NCBI RefSeq assembly: GCF_025460835.1
Contig: NZ_JAMXAY010000025.1
Coordinates: forward strand, 6,715 to 70,714
Length of the DNA: 64,000 bases
Reading direction: 5' to 3'
Origin: Parapedobacter soli
GTDB taxonomy: Bacteria > Bacteroidota > Bacteroidia > Sphingobacteriales > Sphingobacteriaceae
The notes beneath the pieces are model-generated. The model did not search any database, was not told the DNA's origin, and saw nothing but the letters and a program-made list of their open reading frames with translations. Made by a program: the position numbers and the translations under genes. Positions within the stretch are counted from its first letter, which is position 1, and each line of letters starts with the position of its first letter. Of the stretch, positions 1-64,000 are shown piece by piece.

Positions 1-305
1 TATTGCAAAATGGATGGGCGATTACCTGAATGTAACGGTTAAGTCTTCATATACGCTCGACTTTAACCACTTGGACGATCTTACTATCTACCAACGGGCA
101 AAAAAGCCATGGCAATGTAGTATTGATTTCCAAGGATGCAGACTTCCCCGAGTTAGTCATCCGTTTAGGAGCACCACCAAAATTGATTAACCTAAAAATT
201 GGAAATTGTAGCAACCAGTTGCTTTGGGATCGCATTAAACCAAAAATTGAGCAAGCATTGCAATTGCTGTCGAGCGAGGAGATTGACATTGTGGAATTAC
301 AGTGA
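1..305 (+). pseudogene. DUF5615-family PIN-like toxin, 5'-truncated by the window and frameshifted
   Basis: The frame beginning at base 2 reads IAKWMGDYLNVTVKSSYTLD and continues to the A-run at 100-105. Past that run the homologous sequence (GNVVLISKDADFPELVIRLG) continues in another frame to a TGA at 303-305. Joined, the two parts match the C-terminal two thirds of DUF5615 proteins, small PIN-like toxins usually paired with a DUF433 antitoxin. Removing one A from the run of six would restore a single frame. The N-terminus lies left of the window, so any antitoxin gene would also be outside. It could be a real pseudogene or a homopolymer sequencing error. The family call is fairly firm; the cause of the frameshift is open. 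Confidence 0.7.
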
Positions 306-567
306 GCTATATTTGACCGGAAATTCAGCTGGCGATGCGTTGGCTGGCATAGACTGAAGTCGTTGTTGTCTACCAAATAATGAAGAGGCTATAAAATAAT
401 ATCTCTGCATTATAAGGATTTTTTCGATGAGCAAGCATCCTCTCTAAACTAGGTCAATCAAATCAAATTAGGCATTCAAACACTTTAGCTTTCCACTTCT
501 CCAAGGTCGTATGATAAAAGGTAAAGCTGATGTTTCAAGGGGCCATACGAGAGTGCCAGTTGACGGT

Positions 568-1101
568 TCACTGTTTTTTCTTGTAATGCAACTGGGTTAA
601 CCCTGTGTCAAATGTTTCCACCTGCACGAATTCGAGCTGTTTTTCCGGTCGCCCATCTTTAAATAGCCTTGTGCCTTCGCCCAACAATAGCGGTATGACC
701 GAAATGATAAATTCGTCGATGAGGTCGTGCTTCAATAATTCATTGATTACTTCCGCTCCACCATCACAATAAATGTTTTTTCCATCTTCAGACTTCAATC
801 TTTTGACCAAATCAGGCAGACTTCCAGTGAAAAAGGTTGTCCTCCCTAGCTTTGGCCTTTGATTTCTTGTGATAACATATACATCCCTCTGCCCGTTGTC
901 ATAATGGGAAGCGCCGACATTCTTGAGCACGTAATCGTAAGTCTTCCTACCAATAATCAACGTATCGATGCTGTCCGTAAATTTGGCGTAGCCATAATCT
1001 TCGCCTTCCCTTTGTACAAGGTTTAAGAAGCTGAGGTCGTCGTTGGGCTTTGCGATATAACCGTCTAAGCTCATTGCAATGAAAAGTGATACTTTACGCA
1101 T
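568..1101 (-). CDS. dihydrofolate reductase-like protein (RibD C-terminal domain family)
   Basis: A 177-residue single-domain protein of the RibD C-terminal/DHFR-like family, similar to B. subtilis YyaP/YwjB-type proteins. Visible marks are the N-terminal strand and loop SLFIAMSLDGYIA (residues 5-17), GRKTYD (51-56), the nucleotide-binding DGGAEV (113-118) and PLLLGEGTRLF (137-147). Proteins of this family bind NADPH, but the substrate is usually unknown, and folate reduction should not be assumed. It is a stand-alone gene flanked by decayed genes (DUF5615 on one side, an AraC fragment on the other). Such genes are often accessory. The length is normal and the frame is intact. Confidence 0.85.
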   Translation of the reverse strand: MRKVSLFIAMSLDGYIAKPNDDLSFLNLVQREGEDYGYAKFTDSIDTLIIGRKTYDYVLKNVGASHYDNGQRDVYVITRNQRPKLGRTTFFTGSLPDLVKRLKSEDGKNIYCDGGAEVINELLKHDLIDEFIISVIPLLLGEGTRLFKDGRPEKQLEFVQVETFDTGLTQLHYKKKQ

Positions 1102-1173
1102 TTGTCTTAAATTTTAATACGCTACAAAATTAGTCTTAGACCAATACGGGTGCTTTGGAAAAATACGACAAAA

Positions 1174-1507
1174 TTAAATCTGTGAGGGAACTAACCCTGT
1201 GTTCCTCTTAATCTCATTGGTTAGGTGCGAATGGTCATAATAGCCACACTCAAATGCAATATCCAATAAGCTCCGATTTTTATCTGAATTTCGAATGATG
1301 CGCAATGCATTTTGAAAACGAATAATATTCGAATATTCTTTGGGTGATATCCCGATGTTCTTTTTAAAAATCCGCTCTAATTGTCTTACAGTTGTGCAAT
1401 GTCGTTTCGATAGGTCGTAGACGCTAATTTGCCCGTTTGCTGAATGTATATCATTAATGACCGCCTGTAACTGGTTGGTTTTGCTGTTTATTCTGTCCGA
1501 AAAAAAT
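1174..1507 (-). pseudogene. AraC-family regulator fragment (C-terminal HTH only)
   Basis: On the minus strand an open frame runs from a TAA just above 1507 down to a TAA at 1174-1176 and encodes about 105 residues. It includes LSKRHCTTVRQLERIFKKNI, then ISPKEYSNIIRFQNALRII and LLDIAFECGYYDHSHLTNE, which are the two helix-turn-helix motifs typical of the AraC/XylS DNA-binding domain. No start codon with a plausible N-terminus precedes it. The sensor domain that normally makes up about two thirds of such proteins is missing. It is therefore read as a remnant, perhaps of a regulator that once controlled the neighbouring DHFR-like gene. Confidence 0.8.
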
Positions 1508-1541
1508 TAAAATAGCATCCTAATTCAATGCTTCATAAGTT

Positions 1542-1928
1542 TTACCAAATCACATTAACGGGATATTCGGTGAAGTATTGATCTTTTGAGATGACTTGCA
1601 ATTTGTTGGTAATAGCTTGAGCGATGATTAGGCGGTCAAATGGGTCTTTGTGGAAAAAAGAGAGTGCTGTAACCTGTAAAACGTCTTCAAACCCAATAGG
1701 CAAAAGCTGAAAGCCGTTTTTCGTGATTTCGTCAGCAATCTTGGAAAATGGTTGTTTGATGTCTAATTTGCCCAAGCTGATTTTTACCGCAATTTCCCAT
1801 AGACTGGCTATACTGACGTAATTTGAGTCTGGATGTTTTTCAATGGCTTCCAATCCCTTCGAGGATAACGCTTCGTCTCCGTTGATGAACCAGATAAATG
1901 CATGGGTATCCAATAAATTACCTGCCAT
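1542..1928 (-). CDS. vapC: VapC-type PIN-domain toxin
   Basis: A 128-residue PIN-domain protein, the usual length for VapC toxins, which are Mg2+-dependent RNases acting on tRNA or rRNA. The acidic residues expected in the active site are visible: Asp7 in LLDTHAFIW, Glu45 in ASLWEIAVK, and Asp95/Asp98 in KDPFDRLIIAQA. Its ATG shares one base with the TAA of the upstream 70-residue antitoxin (a TAATG junction), so the two are translationally coupled. That arrangement is standard for type II toxin-antitoxin modules. The exact RNA target cannot be told from sequence. Confidence 0.9.
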   Translation of the reverse strand: MAGNLLDTHAFIWFINGDEALSSKGLEAIEKHPDSNYVSIASLWEIAVKISLGKLDIKQPFSKIADEITKNGFQLLPIGFEDVLQVTALSFFHKDPFDRLIIAQAITNKLQVISKDQYFTEYPVNVIW

Positions 1929-2140
1929 TACATGTAATCTTTGAAATCTTCCAGCGGCTCATCAAAATCATCGTGCATCACAAACAAACCTTTAGCACTG
2001 CCAAATTTGGGAACAGGTCTATCGACCTTCTTCTTTCCCTTCTTAGCCTTTTGTTCAAGGAACTCAATAAAATCTGCTACCTCGGCCTTCATGGCATCAG
2101 GCAAATGGTTCAATTTTTTATATAATAACAAGCTATCCAT
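1928..2140 (-). CDS. DUF2281-type antitoxin (VapB role)
   Basis: A 70-residue protein with the N-terminal signature LYKKLNHLPDAMKAEVADFI of DUF2281. This family is commonly found directly upstream of PIN toxins in Bacteroidota and Cyanobacteria. The C-terminal half is charged and probably disordered, ending FDEPLEDFKDYM, as expected for the toxin-neutralising tail. It is the first gene of the pair and overlaps the vapC start by one base. Antitoxins of this kind normally bind their own promoter as a complex with the toxin; no operator was recognised here. Confidence 0.85.
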   Translation of the reverse strand: MDSLLLYKKLNHLPDAMKAEVADFIEFLEQKAKKGKKKVDRPVPKFGSAKGLFVMHDDFDEPLEDFKDYM

Positions 2141-2399
2141 CGTATGATTGTGCTATGAATACAAATATAAGCTTTTTTAGCTTGCTGAAAAAGATTCTGT
2201 TAAGCATAACCACCGTCCTCGCGGAAGGCACAAACTAATTTTTCTGAACGTGTTGTGTTCATTGGCCATCAAGAACTGACATCCCTGGTGGTTTAATACC
2301 GCAATGAAATCGTTAGCTTTACAACTGCAAATTTCCGCTAAGGCTGATAACCAAGTGCCGGCAATTGGTAAGAATATAATGACTCCAGGTTAGCTGTAT

Positions 2400-2910
2400 T
2401 TATTTATCGCCGATAGAGCGGATTACCCGGGCGGGGGTTCCTCCTACAAGGGAATTTTGAGGCACGTCCTTTGTAACCACCGAACCGGCGGCAATGACTG
2501 AATTTTCGCCTATGGTTACACCACCTATAATCGTGGCTCCGGCCGCAATCCAGACATTCCGTTCGATAACGATGGGGTTTCCAATCGTAATGGAACGACG
2601 CTGAGAGGGATTAACAGGATGGCCGGTTGTCAGGATACTCACATTGGGTCCGATCATTACATCATCCTTGATGGTGAGGCCACCCAAGTCATACAACGTG
2701 CAATTCTGGTTGATGAATACATTCCGACCGACACTGATTTCTTTCCCACTGGCTGTATAAAAGGGAGGCAGCAGTAAAAAGCCGGTATCGACCTAAATGG
2801 TTAGCGTTAAAATATAACCGTTTGCTGATTGCTTCCCAAATTGATAGGTGACCATTGGCAAGGTAGGTACCCATTCCTTTCAAAATTTCCTCTTCCGACT
2901 CCCTTAAAAT
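2400..2910 (-). pseudogene. sugar O-acetyltransferase (left-handed beta-helix family), disrupted
   Basis: The C-terminal half is a good acyltransferase hexapeptide-repeat protein: PPFYTASGKEISVGRNVFIN, then LGGLTIKDDVMIGPNVSILT, IAAGATIIGGVTIGENSVIA and VGGTPARVIRSI. This is the LacA/Maa/NodL type, which acetylates sugars from acetyl-CoA. The N-terminal part (EEEILKGMGTYLANGHLSIW, then EAISKRLYFNANHL) reads in another frame. Compared with the family, roughly 20-25 residues are missing at the junction near 2780-2800. No good start codon lies before EEEILKG either. It is interpreted as a decayed gene. If a shorter product is made from the downstream ATG, it would lack the N-terminal cap and part of the acceptor site. 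Confidence 0.75.
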
Positions 2911-3120
2911 TTATAATGGTTTCGATGTCTAAGATGATGAAGATAATTCGCAACCATCAGCACATTTGTTGCAAGATTTTCTTTGTCCTTATTGTGCCAT
3001 ATCGCTGCACATTGACTTGTAAGGCCTTCGTTTCAAAAGTATGGATGTTCTTTTGGAAGTTTATCGGTATCTGATAATTTTTTCGGGAATTTAGGCGTAT
3101 CTCGCATTAAGTGGTTTTCC

Positions 3121-3261
3121 CATAGGGATTGGCTGCGCCGCGCGGCCCCGCACTCGAAGACCGCAGCCATCCCTTAGGGGGGAGGCTTCACCAAAATGAA
3201 GCCATTCGCTACGCTCATTTATTTTTTCATTTAATCCGTTTGCCCAAGCAAGCTTGGCAAA
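3121..3261. repeat. run of three inverted repeats next to tRNA-Ser
   Basis: Three separate hairpins lie within about 140 bases. The first has 13-14 base arms at 3124-3137 and 3162-3174 (AGGGATTGGCTGCG against CGCAGCCATCCCT) around a very GC-rich loop. The second is GGCTTCA-CCAAAA-TGAAGCC at 3184-3203. The third is TTTGCCCAAGC against GCTTGGCAAA at 3239-3261. No protein was recognised here, and the ORF crossing the block also runs through the tRNA, so it is not credible. The block lies downstream of the tRNA-Ser terminator. It could be a palindromic mobile element remnant or further termination signals. Confidence 0.6.
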
Positions 3262-3273
3262 CTCCTTAAACAG

Positions 3274-3294
3274 AAAAACCCGACTTTCGTCGGG
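3274..3294 (-). terminator. rho-independent terminator of tRNA-Ser
   Basis: On the minus strand the sequence is CCCGAC-GAAA-GTCGGG followed by TTTTT, a short perfect hairpin with a T-run about 15 bases after the tRNA 3' end. Confidence 0.85.
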
Positions 3295-3307
3295 CTTCAT
3301 TTTGAGT

Positions 3308-3394
3308 GGCGGAGAGTGAGGGATTCGAACCCCCGGACCTGTGACAGTCAACGGTTTTCAAGACCGCCGCATTCGACCACTCTGCCAACTCTCC
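3308..3394 (-). tRNA. tRNA-Ser (anticodon TGA)
   Basis: An 87-base gene including an encoded CCA. The acceptor arms GGAGAGT and ACTCTCC pair, the TPsiC arm carries GGTTCGAATCC, and a long class II variable arm is present as expected for serine. The seven-base anticodon loop CTTGAAA gives anticodon TGA, reading UCN serine codons. It lies between the decayed accessory strip on the left and core genes on the right, which suits a tRNA used as an insertion site, although no duplicated attachment sequence was found. Confidence 0.97.
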
Positions 3395-3398
3395 GGCG

Positions 3399-3428
3399 CA
3401 AAAGTACGAACTCTAATACATTTTGCAA
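3399..3428 (-). promoter_or_regulatory. promoter of tRNA-Ser
   Basis: On the minus strand TTG, 19 bases, then TACTTTTG, matching the Bacteroidota sigma-A consensus TTG-N19/20-TAnnTTTG. The -7 element ends only about five bases before the mature tRNA 5' end. Confidence 0.7.
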
Positions 3429-3571
3429 ATTCAATTATGCTTTTTTTGGTAATGCTTACATTATGAGGTGAATAAGATGCAACACCTTAAGTGCCTAATG
3501 GCGATAGCTCGGACTGTTGTTTGCGATGTCACTGTGATTTCCTATTTTCGAACCATCAAAAGTCAAAGGGT

Positions 3572-5968
3572 TTGCGCAGCATCTATATAAAAGAAATCTC
3601 TACCTTTTTCAGTTCATTAACCGGCTACCTCGCCATAGGTCTATTCCTGTTGGCAGCAGGTCTGTTGCTCTGGGTGTTCCCGGATACCAGCATTCTGGCT
3701 TATGGCTACGCATCGCTCGAAGGTTTCTTCCAACTGTGTCCCTATCTCTTCATGTTTTTTATACCCGCTATCACTATGCGGAGTATCGCCGGCGAACGAA
3801 ACGAGGGTACATGGCAGTTGCTGCTTACGCGCCCGATACGCATGCACCATATCCTATTGGGCAAATTTTTGGGTAGCCTTACCATTGTGCTACTGGCGCT
3901 GATCCCGACCACAATCTACTATATCACCCTGTATCAACTCGCTGCGCCTGTAGGCAATGTGGATACCGGGGCGGTTATCGGCTCCTATATTGGCCTGTTT
4001 TTGTTAGGAGCGGCTTTTTGTGCGGTGGGTGTTTTCGCTTCGGCGCTCAGCCGGAATGTCATCGTGGCGTTCCTCGTCGGCTTTTTCGGATGCTTCATTC
4101 TTTTCTATGCGTTCGAATCGGTGAGTAGATTAGCCATCTTTTCCACCGTGGCCTACCACATCGCCTCGCTGGGTATCCAATCGCATTTCGATGCCATCAG
4201 CCGTGGCGTATTGGATAGTCGCGACTTGGTCTATTTTTTAAGTGTGATATTCCTGTTTTTAGCGGCTGCCCAGGTGTGGCTGTTGCACAACCGGTGGTCG
4301 AAAAAGAATGTAGTGGGGTACGCCGCTCGGGCTATCGTCGGCGTCATTGTGGTCAATTTTGTGGCTTCCTTGTTTTTCGGTAGGGTAGACTTCACCGCCG
4401 ACAAGCGGTTTACCCTTTCGCCAATTTCTGTAGAGACGGTAAAGTCACTCGAAAGCCCACTCCACGTCACCCTTTTGCTGGATGGCAACCTGCCTGCCGG
4501 ATTTGAACGATTGAAGCGTGCCACCATTGATATGTTGCGCGACCTGAAAGCCTACTCGTCGGGCAAGTTGAGTTTTACCGTGGTAGACCCCTTGGATGGC
4601 AACGCCCAGCAACAGCAGGAAAATACCGAAGCACTCGCCGGATACGGCATCATGCCGACCAACGTGAATGTGCGTAGCGACGCCGGTTTCTCACAACAAT
4701 TGGTATACCCCGCCGCATTGGTGACATACGGTGATACCGATATCCCCGTCAACCTGTTGCAGAATCGGATGAACCAATCGCACGAAGCGGCGTTGAACAA
4801 CTCCATCCAAAACATTGAATATGGGCTGGTGTCGGCATTCCGTAAAGCTACCCGGGGCGGGCGGCCACTCATTGGCTTTACCGAAGGGCACGGTGAGCCG
4901 GACAACGTTTTGCTCTATGACGCAATACAAAGCTTGATGAGCAGCTATGAGGTGGGTTTTGTCAACCTAGACAGCATTACGCTGGAAGGGCTCAGCAAGC
5001 TGGAAGCTCTTATTGTAGCCAAACCGACGGCGCCGTTCACCGAAGCTGAAAAATACAAAATCAATCATTATGTGATGGGAGGGGGGAGCGTGGTTTGGGC
5101 CATTGACCAGCTAGATGCGGATCTGGACAGCCTGCGGTCTGACGGCCAGCAGACCGCCCTGGCGCGGCGCCTTCACTTGGATGACCTGCTTTTTACCTAT
5201 GGCGTGCGGTTCAATTACGACTTGGTTGCCGACCTGAACTGCGCCAAGATACCGCTCACCGTGGGCGGTACCGCCACCCAAGCAGCCATTGAGTTGGCAC
5301 CGTGGCCATTTTATCCTATCCTAGCCACCAACAATGACCAGCCAATCGTGAAAAACCTCGATGGCATACGTGGCGAATTTGTAGGCACGCTCGATACCAT
5401 TGCCGTGCCGGGCATAGAAAAGACTATCCTGCTCAGTTCTTCACCTTTTTCGCGCGTATTGCAGGTGCCCGCGGGCTTGTCCCTGCAAATGGCTACCGAA
5501 CAGCCCGATCCCGCCGAATTCAGAAATCGGCCGTATCCTGTGGCGGCGTTGCTAGAGGGTGAATTTCCGTCGGCATTCGCCGATCGCCCCCTGCCCGTCG
5601 GGATTGCCCCGGAGGCTACTGCGCCCCGCCGTGGAAAGCCTGCGAAAATGGTGATGATTGCCGATGGCGATATATTCAGCGGACAAGTGAACCCTACCGA
5701 TGGGTCGCCCTATCCGCTGGGGTGGGACCGCTATACCGAACAGCAATACGGCAACAAAGCATTCTTGCTGAATACGATCGACTACCTCACCGACGGCGAA
5801 GACATCATCGGGCTGCGGGGGAAAGAGCTGAAATTGCGTTTGTTGGATAGGGCTAAGGTGCAGGAAGGCCGTGTTTTCTGGCAGTCGATTAATATCTTAG
5901 CTCCATGCGTATTGCTGTTGCTCGCCGCAATAGGCCAGCATCTGCTGCGCAAACGGAAGTATTTATAG
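3572..5968 (+). CDS. GldF-GldG fusion: ABC permease joined to its GldG partner
   Basis: From TTG at 3572 this gives 798 residues. About residues 1-240 are GldF-like, a six-TM ABC-2 permease beginning with EISTFFSSLTGYLAIGLFLL and carrying the ERNEGTWQLLLTRPI loop. About 245-798 are GldG-like: a TM helix, VDFTADKRFTLS, QLLQNRMNQSHEAALNNSIQ, GFTEGHGEPDN, and a final TM anchor ending LLRKRKYL. In Flavobacterium the two are separate proteins that, with the ATPase GldA, form a transporter needed for gliding. Here both are one continuous frame with no stop between them. The frame also extends to GTG at 3491, but the extra 27 residues are Cys-rich and not membrane-like, and GldF homologues start close to the TTG. 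No gldA gene is in the window. Confidence 0.85.
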   Translation: MRSIYIKEISTFFSSLTGYLAIGLFLLAAGLLLWVFPDTSILAYGYASLEGFFQLCPYLFMFFIPAITMRSIAGERNEGTWQLLLTRPIRMHHILLGKFLGSLTIVLLALIPTTIYYITLYQLAAPVGNVDTGAVIGSYIGLFLLGAAFCAVGVFASALSRNVIVAFLVGFFGCFILFYAFESVSRLAIFSTVAYHIASLGIQSHFDAISRGVLDSRDLVYFLSVIFLFLAAAQVWLLHNRWSKKNVVGYAARAIVGVIVVNFVASLFFGRVDFTADKRFTLSPISVETVKSLESPLHVTLLLDGNLPAGFERLKRATIDMLRDLKAYSSGKLSFTVVDPLDGNAQQQQENTEALAGYGIMPTNVNVRSDAGFSQQLVYPAALVTYGDTDIPVNLLQNRMNQSHEAALNNSIQNIEYGLVSAFRKATRGGRPLIGFTEGHGEPDNVLLYDAIQSLMSSYEVGFVNLDSITLEGLSKLEALIVAKPTAPFTEAEKYKINHYVMGGGSVVWAIDQLDADLDSLRSDGQQTALARRLHLDDLLFTYGVRFNYDLVADLNCAKIPLTVGGTATQAAIELAPWPFYPILATNNDQPIVKNLDGIRGEFVGTLDTIAVPGIEKTILLSSSPFSRVLQVPAGLSLQMATEQPDPAEFRNRPYPVAALLEGEFPSAFADRPLPVGIAPEATAPRRGKPAKMVMIADGDIFSGQVNPTDGSPYPLGWDRYTEQQYGNKAFLLNTIDYLTDGEDIIGLRGKELKLRLLDRAKVQEGRVFWQSINILAPCVLLLLAAIGQHLLRKRKYL

Positions 5969-6000
5969 TTTACGTATTCTAACAATTTTAACTAAATTTG
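5969..6000 (+). promoter_or_regulatory. promoter of tRNA-Arg
   Basis: TTTA at 5969-5972, 20 bases, then TAAATTTG at 5993-6000, a close match to the Bacteroidota promoter. The mature tRNA starts at 6016. Confidence 0.65.
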
Positions 6001-6015
6001 CACCGGAAAATGGAT

Positions 6016-6089
6016 GCGCCAATAGCTCAGCTGGATAGAGCAACGGTTTTCTAAACCGTCGGTCTCAGGTTCGAATCCTGATTGGCGTA
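6016..6089 (+). tRNA. tRNA-Arg (anticodon TCT)
   Basis: A 74-base cloverleaf. Acceptor GCGCCAA pairs with TTGGCGT, the D arm is AGCTCAGCTGGATAGAGCA, and the anticodon loop TTCTAAA gives anticodon TCT. The TPsiC arm carries GGTTCGAATCC. CCA is not encoded. The gene is followed directly by a terminator, so it is transcribed separately from gpsA. Confidence 0.96.
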
Positions 6090-6095
6090 CAATAG

Positions 6096-6127
6096 AGCCT
6101 CTTGATGTCTAATTGAGGGGCTTTTTT
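6096..6127 (+). terminator. rho-independent terminator after tRNA-Arg
   Basis: AGCCTCTTGA pairs, with some G-T pairs, with AATTGAGGGGCT and is followed by a run of six T. Confidence 0.75.
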
Positions 6128-6173
6128 GTTAACGGTTCTTGCGGTACCCGCTTGCAACCGATAATAAAGCTGT

Positions 6174-7181
6174 ATGGAATCTAAGAAACAAACAATAGGG
6201 GTTATCGGAAGTGGGAGCTGGGCAACAGCGATGGTGAAAATGCTGGGTGATAGCGAGCCCGATAAAGCAATACATTGGTGGGTGCGCAACAGGCAAACTG
6301 CCGATTATATCCGCAACTACAAGCATAATCCCAACTACCTGAGTGCGGTAACGGTAAAAATCCCTAAACGACATATCCATACGGATGTGCAATCGGTCGT
6401 TGGACATGCCGACATACTGATTCTGAATACGCCGGCTGCATTCCTGAAAGAGGCGCTGCGGGGCATTACCCCCCAGATGCTCGAAGGTAAGATCGTGGTC
6501 TCGGCGATCAAAGGGATTGTACCGGACGAAAACCAAATTGTGGGTGACTATCTCCAAGAACGGTTCCGCATACCGATTGACCGGATAGCCGTGGTGGGTG
6601 GTCCCTGCCACGCCGAGGAGGTTTCGCTCGAAAAGCTTTCGTACCTCACCGTGGCATCGCAAAATTCTGATACCGCAACGCTGGTAGCGTCGCTCATCAG
6701 TACCCGATACATTAAAACCACCGTTTCTGACGACATCTATGGCACCGAATATGCCGCGGTATTGAAAAATATTTATGCCGTAGCCGTGGGGCTGTGCCGT
6801 GGTGTGGGGTTTGGAGATAACTTCCAGGCGGTACTGGTGTCTAACGCGATCCGAGAGATGGCGCATTTCGTCAACACTGTTCACCCTATAGCACGCGATA
6901 TCAAAGAATCGGTTTATTTAGGTGATTTGTTGGTAACAGCCTACTCACAATTCAGCCGGAATCGTACCTTTGGCAACATGGTGGGAAAAGGCTATTCCGT
7001 TAGGTCTGCCCAGTTGGAAATGAATATGGTTGCAGAGGGATATTATGCCTCGAACTGCATTGAGCAGATCTGCCGTAAATACGCGATTGAACTGCCTATC
7101 TGTAATGCCGTATACCGGGTGTTATATGAACAGCAGCCGCCGGCTACCGAAATGAAGGTATTAGCCGATAAATTGACTTGA
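6174..7181 (+). CDS. gpsA: NAD(P)H-dependent glycerol-3-phosphate dehydrogenase
   Basis: 335 residues, the family's normal length. GpsA reduces dihydroxyacetone phosphate to sn-glycerol 3-phosphate, the backbone for phospholipid synthesis. The N-terminal Rossmann fold carries GVIGSGSWATA (residues 9-19). Further marks are VVSAIKGIVPDE, GGPCHAEEV, and the all-alpha C-terminal substrate domain starting near YAAVLKNIYAVAVGLCRGVG with the catalytic Lys in LKN. It heads a tight plus-strand run with ggt, hemF and two M16 peptidase genes (gaps of 7-23 bases or overlap), suggesting one transcript. PlsY, which uses the glycerol 3-phosphate made here, is encoded at 41.8 kb. Confidence 0.95.
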   Translation: MESKKQTIGVIGSGSWATAMVKMLGDSEPDKAIHWWVRNRQTADYIRNYKHNPNYLSAVTVKIPKRHIHTDVQSVVGHADILILNTPAAFLKEALRGITPQMLEGKIVVSAIKGIVPDENQIVGDYLQERFRIPIDRIAVVGGPCHAEEVSLEKLSYLTVASQNSDTATLVASLISTRYIKTTVSDDIYGTEYAAVLKNIYAVAVGLCRGVGFGDNFQAVLVSNAIREMAHFVNTVHPIARDIKESVYLGDLLVTAYSQFSRNRTFGNMVGKGYSVRSAQLEMNMVAEGYYASNCIEQICRKYAIELPICNAVYRVLYEQQPPATEMKVLADKLT

Positions 7182-7188
7182 TTATACC

Positions 7189-8913
7189 ATGAAGGACTCA
7201 CTACCCAATCGCCGAGTTTTGATACAGGGTCTCATAGTTACATTTCTGTGGGTTGGTGTTTCGTCATGCAATACGGCGAATACGCCGGATGGTGACACTA
7301 AACCGCTCTCATACGAGCGTGCTGCCGTGGTCACCGCACATCCCGAGGCATCGGCTGTGGGATTGCAGATACTTAAAGATGGCGGCAATGCCGCGGATGC
7401 CGCAGTGGCGGTGCAGTTTGCGCTCGCAGTTGTATACCCCAACGCTGGCAACATCGGCGGTGGGGGTTTTATGGTATACCGTAGTGCGGGGGGCGAATTT
7501 GCGGCGCTGGATTTCCGCGAAGCGGCACCGGGAGCGGCAACTGTGGATATGTACCTGGATGAGCAGGGTGAGCCGATAGTGAATCTGAGCCTACGCGGCC
7601 AGCTCGCATCGGGCGTACCGGGATCCGTAGACGGGATGGTGAAAGCGCATGCGCGCTACGGGAAGCTGGACTGGGCCACGTTGTTGGAGCCGGCTATCCG
7701 GTTGGCCCAAGATGGGTTTGCCATTACGCAGATGCAGGCCGATGAGCTTAATAATAGGAGGGAAGAATTCCAGAAATATAACCCCGAAGGGACCGCTTTC
7801 GTAAAAGCCGACCCCTGGGCGGCGGGCGACACGTTGGTGCAATCCGAGCTGGCGCATACACTGACATTGATCAGCCAGCAGGGACGGGCAGGATTCTACG
7901 AGGGCGAGATTGCCGACCGTATTGTCGAGGAGATGAACAATGGTAATGGCATCATCAGTCATGACGACCTGAAAAATTACGAGGCCAAGTGGCGTGATCC
8001 CGTGGCTTCCACCTACCGCGATTACCGCGTGGTATCTATGCCGCCCCCGTCGAGCGGTGGCATCGCCCTGATATCCATGCTCAAGTCGGTGGAAGCCTAT
8101 CCTTTGTCGAAGTGGGGTTTCCAGCGCGACTCCACCATGCGCGTGATGATTGAGGCCGAACGCCGGGTTTATGCCGATCGTGCTACCCACTTGGGAGACC
8201 CCGACTACTACGATGTGCCGCTGGAGATGCTTATCGATTCGAGCTACAATGCCGGGCGGATGCAGAGTATGAGTTTTCGCCATGCCTCATTAAGCAACGA
8301 TATTTATGCAGGTGAAGCGCCTTTGGTGGAAAGCGAAGAGACCACCCATTTTTCTATTGTAGACGAAGCGGGCAACGCGGTAGCCGTTACCACCACCATC
8401 AATGGATCTTACGGCTCGCAGGTGGTCGTTGCGGGTGCAGGCTTCTTGATGAACAATGAAATGGACGATTTCTCCGTGAAACCCGGGGCTCCGAATATGT
8501 TCGGGCTAACTGGCGGTGAAGCCAATGCCATCGAGCCGGGCAAACGGATGCTCAGTTCGATGACGCCCACTATCCTCGAGAAGGATGGTAGATTGTTTAT
8601 GGTGTTGGGTACACCTGGAGGCTCCACGATTATGACATCGGTATTCCAAACGATCCTCAATGTGGTCGACTTCGGCATGGATATACAGGAAGCTGTGTCG
8701 GCACCGAGGTTTCACCATCAATGGCTGCCGGATGAAGTGGCCGTGGAAAGGGACGCAATCAGTAAACCGGTGCGCAGTGCATTGACAACGACAGGCTACA
8801 AACTGATTAGCCGCCGTGCCATAGGCAGGGTAGATGCGATATTGATATTGCCCGATGGCACGTTGCAGGGTGGGGCAGACCCGCGGGGTGATGATGTGGC
8901 GATGGGCTATTAG
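7189..8913 (+). CDS. ggt: gamma-glutamyltransferase, lipoprotein
   Basis: 574 residues. An N-terminal hydrophobic stretch followed by VGVSSC looks like a lipoprotein signal with the lipobox Cys near residue 28, so the enzyme is probably anchored in the periplasm. The precursor is expected to cleave itself before the nucleophile Thr, here T385 in EETTHFSIVDEAGNAVAVTT, giving large and small subunits. Other family marks are GGNAADAAVAVQFAL, GNIGGGGFMVYR, MPPPSSGGIAL, LLNNEMDDFS and the GTPGGSTIM loop. It degrades glutathione-type gamma-glutamyl peptides. Since the window also encodes BshB1, the organism may use bacillithiol rather than glutathione as its main thiol, so the natural donor is uncertain. 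Confidence 0.95.
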   Translation: MKDSLPNRRVLIQGLIVTFLWVGVSSCNTANTPDGDTKPLSYERAAVVTAHPEASAVGLQILKDGGNAADAAVAVQFALAVVYPNAGNIGGGGFMVYRSAGGEFAALDFREAAPGAATVDMYLDEQGEPIVNLSLRGQLASGVPGSVDGMVKAHARYGKLDWATLLEPAIRLAQDGFAITQMQADELNNRREEFQKYNPEGTAFVKADPWAAGDTLVQSELAHTLTLISQQGRAGFYEGEIADRIVEEMNNGNGIISHDDLKNYEAKWRDPVASTYRDYRVVSMPPPSSGGIALISMLKSVEAYPLSKWGFQRDSTMRVMIEAERRVYADRATHLGDPDYYDVPLEMLIDSSYNAGRMQSMSFRHASLSNDIYAGEAPLVESEETTHFSIVDEAGNAVAVTTTINGSYGSQVVVAGAGFLMNNEMDDFSVKPGAPNMFGLTGGEANAIEPGKRMLSSMTPTILEKDGRLFMVLGTPGGSTIMTSVFQTILNVVDFGMDIQEAVSAPRFHHQWLPDEVAVERDAISKPVRSALTTTGYKLISRRAIGRVDAILILPDGTLQGGADPRGDDVAMGY

Positions 8914-8927
8914 CATATAAAACAGGT

Positions 8928-9827
8928 ATGGATAAACAACAGATAGCTGAGCGGTATAAAACAATACAGGATAGCATTTGCAGTGCATTGGAGGTGCTAG
9001 ACGGTGGCGCAACCTTTGCGGAGGAGCTGTGGCAGCGCGAAGGTGGCGGCGGCGGCCGCACCCGAATCATCCAGCAGGGCAATGTGATCGAACGGGGCGG
9101 GGTGAATTTCTCGGCGGTGCATGGCGTGCTGCCCGAACCGGTCAAAAAAGCTTTTACCGTGCGGGATGAGGAGTTCTTCGCCACGGGCGTATCCATTGTT
9201 ATCCATCCGCATAACCCGTTCGTACCGATCATACACATGAATATCCGGTACTTTGAGCTGAACGAAAACATTCGCTGGTTCGGTGGTGGTATCGACCTCA
9301 CTCCGCATTATGTGCAGCTCGGAGATGCTTCGTTCTTCCATCAGGCATTGAAAGCGGTGTGCGACCGGTATAGCCCGGTTTTCTACCCCGATTTCAAAGC
9401 TCATGCCGATCGCTATTTCTTCATCAAACACCGCCAGGAAACCAGGGGGATTGGCGGGGTTTTTTATGATCGGCTCACGCCCGAGAAAACCGGCGTGGCT
9501 TGGTCTGATATCTTTGAATTTTCATGTGCATTGGGTAACGAATTTGTGCCCATATACGCTGAACTGGTAAATAGGAACCGGGATAAGGCGTTCACCGAGC
9601 AACACAAGCAGTGGCAATACCTGCGGCGTGGCCGGTACGTGGAGTTCAACCTCGTATACGATGCGGGGACGAAATTCGGGCTTGAAACGAATGGGCGCAT
9701 TGAGTCGATCTTGATGAGCCTGCCCCCACAGGCACAGTGGGTGTACGACTTTAAGCCCAGCCCGGGGAGTGACGAAGCCTTTACACTTTCCATGCTTAGG
9801 CAGGGCGTGGATTGGTTGACATACTGA
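8928..9827 (+). CDS. hemF: oxygen-dependent coproporphyrinogen III oxidase
   Basis: 299 residues, matching HemF. The enzyme oxidatively decarboxylates coproporphyrinogen III to protoporphyrinogen IX in haem synthesis and needs O2. Diagnostic segments are REGGGGGRTRIIQQGNVIER, NPFVPIIHMNIRYFEL, WFGGGIDLTPHY (about residues 118-129), RRGRYVEFNLVYDAGTKFGL and the C-terminal GRIESILMSLPP. It starts 14 bases after ggt and ends 23 bases before the first M16 gene. It implies aerobic haem synthesis. No other haem gene is in the window. Confidence 0.96.
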   Translation: MDKQQIAERYKTIQDSICSALEVLDGGATFAEELWQREGGGGGRTRIIQQGNVIERGGVNFSAVHGVLPEPVKKAFTVRDEEFFATGVSIVIHPHNPFVPIIHMNIRYFELNENIRWFGGGIDLTPHYVQLGDASFFHQALKAVCDRYSPVFYPDFKAHADRYFFIKHRQETRGIGGVFYDRLTPEKTGVAWSDIFEFSCALGNEFVPIYAELVNRNRDKAFTEQHKQWQYLRRGRYVEFNLVYDAGTKFGLETNGRIESILMSLPPQAQWVYDFKPSPGSDEAFTLSMLRQGVDWLTY

Positions 9828-9850
9828 CAATGTATTATATCATATAAAAG

Positions 9851-11095
9851 ATGGTCTCTTTCGATCGATTTACGCTGACCAACGGCTTGCGCGTATTGGT
9901 ACATCAGGATAACGCTACCCCTATGGCTGTAGTGAACGTGCTGTATGACGTGGGTGCCAGGGACGAAAACCCCGACCGCACTGGTTTCGCGCACCTGTTT
10001 GAACACCTCATGTTCGGTGGCTCGGTAAATATCCCCAATTTTGATGGTCCCTCGCAGGTCGCCGGGGCGCAAAACAATGCGTTTACCAGCAACGACATCA
10101 CCAATTACTACATCACGCTTCCGGCGGCTAATATCGAGACTGCATTTTGGCTGGAGAGCGACCGGATGCTGGGGCTGGCTTTCAATGAAAAGAGTCTTGA
10201 AGTGCAGCGCAATGTGGTATGTGAAGAATTCAAACAGCGCTACCTCAACCAGCCTTACGGCGATGTGTGGCTGCGGCTGCGCCCATTGGCCTACCAGGTG
10301 CACCCATACCGCTGGGCAACCATCGGCAAGGAGCTCGCCCACATCGAGCATGCTAAAATGGAGGATGTGAAGGATTTCTTCGCCACCTATTACACACCTG
10401 CAAATGCCTATCTGGTTGTGGCCGGGAATGTTGAAACCGCCACAGTGAAAGCGCTCGCAGAAAAATGGTTTGGTCCGATACCCGCAGGGCAGAAGCCTCG
10501 CCGCCAGCTGCCCGTAGAGCCGGCACAGCTGGCTCCCCGTAGGGAAGTGGTGCACGCCGACATCCCCCAGAATGCTATTTATATGGCGTTCCACGGTGCC
10601 GCCCGCCGCGATAGCGGTTATTATACCGTCGACCTGATCACCGACCTGCTTTCGCAAGGGCAATCGTCGCGGTTATACCGCAGGTTGGTCAAAGAAAACC
10701 AGCTGTTTAGCGAGATCAGTGCTTACCAAACCGGAAGCATGGATCCCGGTCTCGTGGTAGTGGAGGGCAAGCCACTGCCGGATGTGACGATGGAGGCTGC
10801 TGAAGAAGCAATTTGGCGGGAGTTAGCGGAACTACGTTCCCATCCGATTGAACCCTATGAACTGGAGAAAGTGAAAAACAAGATTGAGTCGACCATGGTG
10901 TTCGCCGAGATGGGAATCTTGGAAAAAGCGATGAATCTCGCGTATTTCGAGCTGTTGGGAGATGCGGATGGTTTTAACCACGAAACGCAACGCTACCTCG
11001 CGGTAACGGAAGCAGATATCCAACGACAAGCACAACAACTATTCAGGAAAGAAAATTCGTCCACCTTGATTTATTTAGCTAATGACCATGCTTGA
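9851..11095 (+). CDS. M16 zinc peptidase, catalytically competent
   Basis: 414 residues of the pitrilysin/insulinase family M16. The inverted zinc motif HLFEH is at residues 48-52, and the third zinc ligand is probably the Glu in VVCEEFKQRY about 75 residues later. The C-terminal half contains the non-catalytic M16_C fold. Its stop lies beyond the start of the next M16 gene (14-base overlap). In bacteria such pairs usually form a heterodimer of one active and one inactive half, which fits here. Substrates are probably short unfolded peptides. No signal peptide is seen, so a cytoplasmic location is most likely. Confidence 0.93.
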   Translation: MVSFDRFTLTNGLRVLVHQDNATPMAVVNVLYDVGARDENPDRTGFAHLFEHLMFGGSVNIPNFDGPSQVAGAQNNAFTSNDITNYYITLPAANIETAFWLESDRMLGLAFNEKSLEVQRNVVCEEFKQRYLNQPYGDVWLRLRPLAYQVHPYRWATIGKELAHIEHAKMEDVKDFFATYYTPANAYLVVAGNVETATVKALAEKWFGPIPAGQKPRRQLPVEPAQLAPRREVVHADIPQNAIYMAFHGAARRDSGYYTVDLITDLLSQGQSSRLYRRLVKENQLFSEISAYQTGSMDPGLVVVEGKPLPDVTMEAAEEAIWRELAELRSHPIEPYELEKVKNKIESTMVFAEMGILEKAMNLAYFELLGDADGFNHETQRYLAVTEADIQRQAQQLFRKENSSTLIYLANDHA

Positions 11096-12374
11096 TAGAA
11101 CGAAAGCACCCGCACATTTCGCAACCACAAGGTTCGATCTGATCCGGCCTAGGCAAGTTACATTCGCAAACGGGCTTCCGGTTTTTGTTTTTGATGCGGG
11201 CGACCAAGACCTCGTGCGGATTGAATGGATCGTTGGCAACATTTTCGCAGCAGAAGATCATGCTCTGCTGAATACCGCCGTGTGCGAAATGCTGCTCGAA
11301 GGCACATCAGTCCATAGCAGCGCGGCGTTGGCCGAGCTGATTGATTTCCATGGTGCTTTCTTAGTGCCGTCGTTTAGCTACGACCAGTCGTCCTTAACGT
11401 TGTTCTCGCTCAATAAACACCTTAATCAGTTGTTGCCGTTGGTGCGCGAAATCCTCACGGATTCGGTTTTTCCCGAGAGGGAGCTGGCTACTTACATCCG
11501 AAACAGTACCCAGAAATTGCAGGTGTCGCTCAAGAAAAACGGATTCGAAGCACGTAGGCAGTTCAACCGCGCGGTATTCGGAACCTCCCGTTATGGCTAT
11601 GCGCCCGAAGTGGCAGATTATGAGCGCATCAACCGCAACGATCTATTGCAACTGTTCGGTAAGCAGTACCGGCCGGAAAATGGTACGCTGGTGGTAGCTG
11701 GGAAGGTGACGGATGAGGTGATTGATATGCTGGAACGGCTGTTTGGCAACGAATGGCAGCCTGCGGGCACCGCCGCATCCGTAGACGGCCCACCCACAAT
11801 AACACCTGCACAAGCAGGCGAACTCATTGTTGTGGAGCGACCCGATGCACTGCAGTCGGCCATCCGTTTGGGGAGGCAGTCGATCCAGCGGTCCCATCCC
11901 GACTTCCCCGGTTTGCAGGTGGTCAACACATTGCTGGGGGGCTATTTCGGTTCGCGGTTGATGGCCAATATCCGCGAAGACAAAGGCTACACGTATGGCG
12001 TGAGCTCCGGCTTGGCCTCACTCAAGCACAGTGCGTTTTTCACCATCGCTTCGGAGGTCGGAGTGCAAGTCACGGCGGCGACGTTAGTCGAAATCGAAAA
12101 GGAGATGCGCCGGTTGCGCGAAGAGCCGGTGCCAGAGACCGAATTGGCAACCGTACGCAATTACATGATGGGAACCATGCTCGGCAGTTTGGAAAACATA
12201 TTTTCCCATGCGGATAAATTCAAGAACGTTTATTTTTCGGGACTCGATTTAGACTATTACGATTATTATATCGATGTGGTCAATTCAATCACACAAGCTG
12301 AGGTGCAGCGATTGGCCAATACCTATCTAGATTACGATAAGATGGTTAAAGTGGTTGTGGGGAAACTTAGTTAA
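11082..12374 (+). CDS. M16 peptidase family protein lacking the zinc motif
   Basis: 430 residues of M16 fold. In the position where the upstream partner has HLFEH this protein reads LLNTAVCEMLLEGTSVHSSA, without the His and Glu ligands, so it should be inactive on its own. The later RLGRQSIQRSHPDF, GGYFGSRLMANIREDKGYTYG and SGLASLKHSAFFTIASEVG are well conserved. The R/Y-containing loop (NIREDKGYTYG) usually contributes substrate-binding residues to the partner's active site. It overlaps the preceding gene by 14 bases, which suggests coupled translation and equal amounts of both subunits. Confidence 0.92.
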   Translation: MTMLDRTKAPAHFATTRFDLIRPRQVTFANGLPVFVFDAGDQDLVRIEWIVGNIFAAEDHALLNTAVCEMLLEGTSVHSSAALAELIDFHGAFLVPSFSYDQSSLTLFSLNKHLNQLLPLVREILTDSVFPERELATYIRNSTQKLQVSLKKNGFEARRQFNRAVFGTSRYGYAPEVADYERINRNDLLQLFGKQYRPENGTLVVAGKVTDEVIDMLERLFGNEWQPAGTAASVDGPPTITPAQAGELIVVERPDALQSAIRLGRQSIQRSHPDFPGLQVVNTLLGGYFGSRLMANIREDKGYTYGVSSGLASLKHSAFFTIASEVGVQVTAATLVEIEKEMRRLREEPVPETELATVRNYMMGTMLGSLENIFSHADKFKNVYFSGLDLDYYDYYIDVVNSITQAEVQRLANTYLDYDKMVKVVVGKLS

Positions 12375-12500
12375 TTGTCAATGGTCAATGGTCAAATGTT
12401 AATTGTCAATGGTCAAATGTTAATGGTTAATTGAATTGACCGCTAACAATTAAAAAACGGCTGACAGAATTAACAACTGACCATTAACCATTAATAATTC
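12371..12500. repeat. short direct and inverted repeats between convergent genes
   Basis: The gap between the M16 gene and pabB holds two copies of TTAATTGTCAATGGTCAA with variants, then TTAATGGTTAATTG. The right side carries the near-complement (GACCATTAACCATTAATAATT), so the region can fold into a long AT-rich imperfect hairpin. It lies between converging genes and may help end transcription from both sides. Similar GTCAATGG-type repeats are common between genes in this phylum. Confidence 0.6.
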
Positions 12501-13774
12501 CTCTTAAGCACCTCAAACAAGGCCTTTCCCTTTAGCAGGCATTCGTTGTATTCCTTTTCGGGGTCGGCATTGTCGGTAATCGCACCACCGGTATGGAACG
12601 ATAGATAGCCATTCTCGGCATTGTACAGCAGGGTGCGGATGACTACGCTGAAGTCGTAGTTGCCTTGCGGACTGAAGTAGCCCAAGCCCCCCGAATACAC
12701 CCCACGGCGGCTGTTCTCATAGTGGTCGATGAGCTTCATCGCACTGATTTTGGGTGCTCCGGTCATCGAGCCGGGGGGAAATGTGTTTTGGAGGGTTTCT
12801 ACCGTGTCCACACCTTCCCGTATTTGGCAGGTAACGGTAGAAATGAGTTGATGGACCTGCCTGAAGCTGTGTATCTGCAATAGCTGTGATGCTTTTACCG
12901 TTCCCGGCGAGGCACTTCGCGTAAGGTCGTTGCGCACCAGGTCCACGATCATGATATTTTCGCTGATTTCCTTAGGGTTGGTGGCGAGCGCAACTTTTAT
13001 CCGCTCGTCTTCTGTCGCGTCTTTGCCCCTAGGAGCGGTGCCTTTTATCGGCTGTGATAGCAGCGTATTACCGTTTTTAGATAAAAAACGTTCCGGCGAG
13101 GCGGATAGGATATACTTGCTGCCGAATTTGAAGAAGCAAGAAAAGGGGGTAGGTGATACCTCGTTGAGTCGCCGGTAGGCCGCGAGTGGGTTGAGGGCGG
13201 CCTTTTCGGCGTAAAACTCCTGGCACAGGTTTACTTCGTAGGCATCGCCTTGGCGGATATGGTCCTGAAGGCTGGCAAATGCCGCAAAATACGTCGTTTT
13301 GTTCATCCGGTATTTCAGCCTACCTCGGAAGCCCGGCGATTCGTCCTCCTGTACGTTAGTTGCCTCGATCTGTGCTACAGCGCGTTCCGGTTCTGGCCCC
13401 TTGATTTCCACATTGTACTGGCCGATGAGCAACGTGTATCTCGGCACGAAAAAGTATGCATCCGGAAATCCGGTGCGGTTGGGGTGCTGTGATTGGAGGT
13501 CTTCGAGCTCATTCTTCAGGTCATATCCCAGGTATCCGGGTATCCACGTATTCGGATAAGCATCCACGAATCGCTGTAGGGCTGAAAAGATGTTGTCGCC
13601 TCCGGGATTGAAAATTGCCGTTGCTCCCACGGCGATAAACACGCTGATGTTACCGTAGTTGTCACGGTAGCCGTTGGAATCGAGGTAGCAAACGTGGTCA
13701 AACTGCGCTGCCCATTGCAATGCCTTTTGGGTGAATGCCTCACTATCGTCCAAGTGGTATGCTAAAGATACCAT
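12491..13774 (-). CDS. pabB: aminodeoxychorismate synthase component I
   Basis: 427 residues of the chorismate-utilising enzyme family. PabB turns chorismate into 4-amino-4-deoxychorismate using ammonia from a glutamine amidotransferase (PabA), a step to folate. It reads PIKGTAPRG, with Lys as in PabB rather than the Ala of anthranilate synthase TrpE. Also seen are VDLVRNDLTRSASPGTVK, FPPGSMTGAPKISAMKLIDH and the end YNECLLKGKALFEVL. The N-terminal domain is shorter than in E. coli but normal for Bacteroidota. It starts 7 bases after purA and is probably cotranscribed with it. No pabA or pabC gene is in the window. Confidence 0.92.
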   Translation of the reverse strand: MVSLAYHLDDSEAFTQKALQWAAQFDHVCYLDSNGYRDNYGNISVFIAVGATAIFNPGGDNIFSALQRFVDAYPNTWIPGYLGYDLKNELEDLQSQHPNRTGFPDAYFFVPRYTLLIGQYNVEIKGPEPERAVAQIEATNVQEDESPGFRGRLKYRMNKTTYFAAFASLQDHIRQGDAYEVNLCQEFYAEKAALNPLAAYRRLNEVSPTPFSCFFKFGSKYILSASPERFLSKNGNTLLSQPIKGTAPRGKDATEDERIKVALATNPKEISENIMIVDLVRNDLTRSASPGTVKASQLLQIHSFRQVHQLISTVTCQIREGVDTVETLQNTFPPGSMTGAPKISAMKLIDHYENSRRGVYSGGLGYFSPQGNYDFSVVIRTLLYNAENGYLSFHTGGAITDNADPEKEYNECLLKGKALFEVLKRNY

Positions 13775-13781
13775 GGCAGCC

Positions 13782-15056
13782 TTAGCTCAATACCAGTGTC
13801 TGTTTACGGTCGGGCCCTACTGACAGATATCTGATGGGTACACCGAGGTGGCGCTCCAGATATGCGATATATTGTTGAAGTGTTGGAGGCACTTGGTTAA
13901 GACTGGTAATGTGGCACAGGTCTTCATTCCACCCGGGTAGCGTTTCATATACGGGTTCGGGCGGAACGCTGATGATATCGTAGGGCATGTAGTCGATTTT
14001 CTCGCCGTTCTGGATATAGTGTGTACATACCTCGATGGTTTCAAACCCACTTAACACGTCAGCTTTGGTCATCACCAGCTCGGTGACACCATTGAGCATA
14101 ATCGCATATTTAAGTGCGGGCAGATCGATCCACCCCGTCCGGCGCGCACGCCCGGTAGTCGCTCCGAATTCGTGGCCCAACTGGCGGAGTTTTTCACCGG
14201 TTTCGTTTTCAAGCTCCGTAGGGAAGGGGCCGCCGCCCACCCGTGTGCAGTATGCTTTGAATATACCGATCACCTTGCCGATTTTGGAAGGCGAAATGCC
14301 GAGTCCTGTACAGGCACCTGCCGTGGTGGTGTTTGACGAAGTGACGAACGGGTAGGAGCCGAAATCGATATCCAATAGGGTGCCTTGTGCCCCCTCTGCA
14401 AGGACACTTTTCCCATCGCGTAGGTATTGGTTCACCAAGTGCTCGCTATCCACGTGGGGGATGGTTTTGAGGAACTCTACGGCTTCGAGGAATGCCTGTT
14501 CGCGTTCACTGAAATCGGGGATCTCCCCGTAATGGGAGAGGATGGATTTGTGCTTTTCAACCAGACGCTGATAGCGCTCCTTGAAATCGGGCAGCGTTGT
14601 GTCGCCAACGCGCAACCCGTTTCGCCCGGTCTTGTCCATGTAAGTAGGGCCGATCCCTTTGAGGGTAGACCCGATTTTTCCGGCCCCCATTTTACTTTCC
14701 GAGGCGGCATCCAGCAATTGGTGGGTTGGCAGGATGAGGTGGGCCTTCCGGGCGATTACCAGCTTGCCTGATGCTACGGTGTCAAACCCGTTTTTCTTCA
14801 GGGTATCGAGCTCTCTTTTGAGGATAATCGGGTCGATGACCACCCCGTTGCCAATCAAGTTGAGGGTTCCCGCGTTGAAAATACCCGAGGGGATGGTGTT
14901 CAGGACATATTTTTGGTTGTCGAATTCCAATGTATGGCCCGCGTTCGGGCCGCCTTGGAAACGGGCTATCATGTCATAGTTCGGACAGAGTACGTCCACA
15001 ATCTTGCCCTTCCCTTCGTCGCCCCATTGCAGGCCCAGAAGCACATCAACTTGCAT
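13782..15056 (-). CDS. purA: adenylosuccinate synthetase
   Basis: 424 residues. PurA makes adenylosuccinate from IMP, aspartate and GTP, the first step from IMP to AMP. The P-loop-like QWGDEGKGK (residues 10-18) holds the catalytic Asp13, and GPNAGHT holds His41, exactly the E. coli numbering. Others include GSTLKGIGPTYMDK, EGAQGTLLDIDFGSYPFVTS and TTGRARRTGWIDL. It is followed by pabB with a 7-base gap. A promoter-like element lies at 15106-15113. Confidence 0.97.
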   Translation of the reverse strand: MQVDVLLGLQWGDEGKGKIVDVLCPNYDMIARFQGGPNAGHTLEFDNQKYVLNTIPSGIFNAGTLNLIGNGVVIDPIILKRELDTLKKNGFDTVASGKLVIARKAHLILPTHQLLDAASESKMGAGKIGSTLKGIGPTYMDKTGRNGLRVGDTTLPDFKERYQRLVEKHKSILSHYGEIPDFSEREQAFLEAVEFLKTIPHVDSEHLVNQYLRDGKSVLAEGAQGTLLDIDFGSYPFVTSSNTTTAGACTGLGISPSKIGKVIGIFKAYCTRVGGGPFPTELENETGEKLRQLGHEFGATTGRARRTGWIDLPALKYAIMLNGVTELVMTKADVLSGFETIEVCTHYIQNGEKIDYMPYDIISVPPEPVYETLPGWNEDLCHITSLNQVPPTLQQYIAYLERHLGVPIRYLSVGPDRKQTLVLS

Positions 15057-15105
15057 AGTTTATCAGCGTTGAAAAATTAAAAATAGTAGTATACCAAACT
15101 TGAGG

Positions 15106-15113
15106 CAAATCTA
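15106..15113 (-). promoter_or_regulatory. -7 promoter element of purA
   Basis: On the minus strand TAGATTTG matches TAnnTTTG about 50 bases before the purA start. A TTTC about 18-20 bases further upstream is only a weak -33 element. Confidence 0.45.
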
Positions 15114-15213
15114 ACATTATTTTGAAACTCTCACCCCCTTAAATCAAAAAGGCGCACATATCGCTTTTCGAATTGCCCAACCATTGGATGAAATAAAGAT
15201 GCGGCTGTTTTCT

Positions 15214-15723
15214 TTAATGGGTTTCCACCAATTCACTAGTTGCTATGGTAGATACGGGTGACTCAGTACTTTTTTTCGCAGCACAGTCACTGCATATACC
15301 ATACAGGTTCAACGAGTGGTGCTTGATTTCGAATTTGAGCAGGTCGCCCACCATGCTTTGGATCTGGTGGATACGCGGATCACAGAATTCCACGACTTTA
15401 CCGCACTCAATGCAGATGATGTGGTCGTGCTGCTTGTAACCGTAGGATTTCTCAAACTGGGCCATGTTTTTCCCGAATTGGTGTTTGGTCACCAAATCGC
15501 AAGAAACCAAAAGTTCGAGCGTGTTGTACACGGTGGCGCGGCTTACCCGGTATTTTTTATTTTTCATGTGGATGTAAAGCGATTCCACATCAAAATGGTC
15601 GTTCCTGGAGTAAATCTCTTCAAGAATAGCATAGCGTTCTGGAGTCTTACGTAAGCTCTTGTTCTCCAGGTACGCTTCGAAAATTTTTTTTACCGTTTGG
15701 TAGTTTTCCGTTTGAGTCATCAT
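15214..15723 (-). CDS. fur: Fur-family metal-responsive repressor
   Basis: 169 residues with the Fur layout: a winged helix (about residues 25-90, with [20 protein letters not shown]) and a dimerisation/metal domain. Two Cys pairs, CIEC (104-107) and CSDC (144-147), would hold the structural zinc. The His/Glu-rich [16 protein letters not shown] and KHHSLNLYG segments provide the regulatory metal ligands. Whether it senses iron, zinc or peroxide cannot be settled from the ligands alone. It has its own promoter in the 59-base gap behind the RelA/SpoT gene. Adjacent ATGATG codons offer two starts one codon apart. Confidence 0.9.
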
Positions 15724-15739
15724 CCGAAAGTTAATTGTA

Positions 15740-15771
15740 CAAAATTACGCAATATCGCCTGTATAAACAAA
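15740..15771 (-). promoter_or_regulatory. promoter of fur
   Basis: On the minus strand TTTG, exactly 20 bases, TAATTTTG: a textbook Bacteroidota promoter placed between the RelA/SpoT stop and the fur start. Confidence 0.75.
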
Positions 15772-15782
15772 CACCTTCAAAT

Positions 15783-17990
15783 TCAATTATTCGAGTCGAA
15801 TCGGGTGACGCCGGTTACCCCTTTAATCTGCTTGAGGTGCTTGATAAGGTTCTCGAGATGGGCGGTATCGTTGACGAAAATCATAATCGATCCTTCGAAA
15901 ATACCGTCATTGCTGGAAATGGTAATCGAGCGGATGTTCACTTTGAAGTCATCTGAAATCACTTTGGTAATCTTATTGACGAGGCCCACATCGTCGATGC
16001 CCACAATCCGCAGCCCGGTAAGGAAAGCGAGTTCTTTTTGCGACGTCCATTTGGCTTTGACGATGCGATAGCCGTAGTTGGCCATCAGTTTCGCCGCATT
16101 GGGACAATTGGTGCGGTGTATTTTTATGCCGTCGCTGACCGTTATAAAGCCAAACACGTCGTCGCCCGGTATGGGATTACAGCAGGGAGACAGCGTGTAG
16201 TCTATTTTTTGCAGGTCGTCGCCGATCAGCAGTGTTTCGTAGTCTTTTTTGTTGATCTTATCAACGAGCCCACTGATGTGCGAATTGAACTGCTGCCCGT
16301 TTTGGTGGTCGGCCGATTTTTCACCCAAGGCGAATTCCTTGAGATTTTTCATATCTATTTCGCCCTTGGCTACGTTGTAGAACAAGTCTTGCGAAGACGG
16401 AAATTTGAAAAACGCCGTCAGCTTATTGATGTTTTCCGTATTGTAAGTGATTTTCAGGGATTTCAGCTTTCGCTCCAGTATCTCCTTGCCGTCTTCGGCA
16501 ACGCGCCTTTTCTCTTCTTTAAGGGCCGATTTTATTTTAGATTTTGCCTTGGCGGTTACCACGAAGTTCAACCAGTCTTCCTTGGGCGTCTGTTTGCTGG
16601 AGGTGATGATTTCCACTTGGTCGCCGTTTTGCAGCTTGTGGCTGAGCGGCACCAATTTATGGTTCACTTTGGCGCCGATACAGCTGGCGCCCAGGTCGGA
16701 GTGTATCTCAAATGCGAAATCTAGGGCTGTTGCGTTGTATGGAAGCTGGATGAGTGCCCCCTTGGGGGTAAAGATGAATATCTCGTCGGAGAAAAGGTTC
16801 ATTTTGAAATCATCGAGGAAATCCATGGCATTAGGCTCGGGATTGCTCAGTATTTCGCGTACCTTCTGTATCCATTGGTCCAGCCCGCTGTCTGAGTTGG
16901 ATTCTTTGTATTTCCAATGTGCCGCAAATCCTTTTTCGGCGATCTCGTTCATCCGGATAGTACGTATCTGCACCTCTACCCATTGGCCTTTGGGGCCCAT
17001 TACCGTGGTGTGCAACGATTCATAGCCGTTGGCTTTCGGAGACGAAATCCAGTCGCGCAGGCGGTCGGGGTTGGGCCGGTATAGGTCGGTAACGATGGAA
17101 TAAGCTTTCCAGCACTCTGCTTTTTCATTTTCCTGGTCGGTATCGATGATGATGCGGATAGCAAACAGGTCGTAGACCTCTTCGAAAGGGATCGATTTTT
17201 TGCGCATTTTATTCCATATCGAATAGATAGACTTCGGCCTGCCGAATACCGAGGCTTTGATGCCTTGTTCGCTGAGTATTTCGTTGATTGGTTCCACGAA
17301 GTTGTGGATGAAGCGCTCGCGCTCGGCTTTCTTTTCGTTCAGCTTTTTAGCAATAAACTTGTAAGTATCCGGGTCGGTATACTTCATGGACAGGTCTTCC
17401 AGTTCCGACTTGATGGCGTAGAGCCCTAGGCGGTGGGCCAGCGGTGCGTACAAGTACGACGTTTCAGAGGCTATTTTCAGCTGCTTATCCCGCGGCATGA
17501 AATCCATGGTGCGCATGTTGTGGAGCCTGTCGGCCAGTTTGATCAGGATAACCCGAACGTCGTCTGCTAATGTCAACAGCATCTTACGGAAGTTTTCGGC
17601 CTGTATGGAGCTGTTGGGGTCGAATATGCCCGATATTTTGGTGAGGCCGTCGATGATGCGGGCAACCTTTTTGCCAAACTCCCGCTCGATATCTTCCAAG
17701 GTGATGTACGTATCTTCCACCACATCGTGCAGCAGCGCACACACAATAGATGTCGTGCCCAAGCCTATTTCCTCGGCCGCGATCTGTGCTACGGCAATGG
17801 GGTGGTAGATGTACGGTTCGCCCGATTTGCGGCGCATATCCTTGTGGCTTTCCAACGCCATATCAAACGCCCGCCGTATCATCTGCTTGTCGCCACGTTG
17901 CAGTGTGGGCTTACAAGCCCGTAGCAATGCCCGGTACCGTTTGCGTATTTCCTTGCTTTCTGCCTCTAAATCAATCACCAATTCTTTCAT
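15783..17990 (-). CDS. RelA/SpoT bifunctional (p)ppGpp synthetase/hydrolase
   Basis: 735 residues with the full long-RSH order. The HD hydrolase (about residues 40-200) carries YIYHPIAVAQIAAEE and LLHDVVEDT with His88-Asp89. The synthetase (about 240-380) carries YDLFAIRIIID, WISSPKANGYESLHTTVMGP and VEVQIRTIRMNEIAEKG. A TGS domain (about 405-465) begins FTPKGALIQLPYNATALDFA. A helical and Cys-containing linker carries SPCCNPIPGDDVFGFIT, and a C-terminal ACT domain covers about 655-735. All catalytic blocks look intact, so it should both make and degrade (p)ppGpp, as is usual for the single long RSH of Bacteroidota. Gene names differ between relA and spoT, so none is assigned. Confidence 0.95.
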   Translation of the reverse strand: MKELVIDLEAESKEIRKRYRALLRACKPTLQRGDKQMIRRAFDMALESHKDMRRKSGEPYIYHPIAVAQIAAEEIGLGTTSIVCALLHDVVEDTYITLEDIEREFGKKVARIIDGLTKISGIFDPNSSIQAENFRKMLLTLADDVRVILIKLADRLHNMRTMDFMPRDKQLKIASETSYLYAPLAHRLGLYAIKSELEDLSMKYTDPDTYKFIAKKLNEKKAERERFIHNFVEPINEILSEQGIKASVFGRPKSIYSIWNKMRKKSIPFEEVYDLFAIRIIIDTDQENEKAECWKAYSIVTDLYRPNPDRLRDWISSPKANGYESLHTTVMGPKGQWVEVQIRTIRMNEIAEKGFAAHWKYKESNSDSGLDQWIQKVREILSNPEPNAMDFLDDFKMNLFSDEIFIFTPKGALIQLPYNATALDFAFEIHSDLGASCIGAKVNHKLVPLSHKLQNGDQVEIITSSKQTPKEDWLNFVVTAKAKSKIKSALKEEKRRVAEDGKEILERKLKSLKITYNTENINKLTAFFKFPSSQDLFYNVAKGEIDMKNLKEFALGEKSADHQNGQQFNSHISGLVDKINKKDYETLLIGDDLQKIDYTLSPCCNPIPGDDVFGFITVSDGIKIHRTNCPNAAKLMANYGYRIVKAKWTSQKELAFLTGLRIVGIDDVGLVNKITKVISDDFKVNIRSITISSNDGIFEGSIMIFVNDTAHLENLIKHLKQIKGVTGVTRFDSNN

Positions 17991-18066
17991 ACATGTCGTC
18001 TAGTTTCTCGTGGCACCAAGTTTTTGTCTCTTGCTAAGAAGTTGTCCATTCCATCAGCGATTAAAA

Positions 18067-18097
18067 TTGCATATCAAAACAACTTTAGCTAAGTTTG
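18067..18097 (+). promoter_or_regulatory. promoter of the DUF4294-bshB1 operon
   Basis: TTG at 18067-18069, 20 bases, TAAGTTTG at 18090-18097. The first gene starts at 18185. Confidence 0.75.
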
Positions 18098-18184
18098 TAT
18101 ATCCGTATCGGGATATGGAAGCGCAATTATAGCGCTCCTTTTTAACCTTATAAATATACGGATAATTATTGGATATTGTATAAC

Positions 18185-18811
18185 ATGGCTTTCTTCCGGC
18201 TGACACTTTTTCTAATCGCGGTGATGCTATCGGGCGAATTGGTTGCGCAGGATACGCTTTCGCGGCACCCTGAAAGCCAGCGGCCTCCGCGGCATCGGGT
18301 AGCCACGACGTTGGTCGACGGTGAGCGGCTCCCGTGGATGCTGGTTCCGGAGGTGACCGTGACACGCAAACGGGTTTTCAGGAGCCCTGAAGACAAGGCA
18401 CGCTACCTCCGGCTGCGGTATAATGTGATCAAAGTGCTGCCTTACGCCAAGTATGCACAGGAAAGGTACCAGCAGCTGTACCGCGACCTGGCGTTGACAG
18501 GCAACCGCCGTGAACAGAAGCAGTTGGTGAAAGCATGCGAGAAGGAAATCAAAGACATGTTCAACCGCGAAGTGAAAAACCTGACGATTTCACAAGGCGA
18601 AATACTGATTAAACTCATCGACCGCCAGACGGGGAATTCGAGCTATGAGGTGGTGAAGGATTTAAGAGGTGGGGTTACAGCCTTTTTTTACCAGTCCATT
18701 GCCCGCGTATTCGGCCACAACCTCAAAAATACGTATAGCCCGGAGGAAGACTTCGAGATCGAAAACATCATACGCAGCTTGGAGCGTAGCCCGGCTTACG
18801 GGTATTTTTAA
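18185..18811 (+). CDS. DUF4294 domain protein, exported
   Basis: 208 residues from ATG at 18185. An upstream in-frame TTG at 18176 adds only three residues and is less likely. A signal peptide MAFFRLTLFLIAVMLSGELV is followed by AQDT, a typical Sec cleavage site. The rest matches DUF4294, a Bacteroidota-specific family of unknown function: LVDGERLPWMLVPEVTV, YLRLRYNVIKVLPYAKYA and LIDRQTGNSSYEVVKDLRGG. It is mostly helical and basic. It shares one base with the bshB1 start (TAATG), so the two genes are cotranscribed. The biochemical role is unknown. Confidence 0.88.
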   Translation: MAFFRLTLFLIAVMLSGELVAQDTLSRHPESQRPPRHRVATTLVDGERLPWMLVPEVTVTRKRVFRSPEDKARYLRLRYNVIKVLPYAKYAQERYQQLYRDLALTGNRREQKQLVKACEKEIKDMFNREVKNLTISQGEILIKLIDRQTGNSSYEVVKDLRGGVTAFFYQSIARVFGHNLKNTYSPEEDFEIENIIRSLERSPAYGYF

Positions 18812-19551
18812 TGACTATGGACAACAACAAACTGGATTTGCTCGTCATCGCTGTGCACCCCGATGATGCTGAGTTGGGCTGTGGTGGCACCATCATCAAA
18901 CACGCCCGTATGGGGAAAAGAGTTGGTATTGTCGATCTTACCCGCGGTGAGCTGGGTACACGCGGCACGGCCGAGCTACGTGATGAAGAAGCCCGCGAGG
19001 CGGCGGCGGTGATGGGGCTGGTGGCCCGCGAGAACCTTCGGATGCGCGATGGCTTCTTCCGTAACGACGGGGCCCATCAACTACAGGTGATCGGTGCTAT
19101 CCGCAAATACCGGCCCGAAATCATCATTTCCAATGCACTGATGGACCGTCATCCGGACCACGGCCGGGCGGGCGATCTGGTGAACGACTCAGTTTTCCTG
19201 GCGGGTCTCCAGAAGATAGAGACGCGCGATGATAGCGGTGCCCTGCAGGTGCCTCACCGCCCCCGGCTGCTACTCCAGCTGATCCAAGACTACTACATAA
19301 AGCCAGACATTGCGGTGGATGTAACGGACGAATGGCCAGATAAGGTGAAGGCCATCAAAGCATACCGATCGCAGTTCCATAATGAAGAATACGTGTCGGA
19401 TGAGCCGGTCACCTACATCTCGAAACCCGATTTTATGGAATACATTGAGGGACGGGCCCGGGAATATGGCAAGTATATCGGTGCGAGATATGCGGAAGGG
19501 TTTACCTGCCGCAGGCTCTTGGGGGTCGACAGCCTCTTTGTATTGAAATAA
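18811..19551 (+). CDS. bshB1: bacillithiol biosynthesis deacetylase BshB1 (PIG-L family)
   Basis: 246 residues. BshB1 removes acetate from GlcNAc-malate, the second step of bacillithiol synthesis. The zinc site is visible as HPDDAE (residues 16-21) and a third His in DRHPDHGRA. LTRGELGTRGTAELRDEEA is the BshB-type substrate loop. The PIG-L fold is complete, including YRSQFHNEEY. It follows DUF4294 with a one-base overlap. No bshA or bshC gene is in the window. A bacillithiol-S-conjugate amidase is a less likely alternative given the length and the GTRGTAE motif. Confidence 0.92.
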   Translation: MTMDNNKLDLLVIAVHPDDAELGCGGTIIKHARMGKRVGIVDLTRGELGTRGTAELRDEEAREAAAVMGLVARENLRMRDGFFRNDGAHQLQVIGAIRKYRPEIIISNALMDRHPDHGRAGDLVNDSVFLAGLQKIETRDDSGALQVPHRPRLLLQLIQDYYIKPDIAVDVTDEWPDKVKAIKAYRSQFHNEEYVSDEPVTYISKPDFMEYIEGRAREYGKYIGARYAEGFTCRRLLGVDSLFVLK

Positions 19552-19597
19552 CCTTTCGTAAGAAAATAGGTCGTGGGGAACGCTACCTTAACCCCCG

Positions 19598-19924
19598 CTA
19601 TACCGCAAAGCTCTCGCCACAGGCACAGGTGCGCGATGCATTCGGATTGTGGAATTCAAACCCTTTCCCATTGAGCCCGTCCGAATAGTCCAGCTCGGTA
19701 CCCGCCAGGTATAAGTAAGATTTGATATCGAGGCAGATTTTGATGCCCTTATCTTCAAACAGCTGGTCGCCTTTCCGCTCTTCGTTGTCGAAGTTGAGAC
19801 GGTAGCTCAGTCCCGAGCAGCCGCCACTTTCCACAGCCACCCGAATGAAGTAGGTGTCATCGTAGCTTTCCTTAGCCATGATATCGAGGACACGCTGTTT
19901 CGCTTTCTCAGTTATCGTTACCAT
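19598..19924 (-). CDS. A-type iron-sulfur carrier (IscA/ErpA/HesB)
   Basis: 108 residues with the three conserved Cys of A-type carriers: Cys36 in ESGGCSGLSY and the C-terminal pair Cys100/Cys102 in TCACGESF. These proteins accept Fe-S clusters from the scaffold and pass them to target enzymes. LDYSDGLNGKGFEFHNPNA is the usual sequence before the CxC pair. It is a single gene between converging bshB1 and a divergent histidine kinase, with no isc or suf gene beside it, so the exact subtype (IscA, SufA or ErpA) is not assigned. Confidence 0.93.
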   Translation of the reverse strand: MVTITEKAKQRVLDIMAKESYDDTYFIRVAVESGGCSGLSYRLNFDNEERKGDQLFEDKGIKICLDIKSYLYLAGTELDYSDGLNGKGFEFHNPNASRTCACGESFAV

Positions 19925-20098
19925 ATCCTATATAATTACCCCGGAAGAACATACGCCCCCCGCGTAAGTCCAAACGGAATTGCAAATATCGGAATATTTA
20001 CGAAATATGATAGCATGTTAGGTTTGGTGTGTGTCATATTCGCTCCCACTAATACCATGACCCAATAAGAATTAAAAATTTTCTTCGATTACTTTACT

Positions 20099-20106
20099 TA
20101 CTTTTG
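20099..20106 (+). promoter_or_regulatory. -7 promoter element of the histidine kinase gene
   Basis: TACTTTTG four bases before the ATG at 20111. If used, the transcript would start at or next to the start codon. The -33 element is poor. Confidence 0.5.
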
Positions 20107-20110
20107 CGCC

Positions 20111-21418
20111 ATGGCCACTGAAAGTCCTAGGAAGAGCAGAAAAGACATCAAGCAATGGATCGGATACTTAATCGGTGATCAGTCGTTGCCACTCGAAACC
20201 CGGTTACTCAATTCGGTCTGTCTGATTGCTATTTTCATCATGGTTTTCAATATCCCCTTCAATTATTTCTCGGGGTTGAAGACGACCGCGGCGATATTTA
20301 CGGTCTTTACCGCTATTGTAGGAATTGCGTACTACCAAGGGCGTCGCCGGCGGCGATTGGAATTGGGCGTAATCATCGCTGCTGGTGCTGTTATCATTTT
20401 GTTTTCAATTAGTTATTTTTTCAGTGCAGGGGCAAAGGGCGCCTCACTGCTGTCGTTTCTGCTGTCGTTCATCCTCACCCTCATCATGTCTCCCAAAAAG
20501 CTGTATGGGTTGTGGGCGATACTCTTTTTAGTAATCGCTATCGGTTTGTTGGTGATCGAATACCGTTTTCCGGAAACGATCCAGGTTACCTACGCGAGCG
20601 ACAAAGCCCAGTTTATCGATTTGGGGGTTGCCTATATCACGGGTATTTTCATTTGCTTTTTCGGATTGAGGTATTTAAAGAAAGCCTATAACCGGGAGAG
20701 GGCTTCCGCGGAGCTGAAGTCGATCGAATTGGAGAAGATGAATGACGAGAAGCTGAAGCTGTTCTCGATCATCTCGCACGATTTACAGGCGCCCCTGTCG
20801 TCGTTACACAGTTATATCCGGTTAATAGCGAGCGACCGCCTCACGCCGGATGAGCGGAAACAGGTGGAGAGTGGATTGGCAAATGCGCTCCACGGCTCGC
20901 AAGAGATGCTTTCCAATATGCTGGTGTGGTCGCAAAGCCAACTGAGCGGGCTCCGGTTGACATTGGTCAGGAATAACATTGCTCAGGTGCTGAAGCCCGT
21001 TATTGATATACAAAAGATTTACGCCAGCCAGAAAAATATCCGTCTCGAATCAGAGATAGATGAATCGTTGCATGCTCTGGTCGATCGAGACATACTGCAG
21101 TTGATTATCCGTAACCTGGTGACCAATGCCATTAAGTTTACCCTGCCATCAGGGCATATACGGGTTTTGGGGACACGAATAGGGGAGGAGTGCGAGCTGA
21201 TTGTGGAAGATAATGGTATAGGTATAGCTAAGGAGCAGCAGTCGGAGCTTTTTTCCCTGAAGACCCGGTCTACCTATGGCACCAACAACGAGCGCGGCAT
21301 AGGCTTGGGATTATTTTTGTGCCATGAATACACACAAGCATTCAACGGAACGCTGACTTTTGAGAGCGAAACGGGACGGGGAACTACGTTCCGGCTTAGG
21401 TTGCCGTTGGTAGACTAA
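20111..21418 (+). CDS. membrane histidine kinase
   Basis: 435 residues. About residues 35-200 hold roughly six hydrophobic segments (IAIFIMVFNIPFNYFSGL, VIIAAGAVIILFSISYFF, SLLSFLLSFILTLIM and others) with no large periplasmic domain, so it probably senses something in the membrane. HisKA starts near 215 with FSIISHDLQAPLSSLHSYI and the phosphorylated His is H223. The HATPase has the N box RNLVTNAIKF, DNGIGIAKEQQ and ERGIGLGLFLCHEY. No receiver domain or adjacent response regulator is present. The orphan LuxR-type regulator at 59.9 kb is a possible but unsupported partner. Confidence 0.92.
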   Translation: MATESPRKSRKDIKQWIGYLIGDQSLPLETRLLNSVCLIAIFIMVFNIPFNYFSGLKTTAAIFTVFTAIVGIAYYQGRRRRRLELGVIIAAGAVIILFSISYFFSAGAKGASLLSFLLSFILTLIMSPKKLYGLWAILFLVIAIGLLVIEYRFPETIQVTYASDKAQFIDLGVAYITGIFICFFGLRYLKKAYNRERASAELKSIELEKMNDEKLKLFSIISHDLQAPLSSLHSYIRLIASDRLTPDERKQVESGLANALHGSQEMLSNMLVWSQSQLSGLRLTLVRNNIAQVLKPVIDIQKIYASQKNIRLESEIDESLHALVDRDILQLIIRNLVTNAIKFTLPSGHIRVLGTRIGEECELIVEDNGIGIAKEQQSELFSLKTRSTYGTNNERGIGLGLFLCHEYTQAFNGTLTFESETGRGTTFRLRLPLVD

Positions 21419-21425
21419 TACTTAT

Positions 21426-22124
21426 CTACCTACTGAACGTGAGCTCGTTTTGGAAAACCTTAGCGTACTTTCGCTTGTCGAGTTTATACAGCCTTGCCGC
21501 ACGGTAAGAGACGCCCCGTTGGAATTCAGACAGCTCTTTTAAGATATTGTAATTCAGCATCTTCTTCCTGAAATTGCGCTTGTCCAGCTTGCGCCCCCAA
21601 ATCGCTTCGTAAAGTTGCTGTAACTGGGTCAGTGTAAATTTCTCCGGTAGCAGCTCAAAAGCTATAGGGCTATAGCTTATCTTGCGGCGTACCTTTTGGA
21701 TGGCCTTATCGATGATGTGGCCGTGGTCGAAACCAAGTTCGGGCAGGTTGTTCAACGGATGCCACACTGCTTGGCGTGCATAGTCGGTTACCGGCACGGG
21801 CTGGCTTTCGAGGTCGTCCAGCCGTAGCAGCGCGTAATAGGCCACGGTGATTATCCGTCCCTGCGGATGGCGTTTGAGGTCTCCGAAAGTATAAAGCTGC
21901 TCCATGTAGATGCCCCGCAGGCCCGTGTGTTCATAAAGGATACGCTCTACCGCGTCGTCGATGGTTTCGCTGTGCTCTACGAAAAAGCCAGGGAGAGCCC
22001 ACCATCCCTTAAACGGATATTCGTTGCGTTCAATCAATAATACTTTTAACTCGCCCCCCTGGAAGCCAAAAATAACACAGTCTGTGGTGAATGTGGATTG
22101 TAAATGTGGTAAATTTGATTGCAA
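21426..22124 (-). CDS. Nudix-related transcriptional regulator (NrtR/AraR-like) with degenerate Nudix box
   Basis: 232 residues: an N-terminal Nudix fold (about 10-145) and a C-terminal winged helix (about 155-225, with FTLTQLQQLYEAIWGRKLDK and RNFRKKMLNY). The Nudix box reads GFFVEHSETIDDAVERILYE then HTGL. Compared with GX5EX7REUXEEXGU, the RE position is RI and the second Glu of EE is His, so pyrophosphohydrolase activity is unlikely. This is typical of the regulator branch, where the domain binds a sugar phosphate or ADP-ribose. It is divergent from the pfkA operon, with a dyad in between, so it may control glycolytic genes. The ligand is unknown. Confidence 0.85.
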   Translation of the reverse strand: MQSNLPHLQSTFTTDCVIFGFQGGELKVLLIERNEYPFKGWWALPGFFVEHSETIDDAVERILYEHTGLRGIYMEQLYTFGDLKRHPQGRIITVAYYALLRLDDLESQPVPVTDYARQAVWHPLNNLPELGFDHGHIIDKAIQKVRRKISYSPIAFELLPEKFTLTQLQQLYEAIWGRKLDKRNFRKKMLNYNILKELSEFQRGVSYRAARLYKLDKRKYAKVFQNELTFSR

Positions 22125-22216
22125 AACAGCTTATATTTTGTATATTAATTGATTATAATTTGTTAAATTCGCACACTCAAGCCCTTCGAGTGATAAAATA
22201 ATTCTTGAAAAATTTA

Positions 22217-22244
22217 ATAGTGTAACAAATACACACTATATTCG
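22217..22244 (+). promoter_or_regulatory. dyad operator overlapping a -7-like element before pfkA
   Basis: ATAGTGT-N9-ACACTAT at 22217-22239 is a perfect 7-base inverted repeat. TATATTCG at 22237-22244 resembles TAnnTTTG and overlaps its right end. It lies about 50 bases before pfkA in the gap shared with the divergent Nudix-type regulator, and is a natural candidate for that regulator's binding site. Confidence 0.5.
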
Positions 22245-22287
22245 TGCTGCTAATTTACAAAAGATTATTAGAAAAGTGCAAAGCATA

Positions 22288-23259
22288 ATGAAAGTAGGGG
22301 TTTATACCTCAGGTGGTGACGCCCCGGGGATGAACGCCTGTATCCGAGCGGTTGTCCGGACTGCGTTGCACGCCGGCAAATCGGTTGTAGGCATCTACCA
22401 AGGGTACCAAGGGATGATAGACGCCAACTTTGAGGAGATGACTAGCCGATCGGTGAGCAATATCATCCAGTTGGGCGGTACCATTCTCAAAACCGCCCGG
22501 TGTGCAGCGTTCCGCACGGCGGAGGGACGGCAACAGGCTTATGAGCATATCAAGGCGGCAGGGATAGATGCCCTTATCGGCATCGGTGGCGACGGCACCT
22601 TTTCCGGTGCCGAGGTCTTTTCCCGCGAATTTGATATCCCGGTGATATGTATTCCGGGAACGATAGATAACGACCTCTATGGCTCGGATTTCACACTGGG
22701 TTATGATACGGCAACCAATACGGTTATCGAGGCTATTGATAAGATACGCGATACGGCCGCATCCCACGACCGGCTGTTCTTTGTGGAGGTGATGGGGCGC
22801 GACTCGGGCTGTATTGCGTTGAATGCTGGCATTGCTGGCGGTGCGGAGGCGATTTTGTTGCCGGAGAAATCAATGGGCATCGATACGCTTTGCAGTCAGT
22901 TGGAGACTGCGGCAAATAGCAAGAAGGCATCGACCATCGTCATCGTCGCCGAAGGCGAGGAAAACGGCGGTGCGTATAAGGTGGCTAAGGAAGTAAAGGA
23001 ACGATTTGATTTCTACGACACAAAAGTGACGATTTTGGGTCACCTCCAGCGGGGTGGGTCGCCCAGCAGTTTCGACAGGGTATTAGCCAGCCGGCTCGGC
23101 TACGCCGCGGTGAAGCGCCTGCTTGCCGGCGAGAGCCGGGTAATGGTCGGACTGTGGGGTAACGAGATAAAAGCAACGCCACTGGAAGAGGTATTGAACA
23201 GGAAAGTGTTCAAGCTGAGCGAGGATATGTTGGAAATGATGGAAGTGTTGTCGATATGA
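22288..23259 (+). CDS. pfkA: 6-phosphofructokinase (ATP-dependent type)
   Basis: 323 residues from ATG at 22288 (MKVGVYTSGGDAPGMNACIR). An in-frame GTG at 22276 is possible but adds four residues not found in the family. PfkA phosphorylates fructose 6-phosphate, the committing step of glycolysis. Marks are the ATP site TSGGDAPGMN, GIGGDGTFSGAEVF with GGDG as in ATP-dependent enzymes, PGTIDNDLYGSDFTLGYDTA with the catalytic Asp, EVMGRDSGCIALNAG and LGHLQRGGSPSSFDRVLASR. Its stop overlaps the start of the following kinase gene (ATGA). gapA follows, making a glycolytic operon. Confidence 0.96.
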   Translation: MKVGVYTSGGDAPGMNACIRAVVRTALHAGKSVVGIYQGYQGMIDANFEEMTSRSVSNIIQLGGTILKTARCAAFRTAEGRQQAYEHIKAAGIDALIGIGGDGTFSGAEVFSREFDIPVICIPGTIDNDLYGSDFTLGYDTATNTVIEAIDKIRDTAASHDRLFFVEVMGRDSGCIALNAGIAGGAEAILLPEKSMGIDTLCSQLETAANSKKASTIVIVAEGEENGGAYKVAKEVKERFDFYDTKVTILGHLQRGGSPSSFDRVLASRLGYAAVKRLLAGESRVMVGLWGNEIKATPLEEVLNRKVFKLSEDMLEMMEVLSI

Positions 23260-24104
23260 TAGCGGTAGTATTCAGCGGCTCCAGGTTTTCGGACTGGCGA
23301 TTGGCCGAACGGGGGAAAATCGTAACCGGTTTCCGGATGATGGGGATTAACCCTTATCTGCACGACGAACGGTTTATCCTGCAGCTGTTGAATAAGAGCA
23401 ACAACCTCATCAACTATGCCGAAAGGATCAGGCGGATTTACTTCTTCGGTGCGGGTTCGTCCTCGCCGGAGCGGAAAGATAAGATTGCCTCGGTTTTCAG
23501 ACAGTTCTTTAAAAATGCCAAGGTAACGGTGGACCATGACGTGCGCGCTTCGGCCATTTCGACATTTGGCGATAGCAAGGGCCTCATCGGGATTTTGGGC
23601 AGCGGGTCTAATGTGGCCTATTTCAATGGTAAGCGTACAGTTGAAAATAATTTCGGCCTAGGGTATATCCTTGCCGATGAAGGGTCGGCAAACTGGATAG
23701 GACGTATGCTGTTGAAAAGCTACCTCAACGAAACGATACCCGAGGATCTGCTTGAGAAATTCGTGGAGCGGTACCCGATAGACCGTAAAATCATCATGGA
23801 TAAAGTATATAATCAGGCAAACCCGACCCTATTTTTGACATCGTTTGCGGATTTTATATTGGAGAATCACAAGCACCGTTTTGTGAAGAAAACCATTTAC
23901 CACGGCTTGAAATTGTATGTTGAAACGTACTTGCTGCCGCTCACCAAACAATACCCTGATGTCGTGGTTAACTTCACAGGGAGCGTGGCTGCAAGCTATG
24001 AAGAATGGTTGCGGGAGGTGGCAGGTAAATATAACATCACCGTTGGCACCGTAATCAGGGAGCCGATACATAATTTATTGAAATACTATTTAAATAAAAA
24101 CTAA
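23256..24104 (+). CDS. N-acetylglucosamine kinase-like ATPase (BadF/BadG family)
   Basis: 282 residues of the ASKHA fold as in mammalian N-acetylglucosamine kinase and the BadF/BadG/BcrA/BcrD family. Seen are GAGSSSPERKDKIASVFRQF, VDHDVRASAISTFGD with the catalytic Asp, GILGSGSNVAYFNG for phosphate binding, and YILADEGSANWIGRMLL. It is coupled to pfkA by a 4-base ATGA overlap and lies 6 bases before gapA. This kinase sits between pfkA and gapA in many Bacteroidota. Its substrate is probably an amino sugar or another hexose, but it has not been shown from sequence. Confidence 0.85.
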   Translation: MIAVVFSGSRFSDWRLAERGKIVTGFRMMGINPYLHDERFILQLLNKSNNLINYAERIRRIYFFGAGSSSPERKDKIASVFRQFFKNAKVTVDHDVRASAISTFGDSKGLIGILGSGSNVAYFNGKRTVENNFGLGYILADEGSANWIGRMLLKSYLNETIPEDLLEKFVERYPIDRKIIMDKVYNQANPTLFLTSFADFILENHKHRFVKKTIYHGLKLYVETYLLPLTKQYPDVVVNFTGSVAASYEEWLREVAGKYNITVGTVIREPIHNLLKYYLNKN

Positions 24105-25106
<1,002 letters not shown>

Positions 25107-25132
25107 CCAACGCTGACGTCCCATTAAACGTG

Positions 25133-25161
25133 AAAAAGCCCTCGGTCTCCGGGGGCTTTTT
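25133..25161 (+). terminator. terminator after gapA (works on both strands)
   Basis: AAAAAGCCCTCGG-TCT-CCGGGGGCTTTTT, a 13-base stem with one wobble pair, with A-runs and T-runs on both sides. It separates the gapA operon from the repeat array. Confidence 0.9.
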
Positions 25162-25189
25162 GTGTGGATAAACTGTCTGTTTTGGCGGG

Positions 25190-25599
25190 ATACTACCTTC
25201 GGAAACGATCGCTTCCGTCTCGCAAACCGTTACTTGCGGCCCGGAAGCCGTTGCTTGCGTCTCGCAAACCGTTGCTTCCGTCTCGCAAACCGTTGCTTGT
25301 GGTCCGGAAACCGTTACTTGCGGCCCGGAAGCCGTTACTTGCGTCTCGCAAGCCGTTACTTGCGGCCCGGAAGCCGTTGCTTGCGGCCCGGAAGCCGTTG
25401 CTTCCGTCTCGCAAACCGTTACTTGCGGCCCGGAAGCCGTTACTTGTGGGTCGGAAGCCGTTGCTTGCGGCCCGGAAGCCGTTACTTGTGGTCCGGAAAC
25501 CGTTGCTTGTGGTCCGAAAGCCGTTACTTGTGGTCCGGAAACCGTTGCTTGTGGTCCGGAAACCGTTGCTTATGGCCCGGAAGCCGTTGCTTGTGGTTA
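25190..25599. repeat. array of 21-bp tandem repeats
   Basis: Seventeen complete 21-base units run from 25227 to 25583, preceded by a diverged copy at 25206-25226 and a partial one, and followed by a partial copy (25584-25599) that contains the mnmA stop codon. Each unit is CCGTT(A/G)CTT plus a 12-base variable half. Four main versions of that half occur: GCGGCCCGGAAG, (G/C)CGTCTCGCAA(A/G), GTGGTCCGGAAA and rare single variants. The core of each unit has imperfect dyad symmetry, perfect in the copy at 25338-25352 (CTTGCG-TCT-CGCAAG). Because 21 is a multiple of three and the unit has no stop, all forward frames stay open, but none has a convincing start. It lies between convergent gapA and mnmA. 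Its function is unknown. Confidence 0.95.
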
Positions 25600-26685
25600 T
25601 ATTAAGAAGCCGCCGCCCAGTAAATCATCGCCCTCATAGAAAACAGCCGATTGGCCTGGCGCAATGCCCTTTACCGCATGGTGGAATTCGACCTTCATCT
25701 TCCCGTCTTGTTGAACAATCGTGCTGTTCATGCCCGCGTCTTTATACCTTATTTTGGTTACCGCTTCCATCGGTTGGTCGATCGCGGCATATTTAACAAG
25801 GTTCACATCCTTCACATACGCTTCACGGCTTTGCAGCTCGTGTTCGTCGCCCAGCACCACGGTGTTGCTCTCGGGCATGATCTTGGTTACGAATACAGGG
25901 CGGCCGAGGGCAATACCCAGCCCTTTCCGTTGGCCAACGGTATAATAGGGATAGCCTTGATGTTGGCCTACCACGGTGCCGTCGGTAAGGATGAAGTTGC
26001 CCGGACCTATGCGGTCGTCGATGTCTTCCACCCGGTGGCGCAAAAACGCCCGGTAGTCATTGTCGGGCACAAAGCAGATCTCATAGCTCTCCGATTTGCT
26101 AGCAAGCTCCAGTTGCCCCATTTCTGCCGCCATCTGCCTGATTTCGGATTTGGTATACGATCCCAGCGGGAATTGCGTGCGGGCGAGGTTTTCCTGTGAA
26201 ACACCCCAGAGCACGTATGATTGGTCTTTGTGTGTGTCCCGGCCTTTGGAAATGACGTACCGGCCATTCTCCTGTTGACGGATATTAGCATAATGCCCGG
26301 TGGCAATAAATTCGCAGTCCAATTTGTTGGCACGCTTCAGCAACGCTTCCCATTTGATGTAGGTGTTGCAAAGCACACAGGGGTTCGGAGTGCGTCCGGC
26401 CAGGTACTCATCTACGAAATTATCGATTACCGAGTCGCCGAATTCCCCCCGGATATCCAATATATAATGTGGGAACCCGAAAGATACGGCCAGCGCCCGT
26501 GCATCGTTTATGCTGTCGAGGCTACAGCAGCCCGTTTCTTTGGAGGAGCTACCCGAAGAGGCATAATCCCAGGTTTTCATCGTCAGCCCGATGACTTCAT
26601 ACCCCTGCTCGTGGAGCATCACAGCCGCAACTGAACTGTCTACCCCGCCGCTCATAGCCACCAATACTCTTCCTCTTTTACTCAT
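25597..26685 (-). CDS. mnmA: tRNA-specific 2-thiouridylase
   Basis: 362 residues. MnmA puts sulfur on U34 of the tRNAs for Lys, Glu and Gln. The PP-loop is AMSGGVDSSVAAVML (about residues 9-23). The catalytic Cys are in NPCVLCNTYIKWEALLKRA and in the YEICFVPD segment. KDQSYVLWGVSQENLART and GQHQGYPYYTVGQRKGLGIA are also family marks. The last codons run directly into the 21-bp repeat array, whose final partial unit contains the stop. A TACCTTTG promoter-like element lies at 26703-26710. Confidence 0.96.
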   Translation of the reverse strand: MSKRGRVLVAMSGGVDSSVAAVMLHEQGYEVIGLTMKTWDYASSGSSSKETGCCSLDSINDARALAVSFGFPHYILDIRGEFGDSVIDNFVDEYLAGRTPNPCVLCNTYIKWEALLKRANKLDCEFIATGHYANIRQQENGRYVISKGRDTHKDQSYVLWGVSQENLARTQFPLGSYTKSEIRQMAAEMGQLELASKSESYEICFVPDNDYRAFLRHRVEDIDDRIGPGNFILTDGTVVGQHQGYPYYTVGQRKGLGIALGRPVFVTKIMPESNTVVLGDEHELQSREAYVKDVNLVKYAAIDQPMEAVTKIRYKDAGMNSTIVQQDGKMKVEFHHAVKGIAPGQSAVFYEGDDLLGGGFLI

Positions 26686-26702
26686 TTCAACGAATTAATG
26701 TG

Positions 26703-26710
26703 CAAAGGTA
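26703..26710 (-). promoter_or_regulatory. -7 promoter element of mnmA
   Basis: TACCTTTG on the minus strand, 18 bases before the mnmA start; no clear -33 element was seen. Confidence 0.45.
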
Positions 26711-26829
26711 CAGCTAATTTTTATTACCGTATGTTTTCGGGCTGTCATTTTATCCCCAACGCAATCAGCGGCTTGCCATCCACTGCCCATTAATTTTCAA
26801 AAAAAATTTTCTTAAATGAAAAAAGGAGC

Positions 26830-26837
26830 TACATTTG
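26830..26837 (+). promoter_or_regulatory. -7 promoter element of tRNA-Phe
   Basis: TACATTTG, 35 bases before the tRNA. A run of T at 26807-26810 may act as the -33 region. Confidence 0.6.
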
Positions 26838-26872
26838 CAGTCCCAAAACGGCCACAATAAGGTCGAGAAGGC

Positions 26873-26945
26873 GGTACCATAGCTCAGTTGGTAGAGCAAA
26901 GGACTGAAAATCCTTGTGTCGCTGGTTCGAATCCAGCTGGTACCA
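26873..26945 (+). tRNA. tRNA-Phe (anticodon GAA)
   Basis: A 73-base cloverleaf. Acceptor GGTACCA pairs with TGGTACC, the D arm is AGCTCAGTTGGTAGAGCA, the anticodon loop CTGAAAA gives GAA, and the TPsiC arm is CTGGTTCGAATCCAG. CCA is not encoded. A terminator follows at once. Confidence 0.97.
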
Positions 26946-26948
26946 CAG

Positions 26949-26983
26949 AAAACCCCTTGTATAAAACGTATGAGGGGTTTTTT
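26949..26983 (+). terminator. terminator after tRNA-Phe
   Basis: AAAACCCCT pairs with AGGGGTTTT across a 15-base loop and is followed by more T. Confidence 0.85.
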
Positions 26984-27126
26984 AATTTTGTGTTGTCGGC
27001 TCCATATTGCGCGGATCAGTTTCAAAACCTATGGACTAAGCAAGACTACGGTGATTTGCGTCTATCGTGCTAGGCATTGGTTCAATTGCATCAAGCTGAA
27101 AATGGAACAGGCGATACTTTACAATT

Positions 27127-27591
27127 TTATACCCCAAATTGCCTTAGGTGGTGGTCGGTATGTTTATATACTAAAACCCCTATTTGTTCTTTTGTCATTT
27201 TTCCAAAAAAATCATGGACGAAATTTGGATTATTATAGTTTTCGTATTCTTCAATTAATGAAATCCATTTGCTTTTCTCAGCTTCCAAATCACAATGTAG
27301 TTCTTTTACTTTGAATTGGTTAGATGTTGGAATATTCTTGTCAAACGGCTTTTCATCCTTTATCATTCGTTGTAATGCCATTTTACCGAAAAGTTTCCCT
27401 AAAAATTCTTGCTTGTAGGTATGTTCGTCATTGCCGAGTATCCAGCCATTCCAATAGGTATTGTGCTTTAGCATTTGGAAAACGTTCATCTTTCCCCATA
27501 CTGCCCTGTGACTTTTACTAAGCAAATTGATCCTTTGTATTAGTTGGTTTTGGGGTGAAGTTTCAAAAATTGTTTTTGTTTTTCGTTCCAT
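27127..27591 (-). CDS. DUF1569 (DinB-like) protein
   Basis: 154 residues from ATG at 27591. The frame runs 16 codons further upstream, but MERKTKTIFE is the usual start and the extension is Cys-rich and unlike the family. It contains LSKSHRAVWGKMNVFQMLKH, LGKLFGKMALQRMIKDEKPF and DFFGKMTKEQIGVLVYKHTD then HHLRQF. The last two hold His residues placed as in the four-helix DinB/YfiT-like fold. Members of DUF1569 are common in Bacteroidota with no known reaction; some DinB-fold relatives bind a metal and thiol cofactors. It stands alone between tRNA-Phe and rpsU. Confidence 0.8.
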   Translation of the reverse strand: MERKTKTIFETSPQNQLIQRINLLSKSHRAVWGKMNVFQMLKHNTYWNGWILGNDEHTYKQEFLGKLFGKMALQRMIKDEKPFDKNIPTSNQFKVKELHCDLEAEKSKWISLIEEYENYNNPNFVHDFFGKMTKEQIGVLVYKHTDHHLRQFGV

Positions 27592-27674
27592 TATAACGTT
27601 CCTTGACTGACATATACGGCATATTGCCGAATCACCCAAATATACGCAACACGAACTAAATATTTAACAATCAC

Positions 27675-27705
27675 TTTGAAACAATCCGAAACTTTCATAC
27701 ATTTG
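27675..27705 (+). promoter_or_regulatory. promoter of rpsU-xerC-hpf
   Basis: TTTG at 27675-27678, 19 bases, TACATTTG at 27698-27705: a near-consensus Bacteroidota promoter 38 bases before rpsU. Confidence 0.8.
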
Positions 27706-27727
27706 CAGTCCAAAAAAATTGTACGAA

Positions 27728-27742
27728 GGGAGGTATTAAAGG
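27728..27742 (+). promoter_or_regulatory. strong Shine-Dalgarno sequence of rpsU
   Basis: GGGAGGT at 27728-27734, with GGAGGT fully complementary to the ACCUCC of 16S rRNA, 8 bases before ATG. Most genes in the window have no such site. In Flavobacterium, bS21 helps hide the anti-SD and a strong SD on rpsU serves autoregulation, so this site is probably functional feedback control. Confidence 0.8.
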
Positions 27743-27934
27743 ATGATCATTGTAAATGTGAAAGAAGGCGAGTCATTAGACCGCGCGTTGAAACGCTTCA
27801 AGAAGAAGTTTGAAAAGACAGGTGTATTGCGCGAACTGCGTTCACGCCAAGCCTACGAGAAGAAATCCGTTGCCCGTCGTACACAACGTAAAAAGGCGAT
27901 ATATAAACAGAGCCTCAACCAGGATGCCATCTAA
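27743..27934 (+). CDS. rpsU: ribosomal protein bS21
   Basis: 63 residues, small and very basic, starting [20 protein letters not shown] and carrying [20 protein letters not shown], the usual S21 sequence. bS21 sits on the 30S platform near the 3' end of 16S rRNA. It is the first gene of rpsU-xerC-hpf, an order often seen in Bacteroidota. The upstream strong SD and near-consensus promoter fit a highly expressed but self-limited gene. Confidence 0.97.
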
Positions 27935-28023
27935 TGATTGCGTCCGCTTTGATTGGCGGTTTATTTGTAATATAGAAAAACTATCCGTATATTCAACCAT
28001 TAGAATATAAGGGTAGTTTTTCT

Positions 28024-28905
28024 ATGTTTATAGACCGTTTTATCCGTTTCATCACCTATGAAAGGCGCTTTTCAAAGCACACCGTCGCCGCATATTCTCA
28101 CGAATTAGCTGTTTACGCCGATTACCTGGAGGCAACGGATACGGATATTACCCGGATAACCCACCGACAAGCGCGCGCATACCTTGCTATGCGGCTCGAC
28201 TCAGGCCGTAGCCCCGTGTCGGTAAACCGAAGCCTTGCCGCACTCCGCACGTACTACCGGTTCCTGATGCGCGAAGGGGTAACCGCACAGAATCCGTTCG
28301 CTCTTGTAAAGGCACTGAAAACACCGAAAAAGCTCCCCGTTACCGTAGATAAGGATAAGCTCACCGCCTTGCTGGATACGGCAGAAGTATTTCCAGATAC
28401 CTTTGAAGGGCTACGAGACAAAATGGTGTTGGAGCTGCTGTTTGGAACCGGGATACGGCTTGCCGAATTATTGCAAATCCGTGAAGAACACATCGACTTT
28501 TACAACGGGAATATCCGTATATTTGGTAAAAGGAATAAAGAAAGGCTGGTGCCGATGAATAAATCGCTTCAAATGTTGCTCCGGTATTATATCGATGAAA
28601 AAAATATACAACATTTCGACAACAAATCGCCATACCTTATCGTTACTAAAAAAGGGAAAGACGCTTACCCGGGGTTGATCTATGACATCGTAACACATTA
28701 CCTGAGCGGAATATCCGCGCAGCGGAAGAAAAGCCCGCACGTGCTTAGGCATACATTTGCTACCACGCTGTTAGACAACGGTGCGGATTTGAACGCGATA
28801 AAGGAGTTGTTGGGGCATGCCGGACTGGCAGCTACCCAGGTTTATACACATAATTCAGTCGAGCGACTTAAATCGATTTATAAACAGGCCCATCCAAAAG
28901 CTTAA
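28024..28905 (+). CDS. xerC: tyrosine recombinase XerC
   Basis: 293 residues, normal for XerC/XerD. The N-terminal SAM-like domain begins FIRFITYERRFSKHTVAAYS. The catalytic domain shows Arg145 (GTGIRLAELL), the HVLRHTFATTLL box with His239 and Arg242, His265 in LLGHAGLAATQ and the nucleophile Tyr274 in QVYTHNSVERL. It should act with XerD at dif to resolve chromosome dimers. The housekeeping position between rpsU and hpf argues for XerC rather than an element integrase. It may also serve as the host recombinase for mobile elements. Confidence 0.92.
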   Translation: MFIDRFIRFITYERRFSKHTVAAYSHELAVYADYLEATDTDITRITHRQARAYLAMRLDSGRSPVSVNRSLAALRTYYRFLMREGVTAQNPFALVKALKTPKKLPVTVDKDKLTALLDTAEVFPDTFEGLRDKMVLELLFGTGIRLAELLQIREEHIDFYNGNIRIFGKRNKERLVPMNKSLQMLLRYYIDEKNIQHFDNKSPYLIVTKKGKDAYPGLIYDIVTHYLSGISAQRKKSPHVLRHTFATTLLDNGADLNAIKELLGHAGLAATQVYTHNSVERLKSIYKQAHPKA

Positions 28906-28907
28906 AA

Positions 28908-28919
28908 AAAGGAGGAATC
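28908..28919 (+). promoter_or_regulatory. strong Shine-Dalgarno sequence of hpf
   Basis: AAAGGAGG four bases before ATG at 28920, an eight-base match to the anti-SD and a second strong SD in the same operon as rpsU. The spacing is short. Confidence 0.75.
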
Positions 28920-29267
28920 ATGAACATTACTGTGCAATCAATCCGTTTCGATGCAGACAAGAAGCTGATCGAGTTTATCCAAAAAAGGGTAAACAAACTT
29001 GACCAATTCTTTGACCAGATTATTGATGGAGAGTGTTATCTCAAACTGGAAAATGTAGAAGACGAAGCAAACAAGATTACGGAGTTTAAACTCAATATTC
29101 CCGGAAGTCAGCTGTTTGCAAAGGCGCAGGCTAAATCTTTTGAAGAAGCCACAGACCTGGCGGTTGAATCACTGCGTAGGCAGATCAATAAACATAAAAC
29201 GAAAACCAGAACTAAAGCGAGCAATCACAAGGATTTGCTTTCGATGACCGATGAAATGACTGCATAA
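28920..29267 (+). CDS. hpf: ribosome hibernation promoting factor (HPF/RaiA family, short form)
   Basis: 115 residues, matching the short HPF/RaiA family. MNITVQSIRFDADKKLIEFI and RVNKLDQFFDQIIDGECYLK form the beta-alpha-beta core, and FEEATDLAVESLRRQINKHK is the last helix, followed by a basic tail. The protein binds the decoding centre of idle 30S subunits in stationary phase. It lacks the C-terminal dimerisation domain of long HPF. It is 14 bases after xerC, is preceded by a strong SD, and is closed by a terminator. Confidence 0.93.
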   Translation: MNITVQSIRFDADKKLIEFIQKRVNKLDQFFDQIIDGECYLKLENVEDEANKITEFKLNIPGSQLFAKAQAKSFEEATDLAVESLRRQINKHKTKTRTKASNHKDLLSMTDEMTA

Positions 29268-29301
29268 CCACCGTCGGTTGTCATCATAGATTATTAATGC
29301 T

Positions 29302-29354
29302 ATTCAAGCCCGACACGACACGCCCAGTGCCAGTCGGGTTTGAATTTTTGTTTT
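29302..29354 (+). terminator. terminator after hpf
   Basis: A 13-base stem (ATTCAAGCCCGAC against GTCGGGTTTGAAT, one G-T pair) is followed by TTTTGTTTT. Confidence 0.85.
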
Positions 29355-29377
29355 GAATAACCAATTGTAGACCAGCC

Positions 29378-30325
29378 ATGCAAAAATGGTTTGCAACGTT
29401 TTTCGGTTTTAACCGCAGCGAACTAAATGGTGTTTGCGCGCTGATATTGCTGTTGCTAATACTGTGGGGCGCTCTGCGCGTCTTTCCTCTCCGTCGTAAT
29501 ATGCCGGCGTACGATATTTCCAGACAAGCCGCAGAAATCGATCGGTTCTTAATTACCCTACACGAATCTACAACCGCTGCAAACCATCACGGTGGGGCAC
29601 CCGAATCCCGCGGTGGGCGGATTCTAACCGATGAAGTAACCCTTTTCCCGTTCGACCCGAATGGACTATCCATCGAAGATTGGCAGCGGCTGGGGTTATC
29701 CGAACGCCAGGCACAGGTAATAAAGAATTATGAAGCCAAAGGCGGCCGCTTTCGGAAGAAAGAAGACCTTCGGAAAATGTATACGCTATCCGATGCCGAC
29801 TATGCCCGGTTGGAGCCGTATATTGAAATTAAAGAAACGGTGGATGATGGCGGCCGAAAGTCAATGACGGCATTTGCAACTAGGCAAAGCGCAGCAGCAC
29901 CAGCCGCGGAAGAGCAGCGGTTGCATCTCGATTTAAATGAGGCTGACTCGCTCGAGTTGCAATACCTGCCCGGTATAGGGCCTGTATTTGCGTCGCGTAT
30001 CGTCCGGTTTCGCGAACGGCTGGGAGGTTTCCACCACGTAGAACAGCTGATGCAGGTGTACGGGTTTGACACAGCGCGGTTTGAGGGACTGGAGGCGCAT
30101 GTGTATGTGGACACGGCGAAAGTAAGAAAAATACCACTCAACAAGGCCGACTACCAGCATTTCCGCGACCACCCGCTGATTACCCACAAGTTGGCCAACG
30201 CAATCGTGCAATACCGCAAACAGCACGGCTCCTATGCGTCTATCGGCGATTTATTGAACATCGCTATCGTGGATGAGCAAATTTTGCTTAAAATTGCACC
30301 GTACTTAACGCTGACTGATGATTGA
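29378..30325 (+). CDS. ComEA-like helix-hairpin-helix membrane protein
   Basis: 315 residues. One N-terminal TM helix (GVCALILLLLILWGALRVFP) is followed by three helix-hairpin-helix regions. These are FDPNGLSIEDWQRLGLSERQ with VIKNYEAKGGRFRKKEDLRK, DLNEADSLELQYLPGIGPVF with ASRIVRFRERLGGFHHVEQL, and PLNKADYQHFRDHPLITHKL with the following IGDLLNI. The second repeat (LPGIGP) is closest to ComEA, a DNA receptor in natural transformation. Without a comEC gene nearby its part in DNA uptake is unproven. It overlaps apt by 8 bases. Confidence 0.88.
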   Translation: MQKWFATFFGFNRSELNGVCALILLLLILWGALRVFPLRRNMPAYDISRQAAEIDRFLITLHESTTAANHHGGAPESRGGRILTDEVTLFPFDPNGLSIEDWQRLGLSERQAQVIKNYEAKGGRFRKKEDLRKMYTLSDADYARLEPYIEIKETVDDGGRKSMTAFATRQSAAAPAAEEQRLHLDLNEADSLELQYLPGIGPVFASRIVRFRERLGGFHHVEQLMQVYGFDTARFEGLEAHVYVDTAKVRKIPLNKADYQHFRDHPLITHKLANAIVQYRKQHGSYASIGDLLNIAIVDEQILLKIAPYLTLTDD

Positions 30326-30848
30326 ACAACGACTGAAATCTGCCGTACGGGATGTACTTGATTTCCCTAAGCCCGGTATTGTTTTCAAAGATATTACGCC
30401 CATCCTGAAGGATCCGCAGCTCTGCGAAGCGGTGGTGGAGTGCATGGCCGAACCGCTTGATGCGAATACGATCGACATGGTGGCGGGTATCGAAAGCCGC
30501 GGCTTCCTCTTCGGCCCCATGCTAGCGCAGCGGCTGGGCAAGCCCTTCGTACCAATCCGGAAAGCCGGGAAGTTGCCGTATACAACCGTGCGGGAGGAGT
30601 ATGCACTCGAATATGGGTGTGCAACCATCGAGATCCATTCCGATGCCTTCGCCCCCGGCAGCCGCGTGCTCGTTCACGACGATCTGCTGGCTACAGGAGG
30701 TACGGTGGCCGCCACAAGCCGGCTGATCCGGCGCCTGGGCGGTAGTGTGGCTGGCTATACCTTTATTATTAGCCTTGATTTCCTCAACGGTAGGGCATGT
30801 CTCGCCGATTTCAGCCCGATCATCCATTCACTCATAGGCTACGATTGA
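30318..30848 (+). CDS. apt: adenine phosphoribosyltransferase
   Basis: 176 residues. Apt salvages adenine to AMP with PRPP. FPKPGIVFKDITPILKDPQL, GIESRGFLFGPMLAQRLGKP, PIRKAGKLPYTTVREEYALEYG and the PRPP loop VLVHDDLLATGGTVAATSRL are all typical. It starts 8 bases inside the ComEA-like gene and is probably translated from the same message. purA at 13.8 kb supplies the de novo route to AMP. Confidence 0.96.
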   Translation: MIEQRLKSAVRDVLDFPKPGIVFKDITPILKDPQLCEAVVECMAEPLDANTIDMVAGIESRGFLFGPMLAQRLGKPFVPIRKAGKLPYTTVREEYALEYGCATIEIHSDAFAPGSRVLVHDDLLATGGTVAATSRLIRRLGGSVAGYTFIISLDFLNGRACLADFSPIIHSLIGYD

Positions 30849-31026
30849 TTAAGTGAAATATTTTTTCGACCGTTTCGTGCCGGTGCGAAGGGATGATTGC
30901 TGCCGATAGGGCTTACCCAAATGGCTTTCATACCCAAAACCGTTTTATTCTACATTATACCGCATTTTCTTTGGTTTACTTTCTTTGCCATATTGCTTAT
31001 TATTGCGATAAAACCAATTAGTTGTC

Positions 31027-32175
31027 ATGATGGAATCAGTAATAATGGGCGACGAAAACCGCGAGATGGTTCGGCAGATGGTCCGCGAATTTGCACATAA
31101 GCATATCCGACCGCATGTGATGGAATGGGACGAAGAGCAACAATTCCCAATCGATACGTTCAAAGCCATGGGCCAACTCGGCATCATGGGAGTACTGGTG
31201 CCTGAGATATATGGCGGGGCGGGGTTGGGGTACGACGAGTATGTAGACATCATCGTGGAGGTAGCCAAAGTGTGCGGCTCCATCGGGCTTTCACTGGCAG
31301 CCCATAATTCGCTCTGTACAGGACACATCCTGGCATTCGGGAACGAGGGCCAGAAACAGCGGTGGCTGCCCAAGCTCGCCTCGGCCGAGTGGCTGGGTGC
31401 CTGGGCACTCACCGAAGCCAACACCGGCTCCGATGCACTTCGTATGGTTACCACGGCACGGATAGACGGTGACCACTATGTGGTTAACGGTGCGAAAAAC
31501 TGGATCACACACGGCAAAAGCAGTGATGTGGCCGTGGTAATGGTGCGTACCGGCGAGACAAATAAATCGGCCGGGGTATCGGCATTGGTCATTGAAAAAG
31601 GAACAGCTGGTTTCACACATGGAAAGAAAGAGAACAAACTGGGTATGCGGGCATCGGAAACCACGGAGCTGATTTTCGATAATTGCCGCGTGCCGCGTGC
31701 GAACCTGCTAGGTGAGGAGGGACAGGGGTTCAAACAAGCCATGAAAGTGCTCGATGGGGGGCGCATCTCCATTGCCGCGCTGGCATTGGGCATGGCTAAA
31801 GGGGCGTTGGAAGCCGCTGTCGACTACGCCAAGGAACGGCACCAGTTCGGACAACCGATAGCTAATTTCCAGGGCATCTCGTTCAAGCTGGCCGATATGG
31901 CCACGGAGATCGAGGCCGCCGAGCTGCTGGTCAGGCAGGCTTGCGCCCTGAAGAATTCCGGTGGCGATGTCACCAAAAATTCGGCTATGGCCAAATACTA
32001 CGCCTCGGAGGTTGCCGTGCGCTGTGCGACCGAAGCGGTACAGATTTTCGGGGGCTACGGATATACCAAAGACTTCCCCGTAGAAAAATACTACCGTGAT
32101 GCTAAACTGTGCACTATTGGCGAAGGAACATCCGAAATCCAAAAAATGGTCATCGCCAGGGAGGTGTTGAAATAG
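31027..32175 (+). CDS. acyl-CoA dehydrogenase
   Basis: 382 residues, a complete FAD-dependent acyl-CoA dehydrogenase of the short/medium-chain type. Seen are LGIMGVLVPEIYGGAGLGYD, WALTEANTGSDALRMVTTA at the FAD site, NGAKNWITHGKSSDVAVVM, KLGMRASETTELIFDNCRVP, and RDAKLCTIGEGTSEIQKMVI, in which the Glu of GEGT is the probable catalytic base. It removes two hydrogens from the C2-C3 bond of an acyl-CoA and passes electrons to ETF. Chain length and whether it acts on branched acids cannot be judged. It is a single gene; ATG codons at 31027 and 31030 are both possible starts. Confidence 0.93.
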   Translation: MMESVIMGDENREMVRQMVREFAHKHIRPHVMEWDEEQQFPIDTFKAMGQLGIMGVLVPEIYGGAGLGYDEYVDIIVEVAKVCGSIGLSLAAHNSLCTGHILAFGNEGQKQRWLPKLASAEWLGAWALTEANTGSDALRMVTTARIDGDHYVVNGAKNWITHGKSSDVAVVMVRTGETNKSAGVSALVIEKGTAGFTHGKKENKLGMRASETTELIFDNCRVPRANLLGEEGQGFKQAMKVLDGGRISIAALALGMAKGALEAAVDYAKERHQFGQPIANFQGISFKLADMATEIEAAELLVRQACALKNSGGDVTKNSAMAKYYASEVAVRCATEAVQIFGGYGYTKDFPVEKYYRDAKLCTIGEGTSEIQKMVIAREVLK

Positions 32176-32210
32176 ACCAGCTTTTTGTTTTTTAGCAGCA
32201 ATTTTTGTCT

Positions 32211-32218
32211 TAGGTTTG
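32211..32218 (+). promoter_or_regulatory. -7 promoter element of pyrF
   Basis: TAGGTTTG 24 bases before the pyrF ATG, with TTTG 23 bases further upstream, slightly beyond the usual spacing. Confidence 0.45.
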
Positions 32219-32242
32219 CGGTGACTAAAATCATAAGCAGCT

Positions 32243-33073
32243 ATGACGCGGAGTGAACTCATCCACCAGATAAAAACCAAGCGCTCTTTCCTATGTGTGG
32301 GACTCGACACAGATATCGGAAAAATACCCCGCCACCTGCTGGACTATGAAGATCCGGTTTTTGAATTCAACCGGCAAATCATTGAGGCGACGGCAGACCT
32401 ATGCGTGGCCTACAAGCCCAATATTGCCTTTTACGAAAGCCGGGGGGCGGCTGGATGGCAAAGCCTGCAAAAGACATGGGCCGCGTTGCCGCACGACTGC
32501 CTCAGCATAGCTGATGCCAAACGGGGCGATATAGGCAACACATCCAAAATGTACGCCAACGCTTTCTTCGACCCACAGACCTCGGGCCTCGGCTTTGATG
32601 CCATCACCGTGGCACCATATATGGGACACGACTCAGTGGAACCCTTCCTCGGTTTTGAGGGTAAGTGGACAATCGTATTGGCACTCACGTCGAATGCGGG
32701 AGGGCTCGACTTCCAAACACACCGGGACGAAAGTGGCACGCAGCTGTTTGAGCGTGTGATCGAAAAAGCCAACGGCTGGGGTACCACGGATAATTTGATG
32801 TATGTGGTGGGCGCCACACGGGGTGAGGCTTTTACTGCCATCCGTAAATTGGCACCTGATCATTTTCTGCTCGTCCCGGGTGTGGGCGCACAGGGGGGCA
32901 GCCTCCAAGAGGTGTGCCGCTATGGGATGAATGCTGAATGCGGGCTGCTGGTAAACGCTACCCGGTCGATCATTTACGCTTCCAATGGTGAAGATTTTGC
33001 GGAGCGGGCTAGGGAAGAGGCCCTGGCATTGCAACGGCAGATGGAAAAGGAATTGGAAGCCTGTTCGTTATAA
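32243..33073 (+). CDS. pyrF: orotidine 5'-phosphate decarboxylase, type 2
   Basis: 276 residues, the longer type 2 PyrF. It decarboxylates OMP to UMP, the last step of pyrimidine synthesis. [38 protein letters not shown], the catalytic [20 protein letters not shown] with its Lys/Asp pair, and [15 protein letters not shown] are all present. Its last codons and stop share the palindrome TTATAA with the converging CNNM gene, so the two genes overlap by six bases. Confidence 0.95.
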
Positions 33074-34369
33074 TTGCTCCCCAAGGTAGGTAACGAGCAC
33101 TTTATCAATCCGATTGCCGTCCATATCCATCACTTCAAATTCGTGGTCTTTCCATTGCGTGCGCTCGCCAATGGCCGGCATGTGGCCCAGCCTGAGCAAT
33201 ACCAGGCCAGCGATGGTGCTGATGCTGCCCATGCTTTCATCTTCGTCTTCAGAAAGATCGATATTCAGTGCAATGAACAGCTCATCCAATTGGTACTGGC
33301 CATCGATAAGCAGGCTTCCGTCTTCACGGGTAACGATTTCGGGCTTCTCGGCCATATCCCCGTCGGAAATGTCGCCTACAAGGCTGCTGAGGATGTCGTT
33401 GATGGTGACGATGCCCTGGAGCGACCCGTACTCGTCGAGTACAATCGCCTGGTGAATCCGAGAGGTTTGGAATTTATTCAGTATGCTGTATGCCGAACTG
33501 TTTTCGTGTACATAATTGAGGGGTTGCGTCAACTGGTCCAATTGTATGGGGTGGTCGATGAGGTATTGGTTGAGCAGTGATTTGATGTGGACGATACCGA
33601 TGATGTTGTCTAACCCGCCTTGGCAAACAGGATACACAGTGTGGCCGCTCTTCAGGATGGTGTCGCGGTGTACGTCGTAGCCGTCGTTGATATCCAGCCA
33701 TACGATGTTGCTGCGGTGGGTCATTAGGTTGATGGCACGTTTGTCGCCCAAGCTGAACACACGATCCACGATTTCATGCTCGATATCTTCGATGGCTCCA
33801 CTGTTGGCCCCTTCGTCGACCAAGGCCTTGATCTCCTCTTCGGTAACGGCGCTCCGCGACGTTTTGATATTGAGTAGCCTGACCACACCTTCCGTCGTGG
33901 CGCTGAGCAGCCACACGAAGGGAGCCACGGCCTTACTAAGCACCTGCATGGGGTAGGCCACCAGCATGGCGAATCGCTCTGGGATGGCCAGCCCAATCCG
34001 CTTGGGTACCAACTCGCCGAAAACCAACGTCAAAAATGTAATGGCAATCACGACGATTAGTACCGACAGTTGCCCGCCGTGGCTGCCTATCCAAGAAATC
34101 CCCGACAGGTAAACCTCGATGCGCTGCGCAATGGTGGCACCCCCGAAAATACCCGTAAGGATACCAATGAGCGTGATGCCGATCTGCACGGTCGATAGGA
34201 ATTCGTTGGGCTTGTCCTTTAGCTTGAGCACCTGGTTGGCTGCTGAATTTCTTTTGTCGGCCAGTACCTGCAAACGTGCTTTCTTACTGGATACGATAGC
34301 AATCTCGGAAGCCGACAAAACGCCATTCAATAGGATTAACGCTAAGATAATCAGCGATTCAGTAAGCAT
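33068..34369 (-). CDS. CNNM/CorC-type membrane protein (DUF21, CBS pair, CorC domain)
   Basis: 433 residues. The N-terminal DUF21 domain (about 1-190) has four membrane segments, starting [20 protein letters not shown] and including [24 protein letters not shown] pair follows (about 205-335, with [20 protein letters not shown] and [20 protein letters not shown]) and a C-terminal CorC/HlyC domain ends at [20 protein letters not shown]. Related proteins export Mg2+ or Co2+; the old name hemolysin is misleading. GldE, needed for gliding in Flavobacterium, belongs to the same family, but nothing here singles this copy out as GldE. Confidence 0.9.
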
Positions 34370-34422
34370 GAAGCTAAGGTAATAATTAATTTAAACAAAC
34401 AAAAGCCAGAAACGATGCCGCA

Positions 34423-36882
34423 TTATATTTCATCTGTCAAAAGCCTTTTCGGATTTTTGACCTGTTCTCTCAGTAGCGCAATTTCAACTACCTCGCGCAT
34501 CTCTACTACGTAGTGGAAGGTGAGGTCCTTGATATAATCTTCTTTGATTTCCAGGATATCTTTTTTGTTTGCTTTGGAGAGAATGATCTCTCTGATATTG
34601 GCTCGCTTGGCTGCCAGAATCTTTTCCTTAATGCCGCCAACGGGGAGTACCTTGCCCCTGAGGGTTATCTCTCCGGTCATGGCCAACTTTTCCTTTACCT
34701 TGCGCTGGGTGAAGCTCGAGGCCAGTGCGGTAAGCATGGTGATACCGGCAGAAGGACCGTCCTTGGGTGTCGCACCGGCAGGCACGTGGATATGGACATC
34801 CCACTTGTCGAACACGCGGTAGTCGATATCAAATTCGCCGGCATTTGCACGCAGGTATGCCATTGCTATCGTTGCCGACTCCTTCATCACATCGCCCAGA
34901 TTGCCCGTAAGCGTCAGTTTGCCCTTGCCGGGGCTCAAGCTCGACTCGATATACAGGATGTCGCCGCCAACCTGGGTCCACGCGAGCCCAGTTACCACGC
35001 CCGCTACATCGTTGTTTTCATAGTATTCCTTGTCGAATATCGGCGCACCGAGGGTTTTCTCCACAACGGCCGCATCGATCGGTTTGGGCAACGGGTCTTC
35101 CATAACGATGTGGGTAGCCACACCGCGCACAAGCGAGCCGATTTTCTTTTCCAGGCCACGTACGCCCGATTCACGCGTATATTCATCGATTACCTTCTCA
35201 ATGATATTCGTACGGAGCGAAAATTCCCTAGCTTTGAGGCCATGCAATTCCCGCTGTTTCGGGATCAGGTGCTTCTTGGCAATCTCAATCTTCTCTTCGA
35301 TGGTATAGCCATTTACCTCGATGATCTCCATGCGGTCCAACAATGCGGGTTGGATGCTGCTGAGCGTATTGGCCGTGGCAATGAACATCACGTTCGATAG
35401 GTCGTAATCAAGCTCGACATAGTGGTCGTAGAACGCGTTATTCTGCTCGGGGTCGAGGACTTCCAGCAATGCCGATGACGGATCGCCGCGGAAGTCGCTA
35501 CCGACCTTGTCGATTTCGTCGAGCACGAACACCGGATTTGAAGCGCCGGCTTTTTTGAGCGACTGGATGATGCGGCCCGGCATAGCGCCGATATACGTTT
35601 TTCGGTGGCCTCTGATTTCAGCCTCATCGCGGATACCGCCCAGCGCCATGCGTGTATATTTGCGGCCTAGGGCTTTGGCAATAGACTTGCCCAGCGACGT
35701 TTTACCCACACCTGGGGGGCCGACCAGACATAATATCGGCGCCTTCATATTGTGCTTTAACTTCAGTACGGCCAAGTACTCGATGATCCGGCGCTTCACT
35801 TTCTCCAGCCCATAGTGATCACGGTCTAATACCCGTTTCGCACGGTTCAGGTCGAAATTGTCTTTGGTAAAATCGTTCCACGGCAGTTCAAGTAATAGCT
35901 CTAAATAATTCACCTGCACCGAATAATCGGCAGCTGCCGGATTGATGCGCGCAAGCTTGTCGAGCTCCTTGTCGAAATGCTCGGCTACTTCTTTCGACCA
36001 TTTTTTCAACTTGGCCCGTTTGCGCAGGTCTTCCATCTCCAGGTCGGGCGTGTTACCGCCCAGCTCTTCCTGGATAGTCTTCAGCTGCTGGTTGAGGAAG
36101 TAATCCCGCTGCTGCTTATCTAAATCTCCCTTTACCTTATTCTGTATCTGATTCTTAAGCTCAAGCAACTGTAGTTCTACATTGAGCTGTTCCAGTACTT
36201 TAGACGCACGTTTATCCAAGCCGGAGATCTCTAATAATTCTTGCTTGAACGAAAGGTCGGCATTGAGGTTCGATGAGATGAAATTAATCAGAAACGCCGG
36301 GCTCTCGATATTTTTGATGGCGATACCGGCTTCGCTTGGAATGTGTGGCGAGAGCTGGATAATCTGCAGGGCCATCTCTTTGATTGACGAAATAAGAGCG
36401 TTGAACTCCCTGTTCGATTTGTGTTTCTTCTCCTCGAATCGTTCTACGTGTGCCTTGATGTATGGTTCGCTTTGGATAAGCCCACGTAGCCGGAAACGTT
36501 GTTTCCCTTGAATGATGACGGTCGTATTGCCATCCGGCATCTGCAATATTTTGATAATCATGGCCACCGTGCCCACTAGATGCAATTGATCGAACGACGG
36601 GTCTTCAATGGCCATGTTCTGCTGTGAAACGACACCGATTATGCGATCGCCCTTATAAGCTTCCTTTACCAGTTTAATGGATTTGTCGCGCCCGACGGTG
36701 ATTGGGATGACCACACCGGGGAACAGCACGGTGTTGCGTAATGGTAGGATAGCCAATGACTCCGGAAGATCGGCATTGCTCATCTCATCTTCATCCTGCT
36801 GGCTTAGCAAGGGGAAAAACTCCGTGTCTTCATTTATGATGGGGATTGCTTGATTAAAATCAAATGGATCAAAATTGCTCAT
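34423..36882 (-). CDS. lon: ATP-dependent protease Lon
   Basis: 819 residues from ATG at 36882 ([15 protein letters not shown]). The frame extends 16 codons upstream, but that part is basic and unlike Lon. The order is N-terminal LON substrate domain ([20 protein letters not shown]), coiled coil, AAA+ module (Walker [16 protein letters not shown], Walker [12 protein letters not shown]), then the Ser-Lys protease with [17 protein letters not shown] (Ser) and [12 protein letters not shown] (Lys region). Lon degrades misfolded and regulatory proteins. A perfect dyad at 36943-36957 lies upstream. The gene stands alone. Confidence 0.96.
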
Positions 36883-36942
36883 GTATATTTTTCGTCTATG
36901 ATGTGGCGCCATTTTGGCAGCTGGAAACACTTGGTGAATTAA

Positions 36943-36957
36943 CTACATATAATGTAG
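36943..36957. promoter_or_regulatory. perfect dyad upstream of lon
   Basis: CTACAT-ATA-ATGTAG, 61-75 bases before the lon start, is a candidate operator. No known heat-shock site was recognised. Confidence 0.4.
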
Positions 36958-37207
36958 ACATAATTGCAATGCCTATGCCAATAGTGAGTCTGGCCGGTAT
37001 TTGAATGCAAACTTGTGTCATTAGGTGCATTTGCTGAAAAAAAGTCAGCTGTGAAACGCTCGGCCGGGTTACGGTTGCATGTTGGTAAAGATATCGCTGC
37101 ATACGGATAATTTGACTAATATACGTAATTGCCCAGTAAAATTAAATCAATGGATAATAAAATGGCCGATTTGGAGTTTTAAGTGGAAAATTCTGGTTAC
37201 GCAGCAC
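36958..37207. other. intergenic stretch without recognised genes
   Basis: Together with the lon leader this makes about 440 bases between lon and the TPR gene. AT-rich parts alternate with mixed sequence. No conserved protein, tRNA or recognisable structured RNA was seen apart from the dyad before lon and the promoter of the TPR gene. Confidence 0.5.
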
Positions 37208-37237
37208 TTGAAGGTGGCAAACTAATGGTTATGTTTG
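37208..37237 (+). promoter_or_regulatory. promoter of the TPR protein gene
   Basis: TTG at 37208-37210, 19 bases, TATGTTTG at 37230-37237. The gene starts at 37327, leaving a leader of about 80 bases. Confidence 0.65.
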
Positions 37238-37326
37238 TAGCACGGAAATTGTAGTAACGAATGGCAAAAGGGTGTTATTTTGCCGAATGGCAGGGCCCGG
37301 AGAAGTTTGTGTAATTTTATAACGTG

Positions 37327-38001
37327 ATGAAAATAAACAATTTGAACACTATTTTGGAACGAGTTAAATCGGGTATCGTCATGGCGCTACTGTGTGTTGT
37401 AGTAATGGGGGGCCATGCCCAGACCACTGAAACCGCACCCAGCAACCCATATGTACGTTTGGGTCAGAAAGCGTTGATAGATGGCGATTTCAAAGCGGCT
37501 GCAGGCCATCTGCAAAAGGCGTTGCCTGCAGAGGCCAACGATCCGAATGTGATGTATATGCTGGCCTACTCGCAATACCAGATCGGTGAGTACCGCAAAG
37601 CACTGGATTCGTTCAGCAAGGTGATTGAATTGCGTCCTGACCACGAATCGGCTTATTATTACCGGGGTAAAGCCAGCAACATCCTAGCGGTGCAAACGGA
37701 TAAGAAGATCAGTTCGACCAATCGTGAAAAGATGCTGAACGATGCTATCGTGAATTATACCAAAGCTATTGAGCTGAATGGCGAAGATGTGAAGTATTAC
37801 CAAAATAGGGGTATAGCCTACCGCGATTTAGGCATCCTGAGGGGAACGTCTGGCACCGCCAATTACGACAAAGAAGTCGCTGCCGATGCCTATAATAAAA
37901 GTGTAATCGATTTTGAGCAGGTATTGGCTATGTCGCCAGGCAAAAAGGATATCCAAACTGAAATCAAGAAGGCTAAGGTGTATCGGGATAACCTGAAATA
38001 A
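37327..38001 (+). CDS. exported tetratricopeptide repeat protein
   Basis: 224 residues from ATG at 37327 (a GTG one codon earlier is also in frame). A signal peptide with core VMALLCVVVMGGHAQ precedes three to four TPR units: PYVRLGQKALIDGDFKAAAG, NVMYMLAYSQYQIGEYRKAL, AYYYRGKASNILAV and a last one around AIELNGEDVKYYQNRGIAYR. TPRs bind protein partners, here in the periplasm. The specific role is unknown. Its last 29 bases overlap the converging lipoprotein gene. Confidence 0.85.
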   Translation: MKINNLNTILERVKSGIVMALLCVVVMGGHAQTTETAPSNPYVRLGQKALIDGDFKAAAGHLQKALPAEANDPNVMYMLAYSQYQIGEYRKALDSFSKVIELRPDHESAYYYRGKASNILAVQTDKKISSTNREKMLNDAIVNYTKAIELNGEDVKYYQNRGIAYRDLGILRGTSGTANYDKEVAADAYNKSVIDFEQVLAMSPGKKDIQTEIKKAKVYRDNLK

Positions 38002-38554
38002 ACCGGCCGGAGATGGTGTAATGGCTTTCGCCGATTACACGCACGCGCTGTTTTTTGTCGATCCGGTATAGCGAATCGGTGTAGTAGTCGAGTTGCTCAT
38101 CGGTATGGTATAGCATATTGTCTACCTGGTTCGTGATGCGGATATGGGTAATGGTGCCATCATCCGATTTTTCCACAAGGATTTCTTTGGTACGCAACGT
38201 AGGGTCGGTTGCGGTATATTTTACAGAGCTTGCCGTACTGTCTATCCGGTAGCTGTTTTGCCAAGCGGGCTTATTGATGTCGGCATCTGTAAATAGGGCA
38301 AATTCACCTTTCCAGTCGGTTACCCTGATATTTTTACTTTCGCTATCCCCACTTTTAGCTACTGTTTTGGTGATTTCAGGATTGATTTGCTGTAACCGTT
38401 CCGCTTCCCGATCAAAATAGTCAGTTAGGCTGAAATAGTTGGTTTCTGGGCGAATCGCAGCCCCCGATGCATCGCCTGCGTCGCCGCATGAGGTGAGCAG
38501 CATGGGTACGGCGGCAATGAGATAGCGCCACGATGTTGTGTTTAGCCAACGCAT
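37973..38554 (-). CDS. putative lipoprotein of unknown function
   Basis: 193 residues from ATG at 38554 (MRWLNTTSWRYLIAAVPMLL), with the lipobox LLTSC giving a lipid-anchored Cys near residue 23. An ATG eight codons earlier would overlap the end of gpmI. The mature part has no motif I recognise. It reads YFSLTDYFDREAERLQQINP, VTDWKGEFALFTDADINKPA and ILVEKSDDGTITHIRITNQV, suggesting beta structure. It starts 11 bases after gpmI and may be cotranscribed with it, and its 3' end overlaps the converging TPR gene. It seems to be a Bacteroidota-type conserved lipoprotein, but I cannot name the family. Confidence 0.75.
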   Translation of the reverse strand: MRWLNTTSWRYLIAAVPMLLTSCGDAGDASGAAIRPETNYFSLTDYFDREAERLQQINPEITKTVAKSGDSESKNIRVTDWKGEFALFTDADINKPAWQNSYRIDSTASSVKYTATDPTLRTKEILVEKSDDGTITHIRITNQVDNMLYHTDEQLDYYTDSLYRIDKKQRVRVIGESHYTISGRFISGYPDTP

Positions 38555-38564
38555 GGCATTCCGT

Positions 38565-40094
38565 TTATACCAATACATTGCCTGTCATCTCCGGCGGAAT
38601 GGGGATACCCATGAGGGTCAGGATCGTCGGCGCGATGTCGCCCAATTTCCCGTCGGCAATCGCCGTATAATTGCTGTCGATGAGTATGCAGGGCACCAGA
38701 TTGGTCGTGTGGGCCGTATTAACCGATCCGTCGTCGTTGACCATGAATTCGGCATTTCCATGGTCTGCAATGATGATAAAGCTGTAACCTTCCCGGTGTC
38801 CGCATTCAACTACTTGCCGTGCGCATCGGTCTACGGTTTCCACCGCTGTTACCACTGCATTAAACACCCCGGTATGACCCACCATGTCGGGATTTGCGAA
38901 GTTTAGGCAGATAAAGTCGGGCTTATTCAGCGATATATCATTGCAGATAGCATCTGCCACACCCTGGGCACTCATCTCTGGCTGCAGGTCGTACGTCGCC
39001 ACTTTGGGCGACGGTATCAGGATGCGATGCTCGCCTTTGAATTCCTGCTCGCGCCCACCCGAGAAGAAAAAGGTGACGTGTGGGTATTTCTCGGTTTCCG
39101 CAATGCGGGTCTGTGTCTTGCCGGCAGCCTCCAGTACCTCGCCGATCGTATTGGTGAGGTTGTCTTTGAGGAATAGCACCTGGACGTCCTTGAAGGTTTC
39201 ATCATAGGTGGTCATGGTGAGGTAATGCAGATCGAGTGGAAGCATGTCGAAAGCCGGGAACGCTTGCTGCGTAAGCGCTATCGTAATTTCCCGGCCACGA
39301 TCGGTCCGGAAATTAAAGCATACCACTACATCACCGGCAGCGATTAACGCCAACGGATTACCCTCCGAATCGGTCTTGACGATTGGTTTGACGAATTCAT
39401 CGGTGATACCTTCCTTATACGATTGCTCGATCGCTTTACCTAAATCTGTAGTCTTGCTGCCGGTTCCGTGTACCAGCAGGTCGTAGGCCAACTTAACCCG
39501 TTCCCACCGGTTGTCGCGGTCCATAGCATAGTACCGTCCGATCGCTGAAGCCAGCTGACCTACACTTGTAGGTAAGAATTCTTCCAGATCAGCTACGTAC
39601 CCAACACCCGAATTGGGGTCGGTATCGCGGCCATCCAAAAACGCATGGATGAATACATTCTCGTTTGTCAACCCGGCATGTTTGGCGGCATCACACAGTC
39701 CCTTGAGGTGGCGGGTATGGGCGTGGACCCCGCCATCAGACAACAGTCCGATAAAGTGTACGCGTTTGCCGTTTGCCTTTGCATAGCCAAACGCGTCCTG
39801 CAGTACGGCATTCCGGTTGAATTCACCGTCGGCAACGGCTTTGTGTATCCGCCCCAGTTCTTGGTAAACGACACGGCCGGCCCCCAGGTTCATGTGCCCC
39901 ACTTCGGAGTTGCCCATCTGGCCTGCGGGAAGTCCTACCGCCTCGCCCGACGCCTCCAGCCGCGAATTGGGTTTACTGGCCAATAATTCATCCAAAAACG
40001 GTGTGTTTGCTGCACGGACGGCATTCGACTGATCCGCTTTGCCATAGCCCAAACCATCCAAGATTATGAGCGCTACTTTTCTACTGTTATTCAC
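38565..40094 (-). CDS. gpmI: cofactor-independent phosphoglycerate mutase
   Basis: 509 residues, normal for the two-Mn2+ enzyme that interconverts 3- and 2-phosphoglycerate. ALIILDGLGYGK contains metal ligand Asp12, and GQMGNSEVGHMNLGAGRVVY contains the phosphoserine Ser62, both at the standard numbers. HFIGLLSDGGVHAHTRHLKG, FNFRTDRGREIT, FANPDMVGHTGVFNAVVTAV and IIADHGNAE complete the site. It is a separate glycolytic gene from the pfkA-gapA operon, with its own strong promoter. Confidence 0.96.
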   Translation of the reverse strand: MNNSRKVALIILDGLGYGKADQSNAVRAANTPFLDELLASKPNSRLEASGEAVGLPAGQMGNSEVGHMNLGAGRVVYQELGRIHKAVADGEFNRNAVLQDAFGYAKANGKRVHFIGLLSDGGVHAHTRHLKGLCDAAKHAGLTNENVFIHAFLDGRDTDPNSGVGYVADLEEFLPTSVGQLASAIGRYYAMDRDNRWERVKLAYDLLVHGTGSKTTDLGKAIEQSYKEGITDEFVKPIVKTDSEGNPLALIAAGDVVVCFNFRTDRGREITIALTQQAFPAFDMLPLDLHYLTMTTYDETFKDVQVLFLKDNLTNTIGEVLEAAGKTQTRIAETEKYPHVTFFFSGGREQEFKGEHRILIPSPKVATYDLQPEMSAQGVADAICNDISLNKPDFICLNFANPDMVGHTGVFNAVVTAVETVDRCARQVVECGHREGYSFIIIADHGNAEFMVNDDGSVNTAHTTNLVPCILIDSNYTAIADGKLGDIAPTILTLMGIPIPPEMTGNVLV

Positions 40095-40098
40095 GGAG

Positions 40099-40129
40099 CA
40101 AACTTAGACAAAGTTGCTTTTAGATGCAA
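40099..40129 (-). promoter_or_regulatory. promoter of gpmI
   Basis: On the minus strand TTG, 20 bases, TAAGTTTG, ending five bases before the gpmI ATG, so the transcript may begin at or next to the start codon. Confidence 0.7.
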
Positions 40130-40258
40130 GTTTATCGGCTGCTATATCGCACGGATACAGCGTGTATTTGCTGTAGTAGGGAATACAGCCGCAAAAGATG
40201 GCATGTTTTTAGCTATACGTAAACCGTTGAACGTGAATCGGGCCCACAGTCCGATATG

Positions 40259-40276
40259 TGTAGAATTTAGTCTACA
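40259..40276. promoter_or_regulatory. perfect dyad between gpmI and the DUF4783 gene
   Basis: TGTAGA-ATTTAG-TCTACA, 6-base perfect arms, about 80 bases before the DUF4783 start; a candidate operator without a known regulator. Confidence 0.35.
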
Positions 40277-40356
40277 ATCTAATCAATGAATGTGGACTTT
40301 ACGAGTTAAACGCCAAACAGAATTGAAATTTGGATAAACAATTACATTGGAACGCG

Positions 40357-40764
40357 ATGGGAATTAGTTTGATTAAAAAGATGGGGATGATAGGTGCAAT
40401 GTGTCTCGTGATGGGAGTGGGATTTGCCAATATCAATGATGTGATCGATGATATCGCGTCGTGCGTACGTAGCGGCAACACCAAAGAACTTTCCAAGCAT
40501 TTTTCATCGACCGTGAGTATGACGTTGCTAAATGATGAGGGAATCTACTCCCGCGTGCAGGCGGAAATCATTCTAAGGGATTTTTTCAATAAGCATACAC
40601 CCACGGACGTAAAGGTTGCACACCGGTTGGATTCAAATCCCAACTTCCGGTATGTGGTGCTTAATCTTGAAACGGCAAAGGATACATTTAGGGTTTCTTA
40701 TAAGCTGACAAACAACGACAATACCTTCGAGGTTACCGAATTTCGTATCGAATCGATTTATTGA
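40357..40764 (+). CDS. exported DUF4783 protein
   Basis: 135 residues from ATG at 40357. The frame also opens at TTG 40330, but the signal peptide KKMGMIGAMCLVMGVGFA is best placed with the ATG. The mature part, NINDVIDDIASCVRSGNTKE then LSKHFSSTVSMTLLNDEGIY and SRVQAEIILRDFFNKH, matches DUF4783, a small Bacteroidota family with an NTF2-like alpha+beta look. The function is unknown and a periplasmic location is likely. In this phylum it often lies upstream of nadC, as here. Confidence 0.82.
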   Translation: MGISLIKKMGMIGAMCLVMGVGFANINDVIDDIASCVRSGNTKELSKHFSSTVSMTLLNDEGIYSRVQAEIILRDFFNKHTPTDVKVAHRLDSNPNFRYVVLNLETAKDTFRVSYKLTNNDNTFEVTEFRIESIY

Positions 40765-40906
40765 TAAACCTACCCGATTTTTAATTTTATTCGTTTTCTT
40801 TTATTTTAAATAGCCATCTTAGCGCCGTTTAACGGAAGTTATTCCATGTTTGCATGGGGTGTTTCGAAACACTTGGCATACATGGAGTACGCATGATGGA
40901 TAACCA

Positions 40907-41767
40907 ATGACTCAGATTGAAAACGAATTATTGCTGCGCTTCATTGCGGCAGCACTTGCAGAAGATGTAGGCGACGGTGACCATACCTCGATAGCCACTA
41001 TCCCGGCTGGCTCAGCAGGCCAGGCTCAACTGATTATCAAAGAGGCAGGGATACTGGCGGGCTTAGAAGAAGCGCTGGCGGTATTCCGTTATGTAGACGA
41101 AACACTGGTGGTTTCGACCTTCAGCACCGACGGTGATGCAGTAGCTGTAGGCGATGTGGTGCTTACGGTTACCGGGAGCATCCACAGTATCCTGATCGCC
41201 GAACGGCTTGTGCTCAACATGATGCAACGGATGAGTGGGATTGCCACCGCAACACACCGGATTGTTGCCGCGATCGCGGGTACGGGTACAAAAGTGCTGG
41301 ATACCCGCAAAACCACACCATTGCTCCGATTCCTTGAAAAAAAAGCAGTGAAAACAGGCGGTGGCGTAAACCACCGCTTCGGATTGCACGACATGATGCT
41401 GATCAAGGATAACCACGTAGACTACGCCGGCGGAATAAAGGAAGCCATAACACGTGCCCGAGAATACCAAGGGAAAATGAAACGGCCTATTGCCATTGAG
41501 GTAGAAGTGCGGGATATGGAAGAAGTGCAAGAGGTACTTGCCGTTGGGGGTGTAGACCGGATAATGCTGGATAATTTCACGCCCGGTGAAGTAAGAAAGG
41601 CGGTAGCCTTGATCGATGGGCGACTAGTAACGGAGGTGTCTGGCGGGATTACCGCCGACAATATCGGCGATTACGCCGCGGCAGGGGTTGACTTTATCTC
41701 TATCGGTGCTTTGACACATTCCGTAAAAGGGCTGGATATGAGTTTGAAAGCAAAAGTGGTCGATTAA
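40907..41767 (+). CDS. nadC: quinolinate phosphoribosyltransferase (decarboxylating)
   Basis: 286 residues. NadC joins quinolinate and PRPP to nicotinate mononucleotide in NAD synthesis. AEDVGDGDHTSIATIPAG, the LNMMQRMSGIATATHRIV helix, LDTRKTTPLLRFLEKKAVKT with GGGVNHRFGLHDMMLIKDNH, and VSGGITADNIGDYAAAGVDF are all diagnostic. nadA and nadB are not in the window. plsY follows but has its own promoter. Confidence 0.96.
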   Translation: MTQIENELLLRFIAAALAEDVGDGDHTSIATIPAGSAGQAQLIIKEAGILAGLEEALAVFRYVDETLVVSTFSTDGDAVAVGDVVLTVTGSIHSILIAERLVLNMMQRMSGIATATHRIVAAIAGTGTKVLDTRKTTPLLRFLEKKAVKTGGGVNHRFGLHDMMLIKDNHVDYAGGIKEAITRAREYQGKMKRPIAIEVEVRDMEEVQEVLAVGGVDRIMLDNFTPGEVRKAVALIDGRLVTEVSGGITADNIGDYAAAGVDFISIGALTHSVKGLDMSLKAKVVD

Positions 41768-41790
41768 ATAATCGCATTGCTGATAAAGCA

Positions 41791-41821
41791 TTGCGAATAA
41801 AATCAACTTTATCTAAGTTTG
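41791..41821 (+). promoter_or_regulatory. promoter of plsY
   Basis: TTG at 41791-41793, 20 bases, TAAGTTTG at 41814-41821; the ATG is at 41828, so the leader is almost absent. Confidence 0.75.
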
Positions 41822-41827
41822 TAACTC

Positions 41828-42478
41828 ATGATATCGAGCTATCTCATTGGAGCTGTTGTCTTAGCCTACCTGTTTGGATCAATACCCACTGCGGTATGGT
41901 TGGGGCAATCGTTCTATGGTGTGGATGTACGGGAATACGGCAGTGGGAATGCCGGGGCTACCAACACGTTCCGCGTGCTGGGTACCAAGGCAGGTGTTGC
42001 CGTAATGATCATCGATATTCTGAAAGGGTGGACCGCCACCAATCTGGCCTATTTCATCGGGCCTTCTGTAACCGGACCGCAAGCTGCGGCTCAATTTGTG
42101 AATTACCAACTTGCGCTGGGTGTTATCGCAGTTGTGGGGCACCTATTCCCGGTATTTGCGGGGTTCAGGGGCGGTAAGGGGGTGGCCACATTATTCGGGA
42201 TGATCCTGGCCGTGCATTTCCAGGCAGCCCTGGTATGTGTGTCGGTATTCTTAATCGTATTGCTGCTTACCCACTACGTATCGTTGAGTTCGATATCTGC
42301 CGGGTTCGCCTTCCCGTTCAGCATTGTTTTCCTGTTCCACACATCGGTTAAATCCGTGTTGCTGTATGGGATATGCATCTGTGTGCTGATTCTGATCACC
42401 CACCAGAAAAATATCGAACGTTTGTTGAAAGGAAAGGAGTCGAAAGTTTATTTGTTTGGAAAGCGGGCGAAGGTTTAA
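41828..42478 (+). CDS. plsY: acyl-phosphate:glycerol-3-phosphate acyltransferase
   Basis: 216 residues, an integral membrane enzyme with about five TM helices that makes lysophosphatidic acid from acyl-phosphate and glycerol 3-phosphate. The three PlsY motifs are visible: GSIPTAVWLGQ, the cytoplasmic loop YGSGNAGATNTFRVLG, and HLFPVFAGFRGGKGVATLFG. The end LLKGKESKVYLFGKR is also usual. gpsA at 6.2 kb makes its substrate. Confidence 0.96.
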   Translation: MISSYLIGAVVLAYLFGSIPTAVWLGQSFYGVDVREYGSGNAGATNTFRVLGTKAGVAVMIIDILKGWTATNLAYFIGPSVTGPQAAAQFVNYQLALGVIAVVGHLFPVFAGFRGGKGVATLFGMILAVHFQAALVCVSVFLIVLLLTHYVSLSSISAGFAFPFSIVFLFHTSVKSVLLYGICICVLILITHQKNIERLLKGKESKVYLFGKRAKV

Positions 42479-42573
42479 GACGCAAATTCGGCATATATAT
42501 TGCTTTCTTTGAAATGCGTGGCTGAGGCCATTTTAAAAAGTTGAATTGTGGAGCCAGATTTAAATATATTCAA

Positions 42574-43386
42574 ATGAACAATATTATCACACGTGGTTGC
42601 ATCCTATTGGGTGCAATTATCATCGCATCATGCGCAACCGTGCCGCTGACTGGAAGGAAGCAATTGAGTTTAGTAAACGAGGCTGAAATTCAGCAACAGG
42701 CTGCGCTGGTGTACAAGGATTTCCTGGACGATTCGGAAACCAAGGTGATTAAGAGCAGCAATCAGGCACAAATGGTGCAGCGGGTGGGAAAAAATATTGC
42801 AAATGCGGTAAACCGTTTCTTGCAGGAGAACGGGTACGGCAACCAGTATGATTTCCACTGGGAGTTCAACCTGATTGAGGAGAACCAGATAAATGCTTGG
42901 TGTATGCCCGGCGGGAAGGTTGCGGTGTATAGCGGCATTCTGCCGGTTACCAAGAACGAGGCAGGACTTGCCACGGTAATGGGACACGAAATAGCACACG
43001 CCATTGCCAAGCACTCGGCCGAGCGCATGTCTCAAACGATATTGGCGCAGGCAGGTGGTGTTGCCGTGGACGTGGCCACAGCCGAAAAATCGAGTACCAC
43101 CCGGGCTGTGCTCAATACGGCCTATGGCTTGGGTGGCCAGCTGGCATTACTGAATTACTCGCGTAATCAGGAAAGTGAAGCCGATCGGTTAGGACTGGTA
43201 TTCATGGCCATGGCGGGGTATGACCCCAATGAAGCCATCGGTTTTTGGGAGCGTATGGCCCAAGCGAAAGAAGCGCAGGGCGGGGGAGCACCCCCCGAAT
43301 TCCTGAGCACGCACCCTAGTGACGCCCGGCGTATCAATAACATCAAAAAACTGATGCCCGAAGCGTTGAGCTATTATAAGAAATAA
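42574..43386 (+). CDS. M48 family metallopeptidase, lipoprotein
   Basis: 270 residues from ATG at 42574 (MNNIITRGCILLGAIIIASC); an in-frame TTG at 42541 is less likely. The lipobox IIASC would anchor it on the outer side of a membrane. The zinc motif is HEIAH in VMGHEIAHAIAKHSAERMSQ, with a third ligand in NQESEADRLGLVFMA, and then STHPSDARRINNI. This is the BepA/LoiP/YcaL type of M48 peptidase, which works on outer-membrane protein quality control. The specific substrates are unknown. pdxH follows after 13 bases. Confidence 0.93.
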   Translation: MNNIITRGCILLGAIIIASCATVPLTGRKQLSLVNEAEIQQQAALVYKDFLDDSETKVIKSSNQAQMVQRVGKNIANAVNRFLQENGYGNQYDFHWEFNLIEENQINAWCMPGGKVAVYSGILPVTKNEAGLATVMGHEIAHAIAKHSAERMSQTILAQAGGVAVDVATAEKSSTTRAVLNTAYGLGGQLALLNYSRNQESEADRLGLVFMAMAGYDPNEAIGFWERMAQAKEAQGGGAPPEFLSTHPSDARRINNIKKLMPEALSYYKK

Positions 43387-43399
43387 GGCGTAAACGGGA

Positions 43400-44053
43400 A
43401 TGACATTGAAACGTATTGATATCGGAGTTATCCGGACGGCGTATAAGATGGGTGAGTTGAGTGAAGACGAGCTCCGCCCCGATCCCATAGAACAATTCCG
43501 GGATTGGTTTGAAGAGGCGCTAGAAAAAGATGTGATGGAACCAAATGCCATGACACTGGCTACGGTATCGTCCAATGGACAACCTTCGGCACGGATTGTA
43601 CTGCTCAAAGATTTGGACGACAATGGTTTCGGATTTTTCACCAATTATGAGAGCCAGAAGGGTGTTGAGCTACAAGGCAACCCCAAGGCTGCTTTATTAT
43701 TTTTCTGGCCGGAGCTGCAGCGGCAGGTGCGCGTAGTGGGACGGGTATCAAAGATGTCTGCCGAGCAGTCTGAAACTTACTTCCACTCCAGGCCCCGGGG
43801 CAGCCAGCTGGGAGCCATTGCGTCGCCGCAGAGCCGGGAGATTACCGGTAGGGAAACGCTTAGCACGAAACTGGACGAGTTGGAACAGCAGTACAAGGAT
43901 GGTACCCGGATTCCACGGCCATCCCATTGGGGGGGCTACCGCCTACATCCGGATCGGATAGAGTTTTGGCAGGGGGGCGATAACCGGCTCCACGATAGGT
44001 TGGTATATACACAGCAGGGTACGGAATGGGAAGTCAGCCGGCTGGCACCTTAA
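43400..44053 (+). CDS. pdxH: pyridoxine/pyridoxamine 5'-phosphate oxidase
   Basis: 217 residues. PdxH is the FMN enzyme that makes pyridoxal 5'-phosphate. DPIEQFRDWFEEALEKDV, NAMTLATVSSNGQPSARIVL with LLKDLDDNGFGFFTNYESQK, and the C-terminal HWGGYRLHPDRIEFWQGGDN with RLHDRLVY are typical, the last containing the substrate-binding RxH. It lies between the M48 gene and nuoC with gaps of 13 bases each. Confidence 0.96.
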   Translation: MTLKRIDIGVIRTAYKMGELSEDELRPDPIEQFRDWFEEALEKDVMEPNAMTLATVSSNGQPSARIVLLKDLDDNGFGFFTNYESQKGVELQGNPKAALLFFWPELQRQVRVVGRVSKMSAEQSETYFHSRPRGSQLGAIASPQSREITGRETLSTKLDELEQQYKDGTRIPRPSHWGGYRLHPDRIEFWQGGDNRLHDRLVYTQQGTEWEVSRLAP

Positions 44054-44066
44054 CCACTCAATTTGA

Positions 44067-44567
44067 ATGGAAATTATAACACGTGTTCAAGAGCTGCTAG
44101 TAGCAGCGTTTGGCAACCAAGCGATTGTTGCCATAGAGGAGTCGGGGCTCCAGGCCGCACTCGTGGTAGCCTCGGAAGCGCTGCCTGAGGTCTGTTTGTA
44201 TCTCCGCGATCATGAAGAGACCTATTTCGATTTTCTTTCCTGTATCAGCGCCGTGGATAACGGTGTGGAGAGCGGTTCGTTTACAGTAGTGTACCACTTG
44301 GCTTCCATACCCCACCAGCACCAGCTAACCCTGAAAACAACTATAGAAAACGACAGGACGCTCGATAACCTTCCGGTGGTGCCTACCGTAAGCGGGGTTT
44401 GGCGCACGGCCGACTGGCATGAGCGGGAAGCATTTGACCTCATGGGTATTTATTTTGACGGGCATCCGGACCTACGGCGGATATTGCTGCCAGACGATTG
44501 GGAAGGATATCCCTTGCGTAAGGACTACGAAGAAGCAGAAGCATATCATGGCATTCCAATTAAATGA
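44067..44567 (+). CDS. nuoC: NADH-quinone oxidoreductase subunit C
   Basis: 166 residues of the 30-kDa subunit of complex I. CISAVDNG near residue 55, [20 protein letters not shown], and the signature [20 protein letters not shown] with [20 protein letters not shown] are diagnostic. It overlaps the nuoD start by 20 bases. The usual upstream genes nuoA and nuoB are not here; pdxH is instead. Confidence 0.95.
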
Positions 44568-45759
44568 CACACCGCCCTACCAGGAGGCACTTCGGGCATA
44601 CGAGGCCCGATTGGCAGCCGTAGGTGCCGAAGAAATGGTGATCAACATGGGGCCCCAGCACCCCTCTACCCACGGGGTGCTACGCCTGCAGCTGATAACC
44701 GACGGCGAGTTGGTTAAAGAGGTCATCCCCCATGTAGGCTACCTGCACCGCTGCTTTGAGAAGCATGCGGAGTCAATGAATTATGGTAAGACCATCCCGT
44801 TTACCGACCGCTTGGACTACCTGGCGTCGATGAACAACAGCCACGCTTTTGTGATGGGGGTGGAGCGCATGCTAGGTATCGACCGGAAAATACCGAAGCG
44901 CATTGAGTATATCCGTGTACTGGTCTGTGAGCTCAACCGTATCGCCTCGCACTTGATTGCCATCGGAACCTACGGGATAGACATCGGGGCTTTTACTCCG
45001 TTCATGTGGTGCTTCCGCGACCGAGAACATATCATGAATATGCTTGAATGGGCATCGGGGTCGCGCATGCTTTATAATTATATTTGGGTAGGCGGGTTGT
45101 TTTATGACCTGCCCGTGGGCTTCGAGGCAAGGTGCAGTGAGTTTGTACGGTATTTCAAACCGAAGTTGCCAGAGCTCGACGAGTTGCTGACAGACAACCA
45201 GATTTTTATCTCGCGGACAGCAAATATAGGGATTCTGCCGGCCGACGTGGCAATCAATTACGGTTGCTCCGGGCCGATGCTGCGCGCCTCGGGCGTCAAA
45301 TGGGATTTGAGGCGGGTCGACGAATATTCGGTATATCCCGAATTGGAATTCGATATACCGGTAGGTAAGGGGGAGATGGGCAGCAAGGGGGATTGCTGGG
45401 ACCGGTTCAAAGTACGGATCGATGAAGTCAAGGAGTCTGTGCGGATTATCGAACAATGCCTGGAGCGGCTGGAAGGACCGTTGAAGCGCACCGCCGATTT
45501 CGACCCGCGGGCTTTGGTGCCGAAAAAAGTAAACCTCAAAGCACAGGACTATTATGTGCGCGCAGAAAACCCAAAGGGTGAGTTGGGATTCTATTTCGTG
45601 ACGCAGGAGAAAACGGATATCCCGAAGCGGGTGAAGGCCCGGGGGCCGAGCTTCCATAACCTTTCTGTGCTCCCGGAGTTGGCAAAAGGCGTACTGATTG
45701 CAGACTTGATTGCTATTCTGGGATCGATAGATATTGTGCTGGGAGAGGTGGACCGATAA
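44548..45759 (+). CDS. nuoD: NADH-quinone oxidoreductase subunit D
   Basis: 403 residues from ATG at 44548 ([19 protein letters not shown]). The frame extends to 44419 inside nuoC, but that part is a shadow of nuo[41 protein letters not shown] and the C-terminal [20 protein letters not shown] with [15 protein letters not shown] mark the 49-kDa subunit next to the quinone site. It is followed by a strong terminator, so the pair ends here and the other complex I subunits must be encoded elsewhere. Confidence 0.96.
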
Positions 45760-45795
45760 AAAAACGTCCGGGCTACCCGCCCGGACGCTCTTTAC
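45758..45795. terminator. bidirectional terminator between nuoD and the barrel gene
   Basis: CGTCCGGG-CTACCCG-CCCGGACG with an A-run on the left and T-rich sequence on the right. It is strongest for the minus-strand gene, where a run of T follows the stem. Confidence 0.85.
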
Positions 45796-45813
45796 GCTAG
45801 TGTCTGTTTATAC

Positions 45814-46398
45814 TTAGAAATAGAACTGAAGCCCGATCCGAGGTGCGAACGAGCTGGCGTCCAAACCGAACGAGTTGGTCGAAACATTGTCGCCACCCTC
45901 CGACTTCAATGTGCTGTTTTGGTAATACAGACCCCTTACCGAAAATTCGATGCCTATCTTATTGGTAGGGAAGAAAGCAAAACCCGGAGCCAGTTCGACG
46001 CCGTAACGCTCGGAGCTGCCTAATTTGGTGTCGTCAACCTTCGAGTTGCCCCAACCCATCGGTACGGAAAGCTGCCCGAAGAATTTGAAGTTACCATCGC
46101 CTTTGTAGAGGCGGGCATAGGGGGCAGCAGAAAATTCGCCAATCTTGGTTTTGTTAGTACCATTGTCTTCTTGACCCCATGCGTAACCGATGCCGAGGCC
46201 TACTGCCACATTGTCGTTTACAAATACACCAACACTAGGTATGATGGAAAAGCTTTGGACGCTGCCGTCAACGTCTTTCACATTCGAATAATCGTACGAT
46301 ACAGTTCCACCCAGAATGGTCTTGCCTTTCTCGGTCTGTGCCTGGGCGGCGAAGGTTAATGCTACGGCTGCTGATAAAGTTAAAAATAGTTTTTTCAT
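45814..46398 (-). CDS. outer membrane beta-barrel protein
   Basis: 194 residues. A signal peptide MKKLFLTLSAAVALTFAAQA is followed by alternating strands with aromatic girdles (GKTILGGTVSYDYSNV, NVAVGLGIGYAWGQED, GEFSAAPYARLYKGDG, IGIEFSVRGLYYQNST) and ends in IGLQFYF, the C-terminal aromatic signal for insertion by BAM. About eight strands are likely, in the range of OmpA/OmpX-like barrels. The ligand or role is unknown. It converges with nuoD across a shared terminator. Confidence 0.85.
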   Translation of the reverse strand: MKKLFLTLSAAVALTFAAQAQTEKGKTILGGTVSYDYSNVKDVDGSVQSFSIIPSVGVFVNDNVAVGLGIGYAWGQEDNGTNKTKIGEFSAAPYARLYKGDGNFKFFGQLSVPMGWGNSKVDDTKLGSSERYGVELAPGFAFFPTNKIGIEFSVRGLYYQNSTLKSEGGDNVSTNSFGLDASSFAPRIGLQFYF

Positions 46399-46702
46399 GA
46401 TGTGATAAATTTTAGTTAAAAACTCCCAGCCAATTCGTATAGACTGTATGTTTATACCATTTGACTTTCGAAGTCAATATTACAATAGCAATGCCAGAAA
46501 TTATTTTTAGGTGATTTAGTTTGTCATTGTTTTGTCGCTTTCATCTTTTCATCGAAATGCATCTTACTGACGAGTATCAATCTTTTTACGAAACAAATAC
46601 ATAACATATTATTTGATAAATCGACAACAATGTTAGCTATCAAATTTATAGAAACTAGGTATTGACTTTTTAATATATATAGTCAATTCTAAAAATATAG
46701 AC
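46399..46702. other. AT-rich intergenic stretch
   Basis: About 300 bases between the barrel gene start and the dnaJ terminator, very AT-rich near 46600-46700. It should contain the barrel gene promoter, but no good TAnnTTTG element was found and no gene or structured RNA was recognised. Confidence 0.45.
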
Positions 46703-46732
46703 AAAAAAAAGCCCTCGTCTGTTGTCGAGGGC
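46703..46732 (-). terminator. terminator after grpE-dnaJ
   Basis: On the minus strand GCCCTCG pairs with CGAGGGC across an 8-base loop and is followed by eight T. Confidence 0.85.
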
Positions 46733-46766
46733 CTACTAGTTGAGTATGTTTTTTTGAGCGTTCGAT

Positions 46767-47912
46767 TTATTCGAAATACTCTTTTACACGTTCGAAAAAT
46801 GATTTTTCATTCCGGCCGGGTTGTGGCTTGAAGTTCGGTGAATTGCGTAGTCGTTCCAGGAGCTCCTTCTCGTCGGGCGAGAGGGCTTTTGGTGTCCAGA
46901 CGTTCACGTATACCAACTGGTCTCCCTTGTGGTATGAATTCACTTCCGGCACACCTTTGCCTTTCAGGCGCAGTATTTTGCCTCCCTGTGTGCCGGAGTC
47001 GATTTTAATTTTGGCTTTGCCGTCGATTGTTGGTACTTCCACGTTGGTACCCAGTGCGGCATCCACGAAATTGATATACAGGTCGTAGATTACATTGGTA
47101 CCATCTCGCTTTAGCGTTTCGTGGGGTATTTCTTCGATGAGGATGATCAGGTCACCGGGGATGCCGCCGCGGGGTGCTGCATTTCCTTTTCCGCTCATGG
47201 ACAACTGCATGCCCTCACTTACACCTGCAGGTATATTAATGGTGATGGTTTCTTCACCGCGGGTGAGGCCATCGCCGTGGCATGTGGTACACTTTGCGGA
47301 TATTTCCACTCCTTCGCCGTTACATGTCGGACATGTACTGGTGGTTTGCATTTGGCCGAGGATGGTATTGGTAACCCGCCGTACGGCACCCGTTCCGCCG
47401 CAAGTGCGGCATGTGTTGAACGATGACTTGTCTTTGGCGCCGGTTCCATCGCACGTGGAGCAGACCACTTTTTTGTTGACCTTGATTTTCTTTTCCGCCC
47501 CCTTGGCGATTTCACTCAATGTCAATTTAACTTTAATGCGTAGGTTCGACCCCTTGGAGACACGGCGGCCACTTCGCTGCCCGCCGCCGAAAAAACTTTC
47601 GAATGGACTGCCACCACCGCCGAAGATGTCTCCAAATTGGCTGAATATGTCTTCCATATTCATCCCGCCACCACTAAAACCTCCCGAAGCTCCGCCCGCG
47701 TGTCCGAACTGGTCGTAACGCTGCCGTTTCTCCGGATTGCTAAGCACTTCGTATGCCTCTGCTGCTTCTTTGAATTTCTCTTCTGCTTCCTTATTGTCCG
47801 GATTCTTGTCCGGGTGATACTTGATGGCCAATTTGCGATAAGCCGACTTGATTTCAGCCTGGTCAGCATTACGTGAAATGCCCAATATATCGTAATAGTC
47901 TTGTTTTGCCAT
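46767..47912 (-). CDS. dnaJ: chaperone DnaJ
   Basis: 381 residues with the full class A layout. The J domain (1-70) has [11 protein letters not shown] with HPD. A Gly/Phe-rich linker (75-125) reads [20 protein letters not shown]. Four zinc motifs lie at about 150-220 ([32 protein letters not shown]), followed by the substrate-binding C-terminal domains. It stimulates DnaK. It starts 12 bases after grpE, and dnaK is not in the window. Confidence 0.97.
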
Positions 47913-47924
47913 GCTTATAATCCG

Positions 47925-48503
47925 TTAACTACCAACAACGACTTTAGCGTGGCGCAATACCTTGTCATGTAAGAAATATCCCTTTTCAATCTCGTCAATC
48001 ACTTTTCCCTTGAGGTCATCGCTTGGTGCCGGGACATTGGTGATGGCCTCCTGCAAGTCGGCATCGAATGGTTTTCCGATAGATTCCATCTCTTTGAGTC
48101 CTTGGTTTGCCAGAATGGTTTTTAGCTTTTGGGCAACCAGCGAGATGCCTTCTTGTATCGGGGCCACTTCAGTGGCCGTTTCAAATGCCTTAAGGGCCCG
48201 GTCTAAGTCGTCAATCACGGGCAATAAGTTTGAGATGACCTCTTTCCCGGCTACTTGCATGAGTTCAATGCGTTCCTTGGCCACGCGGCGTTTGTAATTG
48301 TCAAACTCTGCATAGAGGCGTAGGTATTTGTCGTTTGCCGTATCGAGGTCGGCACGCAATTGCTCCGTAGTAACCTGCTCTTCGGCAGCCTGTTCCTCCT
48401 GGGGAGGCACAGTGTCCGTTGCTGGTGTTTCATTTACGGATACGTCGGGATTTCCCATTGGGTCGTTATTGTCGTTGTGTTCTGTTTTCTTATTTTTTGC
48501 CAT
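47925..48503 (-). CDS. grpE: nucleotide exchange factor GrpE
   Basis: 192 residues from ATG at 48503 (MAKNKKTEHNDNNDPMGNPD). The frame continues upstream, but that part does not look like GrpE. An acidic disordered N-terminus is followed by a long coiled coil (about 60-120: TEQLRADLDTANDKYLRLYA, EFDNYKRRVAKERIEL) and the beta wing with VAQKLKTILANQGLKEMES, ending KGYFLHDKVLRHAKVVVG. It releases ADP from DnaK. It forms an operon with dnaJ. Confidence 0.95.
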   Translation of the reverse strand: MAKNKKTEHNDNNDPMGNPDVSVNETPATDTVPPQEEQAAEEQVTTEQLRADLDTANDKYLRLYAEFDNYKRRVAKERIELMQVAGKEVISNLLPVIDDLDRALKAFETATEVAPIQEGISLVAQKLKTILANQGLKEMESIGKPFDADLQEAITNVPAPSDDLKGKVIDEIEKGYFLHDKVLRHAKVVVGS

Positions 48504-48646
48504 AGCTGTTATCAAACATCTTGTCAATTGTTCCTTATAACCGCAATTTCGCTGCCAGCAGCGAAATTCGGTCACCCTGTCAGTTTTTTTTGCCTGCTGT
48601 GTCCAAAGTGGCGTACTTAACTTGGGTTACGGCTGCTTATCAGGGG

Positions 48647-49327
48647 TTATATTGTCACATTGTCGTGCAATATGCTATCTGCGGTCTTAATAATCCGTGA
48701 GGGCATATTACGGATGATCTGATAGTCGTGCGTTGCCATCAGGATGGAGGTACCTCCCCGGCTGATTTCTTTCAGCAGGAGGACGATCTCCTCGGAGGTC
48801 TCGGGGTCCAGGTTGCCGGTGGGCTCATCGGCCAAGATGATCTCGGGGTTGTTGAGCAGAGCCCGAGCAATTACCACCCGCTGCTGTTCGCCCCCAGACA
48901 GCTCGTGGGGCATTTTTTTGAGTTTGGAACGAAGGCCCACTTTTTCGAGTACATCCAGCATCCGGTTATTGATGAGGTTTTTATCCTTCCAGCCGGTGGC
49001 GCGCAATGCGAACGCCAAGTTTTTCTCCACCGTCCGGTCAGTCAGCAGATGGAAATCCTGGAAAACGATGCCCAGTTTACGGCGGAGGAATGGGATCTCG
49101 CGCTCATTTAGCTTTTTAAGGTCGAATCCGGCTACCATCCCTTCACCGCTGCCAATGTGCAGATCACCATAAATGATCTTGAGAAGACTGCTCTTGCCGC
49201 TGCCTGTCTGGCCGATCAGGAAAACAAATTCCCCTTTATCGATGGTGAGATTTACGTTAGCGAGTACCAGGTGCTTGGGTTGGTAGATATCAACATTTTT
49301 AAGTGTGATTACCGTATCGCCGATCAT
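48647..49327 (-). CDS. ftsE: cell division ATPase FtsE
   Basis: 226 residues, a single ABC ATPase. Walker A is FLIGQTGSGKSSLLKIIYGD, followed by the Q loop FQDFHLLTDRTVEKNLAFAL, signature LSGGEQQRVVIARALLNNPE, Walker B IILADEPTGNLDPETSEEI and the His switch MATHDYQII. The closest group is FtsE, which with FtsX controls peptidoglycan hydrolases at the division site. FtsX is not adjacent, as is usual in Bacteroidota. LolD is the main alternative, but the short N-terminus and LLTDRTVEKN favour FtsE. Confidence 0.88.
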   Translation of the reverse strand: MIGDTVITLKNVDIYQPKHLVLANVNLTIDKGEFVFLIGQTGSGKSSLLKIIYGDLHIGSGEGMVAGFDLKKLNEREIPFLRRKLGIVFQDFHLLTDRTVEKNLAFALRATGWKDKNLINNRMLDVLEKVGLRSKLKKMPHELSGGEQQRVVIARALLNNPEIILADEPTGNLDPETSEEIVLLLKEISRGGTSILMATHDYQIIRNMPSRIIKTADSILHDNVTI

Positions 49328-49331
49328 ATAG

Positions 49332-49535
49332 TTACAATTCTAATTTTTTAATTTGCCCGAAGGGCATTTCTTTGACTATCTCCATGATATCTGCCGCTTT
49401 TTCACTCAATCCCAATTTCTCGAGGGACTTGTCGGGCCGGTCTACCCGGAAGTAGGCTAGTAATGTAAACTCATCATCGCGTAGCTGGACATAATCCGGT
49501 ATTTTGGCCACGCCTTTTACTTTGATGACATACAT
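49332..49535 (-). CDS. small conserved protein of unknown function upstream of ftsE
   Basis: 67 residues: MYVIKVKGVAKIPDYVQLRD, DEFTLLAYFRVDRPDKSLEK, then LGLSEKAADIMEIVKEMPFG and QIKKLEL. It is soluble, with a predicted beta-beta-alpha pattern, no Cys and no membrane segment. It ends four bases before ftsE on the same strand, so the two are very likely cotranscribed. I cannot name a domain. The lack of biased composition and the tight spacing support a real gene. Confidence 0.7.
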   Translation of the reverse strand: MYVIKVKGVAKIPDYVQLRDDEFTLLAYFRVDRPDKSLEKLGLSEKAADIMEIVKEMPFGQIKKLEL

Positions 49536-49574
49536 AATCGCAAAGTTAGCATTATTACCTGAAAGATAAAGGCT

Positions 49575-50591
49575 TCATCGGTGTGCAGCTAAAAAATCCA
49601 ATGTATTCACTCCATCGGCATAGTCGTCGAGGGCCGGCTGTTGGCTTTGCCCGAACTGTACTACCGGCGTGGCGATTGGCAACTGCCCTTTGGAAACCAC
49701 GCATTGCAATTGGGGTGCCAACCCCTCCAGTCTTTCGGTAAGCTCGCTTCCCGTCGCATACGTCTCAAGATAAACCACCCCCAACGGCGAAGCTATCCGC
49801 TCGTCAGGTTTCAATAATAGAAAGCCGTTATCGAAGTGCTCGTCGCCATTAATAAGATATATGGATTTATTGTAATCATAGTTGTTCGCATACTTGTGGT
49901 GGTTAATGATGTCGGCAAACCCTGTAATCCCCTGGAAGAAGTCGGCCGGGTCGAAACCTTGGGGCACAAATAGTTTTGAGACATTGCGGCAGCCGAGTCC
50001 GAAGTAGTCGAAGATATCGTGGCCAAGGAGCTGCAGCTCCTCGTTGGTTTCCGTGCCGGTGAGGATGGCAACGCTGTTTCTGTTTTTTCGTATGATGTGT
50101 GGTTTGTCTCCGAAATAATAAGAGAAATATCGCGAGCTGTTATCACTGCCCGTGGCGATTACCAAATCGAAATTGGCCAACCGGTCGGTCACGCTGATCT
50201 TAGCGGTAAAGTCCGGGTCGATCTCCCGCAGTTTCGTCAGTAGGTGGAAGGTAAGGATGGGGTCGGCCGCTGCAGTTTTAACTTGCACGTTGTAGCCTGC
50301 GCAAAGTACACAGAGGATGTCGTGGAAGCCTACCAATGGGATGTTGCCAGCCAGAACCAACCCCACGGTCATATCGGTATCCCCATCGAAAGGGTAGGGG
50401 GCCAACCAATCCTGGAGCCGATCGTTTGATAGGTTGTGGGCAGTTGCTGCCAATGCCCGGTGTACGTCTGCGGGTGTGAACCATGGATTATGGTTATAAG
50501 CAGTCTCTGCGATATGCTGCAGTGCGGGGTCGCCCGACCGCAGGTAATCGCCCAATCTGGTAAAGGAGTTTATCCGTTTTTTCTTTGTCAA
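49575..50591 (-). CDS. acyl-CoA reductase-like protein (LuxC family)
   Basis: 338 residues related to LuxC acyl-CoA reductases of the aldehyde dehydrogenase superfamily. DMTVGLVLAGNIPLVGFHDI resembles the nucleotide-binding start, LVIATGSDNSSRYFSYYFGD and PHIIRKNRNSVAIL follow, and DIFDYFGLGCRNVSKLFVPQ holds the candidate nucleophile Cys. It probably reduces an acyl-CoA or acyl-thioester to the aldehyde, but the substrate is unknown. It is divergent from the ferredoxin gene, a neighbour arrangement I believe is common in this phylum. Confidence 0.8.
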   Translation of the reverse strand: MTKKKRINSFTRLGDYLRSGDPALQHIAETAYNHNPWFTPADVHRALAATAHNLSNDRLQDWLAPYPFDGDTDMTVGLVLAGNIPLVGFHDILCVLCAGYNVQVKTAAADPILTFHLLTKLREIDPDFTAKISVTDRLANFDLVIATGSDNSSRYFSYYFGDKPHIIRKNRNSVAILTGTETNEELQLLGHDIFDYFGLGCRNVSKLFVPQGFDPADFFQGITGFADIINHHKYANNYDYNKSIYLINGDEHFDNGFLLLKPDERIASPLGVVYLETYATGSELTERLEGLAPQLQCVVSKGQLPIATPVVQFGQSQQPALDDYADGVNTLDFLAAHR

Positions 50592-50646
50592 AATCTGAAT
50601 CTTAAAGCCAATATTGCACGAGATTTGTTATATATTTGTCGCTAAA

Positions 50647-50678
50647 TTTGGATAGCAACAAAAAGACGACTAATTTTG
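50647..50678 (+). promoter_or_regulatory. promoter of the ferredoxin gene
   Basis: TTTG at 50647-50650, exactly 20 bases, TAATTTTG at 50671-50678. Two further TAnnTTTG elements lie just upstream at 50631 and 50643. Confidence 0.75.
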
Positions 50679-50745
50679 TAGTGAAATTTTTCAATCAAGT
50701 AGCAAAAATAGTTTTTTTTATTTTATTCGTAAGCGTAAGAGTGAG

Positions 50746-51096
50746 ATGGCAATTAAGATAACAGATGAATGCATAAACTGCGGGGCATGTGAGCCCGAAT
50801 GCCCGAACAATGCAATATATGATGCCGGAGTGAACTGGCGCTTCTCTGACGGGACAAGCTTGCATGGCGTTATCGATTTCGGTGATGGAACCACCGTCGA
50901 TGCGGACGAAGAGCAATCGGCCATATCGGACGAGGTTTATTATATCGTTTCGGACAAATGTACCGAATGTGTGGGTTTCCACGATGAACCGCAATGTGCG
51001 GCGGTATGTCCGGTGGATTGTTGTGTAGACGATGAAGATATCCGTGAGACGGAAGAGGAGTTATTGGCTAAGAAAGCTTGGCTCCATGGGGAATGA
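50746..51096 (+). CDS. 2[4Fe-4S] ferredoxin
   Basis: 116 residues with two cluster motifs. The first is [12 protein letters not shown] (Cys9, 12, 15, 19). The second is [18 protein letters not shown] (from about Cys72), where eight residues separate the second and third Cys, as in Alvin-type ferredoxins such as E. coli YfhL. Between them is an insertion of about 45 residues with the hydrophilic segment [13 protein letters not shown]. It is a small low-potential electron carrier; the partner is unknown. The end is acidic ([16 protein letters not shown]). Confidence 0.93.
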
Positions 51097-51124
51097 TATG
51101 GTGTGAAGCAGACACGTATATGTT

Positions 51125-51159
51125 AAAAAGGCCTTTCACCAAGAGTGAAGGGCCTTTTT
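51125..51159. terminator. bidirectional terminator between ferredoxin and uspA-like genes
   Basis: AAAAAGGCCTTTCAC pairs with GTGAAGGGCCTTTTT, leaving a short loop, with T-runs on both strands. Confidence 0.88.
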
Positions 51160-51183
51160 AGTTATGCGCATGTGGTGTTGTGG

Positions 51184-51654
51184 TTAGCATTTGCTGGGAA
51201 CGACTAATACCGGACATGAGGCCCGCCTAATGACGCTTTCCGATACACTCCCGGATATGAAATGGTCGAAACCTGTGCGGCCGTGGGTGCCCATGATGAT
51301 CAGGTCTGCGGCCCACTCGCTGGCCACGGTAAGTATCTCCTGCTTCGGATTTCCAATCCGGTTGAACGTAAATACTTCCTTGAGATCTTCAAACTTTTTG
51401 CTGATTTCATCTAACATTGATTTGGAGTTCTCCTCTTGTATTTCGGTGGCTTCGGGAACAATAATGGGTTGCTGCCCCATTAATGGGTCGGCCCCGTAGT
51501 TGGTCGGCGCGGCGGGCTCGATAACATGGATGAGTGCAACGGATGCTCCCATGATCTTAGCAAGGTTATAGCCATGCTGCAACGCTTTTTTTGAACATTC
51601 GCTATCGTCTGTAGCGATGAGGATGCGATTGTAAGCTACTGATTTCGTTTCCAT
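51184..51654 (-). CDS. universal stress protein (UspA family)
   Basis: 156 residues of one Usp domain. RILIATDDSECSKKALQHGY at the start, VALIHVIEP, and the nucleotide loop MGTHGRTGFDHFISGSVSES with G-x2-G-x9-G-S, then SCPVLVVPSKC. The intact loop suggests ATP binding. These proteins accumulate in starvation and other stress, but this copy's specific role is unknown. Confidence 0.93.
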   Translation of the reverse strand: METKSVAYNRILIATDDSECSKKALQHGYNLAKIMGASVALIHVIEPAAPTNYGADPLMGQQPIIVPEATEIQEENSKSMLDEISKKFEDLKEVFTFNRIGNPKQEILTVASEWAADLIIMGTHGRTGFDHFISGSVSESVIRRASCPVLVVPSKC

Positions 51655-51700
51655 AACGAGCTGGTTTATTATTCCGTAACTTCTGTAAATATAACAACAA

Positions 51701-52348
51701 TTACGATAGCTCCTGCATCAGCTTGTCAAATTCGGCCCGTAATGCGGCGAGATCGCCTTCCACTTTGGCCAGCCGTGCTGCTAATCCGGCTGGGTTTTCC
51801 GAGCTGTCTGCAGCCAGGTCATCCTCTTCCGGAATTTCCCTGCCGCCCAGTACATGCATATAGCGCGCTTCTTTTTGCCCCGGTCGCTTTGGCAGTTGCA
51901 TGACATAAGGTTGGTCTTCGTTGGCCATACCATCCAATAACGATTGCACCTCTTCGAGCGATTCGAACTCGTACATGCGCCCTGAATTGGTATTCAGCTC
52001 ACCCGGCGTCTGTGGGCCCCGTAATAGCAACAGGCAGATAATGGTGACTTGGGCGGGAATAACAGGGTATACCACCGCGAAATTGTGTTTGTATTTGGTA
52101 ACCCTACTCGATCCTCCCACAACCGTTGAGACTAATCCTTTCTTCCGGAGGGTATCGAGCGTAGTAATGACCGTGTTATCGTCGTACTGGACAACCGGCT
52201 TTCGAGATGTTTTCTGGTTGCAGGCAACTACTAATGCATTCAGTGTAAGTGGGTAATATTCGGGTGTTGCCCTCGATTTTTCCATTAAAACACCCAGTAC
52301 GCGTTGCTCCTCGGCAGATAAGATAGGTAGTTGTGGTATCGTATCCAT
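51701..52348 (-). CDS. YceH-like DUF480 protein
   Basis: 215 residues of the YceH family: two winged-helix domains, starting ILSAEEQRVLGVLMEKSRAT with PEYYPLTLNALVVACNQKTS, then KKGLVSTVVGGSSRVTKYKH and ICLLLLRGPQTPGELNTNSG, and VMQLPKRPGQKEARYMHVLG. The C-terminal 30 residues are probably a coiled coil (LAARLAKVEGDLAALRAEFD). It is conserved in Proteobacteria and Bacteroidota, probably binds nucleic acid or protein, and its function is not established. Confidence 0.9.
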   Translation of the reverse strand: MDTIPQLPILSAEEQRVLGVLMEKSRATPEYYPLTLNALVVACNQKTSRKPVVQYDDNTVITTLDTLRKKGLVSTVVGGSSRVTKYKHNFAVVYPVIPAQVTIICLLLLRGPQTPGELNTNSGRMYEFESLEEVQSLLDGMANEDQPYVMQLPKRPGQKEARYMHVLGGREIPEEDDLAADSSENPAGLAARLAKVEGDLAALRAEFDKLMQELS

Positions 52349-52458
52349 GGTTCGGCTTTATCAAATTGTTACTGTCCAAAAATGAAGTATTTATCCCAAT
52401 TAAACAACTTTCTGCTAAAAAAAGGCACGATTTGCTATCTTCGTCGGATTAAATCGTT

Positions 52459-53367
52459 ATGCCGTTGCTCCGGATTGCTTACCATCCTAGTTATTCCCAC
52501 CCGTTGCCCGTTGGGCATCGCTTTCCCATGGAGAAATACGAATTGATCCCGGCCCAGCTGATCCATAACGGTACGGTCCAACCGGACGACCTGTTTGAGC
52601 CGGGGTTGGCCACGTTCGGCACCATCACGTTGGCACATGCCGCGGATTATTGCCGTCAATTGATCGATACATCGCTCCCAAAAGCGATGGTAAGGCGTAT
52701 CGGCTTCCCGTTGTCCGACCTGTTGGTAGAACGTGAGTTGCGTATCGTACAGGGGACAATAGCGGGGTGCGGGTATGCGCTGGAGTATGGGGTCGCTTTC
52801 AATGTGGCGGGAGGTACCCATCATGCGGGTTACAACTGGGGCGAAGGTTTCTGCCTGCTCAATGACCAAGGTGTGGCCGCGGCGTGGTTGGTAAATGAAG
52901 GGATTTGTAGCCGCGTACTCATTGTCGACCTGGATGTACACCAAGGGAATGGAACGGCCCAGATTTTTAATGGCAACCCACGGGTGTTTACCTTTTCGAT
53001 GCACGGTCAACGTAATTTCCCATTCAGGAAGGAGCAGTCCGATGTGGACGTGGGTTTGGCCGATGGGACAGATGACAGCACGTATCTTAAGCTGCTCGAC
53101 CAGCACTTGGAATTGATTTTCAAACAGGTTGAACCCGATTTCGTGTTTTACCAAGCGGGTGTTGATGTGTTGGAGACAGACAAACTGGGGAAGCTGGCAT
53201 TGACCAAAGCGGGATGTAGACAACGGGATGCAATGGTGTTTCACTATTGCCAGTCGGCGGATGTGCCCGTGCAGGTGAGCATGGGGGGTGGTTACTCTCC
53301 TCATATCCGCGATATTGTCGACGCCCATTGCCAAACATTTGAGGAAGCGGTCCGTGTGTATGATTGA
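52459..53367 (+). CDS. histone deacetylase-fold amidohydrolase
   Basis: 302 residues of the HDAC/acetylpolyamine amidohydrolase/AcuC fold. FNVAGGTHHAGYNWGEGFCL has the two active-site His, VLIVDLDVHQGNGTAQIFNG has the zinc Asp and His, and FVFYQAGVDVLETDKLG and VSMGGGYSPHIRDIVDA follow. All zinc ligands and the charge-relay residues look present, so it should be active. Bacterial members act on acetylated polyamines, lysine in proteins such as acetyl-CoA synthetase, or other acyl amides; the substrate is unknown. It is followed after 23 bases by the nucleoid-associated protein gene. Confidence 0.9.
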   Translation: MPLLRIAYHPSYSHPLPVGHRFPMEKYELIPAQLIHNGTVQPDDLFEPGLATFGTITLAHAADYCRQLIDTSLPKAMVRRIGFPLSDLLVERELRIVQGTIAGCGYALEYGVAFNVAGGTHHAGYNWGEGFCLLNDQGVAAAWLVNEGICSRVLIVDLDVHQGNGTAQIFNGNPRVFTFSMHGQRNFPFRKEQSDVDVGLADGTDDSTYLKLLDQHLELIFKQVEPDFVFYQAGVDVLETDKLGKLALTKAGCRQRDAMVFHYCQSADVPVQVSMGGGYSPHIRDIVDAHCQTFEEAVRVYD

Positions 53368-53390
53368 ACCCAACTACAAAATTTTAAAAG

Positions 53391-54446
53391 ATGTTTTACT
53401 ACAACGATGCAGCCATTGGCCAGCTGGCCATACACCGTGTGGGCAATAAGCTGCGTGATGAATTTTATGTACTCAGTGAAGCGCCCATCGCTTTGCAAGA
53501 CGAGGTACTTGCTTCGCTGCTGATGCATTACTTCCTTAGCCCATTTACCAAGGTAAATGAAGTATATCGGCTGGCACATGCTAGCGGAACGGTGGAGCTG
53601 AACGAGATTTATCACTTTTCGAAGTCGTTTTTTGAGGGTGGTCTTGATTTCCAGGCGTTGGGAGAACAGCTGTGCAAGCACCTCTTCGAAGCTTCAAACC
53701 ACCCGAATATCAAAGGTGGGGAGCTGTATGTGACGCACCTGCGGAATGTGCAACTGGAAGGGGAGGAGCACGACGCTATCGGGATATTCAAATCTGAAAG
53801 CAAAGAGCCTTTCCTTACGGTATCGCCCGTACAGCATGCTTTTGAACTGGGGTACGAACAGGAGGCGATCAACATTAACAAGCTGGATAAAGGGTGCATC
53901 ATTGTCAATACCGAAGGCGAAGAAGGCTATAAGGTGCTTGCTATAGACCAGACCAACCGTCAACAGGAAGCCGCCTATTGGAAAGATGGTTTTCTCGGCA
54001 TAAAGACACGCAACGACTCGTTTAATAAAACGGGCAATTTCCTGAAGGTGTACAAAGCGTTTGTCGACGAGGGTCTCGACGGATCGTTTGAATTGGAACG
54101 TACCGATAAGATCGACCTGCTGAACCGCTCGATGGACTACTTCAAGGAGAAGGATACGTTCAAAACCAAGGAGTTTGAAGAGGAGGTGCTGGGTAATCCG
54201 CAGGCTGTGGCGCTATTTAACGATTACCGCCAACAGTTTGAATCCGATTATGAGTCGCCCTTCGGCGAGCAGTTTGATATTGCCAAGGGTGCTGTGAAGA
54301 AGGCTAATGCGGTTTACAAAAGCGTATTGAAATTGGATAAGAATTTCCATATTTACGTGCACGGAAAGAGGGAATATATCGAAAAAGGGTTCGACGAGGA
54401 AAAGGGGATGAACTATTATAAAGTGTACTTCAGGGAAGAACATTAG
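53391..54446 (+). CDS. nucleoid-associated protein (NdpA/YejK family)
   Basis: 351 residues matching the 37-kDa nucleoid-associated protein family. It starts MFYYNDAAIGQLAIHRVGNK, with SLLMHYFLSPFTKVNEVYRL, VTHLRNVQLEGEEHDAIGIF (KSESKEPFL follows), and the late DNA-domain region YKSVLKLDKNFHIYVHGKRE. E. coli YejK binds DNA and topoisomerase IV. It lies directly behind the deacetylase gene and is probably cotranscribed with it. Confidence 0.88.
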   Translation: MFYYNDAAIGQLAIHRVGNKLRDEFYVLSEAPIALQDEVLASLLMHYFLSPFTKVNEVYRLAHASGTVELNEIYHFSKSFFEGGLDFQALGEQLCKHLFEASNHPNIKGGELYVTHLRNVQLEGEEHDAIGIFKSESKEPFLTVSPVQHAFELGYEQEAININKLDKGCIIVNTEGEEGYKVLAIDQTNRQQEAAYWKDGFLGIKTRNDSFNKTGNFLKVYKAFVDEGLDGSFELERTDKIDLLNRSMDYFKEKDTFKTKEFEEEVLGNPQAVALFNDYRQQFESDYESPFGEQFDIAKGAVKKANAVYKSVLKLDKNFHIYVHGKREYIEKGFDEEKGMNYYKVYFREEH

Positions 54447-54460
54447 GGCGATTGTGGTAG

Positions 54461-54491
54461 GATTCTTTCCAGATTCTTTCCAGATTCTGCG
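54461..54491. repeat. short direct repeat
   Basis: AGATTCTTTCC is present in two and a half copies between the nucleoid protein gene and cmoA. No role is apparent. Confidence 0.6.
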
Positions 54492-54546
54492 ACTACTTTG
54501 GTGGCCATTTAAAGCCGTTTTCAGTTAACGTAGCCCAATAAATTTT

Positions 54547-55281
54547 ATGACGAAAAAGAAGGATGACGTATTCAATGAGGTGATCAAGAAGCCCTCCGAT
54601 TTTAAATTCGGTGCTACGGTTGCCAACGCGTTTGATGATATGGTTGAGCGCTCGGTTCCTTATTACAATGAGATACAGCGGATGATCATTGAACAGGTGC
54701 GTGAGTTTGCAACGCCGGGCACCAATGTGTATGATCTGGGCTGCTCAACGGGGACCACCTTTTTGAACCTCGATCCGTTGGTTGATGAAAGCATTCGTTT
54801 TGTGGGGGTCGACGACTCGAAGGACATGCTCCAAAAGTGTGCTGAAAAGCTGAAGGAGGCCGGACTTAGCCGTGCGTTTGAATTGAAAAATTCAGATTTG
54901 CATCACGACTTTGCCATTGAAAATGCTTCGGCCGTAGTGCTTTGTCTCACGCTGCAGTTTGTACGCCCCATATACCGGGAGAAATTGCTCCGGCGGATTT
55001 ATGAGGGGCTCAATCCGGGTGGTGTATTGGTGGTTTCTGAAAAGATTCTGGCCGAGGACAGCCTGTTCAACCGTAACTTCATCAAGTACTACTACGACTA
55101 TAAACGCCGCAATGAGTACAGTGAACTGGAAATATCTCAGAAGCGTGAAGCACTGGAGAACGTATTGGTACCTTACAAACTGAGCGAGAATATGAAAATG
55201 TTGATGGAAGCCGGTTTTGGCCACACGGAAGTGTTCTTCAAGTGGTATAATTTTTCGGGGTTTGTTGCCGTAAAAAACTGA
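54547..55281 (+). CDS. cmoA: carboxy-S-adenosylmethionine synthase
   Basis: 244 residues, co-linear with E. coli CmoA: FGATVANAFDDMVERSVPYY, the SAM loop NVYDLGCSTGTTFLNLD, SAVVLCLTLQFVRPIYREKL, IYEGLNPGGVLVVSEKILAE and YSELEISQKREALENVLVPY. CmoA turns SAM and prephenate into carboxy-SAM, which CmoB uses to carboxymethylate U34 of tRNAs. CmoB is not nearby. Instead a membrane methyltransferase-like gene starts four bases after it. Confidence 0.92.
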   Translation: MTKKKDDVFNEVIKKPSDFKFGATVANAFDDMVERSVPYYNEIQRMIIEQVREFATPGTNVYDLGCSTGTTFLNLDPLVDESIRFVGVDDSKDMLQKCAEKLKEAGLSRAFELKNSDLHHDFAIENASAVVLCLTLQFVRPIYREKLLRRIYEGLNPGGVLVVSEKILAEDSLFNRNFIKYYYDYKRRNEYSELEISQKREALENVLVPYKLSENMKMLMEAGFGHTEVFFKWYNFSGFVAVKN

Positions 55282-55285
55282 TAGC

Positions 55286-56008
55286 ATGGTACAGATCGGC
55301 AATTTCTTTTTCAAATACCGGAACTTCCTTTTTATTTTTCTTTACCTTGCTCTTTTCATTCCGTCTACCCCTGTTTTCGGCGAGGCGGCATTTGGCCCTC
55401 GGCACTACCAATACCCGCTGATTATCGGGCTGGTTATTACAGTAGTGGGCCAGCTCATCCGCGGGGCGACGATTTCGCTGGCCTATATTGTAAGGGGCGG
55501 TAAGGACAAGAAAGTATACGCCAATACATTGGTAACCGATGGCATCTTTGCACATTGCCGTAACCCGCTGTATGTGGGCAACATCCTGATGCTTGTTGGT
55601 GTGGGTGTTCTCGTAAACTCGTTGCTCTACCTAGTGGTTTTTATACCTATTTTTCTTTTCATATACCAAGCAATAGTCTTGGCGGAGGAGAATTTCTTGA
55701 GGAATAAGTTCGGCAGCGATTTCGACGCTTACACGAAGCGTGTGCACCGTTGGCTGATTAATCCCGTTGGATTGGGGAAAACCATTTCGGGCATGCATTT
55801 TTCGTGGAAACGCTGGTTGATCCGGGAATACAACACACAGGTGGTATGGATGCTGTGTATCGCTGTTATCCTCATATTCAAATACGACCATTGGCAGTGG
55901 GACACCAACGCGCGGAACACCTGGTTTATTATTGCCGTGGTGATATTAGCTTGCTATTACGGCACCATCCGATACCTTAAGAAGTCAGGAAAGTGGACCA
56001 ACGTATAA
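55286..56008 (+). CDS. isoprenylcysteine methyltransferase-like membrane protein
   Basis: 240 residues with about seven hydrophobic segments. The ICMT/PEMT-type core is at 80-155: DGIFAHCRNPLYVGNILMLV (RNPLYVG), then EENFLRNKFGSDFDAYTKRV and HRWLINP. The last 75 residues (WLIREYNTQVVWMLCIAVIL and on) add two TM helices beyond the usual core. Enzymes of this group methylate lipids or prenyl-Cys with SAM; bacterial substrates are mostly unknown. Linked tightly to cmoA, it might use or depend on carboxy-SAM, which is only a guess. Confidence 0.82.
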   Translation: MVQIGNFFFKYRNFLFIFLYLALFIPSTPVFGEAAFGPRHYQYPLIIGLVITVVGQLIRGATISLAYIVRGGKDKKVYANTLVTDGIFAHCRNPLYVGNILMLVGVGVLVNSLLYLVVFIPIFLFIYQAIVLAEENFLRNKFGSDFDAYTKRVHRWLINPVGLGKTISGMHFSWKRWLIREYNTQVVWMLCIAVILIFKYDHWQWDTNARNTWFIIAVVILACYYGTIRYLKKSGKWTNV

Positions 56009-56026
56009 CACTGTATATCTGCTGTT

Positions 56027-57166
56027 TTAACCAAGGTTGAGTTCCTCCTTTGTTCCTGTAGCGCAAGCCCGGTAAATTGCATCGATTATTTTGAGATCTT
56101 TCAGCCCCTCTTGGCCATCTACGGGTATGAGCGGTGTGTCGCCGTCCAATATAATCCCGGCCATCCTGTCCATCTGTAAAGTTTGGTGGGTTACATGGGG
56201 CTGTGTTAGTTCGCCGTTATTGGTGCGCCCTTTGATGGGGCCGTAACCTGTGGAAGGTTGCAGCTCTGCAAATCCCTTTTCGCCATTTAAGAAAAACCGG
56301 TCTAGGTTGTTCATGTTGTAGGTAGAGAGGCATGATGCCACCGCACCGCTGGGGAAGCCCAATTGGAAAAGAATGGTTTCATCTACTCCCTCCTTAAATT
56401 TCACCGGATCTGTTTTGGTTTCCTGTGCAGTAACCCAGATAGGCTCTTCGCCCACCATATATCGCGCTCCATTGATTGCATATATGCCGATATCCATCAT
56501 GGCTCCGCCACCGGCCAGCTGCTTATTTAGGCGCCACTGGCTGGGGTCGCCGATTCGGAATCCAGATAGCCCTTGGAAAAACTTGATTTTCCCGAATTCG
56601 CCTGCAGCACGCATTCGTACCACTTCCACGGTTTTCGGTTCGAAGTGCATGCGGTAACCCACCAATAGTTTGACGCCGGCGCGCGAACATGCATCAACCA
56701 TTTCCTGTCCTTCGCGTGCATTGAGGGCCATTGGCTTTTCACAGATTACGTGTTTGCCCGCTTTGGCCACCCTGATGGCTTGGTCGTGGTGGAGTGCATT
56801 CGGCGTAATTACATATACTGCGTCGATATCCGGGTTGTCCTTGATGGCATCGAAATTCTCGTAATTGTATCGGCTCTTTTCGGGAACAGCAAAGCGTGCC
56901 CCCCAGTCGTCCAATTTAGCCGGCGTTCCACTGATTAGCCCCGTTATTTTGGCCCGTTTGCACGATTGCATCGCCTCCGCAACCCGCGACGCATAGCCAC
57001 CAAGCCCCATCAAGGCCACCCGGAGGGTTGGACCCTGCGGGATGATGGGATGTAAATTGCTGGCGCTGAAATTACTGTTGCCGAATGCATCGTAAGCGGA
57101 AAGGAAAGGTAAAGTAGCCGCTGAGGCAGCTATTTGTTGAAGGAAATGGCGTCTTGAATTCTTCAT
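56027..57166 (-). CDS. Gfo/Idh/MocA oxidoreductase, Tat-exported
   Basis: 379 residues. The N-terminus MKNSRRHFLQQIAASAATLP has the twin-arginine motif SRRHFLQ and a hydrophobic stretch, so it is exported folded with its cofactor. The Rossmann part carries RVALMGLGGYASRVAEAM, DAVYVITPNALHHDQAIRVA and the CEKPMALNAREGQEMVDACS box with the catalytic Lys. The C-terminal sheet includes GGGAMMDIGIYAINGARYMV. Tat-exported members in Bacteroidota act on sugars, some as GH109-type glycosidases; the substrate is not known. It converges with the preceding membrane protein gene. Confidence 0.9.
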   Translation of the reverse strand: MKNSRRHFLQQIAASAATLPFLSAYDAFGNSNFSASNLHPIIPQGPTLRVALMGLGGYASRVAEAMQSCKRAKITGLISGTPAKLDDWGARFAVPEKSRYNYENFDAIKDNPDIDAVYVITPNALHHDQAIRVAKAGKHVICEKPMALNAREGQEMVDACSRAGVKLLVGYRMHFEPKTVEVVRMRAAGEFGKIKFFQGLSGFRIGDPSQWRLNKQLAGGGAMMDIGIYAINGARYMVGEEPIWVTAQETKTDPVKFKEGVDETILFQLGFPSGAVASCLSTYNMNNLDRFFLNGEKGFAELQPSTGYGPIKGRTNNGELTQPHVTHQTLQMDRMAGIILDGDTPLIPVDGQEGLKDLKIIDAIYRACATGTKEELNLG

Positions 57167-57206
57167 GATGTTTTCGTAGTATATCTAATATTTATTGAAA
57201 TAGCTG

Positions 57207-57668
57207 TCAAATCCACCGGCGTACACGCAACTTGTAGTTCTTGAATGCTTGGCCAAAACGCTGGTCAAGGTAGCGTTCCTCGCGTTTGATGATGTATTCT
57301 TGCACAACGAGGACCAGTATAGGGGCAAGTATGATGTTCCACCAATTACCTATAATACAGGTAAACCCCAGGTAGAGTAAAAGTAAACTGACATACATCG
57401 GGTTGCGGCTAATGGCGTAGATACCGGAAGTTTGCAATGTATTTGCAGGTTTGACAGTGATTACCGTGTTTTTTGATTTCGCGAACCGATATAATGCGGG
57501 AATAACGAACAATAATCCGATAAATAGGATAAACACACCGATAGCGTTGGCCAGCTTGGAATCGAAGAACCCCCAGTTTATGGGCAGCCATCGTTGGATA
57601 AATACCGCAGCAACAAATGTGGTAATGAAAAAAATGGGCGGCGGTATATAAACACCCGGGTGATTCAT
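57207..57668 (-). CDS. small isoprenylcysteine methyltransferase-like membrane protein
   Basis: 153 residues from ATG at 57668 (MNHPGVYIPPPIFFITTFVA). The frame continues 54 codons upstream into the DUF4256 gene, but that part is basic and non-conserved. It has four to five TM helices, with GIYAISRNPMYVSLLLLYLG and the C-terminal IKREERYLDQRFGQAFKNYK then LRVRRWI as in PEMT/ICMT-like enzymes. It is the second of two such genes within 2 kb. The substrate is unknown. Confidence 0.85.
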   Translation of the reverse strand: MNHPGVYIPPPIFFITTFVAAVFIQRWLPINWGFFDSKLANAIGVFILFIGLLFVIPALYRFAKSKNTVITVKPANTLQTSGIYAISRNPMYVSLLLLYLGFTCIIGNWWNIILAPILVLVVQEYIIKREERYLDQRFGQAFKNYKLRVRRWI

Positions 57669-57688
57669 TTTGCTACTGTTTTGTTTAT

Positions 57689-58252
57689 TCAAACTGATAA
57701 TATGCCGCGGAAGCCCCGGGCACCGTAGTATGATTCGGCACCATTGTGGTAGATGAATATGCGTCCGAACCGCCGATCGCCGAAGATAGCGCCGCCAAGC
57801 TCCCTGACAGTTGAGGGGGTTTTTAGCCAACTGGATGTTTTCGTGTCGAAATTACCCAATTGCTGCAACACATGGTACTGTTCTTCGGTCAGCAGGTCGA
57901 TCCCCATCTCGTTGGCCATGCCTACCGCACTGTCTGCAGGTTTATGTGTTTTCCTCGACTCCAGCGCATCGTGGTCGTAACAGATACTTCGGCGGCCCTT
58001 TGGACTTTCTGCCGAGCAATCAACGAAGAGGTATTCGCCTGTTTTTTTGTCCTGGCCAATAACATCCGGCTCACCGCCAGTGGTCTCCATCTCGTCGAGC
58101 GACCAAAGTTTTTGGGGGCTTGCTTCCAGTTTAGCTTCGATTTTGCTCCATTGGTAACCCTTATGCCGATCCATGTTTTTTTCAAAGCGCTCCTCGAGTA
58201 TGCGGAGCAATTCGTCCTGCTGTGTCGGTGTCAGTTCTTTTTTTGTCGTCAT
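57689..58252 (-). CDS. DUF4256 protein
   Basis: 187 residues from ATG at 58252 (MTTKKELTPTQQDELLRILE). An in-frame start 22 codons earlier is less likely. Conserved parts are ERFEKNMDRHKGYQWSKIEA, WSLDEMETTGGEPDVIGQDK, FVDCSAESPKGRRSICYDHD and FIYHNGAESYYGARGFRG. The family is widespread in Bacteroidota and Firmicutes without known function. It lies 20 bases before the small membrane methyltransferase gene on the same strand. Confidence 0.85.
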   Translation of the reverse strand: MTTKKELTPTQQDELLRILEERFEKNMDRHKGYQWSKIEAKLEASPQKLWSLDEMETTGGEPDVIGQDKKTGEYLFVDCSAESPKGRRSICYDHDALESRKTHKPADSAVGMANEMGIDLLTEEQYHVLQQLGNFDTKTSSWLKTPSTVRELGGAIFGDRRFGRIFIYHNGAESYYGARGFRGILSV

Positions 58253-58364
58253 TATACCGTCGATTAATTCAATTGATAGGTATACATCCGTACCGGTTAT
58301 AATATTCAAACTTAGCAATTACACTCGAATTAGCCGAGTGCGATGTTAAAATAGTTATAAAAGG

Positions 58365-58372
58365 TACCTTTG
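58365..58372 (+). promoter_or_regulatory. -7 promoter element of the MFS gene
   Basis: TACCTTTG four bases before the ATG at 58377, again suggesting a transcript with almost no leader; the -33 element is weak. Confidence 0.5.
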
Positions 58373-58376
58373 CCGC

Positions 58377-59879
58377 ATGGACAAACAGACAGGTGAACAG
58401 AAGCGGGGATGGATACTGGCCGCCCTGATGATGACCATGACCCTGGCCGCGATGGATATCACCATCGTATCTACCGCTATTCCACAGATTGTTTCCGATT
58501 TGGGCGGGTTCACTAAATTCTCTTGGGTATTTTCCATTTACCTGCTTGCGCAAACGGTTACGATTCCCTTGTATGGGAAGCTTTCGGATATCTTCGGACG
58601 TAAGAAGGTTTTGCTTTTTGGAATTACTGTTTTCCTGTTGGGTTCGGCGGCTTCCGCCGCTGCTTGGAATATCGGTTCGCTGATTGCTTTCCGCGGAATA
58701 CAGGGTTTGGGTGCCGGATCCATTATGGCAACGGTCAATACGATTGCCGGTGATATTTATACCGTGCAGGAGCGGGCTAAGATCCAGGGATACCTTTCCA
58801 GCATTTGGGGGGTGAGTGCCATCCTGGGGCCGGCATTGGGCGGTGCATTGGCCGAATATGTCAATTGGCGTTGGATATTCTTGATTAACCTACCGCTGGG
58901 AGCGGTGTCTATCTTCTTCCTGACGGTGTTTTTCAAAGAGCGGGTAACGCCTGCAAAGCCTGCCATTGATTATAAGGGGGCGCTACTTATTCTTTGTACC
59001 CTCGGATTATTGTTTGTTTTTCTGCTGGAAGGCGGGCAGGGGTGGCCTTGGTTTTCGCTGCCCAGCTTGGCGTTGCTTGGGACGATCTTGGTGTTTGGTG
59101 TGCTGGCTTTCCGTACCGAGGTTAGGTCACCCGACGCCATTATGCCCGTTTGGCTATGGAAGAATAAGACACTGGCGTTTACCAATCTGGCCATGGTTGG
59201 AATGGGTATCGTATTGATGGGCCCTGAGACGTTTTTGCCCACGTTTACGCAGACATCGCTCGGTGTGGGTATCATAGCCTCGGGGTTTATCCTCGCCAGT
59301 ATGAGTATCGGGTGGCCAACGGCGTCGGCATTGTCTGGCAGGCTGTATCTCCGTATCGGATTCCGTGAGACGTCACTGATTGGTGCCATACTGGTTGTCA
59401 TTGCCTGCGGCGGGTTCCTCCTGATACCGAAACCGCAGCCTATATACCTACTTGTCCTCAACCAAGTGCTAATCGGTGCTGGATTCGGCTTGTTGTCTAC
59501 CCCCTCGATGGTTGGCGTGCAGTCTATGGTGTCATGGAAACAAAGGGGTGTGGTAACCAGCACCAATGTCTTCTGCCGTAATCTGGGACAAAGCCTGGGG
59601 GCTGCCATTTTTGGTGCCGTCTTCAACAACTCTTTCCTCCGGCAGGTGGAAGGTGGCAGCGAAGAACTCCGTTCGTATACAAGCAACGTGATGGAAATCA
59701 TTCATGCCGCCGGTCTGGCTGAGTCGACCAAAGCGTTTATACGCGATGCCATTAACGTAGCGATGCAACATATCTATTTGGGGTGCACGTTTTTCGCGCT
59801 GATTATCCTCTTTTGCATATACCGGGTGCCGCGTAGAAGCATCAACGAGAAGTCGGTACTGGACGTGGGTGCGCCGTGA
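58377..59879 (+). CDS. MFS drug exporter, DHA2 (EmrB/QacA) type
   Basis: 500 residues with about 14 TM helices. WILAALMMTMTLAAMDITIV has the Asp of motif D1, GKLSDIFGRKKVLLFGI is motif A, FRGIQGLGAGSIMATVNTIA is motif B, and WGVSAILGPALGGALAEYVN with WRWIFLINLPLGAVSIFFLT is motif C and after. The 14-helix DHA2 members export drugs or other small molecules with protons. The substrate is unknown. It converges with the response regulator gene (3-base gap). Confidence 0.92.
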   Translation: MDKQTGEQKRGWILAALMMTMTLAAMDITIVSTAIPQIVSDLGGFTKFSWVFSIYLLAQTVTIPLYGKLSDIFGRKKVLLFGITVFLLGSAASAAAWNIGSLIAFRGIQGLGAGSIMATVNTIAGDIYTVQERAKIQGYLSSIWGVSAILGPALGGALAEYVNWRWIFLINLPLGAVSIFFLTVFFKERVTPAKPAIDYKGALLILCTLGLLFVFLLEGGQGWPWFSLPSLALLGTILVFGVLAFRTEVRSPDAIMPVWLWKNKTLAFTNLAMVGMGIVLMGPETFLPTFTQTSLGVGIIASGFILASMSIGWPTASALSGRLYLRIGFRETSLIGAILVVIACGGFLLIPKPQPIYLLVLNQVLIGAGFGLLSTPSMVGVQSMVSWKQRGVVTSTNVFCRNLGQSLGAAIFGAVFNNSFLRQVEGGSEELRSYTSNVMEIIHAAGLAESTKAFIRDAINVAMQHIYLGCTFFALIILFCIYRVPRRSINEKSVLDVGAP

Positions 59880-59882
59880 CGG

Positions 59883-60503
59883 TCAGATCAGTTTCTGCTC
59901 GATCGCCATTTTCACGAGTACTGCGGTATTTTTTGCGCCTAGCTTTAAAAGGAGGTTTTTACGGTAGCTTTTGATCGTTTCGGGACTCAAGAAAATCTGG
60001 GCCGCGATTTCGGCATTGGTCAATCCCTCGCAAATCAACTTGAGCAGCTCCCGCTCGCGCTGGCTTAGCCAGATATTTTTGGATGAGGGTTTTTTCATCA
60101 GGACGTCTATCTCGTGGCAAAGAAACGTTTTGCCGGCAGCCACTGCCTCAATGCCTGCCAATACCTCTTCGGCCATGGCGTTTTTGACGAGGTAGCCCGA
60201 CGCACCGTTGTCGAGCATTTTCCGCACCACGGTGTACTCATTGTGCGTGGTGAGTGCCAGAACCTTGGTGAGCGGGAATCTGGTTGTCAGCTCTTTGCAT
60301 AGATCGATGCCACTCATATCGGGCAGGCCGACATCCAGGAGCAGCACATCTGGTTTCCAGAACCCTATGGAATGCCGGCAGTCGGCCGCGGTATGGGCTA
60401 CACCCACCACCGTTGCCAGCTCGGAATCGTCGACGAGCCCTTTTAACCCTTCCGTGAGGATTTTATGATCATCGACGATCGCTACTTTTATGGTGTTATT
60501 CAT
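59883..60503 (-). CDS. LuxR/NarL-type response regulator, orphan
   Basis: 206 residues. The receiver (1-120) has acidic Asp11-Asp12, phosphorylated Asp57 in DVLLLDVGLPDMSGIDLCKE, Thr near VLALTTHNEYTV, and Lys in GYLVKNAMAEEVLAG. The LuxR HTH (about 140-206) has LSQREREL LKLICEGLTNAEIAAQ and FLSPETIKSYRKN. No histidine kinase is adjacent. The upstream gap holds a striking CCCCC/GGGGG dyad that may be its own binding site. Confidence 0.93.
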   Translation of the reverse strand: MNNTIKVAIVDDHKILTEGLKGLVDDSELATVVGVAHTAADCRHSIGFWKPDVLLLDVGLPDMSGIDLCKELTTRFPLTKVLALTTHNEYTVVRKMLDNGASGYLVKNAMAEEVLAGIEAVAAGKTFLCHEIDVLMKKPSSKNIWLSQRERELLKLICEGLTNAEIAAQIFLSPETIKSYRKNLLLKLGAKNTAVLVKMAIEQKLI

Positions 60504-60534
60504 TTGTTAGCGGTTTCAGTATCATACAGTGCCC

Positions 60535-60542
60535 CAAAGGTA
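60535..60542 (-). promoter_or_regulatory. -7 promoter element of the response regulator gene
   Basis: TACCTTTG on the minus strand about 32 bases before the start codon; the GC dyad at 60566-60579 sits where the -33 element would be. Confidence 0.5.
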
Positions 60543-60565
60543 TCGTTTTTACGTACATTGGTATC

Positions 60566-60579
60566 CCCCCTTTAGGGGG
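60566..60579. promoter_or_regulatory. GC-rich dyad upstream of the response regulator
   Basis: CCCCC-TTTA-GGGGG, extended by TA-rich flanks to a near-palindrome of about 20 bases (ATACCCCCTAAAGGGGGGAT on the minus strand). It lies between the HAD gene stop and the regulator start. The TACCCC halves resemble NarL-type heptamers. It may be an operator, or a hairpin in RNA. Confidence 0.5.
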
Positions 60580-60600
60580 TATTGCGCCGGGGAAACGCCG

Positions 60601-61266
60601 CTAGTTTGCCCCAATCCTTTCCAGGAACTCCCTTACCTCATGGAGGTTGTCGAAGGTACGGTCGGCTGGCAATGCTTGCCTGATTGTTGGGTGCGTCTGT
60701 ACGCCAAAACAGGTTACACCCGCAGCTTTGGCCGCCGTGGCACCCGTTACGGAATCTTCCAATGCTAAGCAATCTTCGGGTGCCAACGCCAGTTGCTCGG
60801 CGCATAGAAGGTATGGCTCCGGGTCTGGCTTCGGATGTTGCACATCAGTGCGGCTTACGAGTTTTTTGAAAAAATGCCTCAGGCCGTTACGCTCTAGGTG
60901 GTAGGTGGCAACCTCACGTTTACTGGAAGTGATCACGGCCATAACAACACCCCGCTGGTACAGGAAGTTGATTAGATCGGTCGTACCCGGCATCAGCGAC
61001 ACCGTTTCTACCTCGTGTTGGGAGGCAATCAACGTTCTGACGAGGTCCGCGAATTCTTCGCGATTCACTTCAAAACCGTGTTGGTCGCGTAGATGTTCTA
61101 ATGTTTGTTTATCGGTTTTTCCCGCAAGTTCATTTAGCCACATATCGCTATTTAACACGAATCCATAGTGTCCTAATGCTTTCCGCCATGCCTTGTAGTA
61201 AAACCATTCGGAGTCGATGAGTGTCCCATCCAAATCGAATAACACAGCTTTCCAATTTCCAATCAT
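60601..61266 (-). CDS. HAD-family sugar phosphatase / beta-phosphoglucomutase-like
   Basis: 221 residues of HAD subfamily IA with an alpha-helical cap. Motif I is VLFDLDGTLIDSEWFYYKAW (Asp11, Asp13), motif II is VMAVITSSKREVATYHL, motif III uses the Lys in HPKPDPEPYLLCAEQL, and motif IV is CLALEDSVTGATAAKAAGVT. It either removes phosphate from a sugar phosphate or shifts phosphate between C1 and C6. Substrates cannot be predicted from sequence. It is a single gene. Confidence 0.9.
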   Translation of the reverse strand: MIGNWKAVLFDLDGTLIDSEWFYYKAWRKALGHYGFVLNSDMWLNELAGKTDKQTLEHLRDQHGFEVNREEFADLVRTLIASQHEVETVSLMPGTTDLINFLYQRGVVMAVITSSKREVATYHLERNGLRHFFKKLVSRTDVQHPKPDPEPYLLCAEQLALAPEDCLALEDSVTGATAAKAAGVTCFGVQTHPTIRQALPADRTFDNLHEVREFLERIGAN

Positions 61267-61354
61267 ATCGTATTCTTAAATATCTGATAAAGATACGAAA
61301 ATCTAATCGGTGTTATCGGTCACGCAAAATCTTCCACCGTTGAAATATACTAAA

Positions 61355-61882
61355 TCAAATTGAAGCACCTACTATCGCGTCGAAATCGAATCCTGCCCGT
61401 TTTACGGTACGCTTGGCCACATCCAGTACATAAGGTGCCTCATTAAATGGATGGACAGGAACGGGAGTGACGCTTTTCAACTCTTCCAGAAGCTGCTGGG
61501 TTTCATGCTGTGTCAACTGCTCGCACGCCTCATACATACCGCCCTCTTCCTCTTCCAGGATATCGTGCTCTTCCATGACGTGGTCTATTACCTTGATTAC
61601 ATCGGGGGTTGGATAGCAAACGAGTAAGGATGTCAGGGCGGCATGGTCCAATCGCAACTTTGCTTGTAATGGAAGAGGTTCGCCGCCGTTTGCCTTCTGC
61701 GCCGCCACGAAAAGGATTTTCTCTTCCATTTTTATATGGGTGAGTAAACCGACCCTGAAATGGTGGTATTTTTCCAGATTGACATTATCTTTATAAACGG
61801 TCGCCTCTTCCAAAATCCTCTCGATGCGCCTATGGTCTGCTGTGAAAAATTCATAGAGCGCTCTACGCTTTATTACACCCAT
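61355..61882 (-). CDS. hemerythrin-like domain protein
   Basis: 175 residues. The four-helix bundle has metal-ligand candidates in EFFTADHRRIERILEEA, YHHFRVGLLTHIKMEEKILF, RLDHAALTSLL and VMEEHDILEEEEGGMYEACE, the H...H..E...H...H pattern of a di-iron hemerythrin site. Such proteins bind O2 or NO or help repair Fe-S clusters. A strong SD (AAGGAGG, 61891-61899) precedes it. It follows the tandem DUF2249 gene and the Rrf2 regulator gene, which points to the nitric oxide or Fe-S stress response. Confidence 0.85.
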   Translation of the reverse strand: MGVIKRRALYEFFTADHRRIERILEEATVYKDNVNLEKYHHFRVGLLTHIKMEEKILFVAAQKANGGEPLPLQAKLRLDHAALTSLLVCYPTPDVIKVIDHVMEEHDILEEEEGGMYEACEQLTQHETQQLLEELKSVTPVPVHPFNEAPYVLDVAKRTVKRAGFDFDAIVGASI

Positions 61883-61890
61883 ATATTGGC

Positions 61891-61899
61891 CTCCTTTTT
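61891..61899 (-). promoter_or_regulatory. strong Shine-Dalgarno sequence of the hemerythrin-like gene
   Basis: On the minus strand AAAAAAGGAGG, then eight bases to ATG; it overlaps the end of the upstream DUF2249 gene. Confidence 0.6.
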
Positions 61900-62654
61900 T
61901 AGTTATTTACTTTAACCACCCTGACTTTCCAATCTTCGGGGCCTTTTTCGATGTATTCCCATCGGAAGGGCTCCTTGCTCTCGGCCTCCATCTGGTAGTA
62001 TAATGGTTTCGGGTCGTGGTCATTTATAAACTCGAAGGCCTCACCCGGTTTGATGTCGGCAAATGCCTTATAAAATAGTTCGTGCCTTTCAGCTGGCGGG
62101 AATGGACGCAGGTCAAACTCGTTGACTACGGAGAAGCCATCGTCTCCCAGTCCGCTGTTATCCTGCTTGGTGATGTGAATCACGTATTCCGCATCGCTTT
62201 TATTTTTATATATCCATCTGTGTTTACCCTCAAATTTATTGATGAAAATCTCATGTATTTCCACTGGATCTTCACCCGAGATCAACTCCATGGTGGTATT
62301 CTCCTCCATCATGCCGTACCGGTGAAAGACAATTTGCTTCCACTCTTTTTTATCTGCTTTTCTCAAATCCAATAGTGTTGAGATACCCTTGAATTCCACA
62401 CCTTTGGACTCCTCCAAACGGGTTACTTTTACTTTCCATTCCCTGCCGCCCCGGTTGAGGTATTCCCATCCCACAACGTCGCCATAGATTGAACGGAATT
62501 CATAGAATAGCGGTATTGGGTCATGGTCATTGATAAAAACAAAGTGATCATCCACAGGCAATTCCTTAAAAAGCCTGATCAGTAATTCGTGCCGTTGAAT
62601 CGGTACCAGTACCCGTACATCCAATTCGCCATCTGCGTTTTTTTCTAGTTTCAT
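61899..62654 (-). CDS. tandem DUF2249 protein
   Basis: 251 residues from ATG at 62654 (MKLEKNADGELDVRVLVPIQ). The frame also opens at a TTG seven codons earlier. It holds two DUF2249 copies, one at about 10-85 (RHELLIRLFKELPVDDHFVF, INDHDPIPLFYEF) and one at about 175-250 (RHELFYKAFADIKPGEAFEF, INDHDPKPLYYQM), each ending W-E-Y-x(6-7)-W-K-V. About 80 residues between them have no recognised domain. DUF2249 proteins often accompany hemerythrin and nitric-oxide or denitrification genes. The conserved His/Asp cluster RH...DHDP suggests metal or haem binding, unproven. Confidence 0.85.
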   Translation of the reverse strand: MKLEKNADGELDVRVLVPIQRHELLIRLFKELPVDDHFVFINDHDPIPLFYEFRSIYGDVVGWEYLNRGGREWKVKVTRLEESKGVEFKGISTLLDLRKADKKEWKQIVFHRYGMMEENTTMELISGEDPVEIHEIFINKFEGKHRWIYKNKSDAEYVIHITKQDNSGLGDDGFSVVNEFDLRPFPPAERHELFYKAFADIKPGEAFEFINDHDPKPLYYQMEAESKEPFRWEYIEKGPEDWKVRVVKVNN

Positions 62655-62689
62655 CTTGTATGATTTACAGTCCAAAAATCCATATTCCT

Positions 62690-62715
62690 TTATCCTTCAT
62701 CCTTCATCCTTCATC
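62690..62715. repeat. short CCTTCAT tandem repeat
   Basis: TCCTTCA is repeated three to four times in the gap between the Rrf2 and DUF2249 genes. It could vary in copy number by slippage. Confidence 0.65.
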
Positions 62716-62730
62716 CACAAATCCTCCAGT

Positions 62731-63162
62731 CTAACCAATCAAATAAGCCAGCCCATTGGTAACCGAGTTACAGAGTTCCCGCACTTTCCTTTCCCTGAAT
62801 ATTTTCTCCATCAATTCCCTTGCAATTTTATATTCATCATGGATGGGGCAGGGGTGGGAAGCAGAGCATTTGCTCAGGCCGAGCCCGCACTCTTTAAAGA
62901 TGCCATCGCCCTCGATGGCTTCAACGATATTGATGATGGGCTGTTCCTGTTGCTCCCCGCTCAGGTAAAAACCACCGGAGGGACCTTTGAGGCTGTTGAT
63001 GATGTTTTTGCGGGCCAAAAGCTGCAATATCTTTCCTACAGTGTGTTCGCTGCCGTTGATTCTATTGGATATCTCCTTTATGTTGGCTTTTTCACCGCTT
63101 TCGCTTTTGCTCGATAGATAAATGACAGCTTTAATAGCGGTTTTGCATGTTAAGCTCAGCAT
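62731..63162 (-). CDS. Rrf2-family regulator (NsrR/IscR-like)
   Basis: 143 residues. The winged helix (1-75) starts MLSLTCKTAIKAVIYLSSKS, with ANIKEISNRINGSEHTVGKI and GPSGGFYLSGE. Three Cys at 92, 99 and 105 (ECGLGLSKCSASHPC) are placed as in NsrR and IscR to hold an Fe-S cluster. Such regulators sense NO or Fe-S supply. With hemerythrin, DUF2249 and DUF59 genes around it, an NsrR-like role is likely, but which gas or state it senses is inference. It is 24 bases behind the DUF59 gene. Confidence 0.9.
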   Translation of the reverse strand: MLSLTCKTAIKAVIYLSSKSESGEKANIKEISNRINGSEHTVGKILQLLARKNIINSLKGPSGGFYLSGEQQEQPIINIVEAIEGDGIFKECGLGLSKCSASHPCPIHDEYKIARELMEKIFRERKVRELCNSVTNGLAYLIG

Positions 63163-63186
63163 ACTGCTCTATTTGTTTTGTTTACC

Positions 63187-63510
63187 CTATCGACCTAAAT
63201 AAGCCCTCCCATCCGGGGAAAGCATGCTGAAGCTCCACGCCGGATCGAACACCAGGTTGATGGTTATCTCCCAATCGGGGAACGACTGGGTCAACGAATT
63301 CCTCGTATCGGTGGTGATGGCGTCGCCCATGGGGCAAAACTGGGTGGTTAGGGTCATGATGCACGTCAGCTTTTTGTCTATGTCATCAAAATATATTTCA
63401 TAGATAAGCCCCAAGTCCACGATATTCAGGCCGATTTCCGGATCATACACATTATACAGATCCTGCAATGCGTAATCGCACTTTTCACTATTGTTCGTTT
63501 TGACGTCCAT
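63187..63510 (-). CDS. MIP18/DUF59 Fe-S assembly-like protein
   Basis: 107 residues of the MIP18 (DUF59, PaaD/SufT-like) fold: CDYALQDLYNVYDPEIGLNI then VDLGLIYEI, and MTLTTQFCPMGDAITTDTRN with a conserved Cys in TTQFCP. Related proteins help insert Fe-S clusters into targets. Its ATG shares one base with the stop of the upstream membrane protein gene (TAATG), so both are cotranslated. The name metal-sulfur cluster biosynthetic enzyme is often used; its target here is unknown. Confidence 0.9.
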   Translation of the reverse strand: MDVKTNNSEKCDYALQDLYNVYDPEIGLNIVDLGLIYEIYFDDIDKKLTCIMTLTTQFCPMGDAITTDTRNSLTQSFPDWEITINLVFDPAWSFSMLSPDGRAYLGR

Positions 63511-64000
63511 TATAGTTTTGATTTATGGCTGGCGGCTATCATCACATTGTACACATATAATATAGCGGCGATGAGCAATGCCAGCGCACCTATTTTTAAA
63601 ACAATCGCGTTCAGCACGATAATACCTATGATAAAAATGATAAAACCAGCCAGATAGCTGTACAGCATTATCTTATAGACATCATCGTTGAATAATTCTT
63701 TCGGTGCGGGTGTCCGTCCTTGATGTGCCTTGTTGTGATAAACCTTGTTCCAGATAATAAAAGGCATCGTTTTGAAGGTCATGCCCAGAATGATGGCTGT
63801 GATCCATCCAAAGAAGATGCAGAAACCGTATAGCATGGCTATCCTTGGAAACTGGCCATTGGGTAAGAAAGCCAAGGCGGCAATCAGTGCCACGAAGGGC
63901 AGTAGCATCTGTGCGACGGAAATCAACGATGTTTTCACCTGCTGGTCAACGCTTTTCCGGATCCGGGCTTTGTAGGCTAGGTAACAGTGCCTGCCAAACA
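63510..64000 (-). CDS. membrane protein with heme-copper-oxidase-like features, 5' end outside the window
   Basis: The frame is open to the right edge: HCYLAYKARIRKSVDQQVKT is readable before the GTG at 63938, so the start lies beyond base 64000. At least 163 residues are seen, with four TM helices (LLPFVALIAALAFLPNGQFP, AMLYGFCIFFGWITAIILGM, MLYSYLAGFIIFIIGIIVLN, IGALALLIAAILYVYNVMIA) and the loop TFKTMPFIIWNKVYHNKAHQ. This looks like the C-terminal third of a multi-TM protein of the NnrS or cytochrome-oxidase subunit I-like group found with Rrf2/hemerythrin clusters. The family call is tentative without the N-terminal half. Confidence 0.6.
   Translation of the reverse strand, partial: FGRHCYLAYKARIRKSVDQQVKTSLISVAQMLLPFVALIAALAFLPNGQFPRIAMLYGFCIFFGWITAIILGMTFKTMPFIIWNKVYHNKAHQGRTPAPKELFNDDVYKIMLYSYLAGFIIFIIGIIVLNAIVLKIGALALLIAAILYVYNVMIAASHKSKL

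Follow-up and report, generated by a model that had tools for sequence, protein, structure and literature searches.

The array of 21-bp tandem repeats between gapA and mnmA in Parapedobacter soli is, judging from sequence comparisons, probably a solitary copy, dispersed from elsewhere, that belongs to a family of 21-bp dyad arrays; the home of this family appears to be a module made up of a small HTH gene, an array, and an fn3 gene. In the window, by which we mean the whole 64,000-nucleotide stretch of DNA analyzed, the array does not lie between small HTH and fn3 genes, as it does in the module, but between gapA and mnmA with neither of these as a neighbor, and it is therefore a solitary array and not a module. 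The simplest account is that it is a copy of an array like that on contig C24 of the same genome, which moved and was then homogenized. At mnmA, the array is probably passive, and a role specific to mnmA is not supported.

The array is highly regular (Table 1). TRF reported it at 25227-25593 with a period of 21, 17.5 copies, and 0% indels, and the unit list likewise keeps the step of 21 bp from unit to unit, with no insertion or deletion; identity at lag 21 over 25200-25599 was 0.82, compared with 0.36 for the best of 2,000 shuffles. Both TRF and cutting the sequence from 25227 bear out the 17 complete 21-base units (25227-25583) described in a preliminary description of this DNA, and the unit list agrees with the diverged unit that it placed before them (25200-25220, CGGAAACGATCGCTTCCGTCT) and with a last unit running into the mnmA stop (25578-25598). 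Of the 17 complete units obtained by cutting the array from 25227, 9 have CCGTTGCTT as their first half and the other 8 have CCGTTACTT, which is the constant half with an A/G alternative as first described. The variable second half had been said to have four main versions, a loose count, as three types recur (GCGGCCCGGAAG six times, GTGGTCCGGAAA four times, and CCGTCTCGCAAA twice) and five units are singletons. The supposed concentration of the GTGGTCCGGAAA type on the mnmA side holds for three of its four units, starting at 25479, 25521, and 25542, but not for the one at 25290. That the unit has no stop codon in any plus-strand frame is correct. The dyad consensus of the window array is modest (p = 0.028, column permutation). 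At its outer end, 21 bases (CTTCGGAAACGATCGCTTCCG, 25197-25217) are common to the window array and the one on contig C90, and the form on C120 is, by reading, one base shorter. A CRISPR array was rejected on account of the 21-bp step and of 3-base spacers that recur among units. Elsewhere in the window, TRF found a second small tandem array at 12370-12433 (periods 7/14/21/28, 21-bp consensus TGTTAATGGTCAATGGTCAAA) and short tandem repeats at 54461-54488 (11 bp) and 62686-62716 (7 bp, TCCTTCA).

Table 1. Features at the gapA-mnmA site (positions in the window; a dot marks features without a strand)
Feature	Position	Strand	Description	Basis
gapA	24111..25106	+	host neighbor	
Terminator-like hairpin 3' of gapA	25133..25161	.	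array lies between this hairpin and the mnmA stop	read from sequence
Outer unit	25197..25220	.	CGGAAACGATCGCTTCCG, palindromic except one pair	read from sequence
21-bp tandem array	25200..25599	.	19 units, register CGSAARC-SRTHR-CTTSYG-NNN, gap-free	TRF, unit list, lag test
Perfect inverted repeat	25338..25352	.	CTTGCGTCTCGCAAG	read from sequence
Last register unit	25578..25598	.	overlaps mnmA stop codon	
mnmA	25597..26685	-	host neighbor, 90-92% identical in congeners	

mnmA, which we take to encode the tRNA 2-thiouridylase, has a protein product 90% identical to its Parapedobacter tibetensis counterpart, and the sequence that follows mnmA in congener G008 is the same as in P. tibetensis, in line with the genus Parapedobacter. 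The mnmA TAA, which stands in the usual place, is followed immediately by CCACAAGCAACGG, so that the array extends from the next base on. The array is missing in all eight congeners, in which the 420 bases after mnmA were inspected, and the 3' ends of gapA and mnmA are 497 bases apart here compared with 65-124 in the seven of the eight congeners where both genes were found together, facing each other. As congeners lack the array and the mnmA stop has not shifted, the array arrived or grew in this lineage, and no context for it is kept among the congeners (n = 8). Beside the window array, no trace of an IS was noticed, and no tRNA was present in the six stretches checked for tRNA attachment. 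The suggestion that the array serves the mnmA mRNA, as its 3' untranslated region, is supported neither by this comparison nor by the other arrays of the genome, which lie between co-directional or divergent ORFs or after an HTH gene.

Blastn identified five arrays in the genome, on contigs C96 (the window), C120, C140, C24, and C90; all but the window array were checked with TRF, which bears them out. Their contexts are convergent gene ends for the window array, divergent ORFs for C120, co-directional ORFs for C140 and C90, and the position after an HTH gene for C24. The C90 array has a remnant of the 3' end of the HTH gene and is flanked on each side by a piece resembling the transposase gene on C144, itself a match to the IS982 model (E = 1.2e-70). 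Two stretches are common to C120 and C90, namely the flank on the HTH side and ~85 outer bases, the latter also found at C152, and we infer that this outer stretch is an end of the same IS982-linked element as that of C90. Units on C96, C120, and C90 have fewer mismatches to C24 than to the array on contig C22 of G134, a genome of another genus (3.84 versus 5.21, 3.17 versus 5.00, and 3.67 versus 5.67, respectively). The opposite is true for C140 (4.05 mismatches to C22 of G134 and 4.45 to C24), and more than one array source is therefore possible. The dyad score of C140 is not significant (p = 0.092). The C140 array (locus L089, ~2775-2837) is interrupted by a run of N that breaks the count of its units. 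The C24 array (locus L109, 2096-2704) contains a 105-bp higher-order repeat of 5.8 copies with a 99% match, a sign of recent amplification.

The home of the array family appears to be a multi-copy module with a small HTH gene, an array, and an fn3 gene. A small HTH_17-like gene precedes the array both on C24 and on C22 of G134, and its stop codon lies within the first dyad in part or whole; as the array touches this gene, its product is the natural candidate for the protein that binds it. C24 has the order HTH gene, array, fn3 gene, but with other genes between the array and the fn3 gene. Its HTH protein matches Pfam HTH_17 with an E value of 1.3e-4, below the curated cut-off, and its fn3-domain gene scores 22.5 bits against a Pfam cut-off of 25. 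A CHAP gene also belongs to both clusters, as do a small gene with an fn3 domain and small membrane-type proteins, and between the two genera the fn3 proteins are 79% and the HTH proteins 66% identical. At least seven fn3 copies are present in the P. soli genome, and among the three examined (C24, C112, and C136), the C136 gene has an array of different sequence and the C112 gene has none. Of the 399 family genomes, 68 have matches to a profile of four fn3 proteins (A1), and in a number of these there are at least seven matches. A small HTH-like gene was recognized upstream in 18 of 30 fn3 loci, through a profile match in 10 and through clustering in 8; compared with Pfam, one of the two clustered types gave an HTH_17 match below the cut-off and the other gave nothing. 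Against solved structures, the HTH profile matched a TetR chain alone (E = 0.72). In genome G326, the sequence between an HTH gene of this kind and a point ~243 bases before an fn3 gene can be read as diverged 21-bp units, and in G249, an array adjoins an fn3-like gene. The module's neighbors are often CHAP, DUF5675, or membrane-protein genes, and no replication or partition gene was present among the proteins named in the clusters ~1.5 kb around fn3 at the 30 loci. At loci L109 (2834-5000) and L193 (780-2937), both chromosomal, CHAP, membrane-type, and lipoprotein-like genes surround the fn3 gene, and the fn3/CHAP/membrane-protein neighborhood looks like a putative lysis cassette. Searching viral contigs with the fn3 profile returned nothing.

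Most of the fn3 loci read share a 21-bp step. In a test open to every lag between 10 and 60 over the 1,200 bases upstream of fn3, the strongest lag was 21 or 42 at 26 of the 30 loci fetched, which include close relatives and are not independent, as opposed to 3/30 downstream and 14/160 control ends of mnmA loci, the controls being mostly coding DNA and the upstream stretches mostly not. The 21/42 peak was missing at four loci and weak (z < 5) at four of the 26 that had it. The period extends beyond the family: in a phylum sample of 395 genomes, the top upstream lag was 21 or 42 at four of six near-full-length fn3 loci, and TRF likewise found arrays of period 21 or 42 at four of these six. Nine of the 30 loci had arrays too short for the dyad test, and among the remaining 21 foldable arrays (length limits left 19 for covariation and 18 for phase), 20 had a dyad consensus at p < 0.05 by column permutation, often of different sequence, such as AAGTGATCACTT, ATGTTCATGAACA, TAAAGnCGATnGGCTTTA, and TTAACCGGATAnGGTTA; 13 of the 21 are 440-622 bp long. 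The phase of the first half of an array was kept in the second half in 15 of 18 cases and shifted by one base in three, where it must be considered that array ends for the dyad, covariation, and phase tests were set by lag-21 identity and that kept phase is thus partly built in. Phase was kept in seven arrays at ~12-13 bits per unit, and those that shifted are three near 8 bits. HTH type was weakly linked to the dyad center, GATC-rich dyads being the class concerned (one-sided p = 0.024, post hoc, with L232 left out).

These data bear directly on the alternative that the arrays are neutral minisatellites, according to which the mnmA array arose by slippage or unequal exchange, arrays are functionless everywhere, and the 21-bp step persists through copying. 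We consider this unlikely as an account of the whole family. It would be in keeping with the absence of the array from all eight congeners, with the local homogenization of unit types, and with the recent amplification on C24, but it leaves unexplained why the period is shared beside one gene family despite different unit sequences (26/30 upstream against 3/30 downstream), why 20 of 21 arrays have dyad units, and why phase is kept in the seven arrays at ~12-13 bits per unit. Such points oppose neutrality of the array family, less so of the mnmA copy. The preliminary description had held that a unit found nowhere else would favor neutrality; the unit in fact occurs at four other places in the genome and in another genus, and despite this, a passive copy at the mnmA site is likely.

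The dyads could in principle act in RNA or in DNA. As an RNA array, the transcript would be a string of hairpins that stabilizes the mRNA or binds an RNA-binding protein, a role that we regard as improbable. The dyad units themselves and the folding z-score of -2.71 for the minus strand, which is the mnmA sense (-1.65 for the plus strand, both over 25227-25520), would suit such a reading, as would the excess of G.T over A.C, seen on the module sense strand at 15 of the 18 loci without a tie, but the G.T excess largely tracks strand base composition, and other arrays are placed between ORFs that diverge or that run in the same direction. The arms do not covary: 1,535 Watson-Crick pairs were observed within arrays compared with 1,517.7 expected with independent arms, and only 2 of 19 loci reached p < 0.05. 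At individual arm positions, complementary pairs were rarer than expected at 3/16 in the P. soli genome (14/63 versus 24.5) and commoner at 2/17 over all units (108/145 versus 85.6), the test taking 20 C140 units, compared with 34 in the coding-frame test, owing to the run of N. RNA stem covariation and G.U bias gave no support beyond base composition. Nothing in an Rfam scan came near a family cut-off, the three matches reaching 15-19 bits against cut-offs of 47-100. The chain of hairpins originally proposed for the window array is weaker than described, with one perfect repeat (25338-25352) and, by count from the unit list, a G.G or C.C mismatch within the arm in 11 of the 19 units. Since the arms within arrays lack covariation, protein sites on DNA fit better than RNA hairpins, and of the RNA or protein binding array first suggested, the protein version is favored by the HTH home, the dyads, and the 21-bp step kept in relatives.

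A coding repeat, in which plus-strand RKPLLAx heptads would form a repetitive basic peptide, is the least credible of the readings. Every plus frame is free of stops, and amino-acid changes in frame 0 are below expectation in all five arrays (ratio 0.58-0.68, with only distinct C24 units used), but this is a weak signal, and frame -2 has comparable ratios (0.43-0.77). Furthermore, units of G134 have in-frame stops (e.g., CGG AAG TGA), the window frame continues antisense into mnmA, and the first C120 unit has a one-base deletion. The heptad reading was rejected for its weak signal and for the stops in a relative.

Similar arrays occur patchily across genomes of the family. Blastn at E ≤ 0.001 gave no match in 59 other genomes. 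A pattern built from the least variable positions of two units, allowing up to two mismatches, matched 3 of 399 family genomes, namely that of P. soli (G000, 41 + 71), G134 (12 + 15, at several loci), and G317 (1), and its reversed control matched none of the three. A looser three-unit pattern gave 264 hits in G299, 92 in G000, 39 in G134, 29 in G317, and 7 in G249; it matched 62/399 genomes, mostly as single hits at about the level of the reversed control, and only genomes with many hits were relied upon. The dyad score of G317 is not significant (p = 0.055). The reversed control of the three-unit pattern had 30 hits in G132, which are perhaps another period-21 array of different sequence. 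G299, the genome with the most array hits, is not one of the 68 with fn3 matches. Arrays lie at no fewer than six of its loci and are made of units of two types, some with ends like TTTACACACTTCGAGGGATACCGCC, and one array adjoins an IS256-like transposase piece (E = 8e-50). At locus L271 of G299 (2098-2808), an array of ~34 units lies between inverted TTTACACACTT ends, with no clear target duplication by eye, and resembles a non-autonomous IS256-type element carrying an array. A search of plasmid and phage DNA found nothing.

Taken together, dyads two helical turns apart, few indels, and arms without covariation fit a row of candidate dimeric protein sites. In the account we prefer, that of an array dispersed from an HTH-array-fn3 module, dimers of the HTH protein would line up along the array beside its own gene, on one helix face and two turns apart, and this binding would regulate or silence the fn3 operon. 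Copies of the array would have left a module, partly with insertion sequences, one landing after mnmA in this lineage, and would then have been homogenized by unequal exchange. The window copy may still bind the HTH protein encoded on C24, with no role for mnmA. A far-reaching and more doubtful extension is that Bacteroidota possess a self-diversifying regulator-array system, frequently with several copies to a genome, in which each small HTH protein has a private array of some 20-29 candidate dyad sites at exactly two helical turns, the partners change together, and geometry is what is selected; arrays would escape with insertion sequences and scatter protein-coating sites, the mnmA array being one. 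Among the literature matches listed, no publication on the 21-bp array or the HTH-array-fn3 module was found, the text of PMC6344855 contains neither "fibronectin" nor "bacteroidetes", and no precedent was met for a period kept across Bacteroidota with changing unit sequence and escaped solitary arrays. If the proposed account is right, these arrays would represent a DNA architecture set by its spacing and symmetry and not by its sequence, one that is widespread in Bacteroidota but easily missed in sequence searches. The paired HTH genes would then offer a ready set for testing the joint change of a regulator and its sites, and the patchy scattered 21-bp repeats in such genomes would be explained as escaped binding arrays.

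Tandem sites for a DNA-binding protein are of a known kind, as in iterons and tandem operator arrays, which include plasmid Rep iterons and partition-site arrays. Like iterons, the 21-bp arrays are direct repeats at about two helical turns beside the gene of a small DNA-binding protein. Unlike them, they are chromosomal, with no replication or partition gene among those named in the clusters near fn3, their unit sequence varies between modules, and solitary copies lie elsewhere. REP and BIME palindromes, which go with RAYT transposases, are also intergenic, palindromic, and scattered, whereas the arrays described here run strictly head to tail at 21 bp and have IS982 and IS256 pieces nearby. 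The STRR and LTRR sequences are dispersed minisatellites of cyanobacteria, and they too are tandem units scattered through the intergenic regions of some species; the 21-bp arrays differ from them in combining a fixed step with a changing sequence and a gene-linked home locus.
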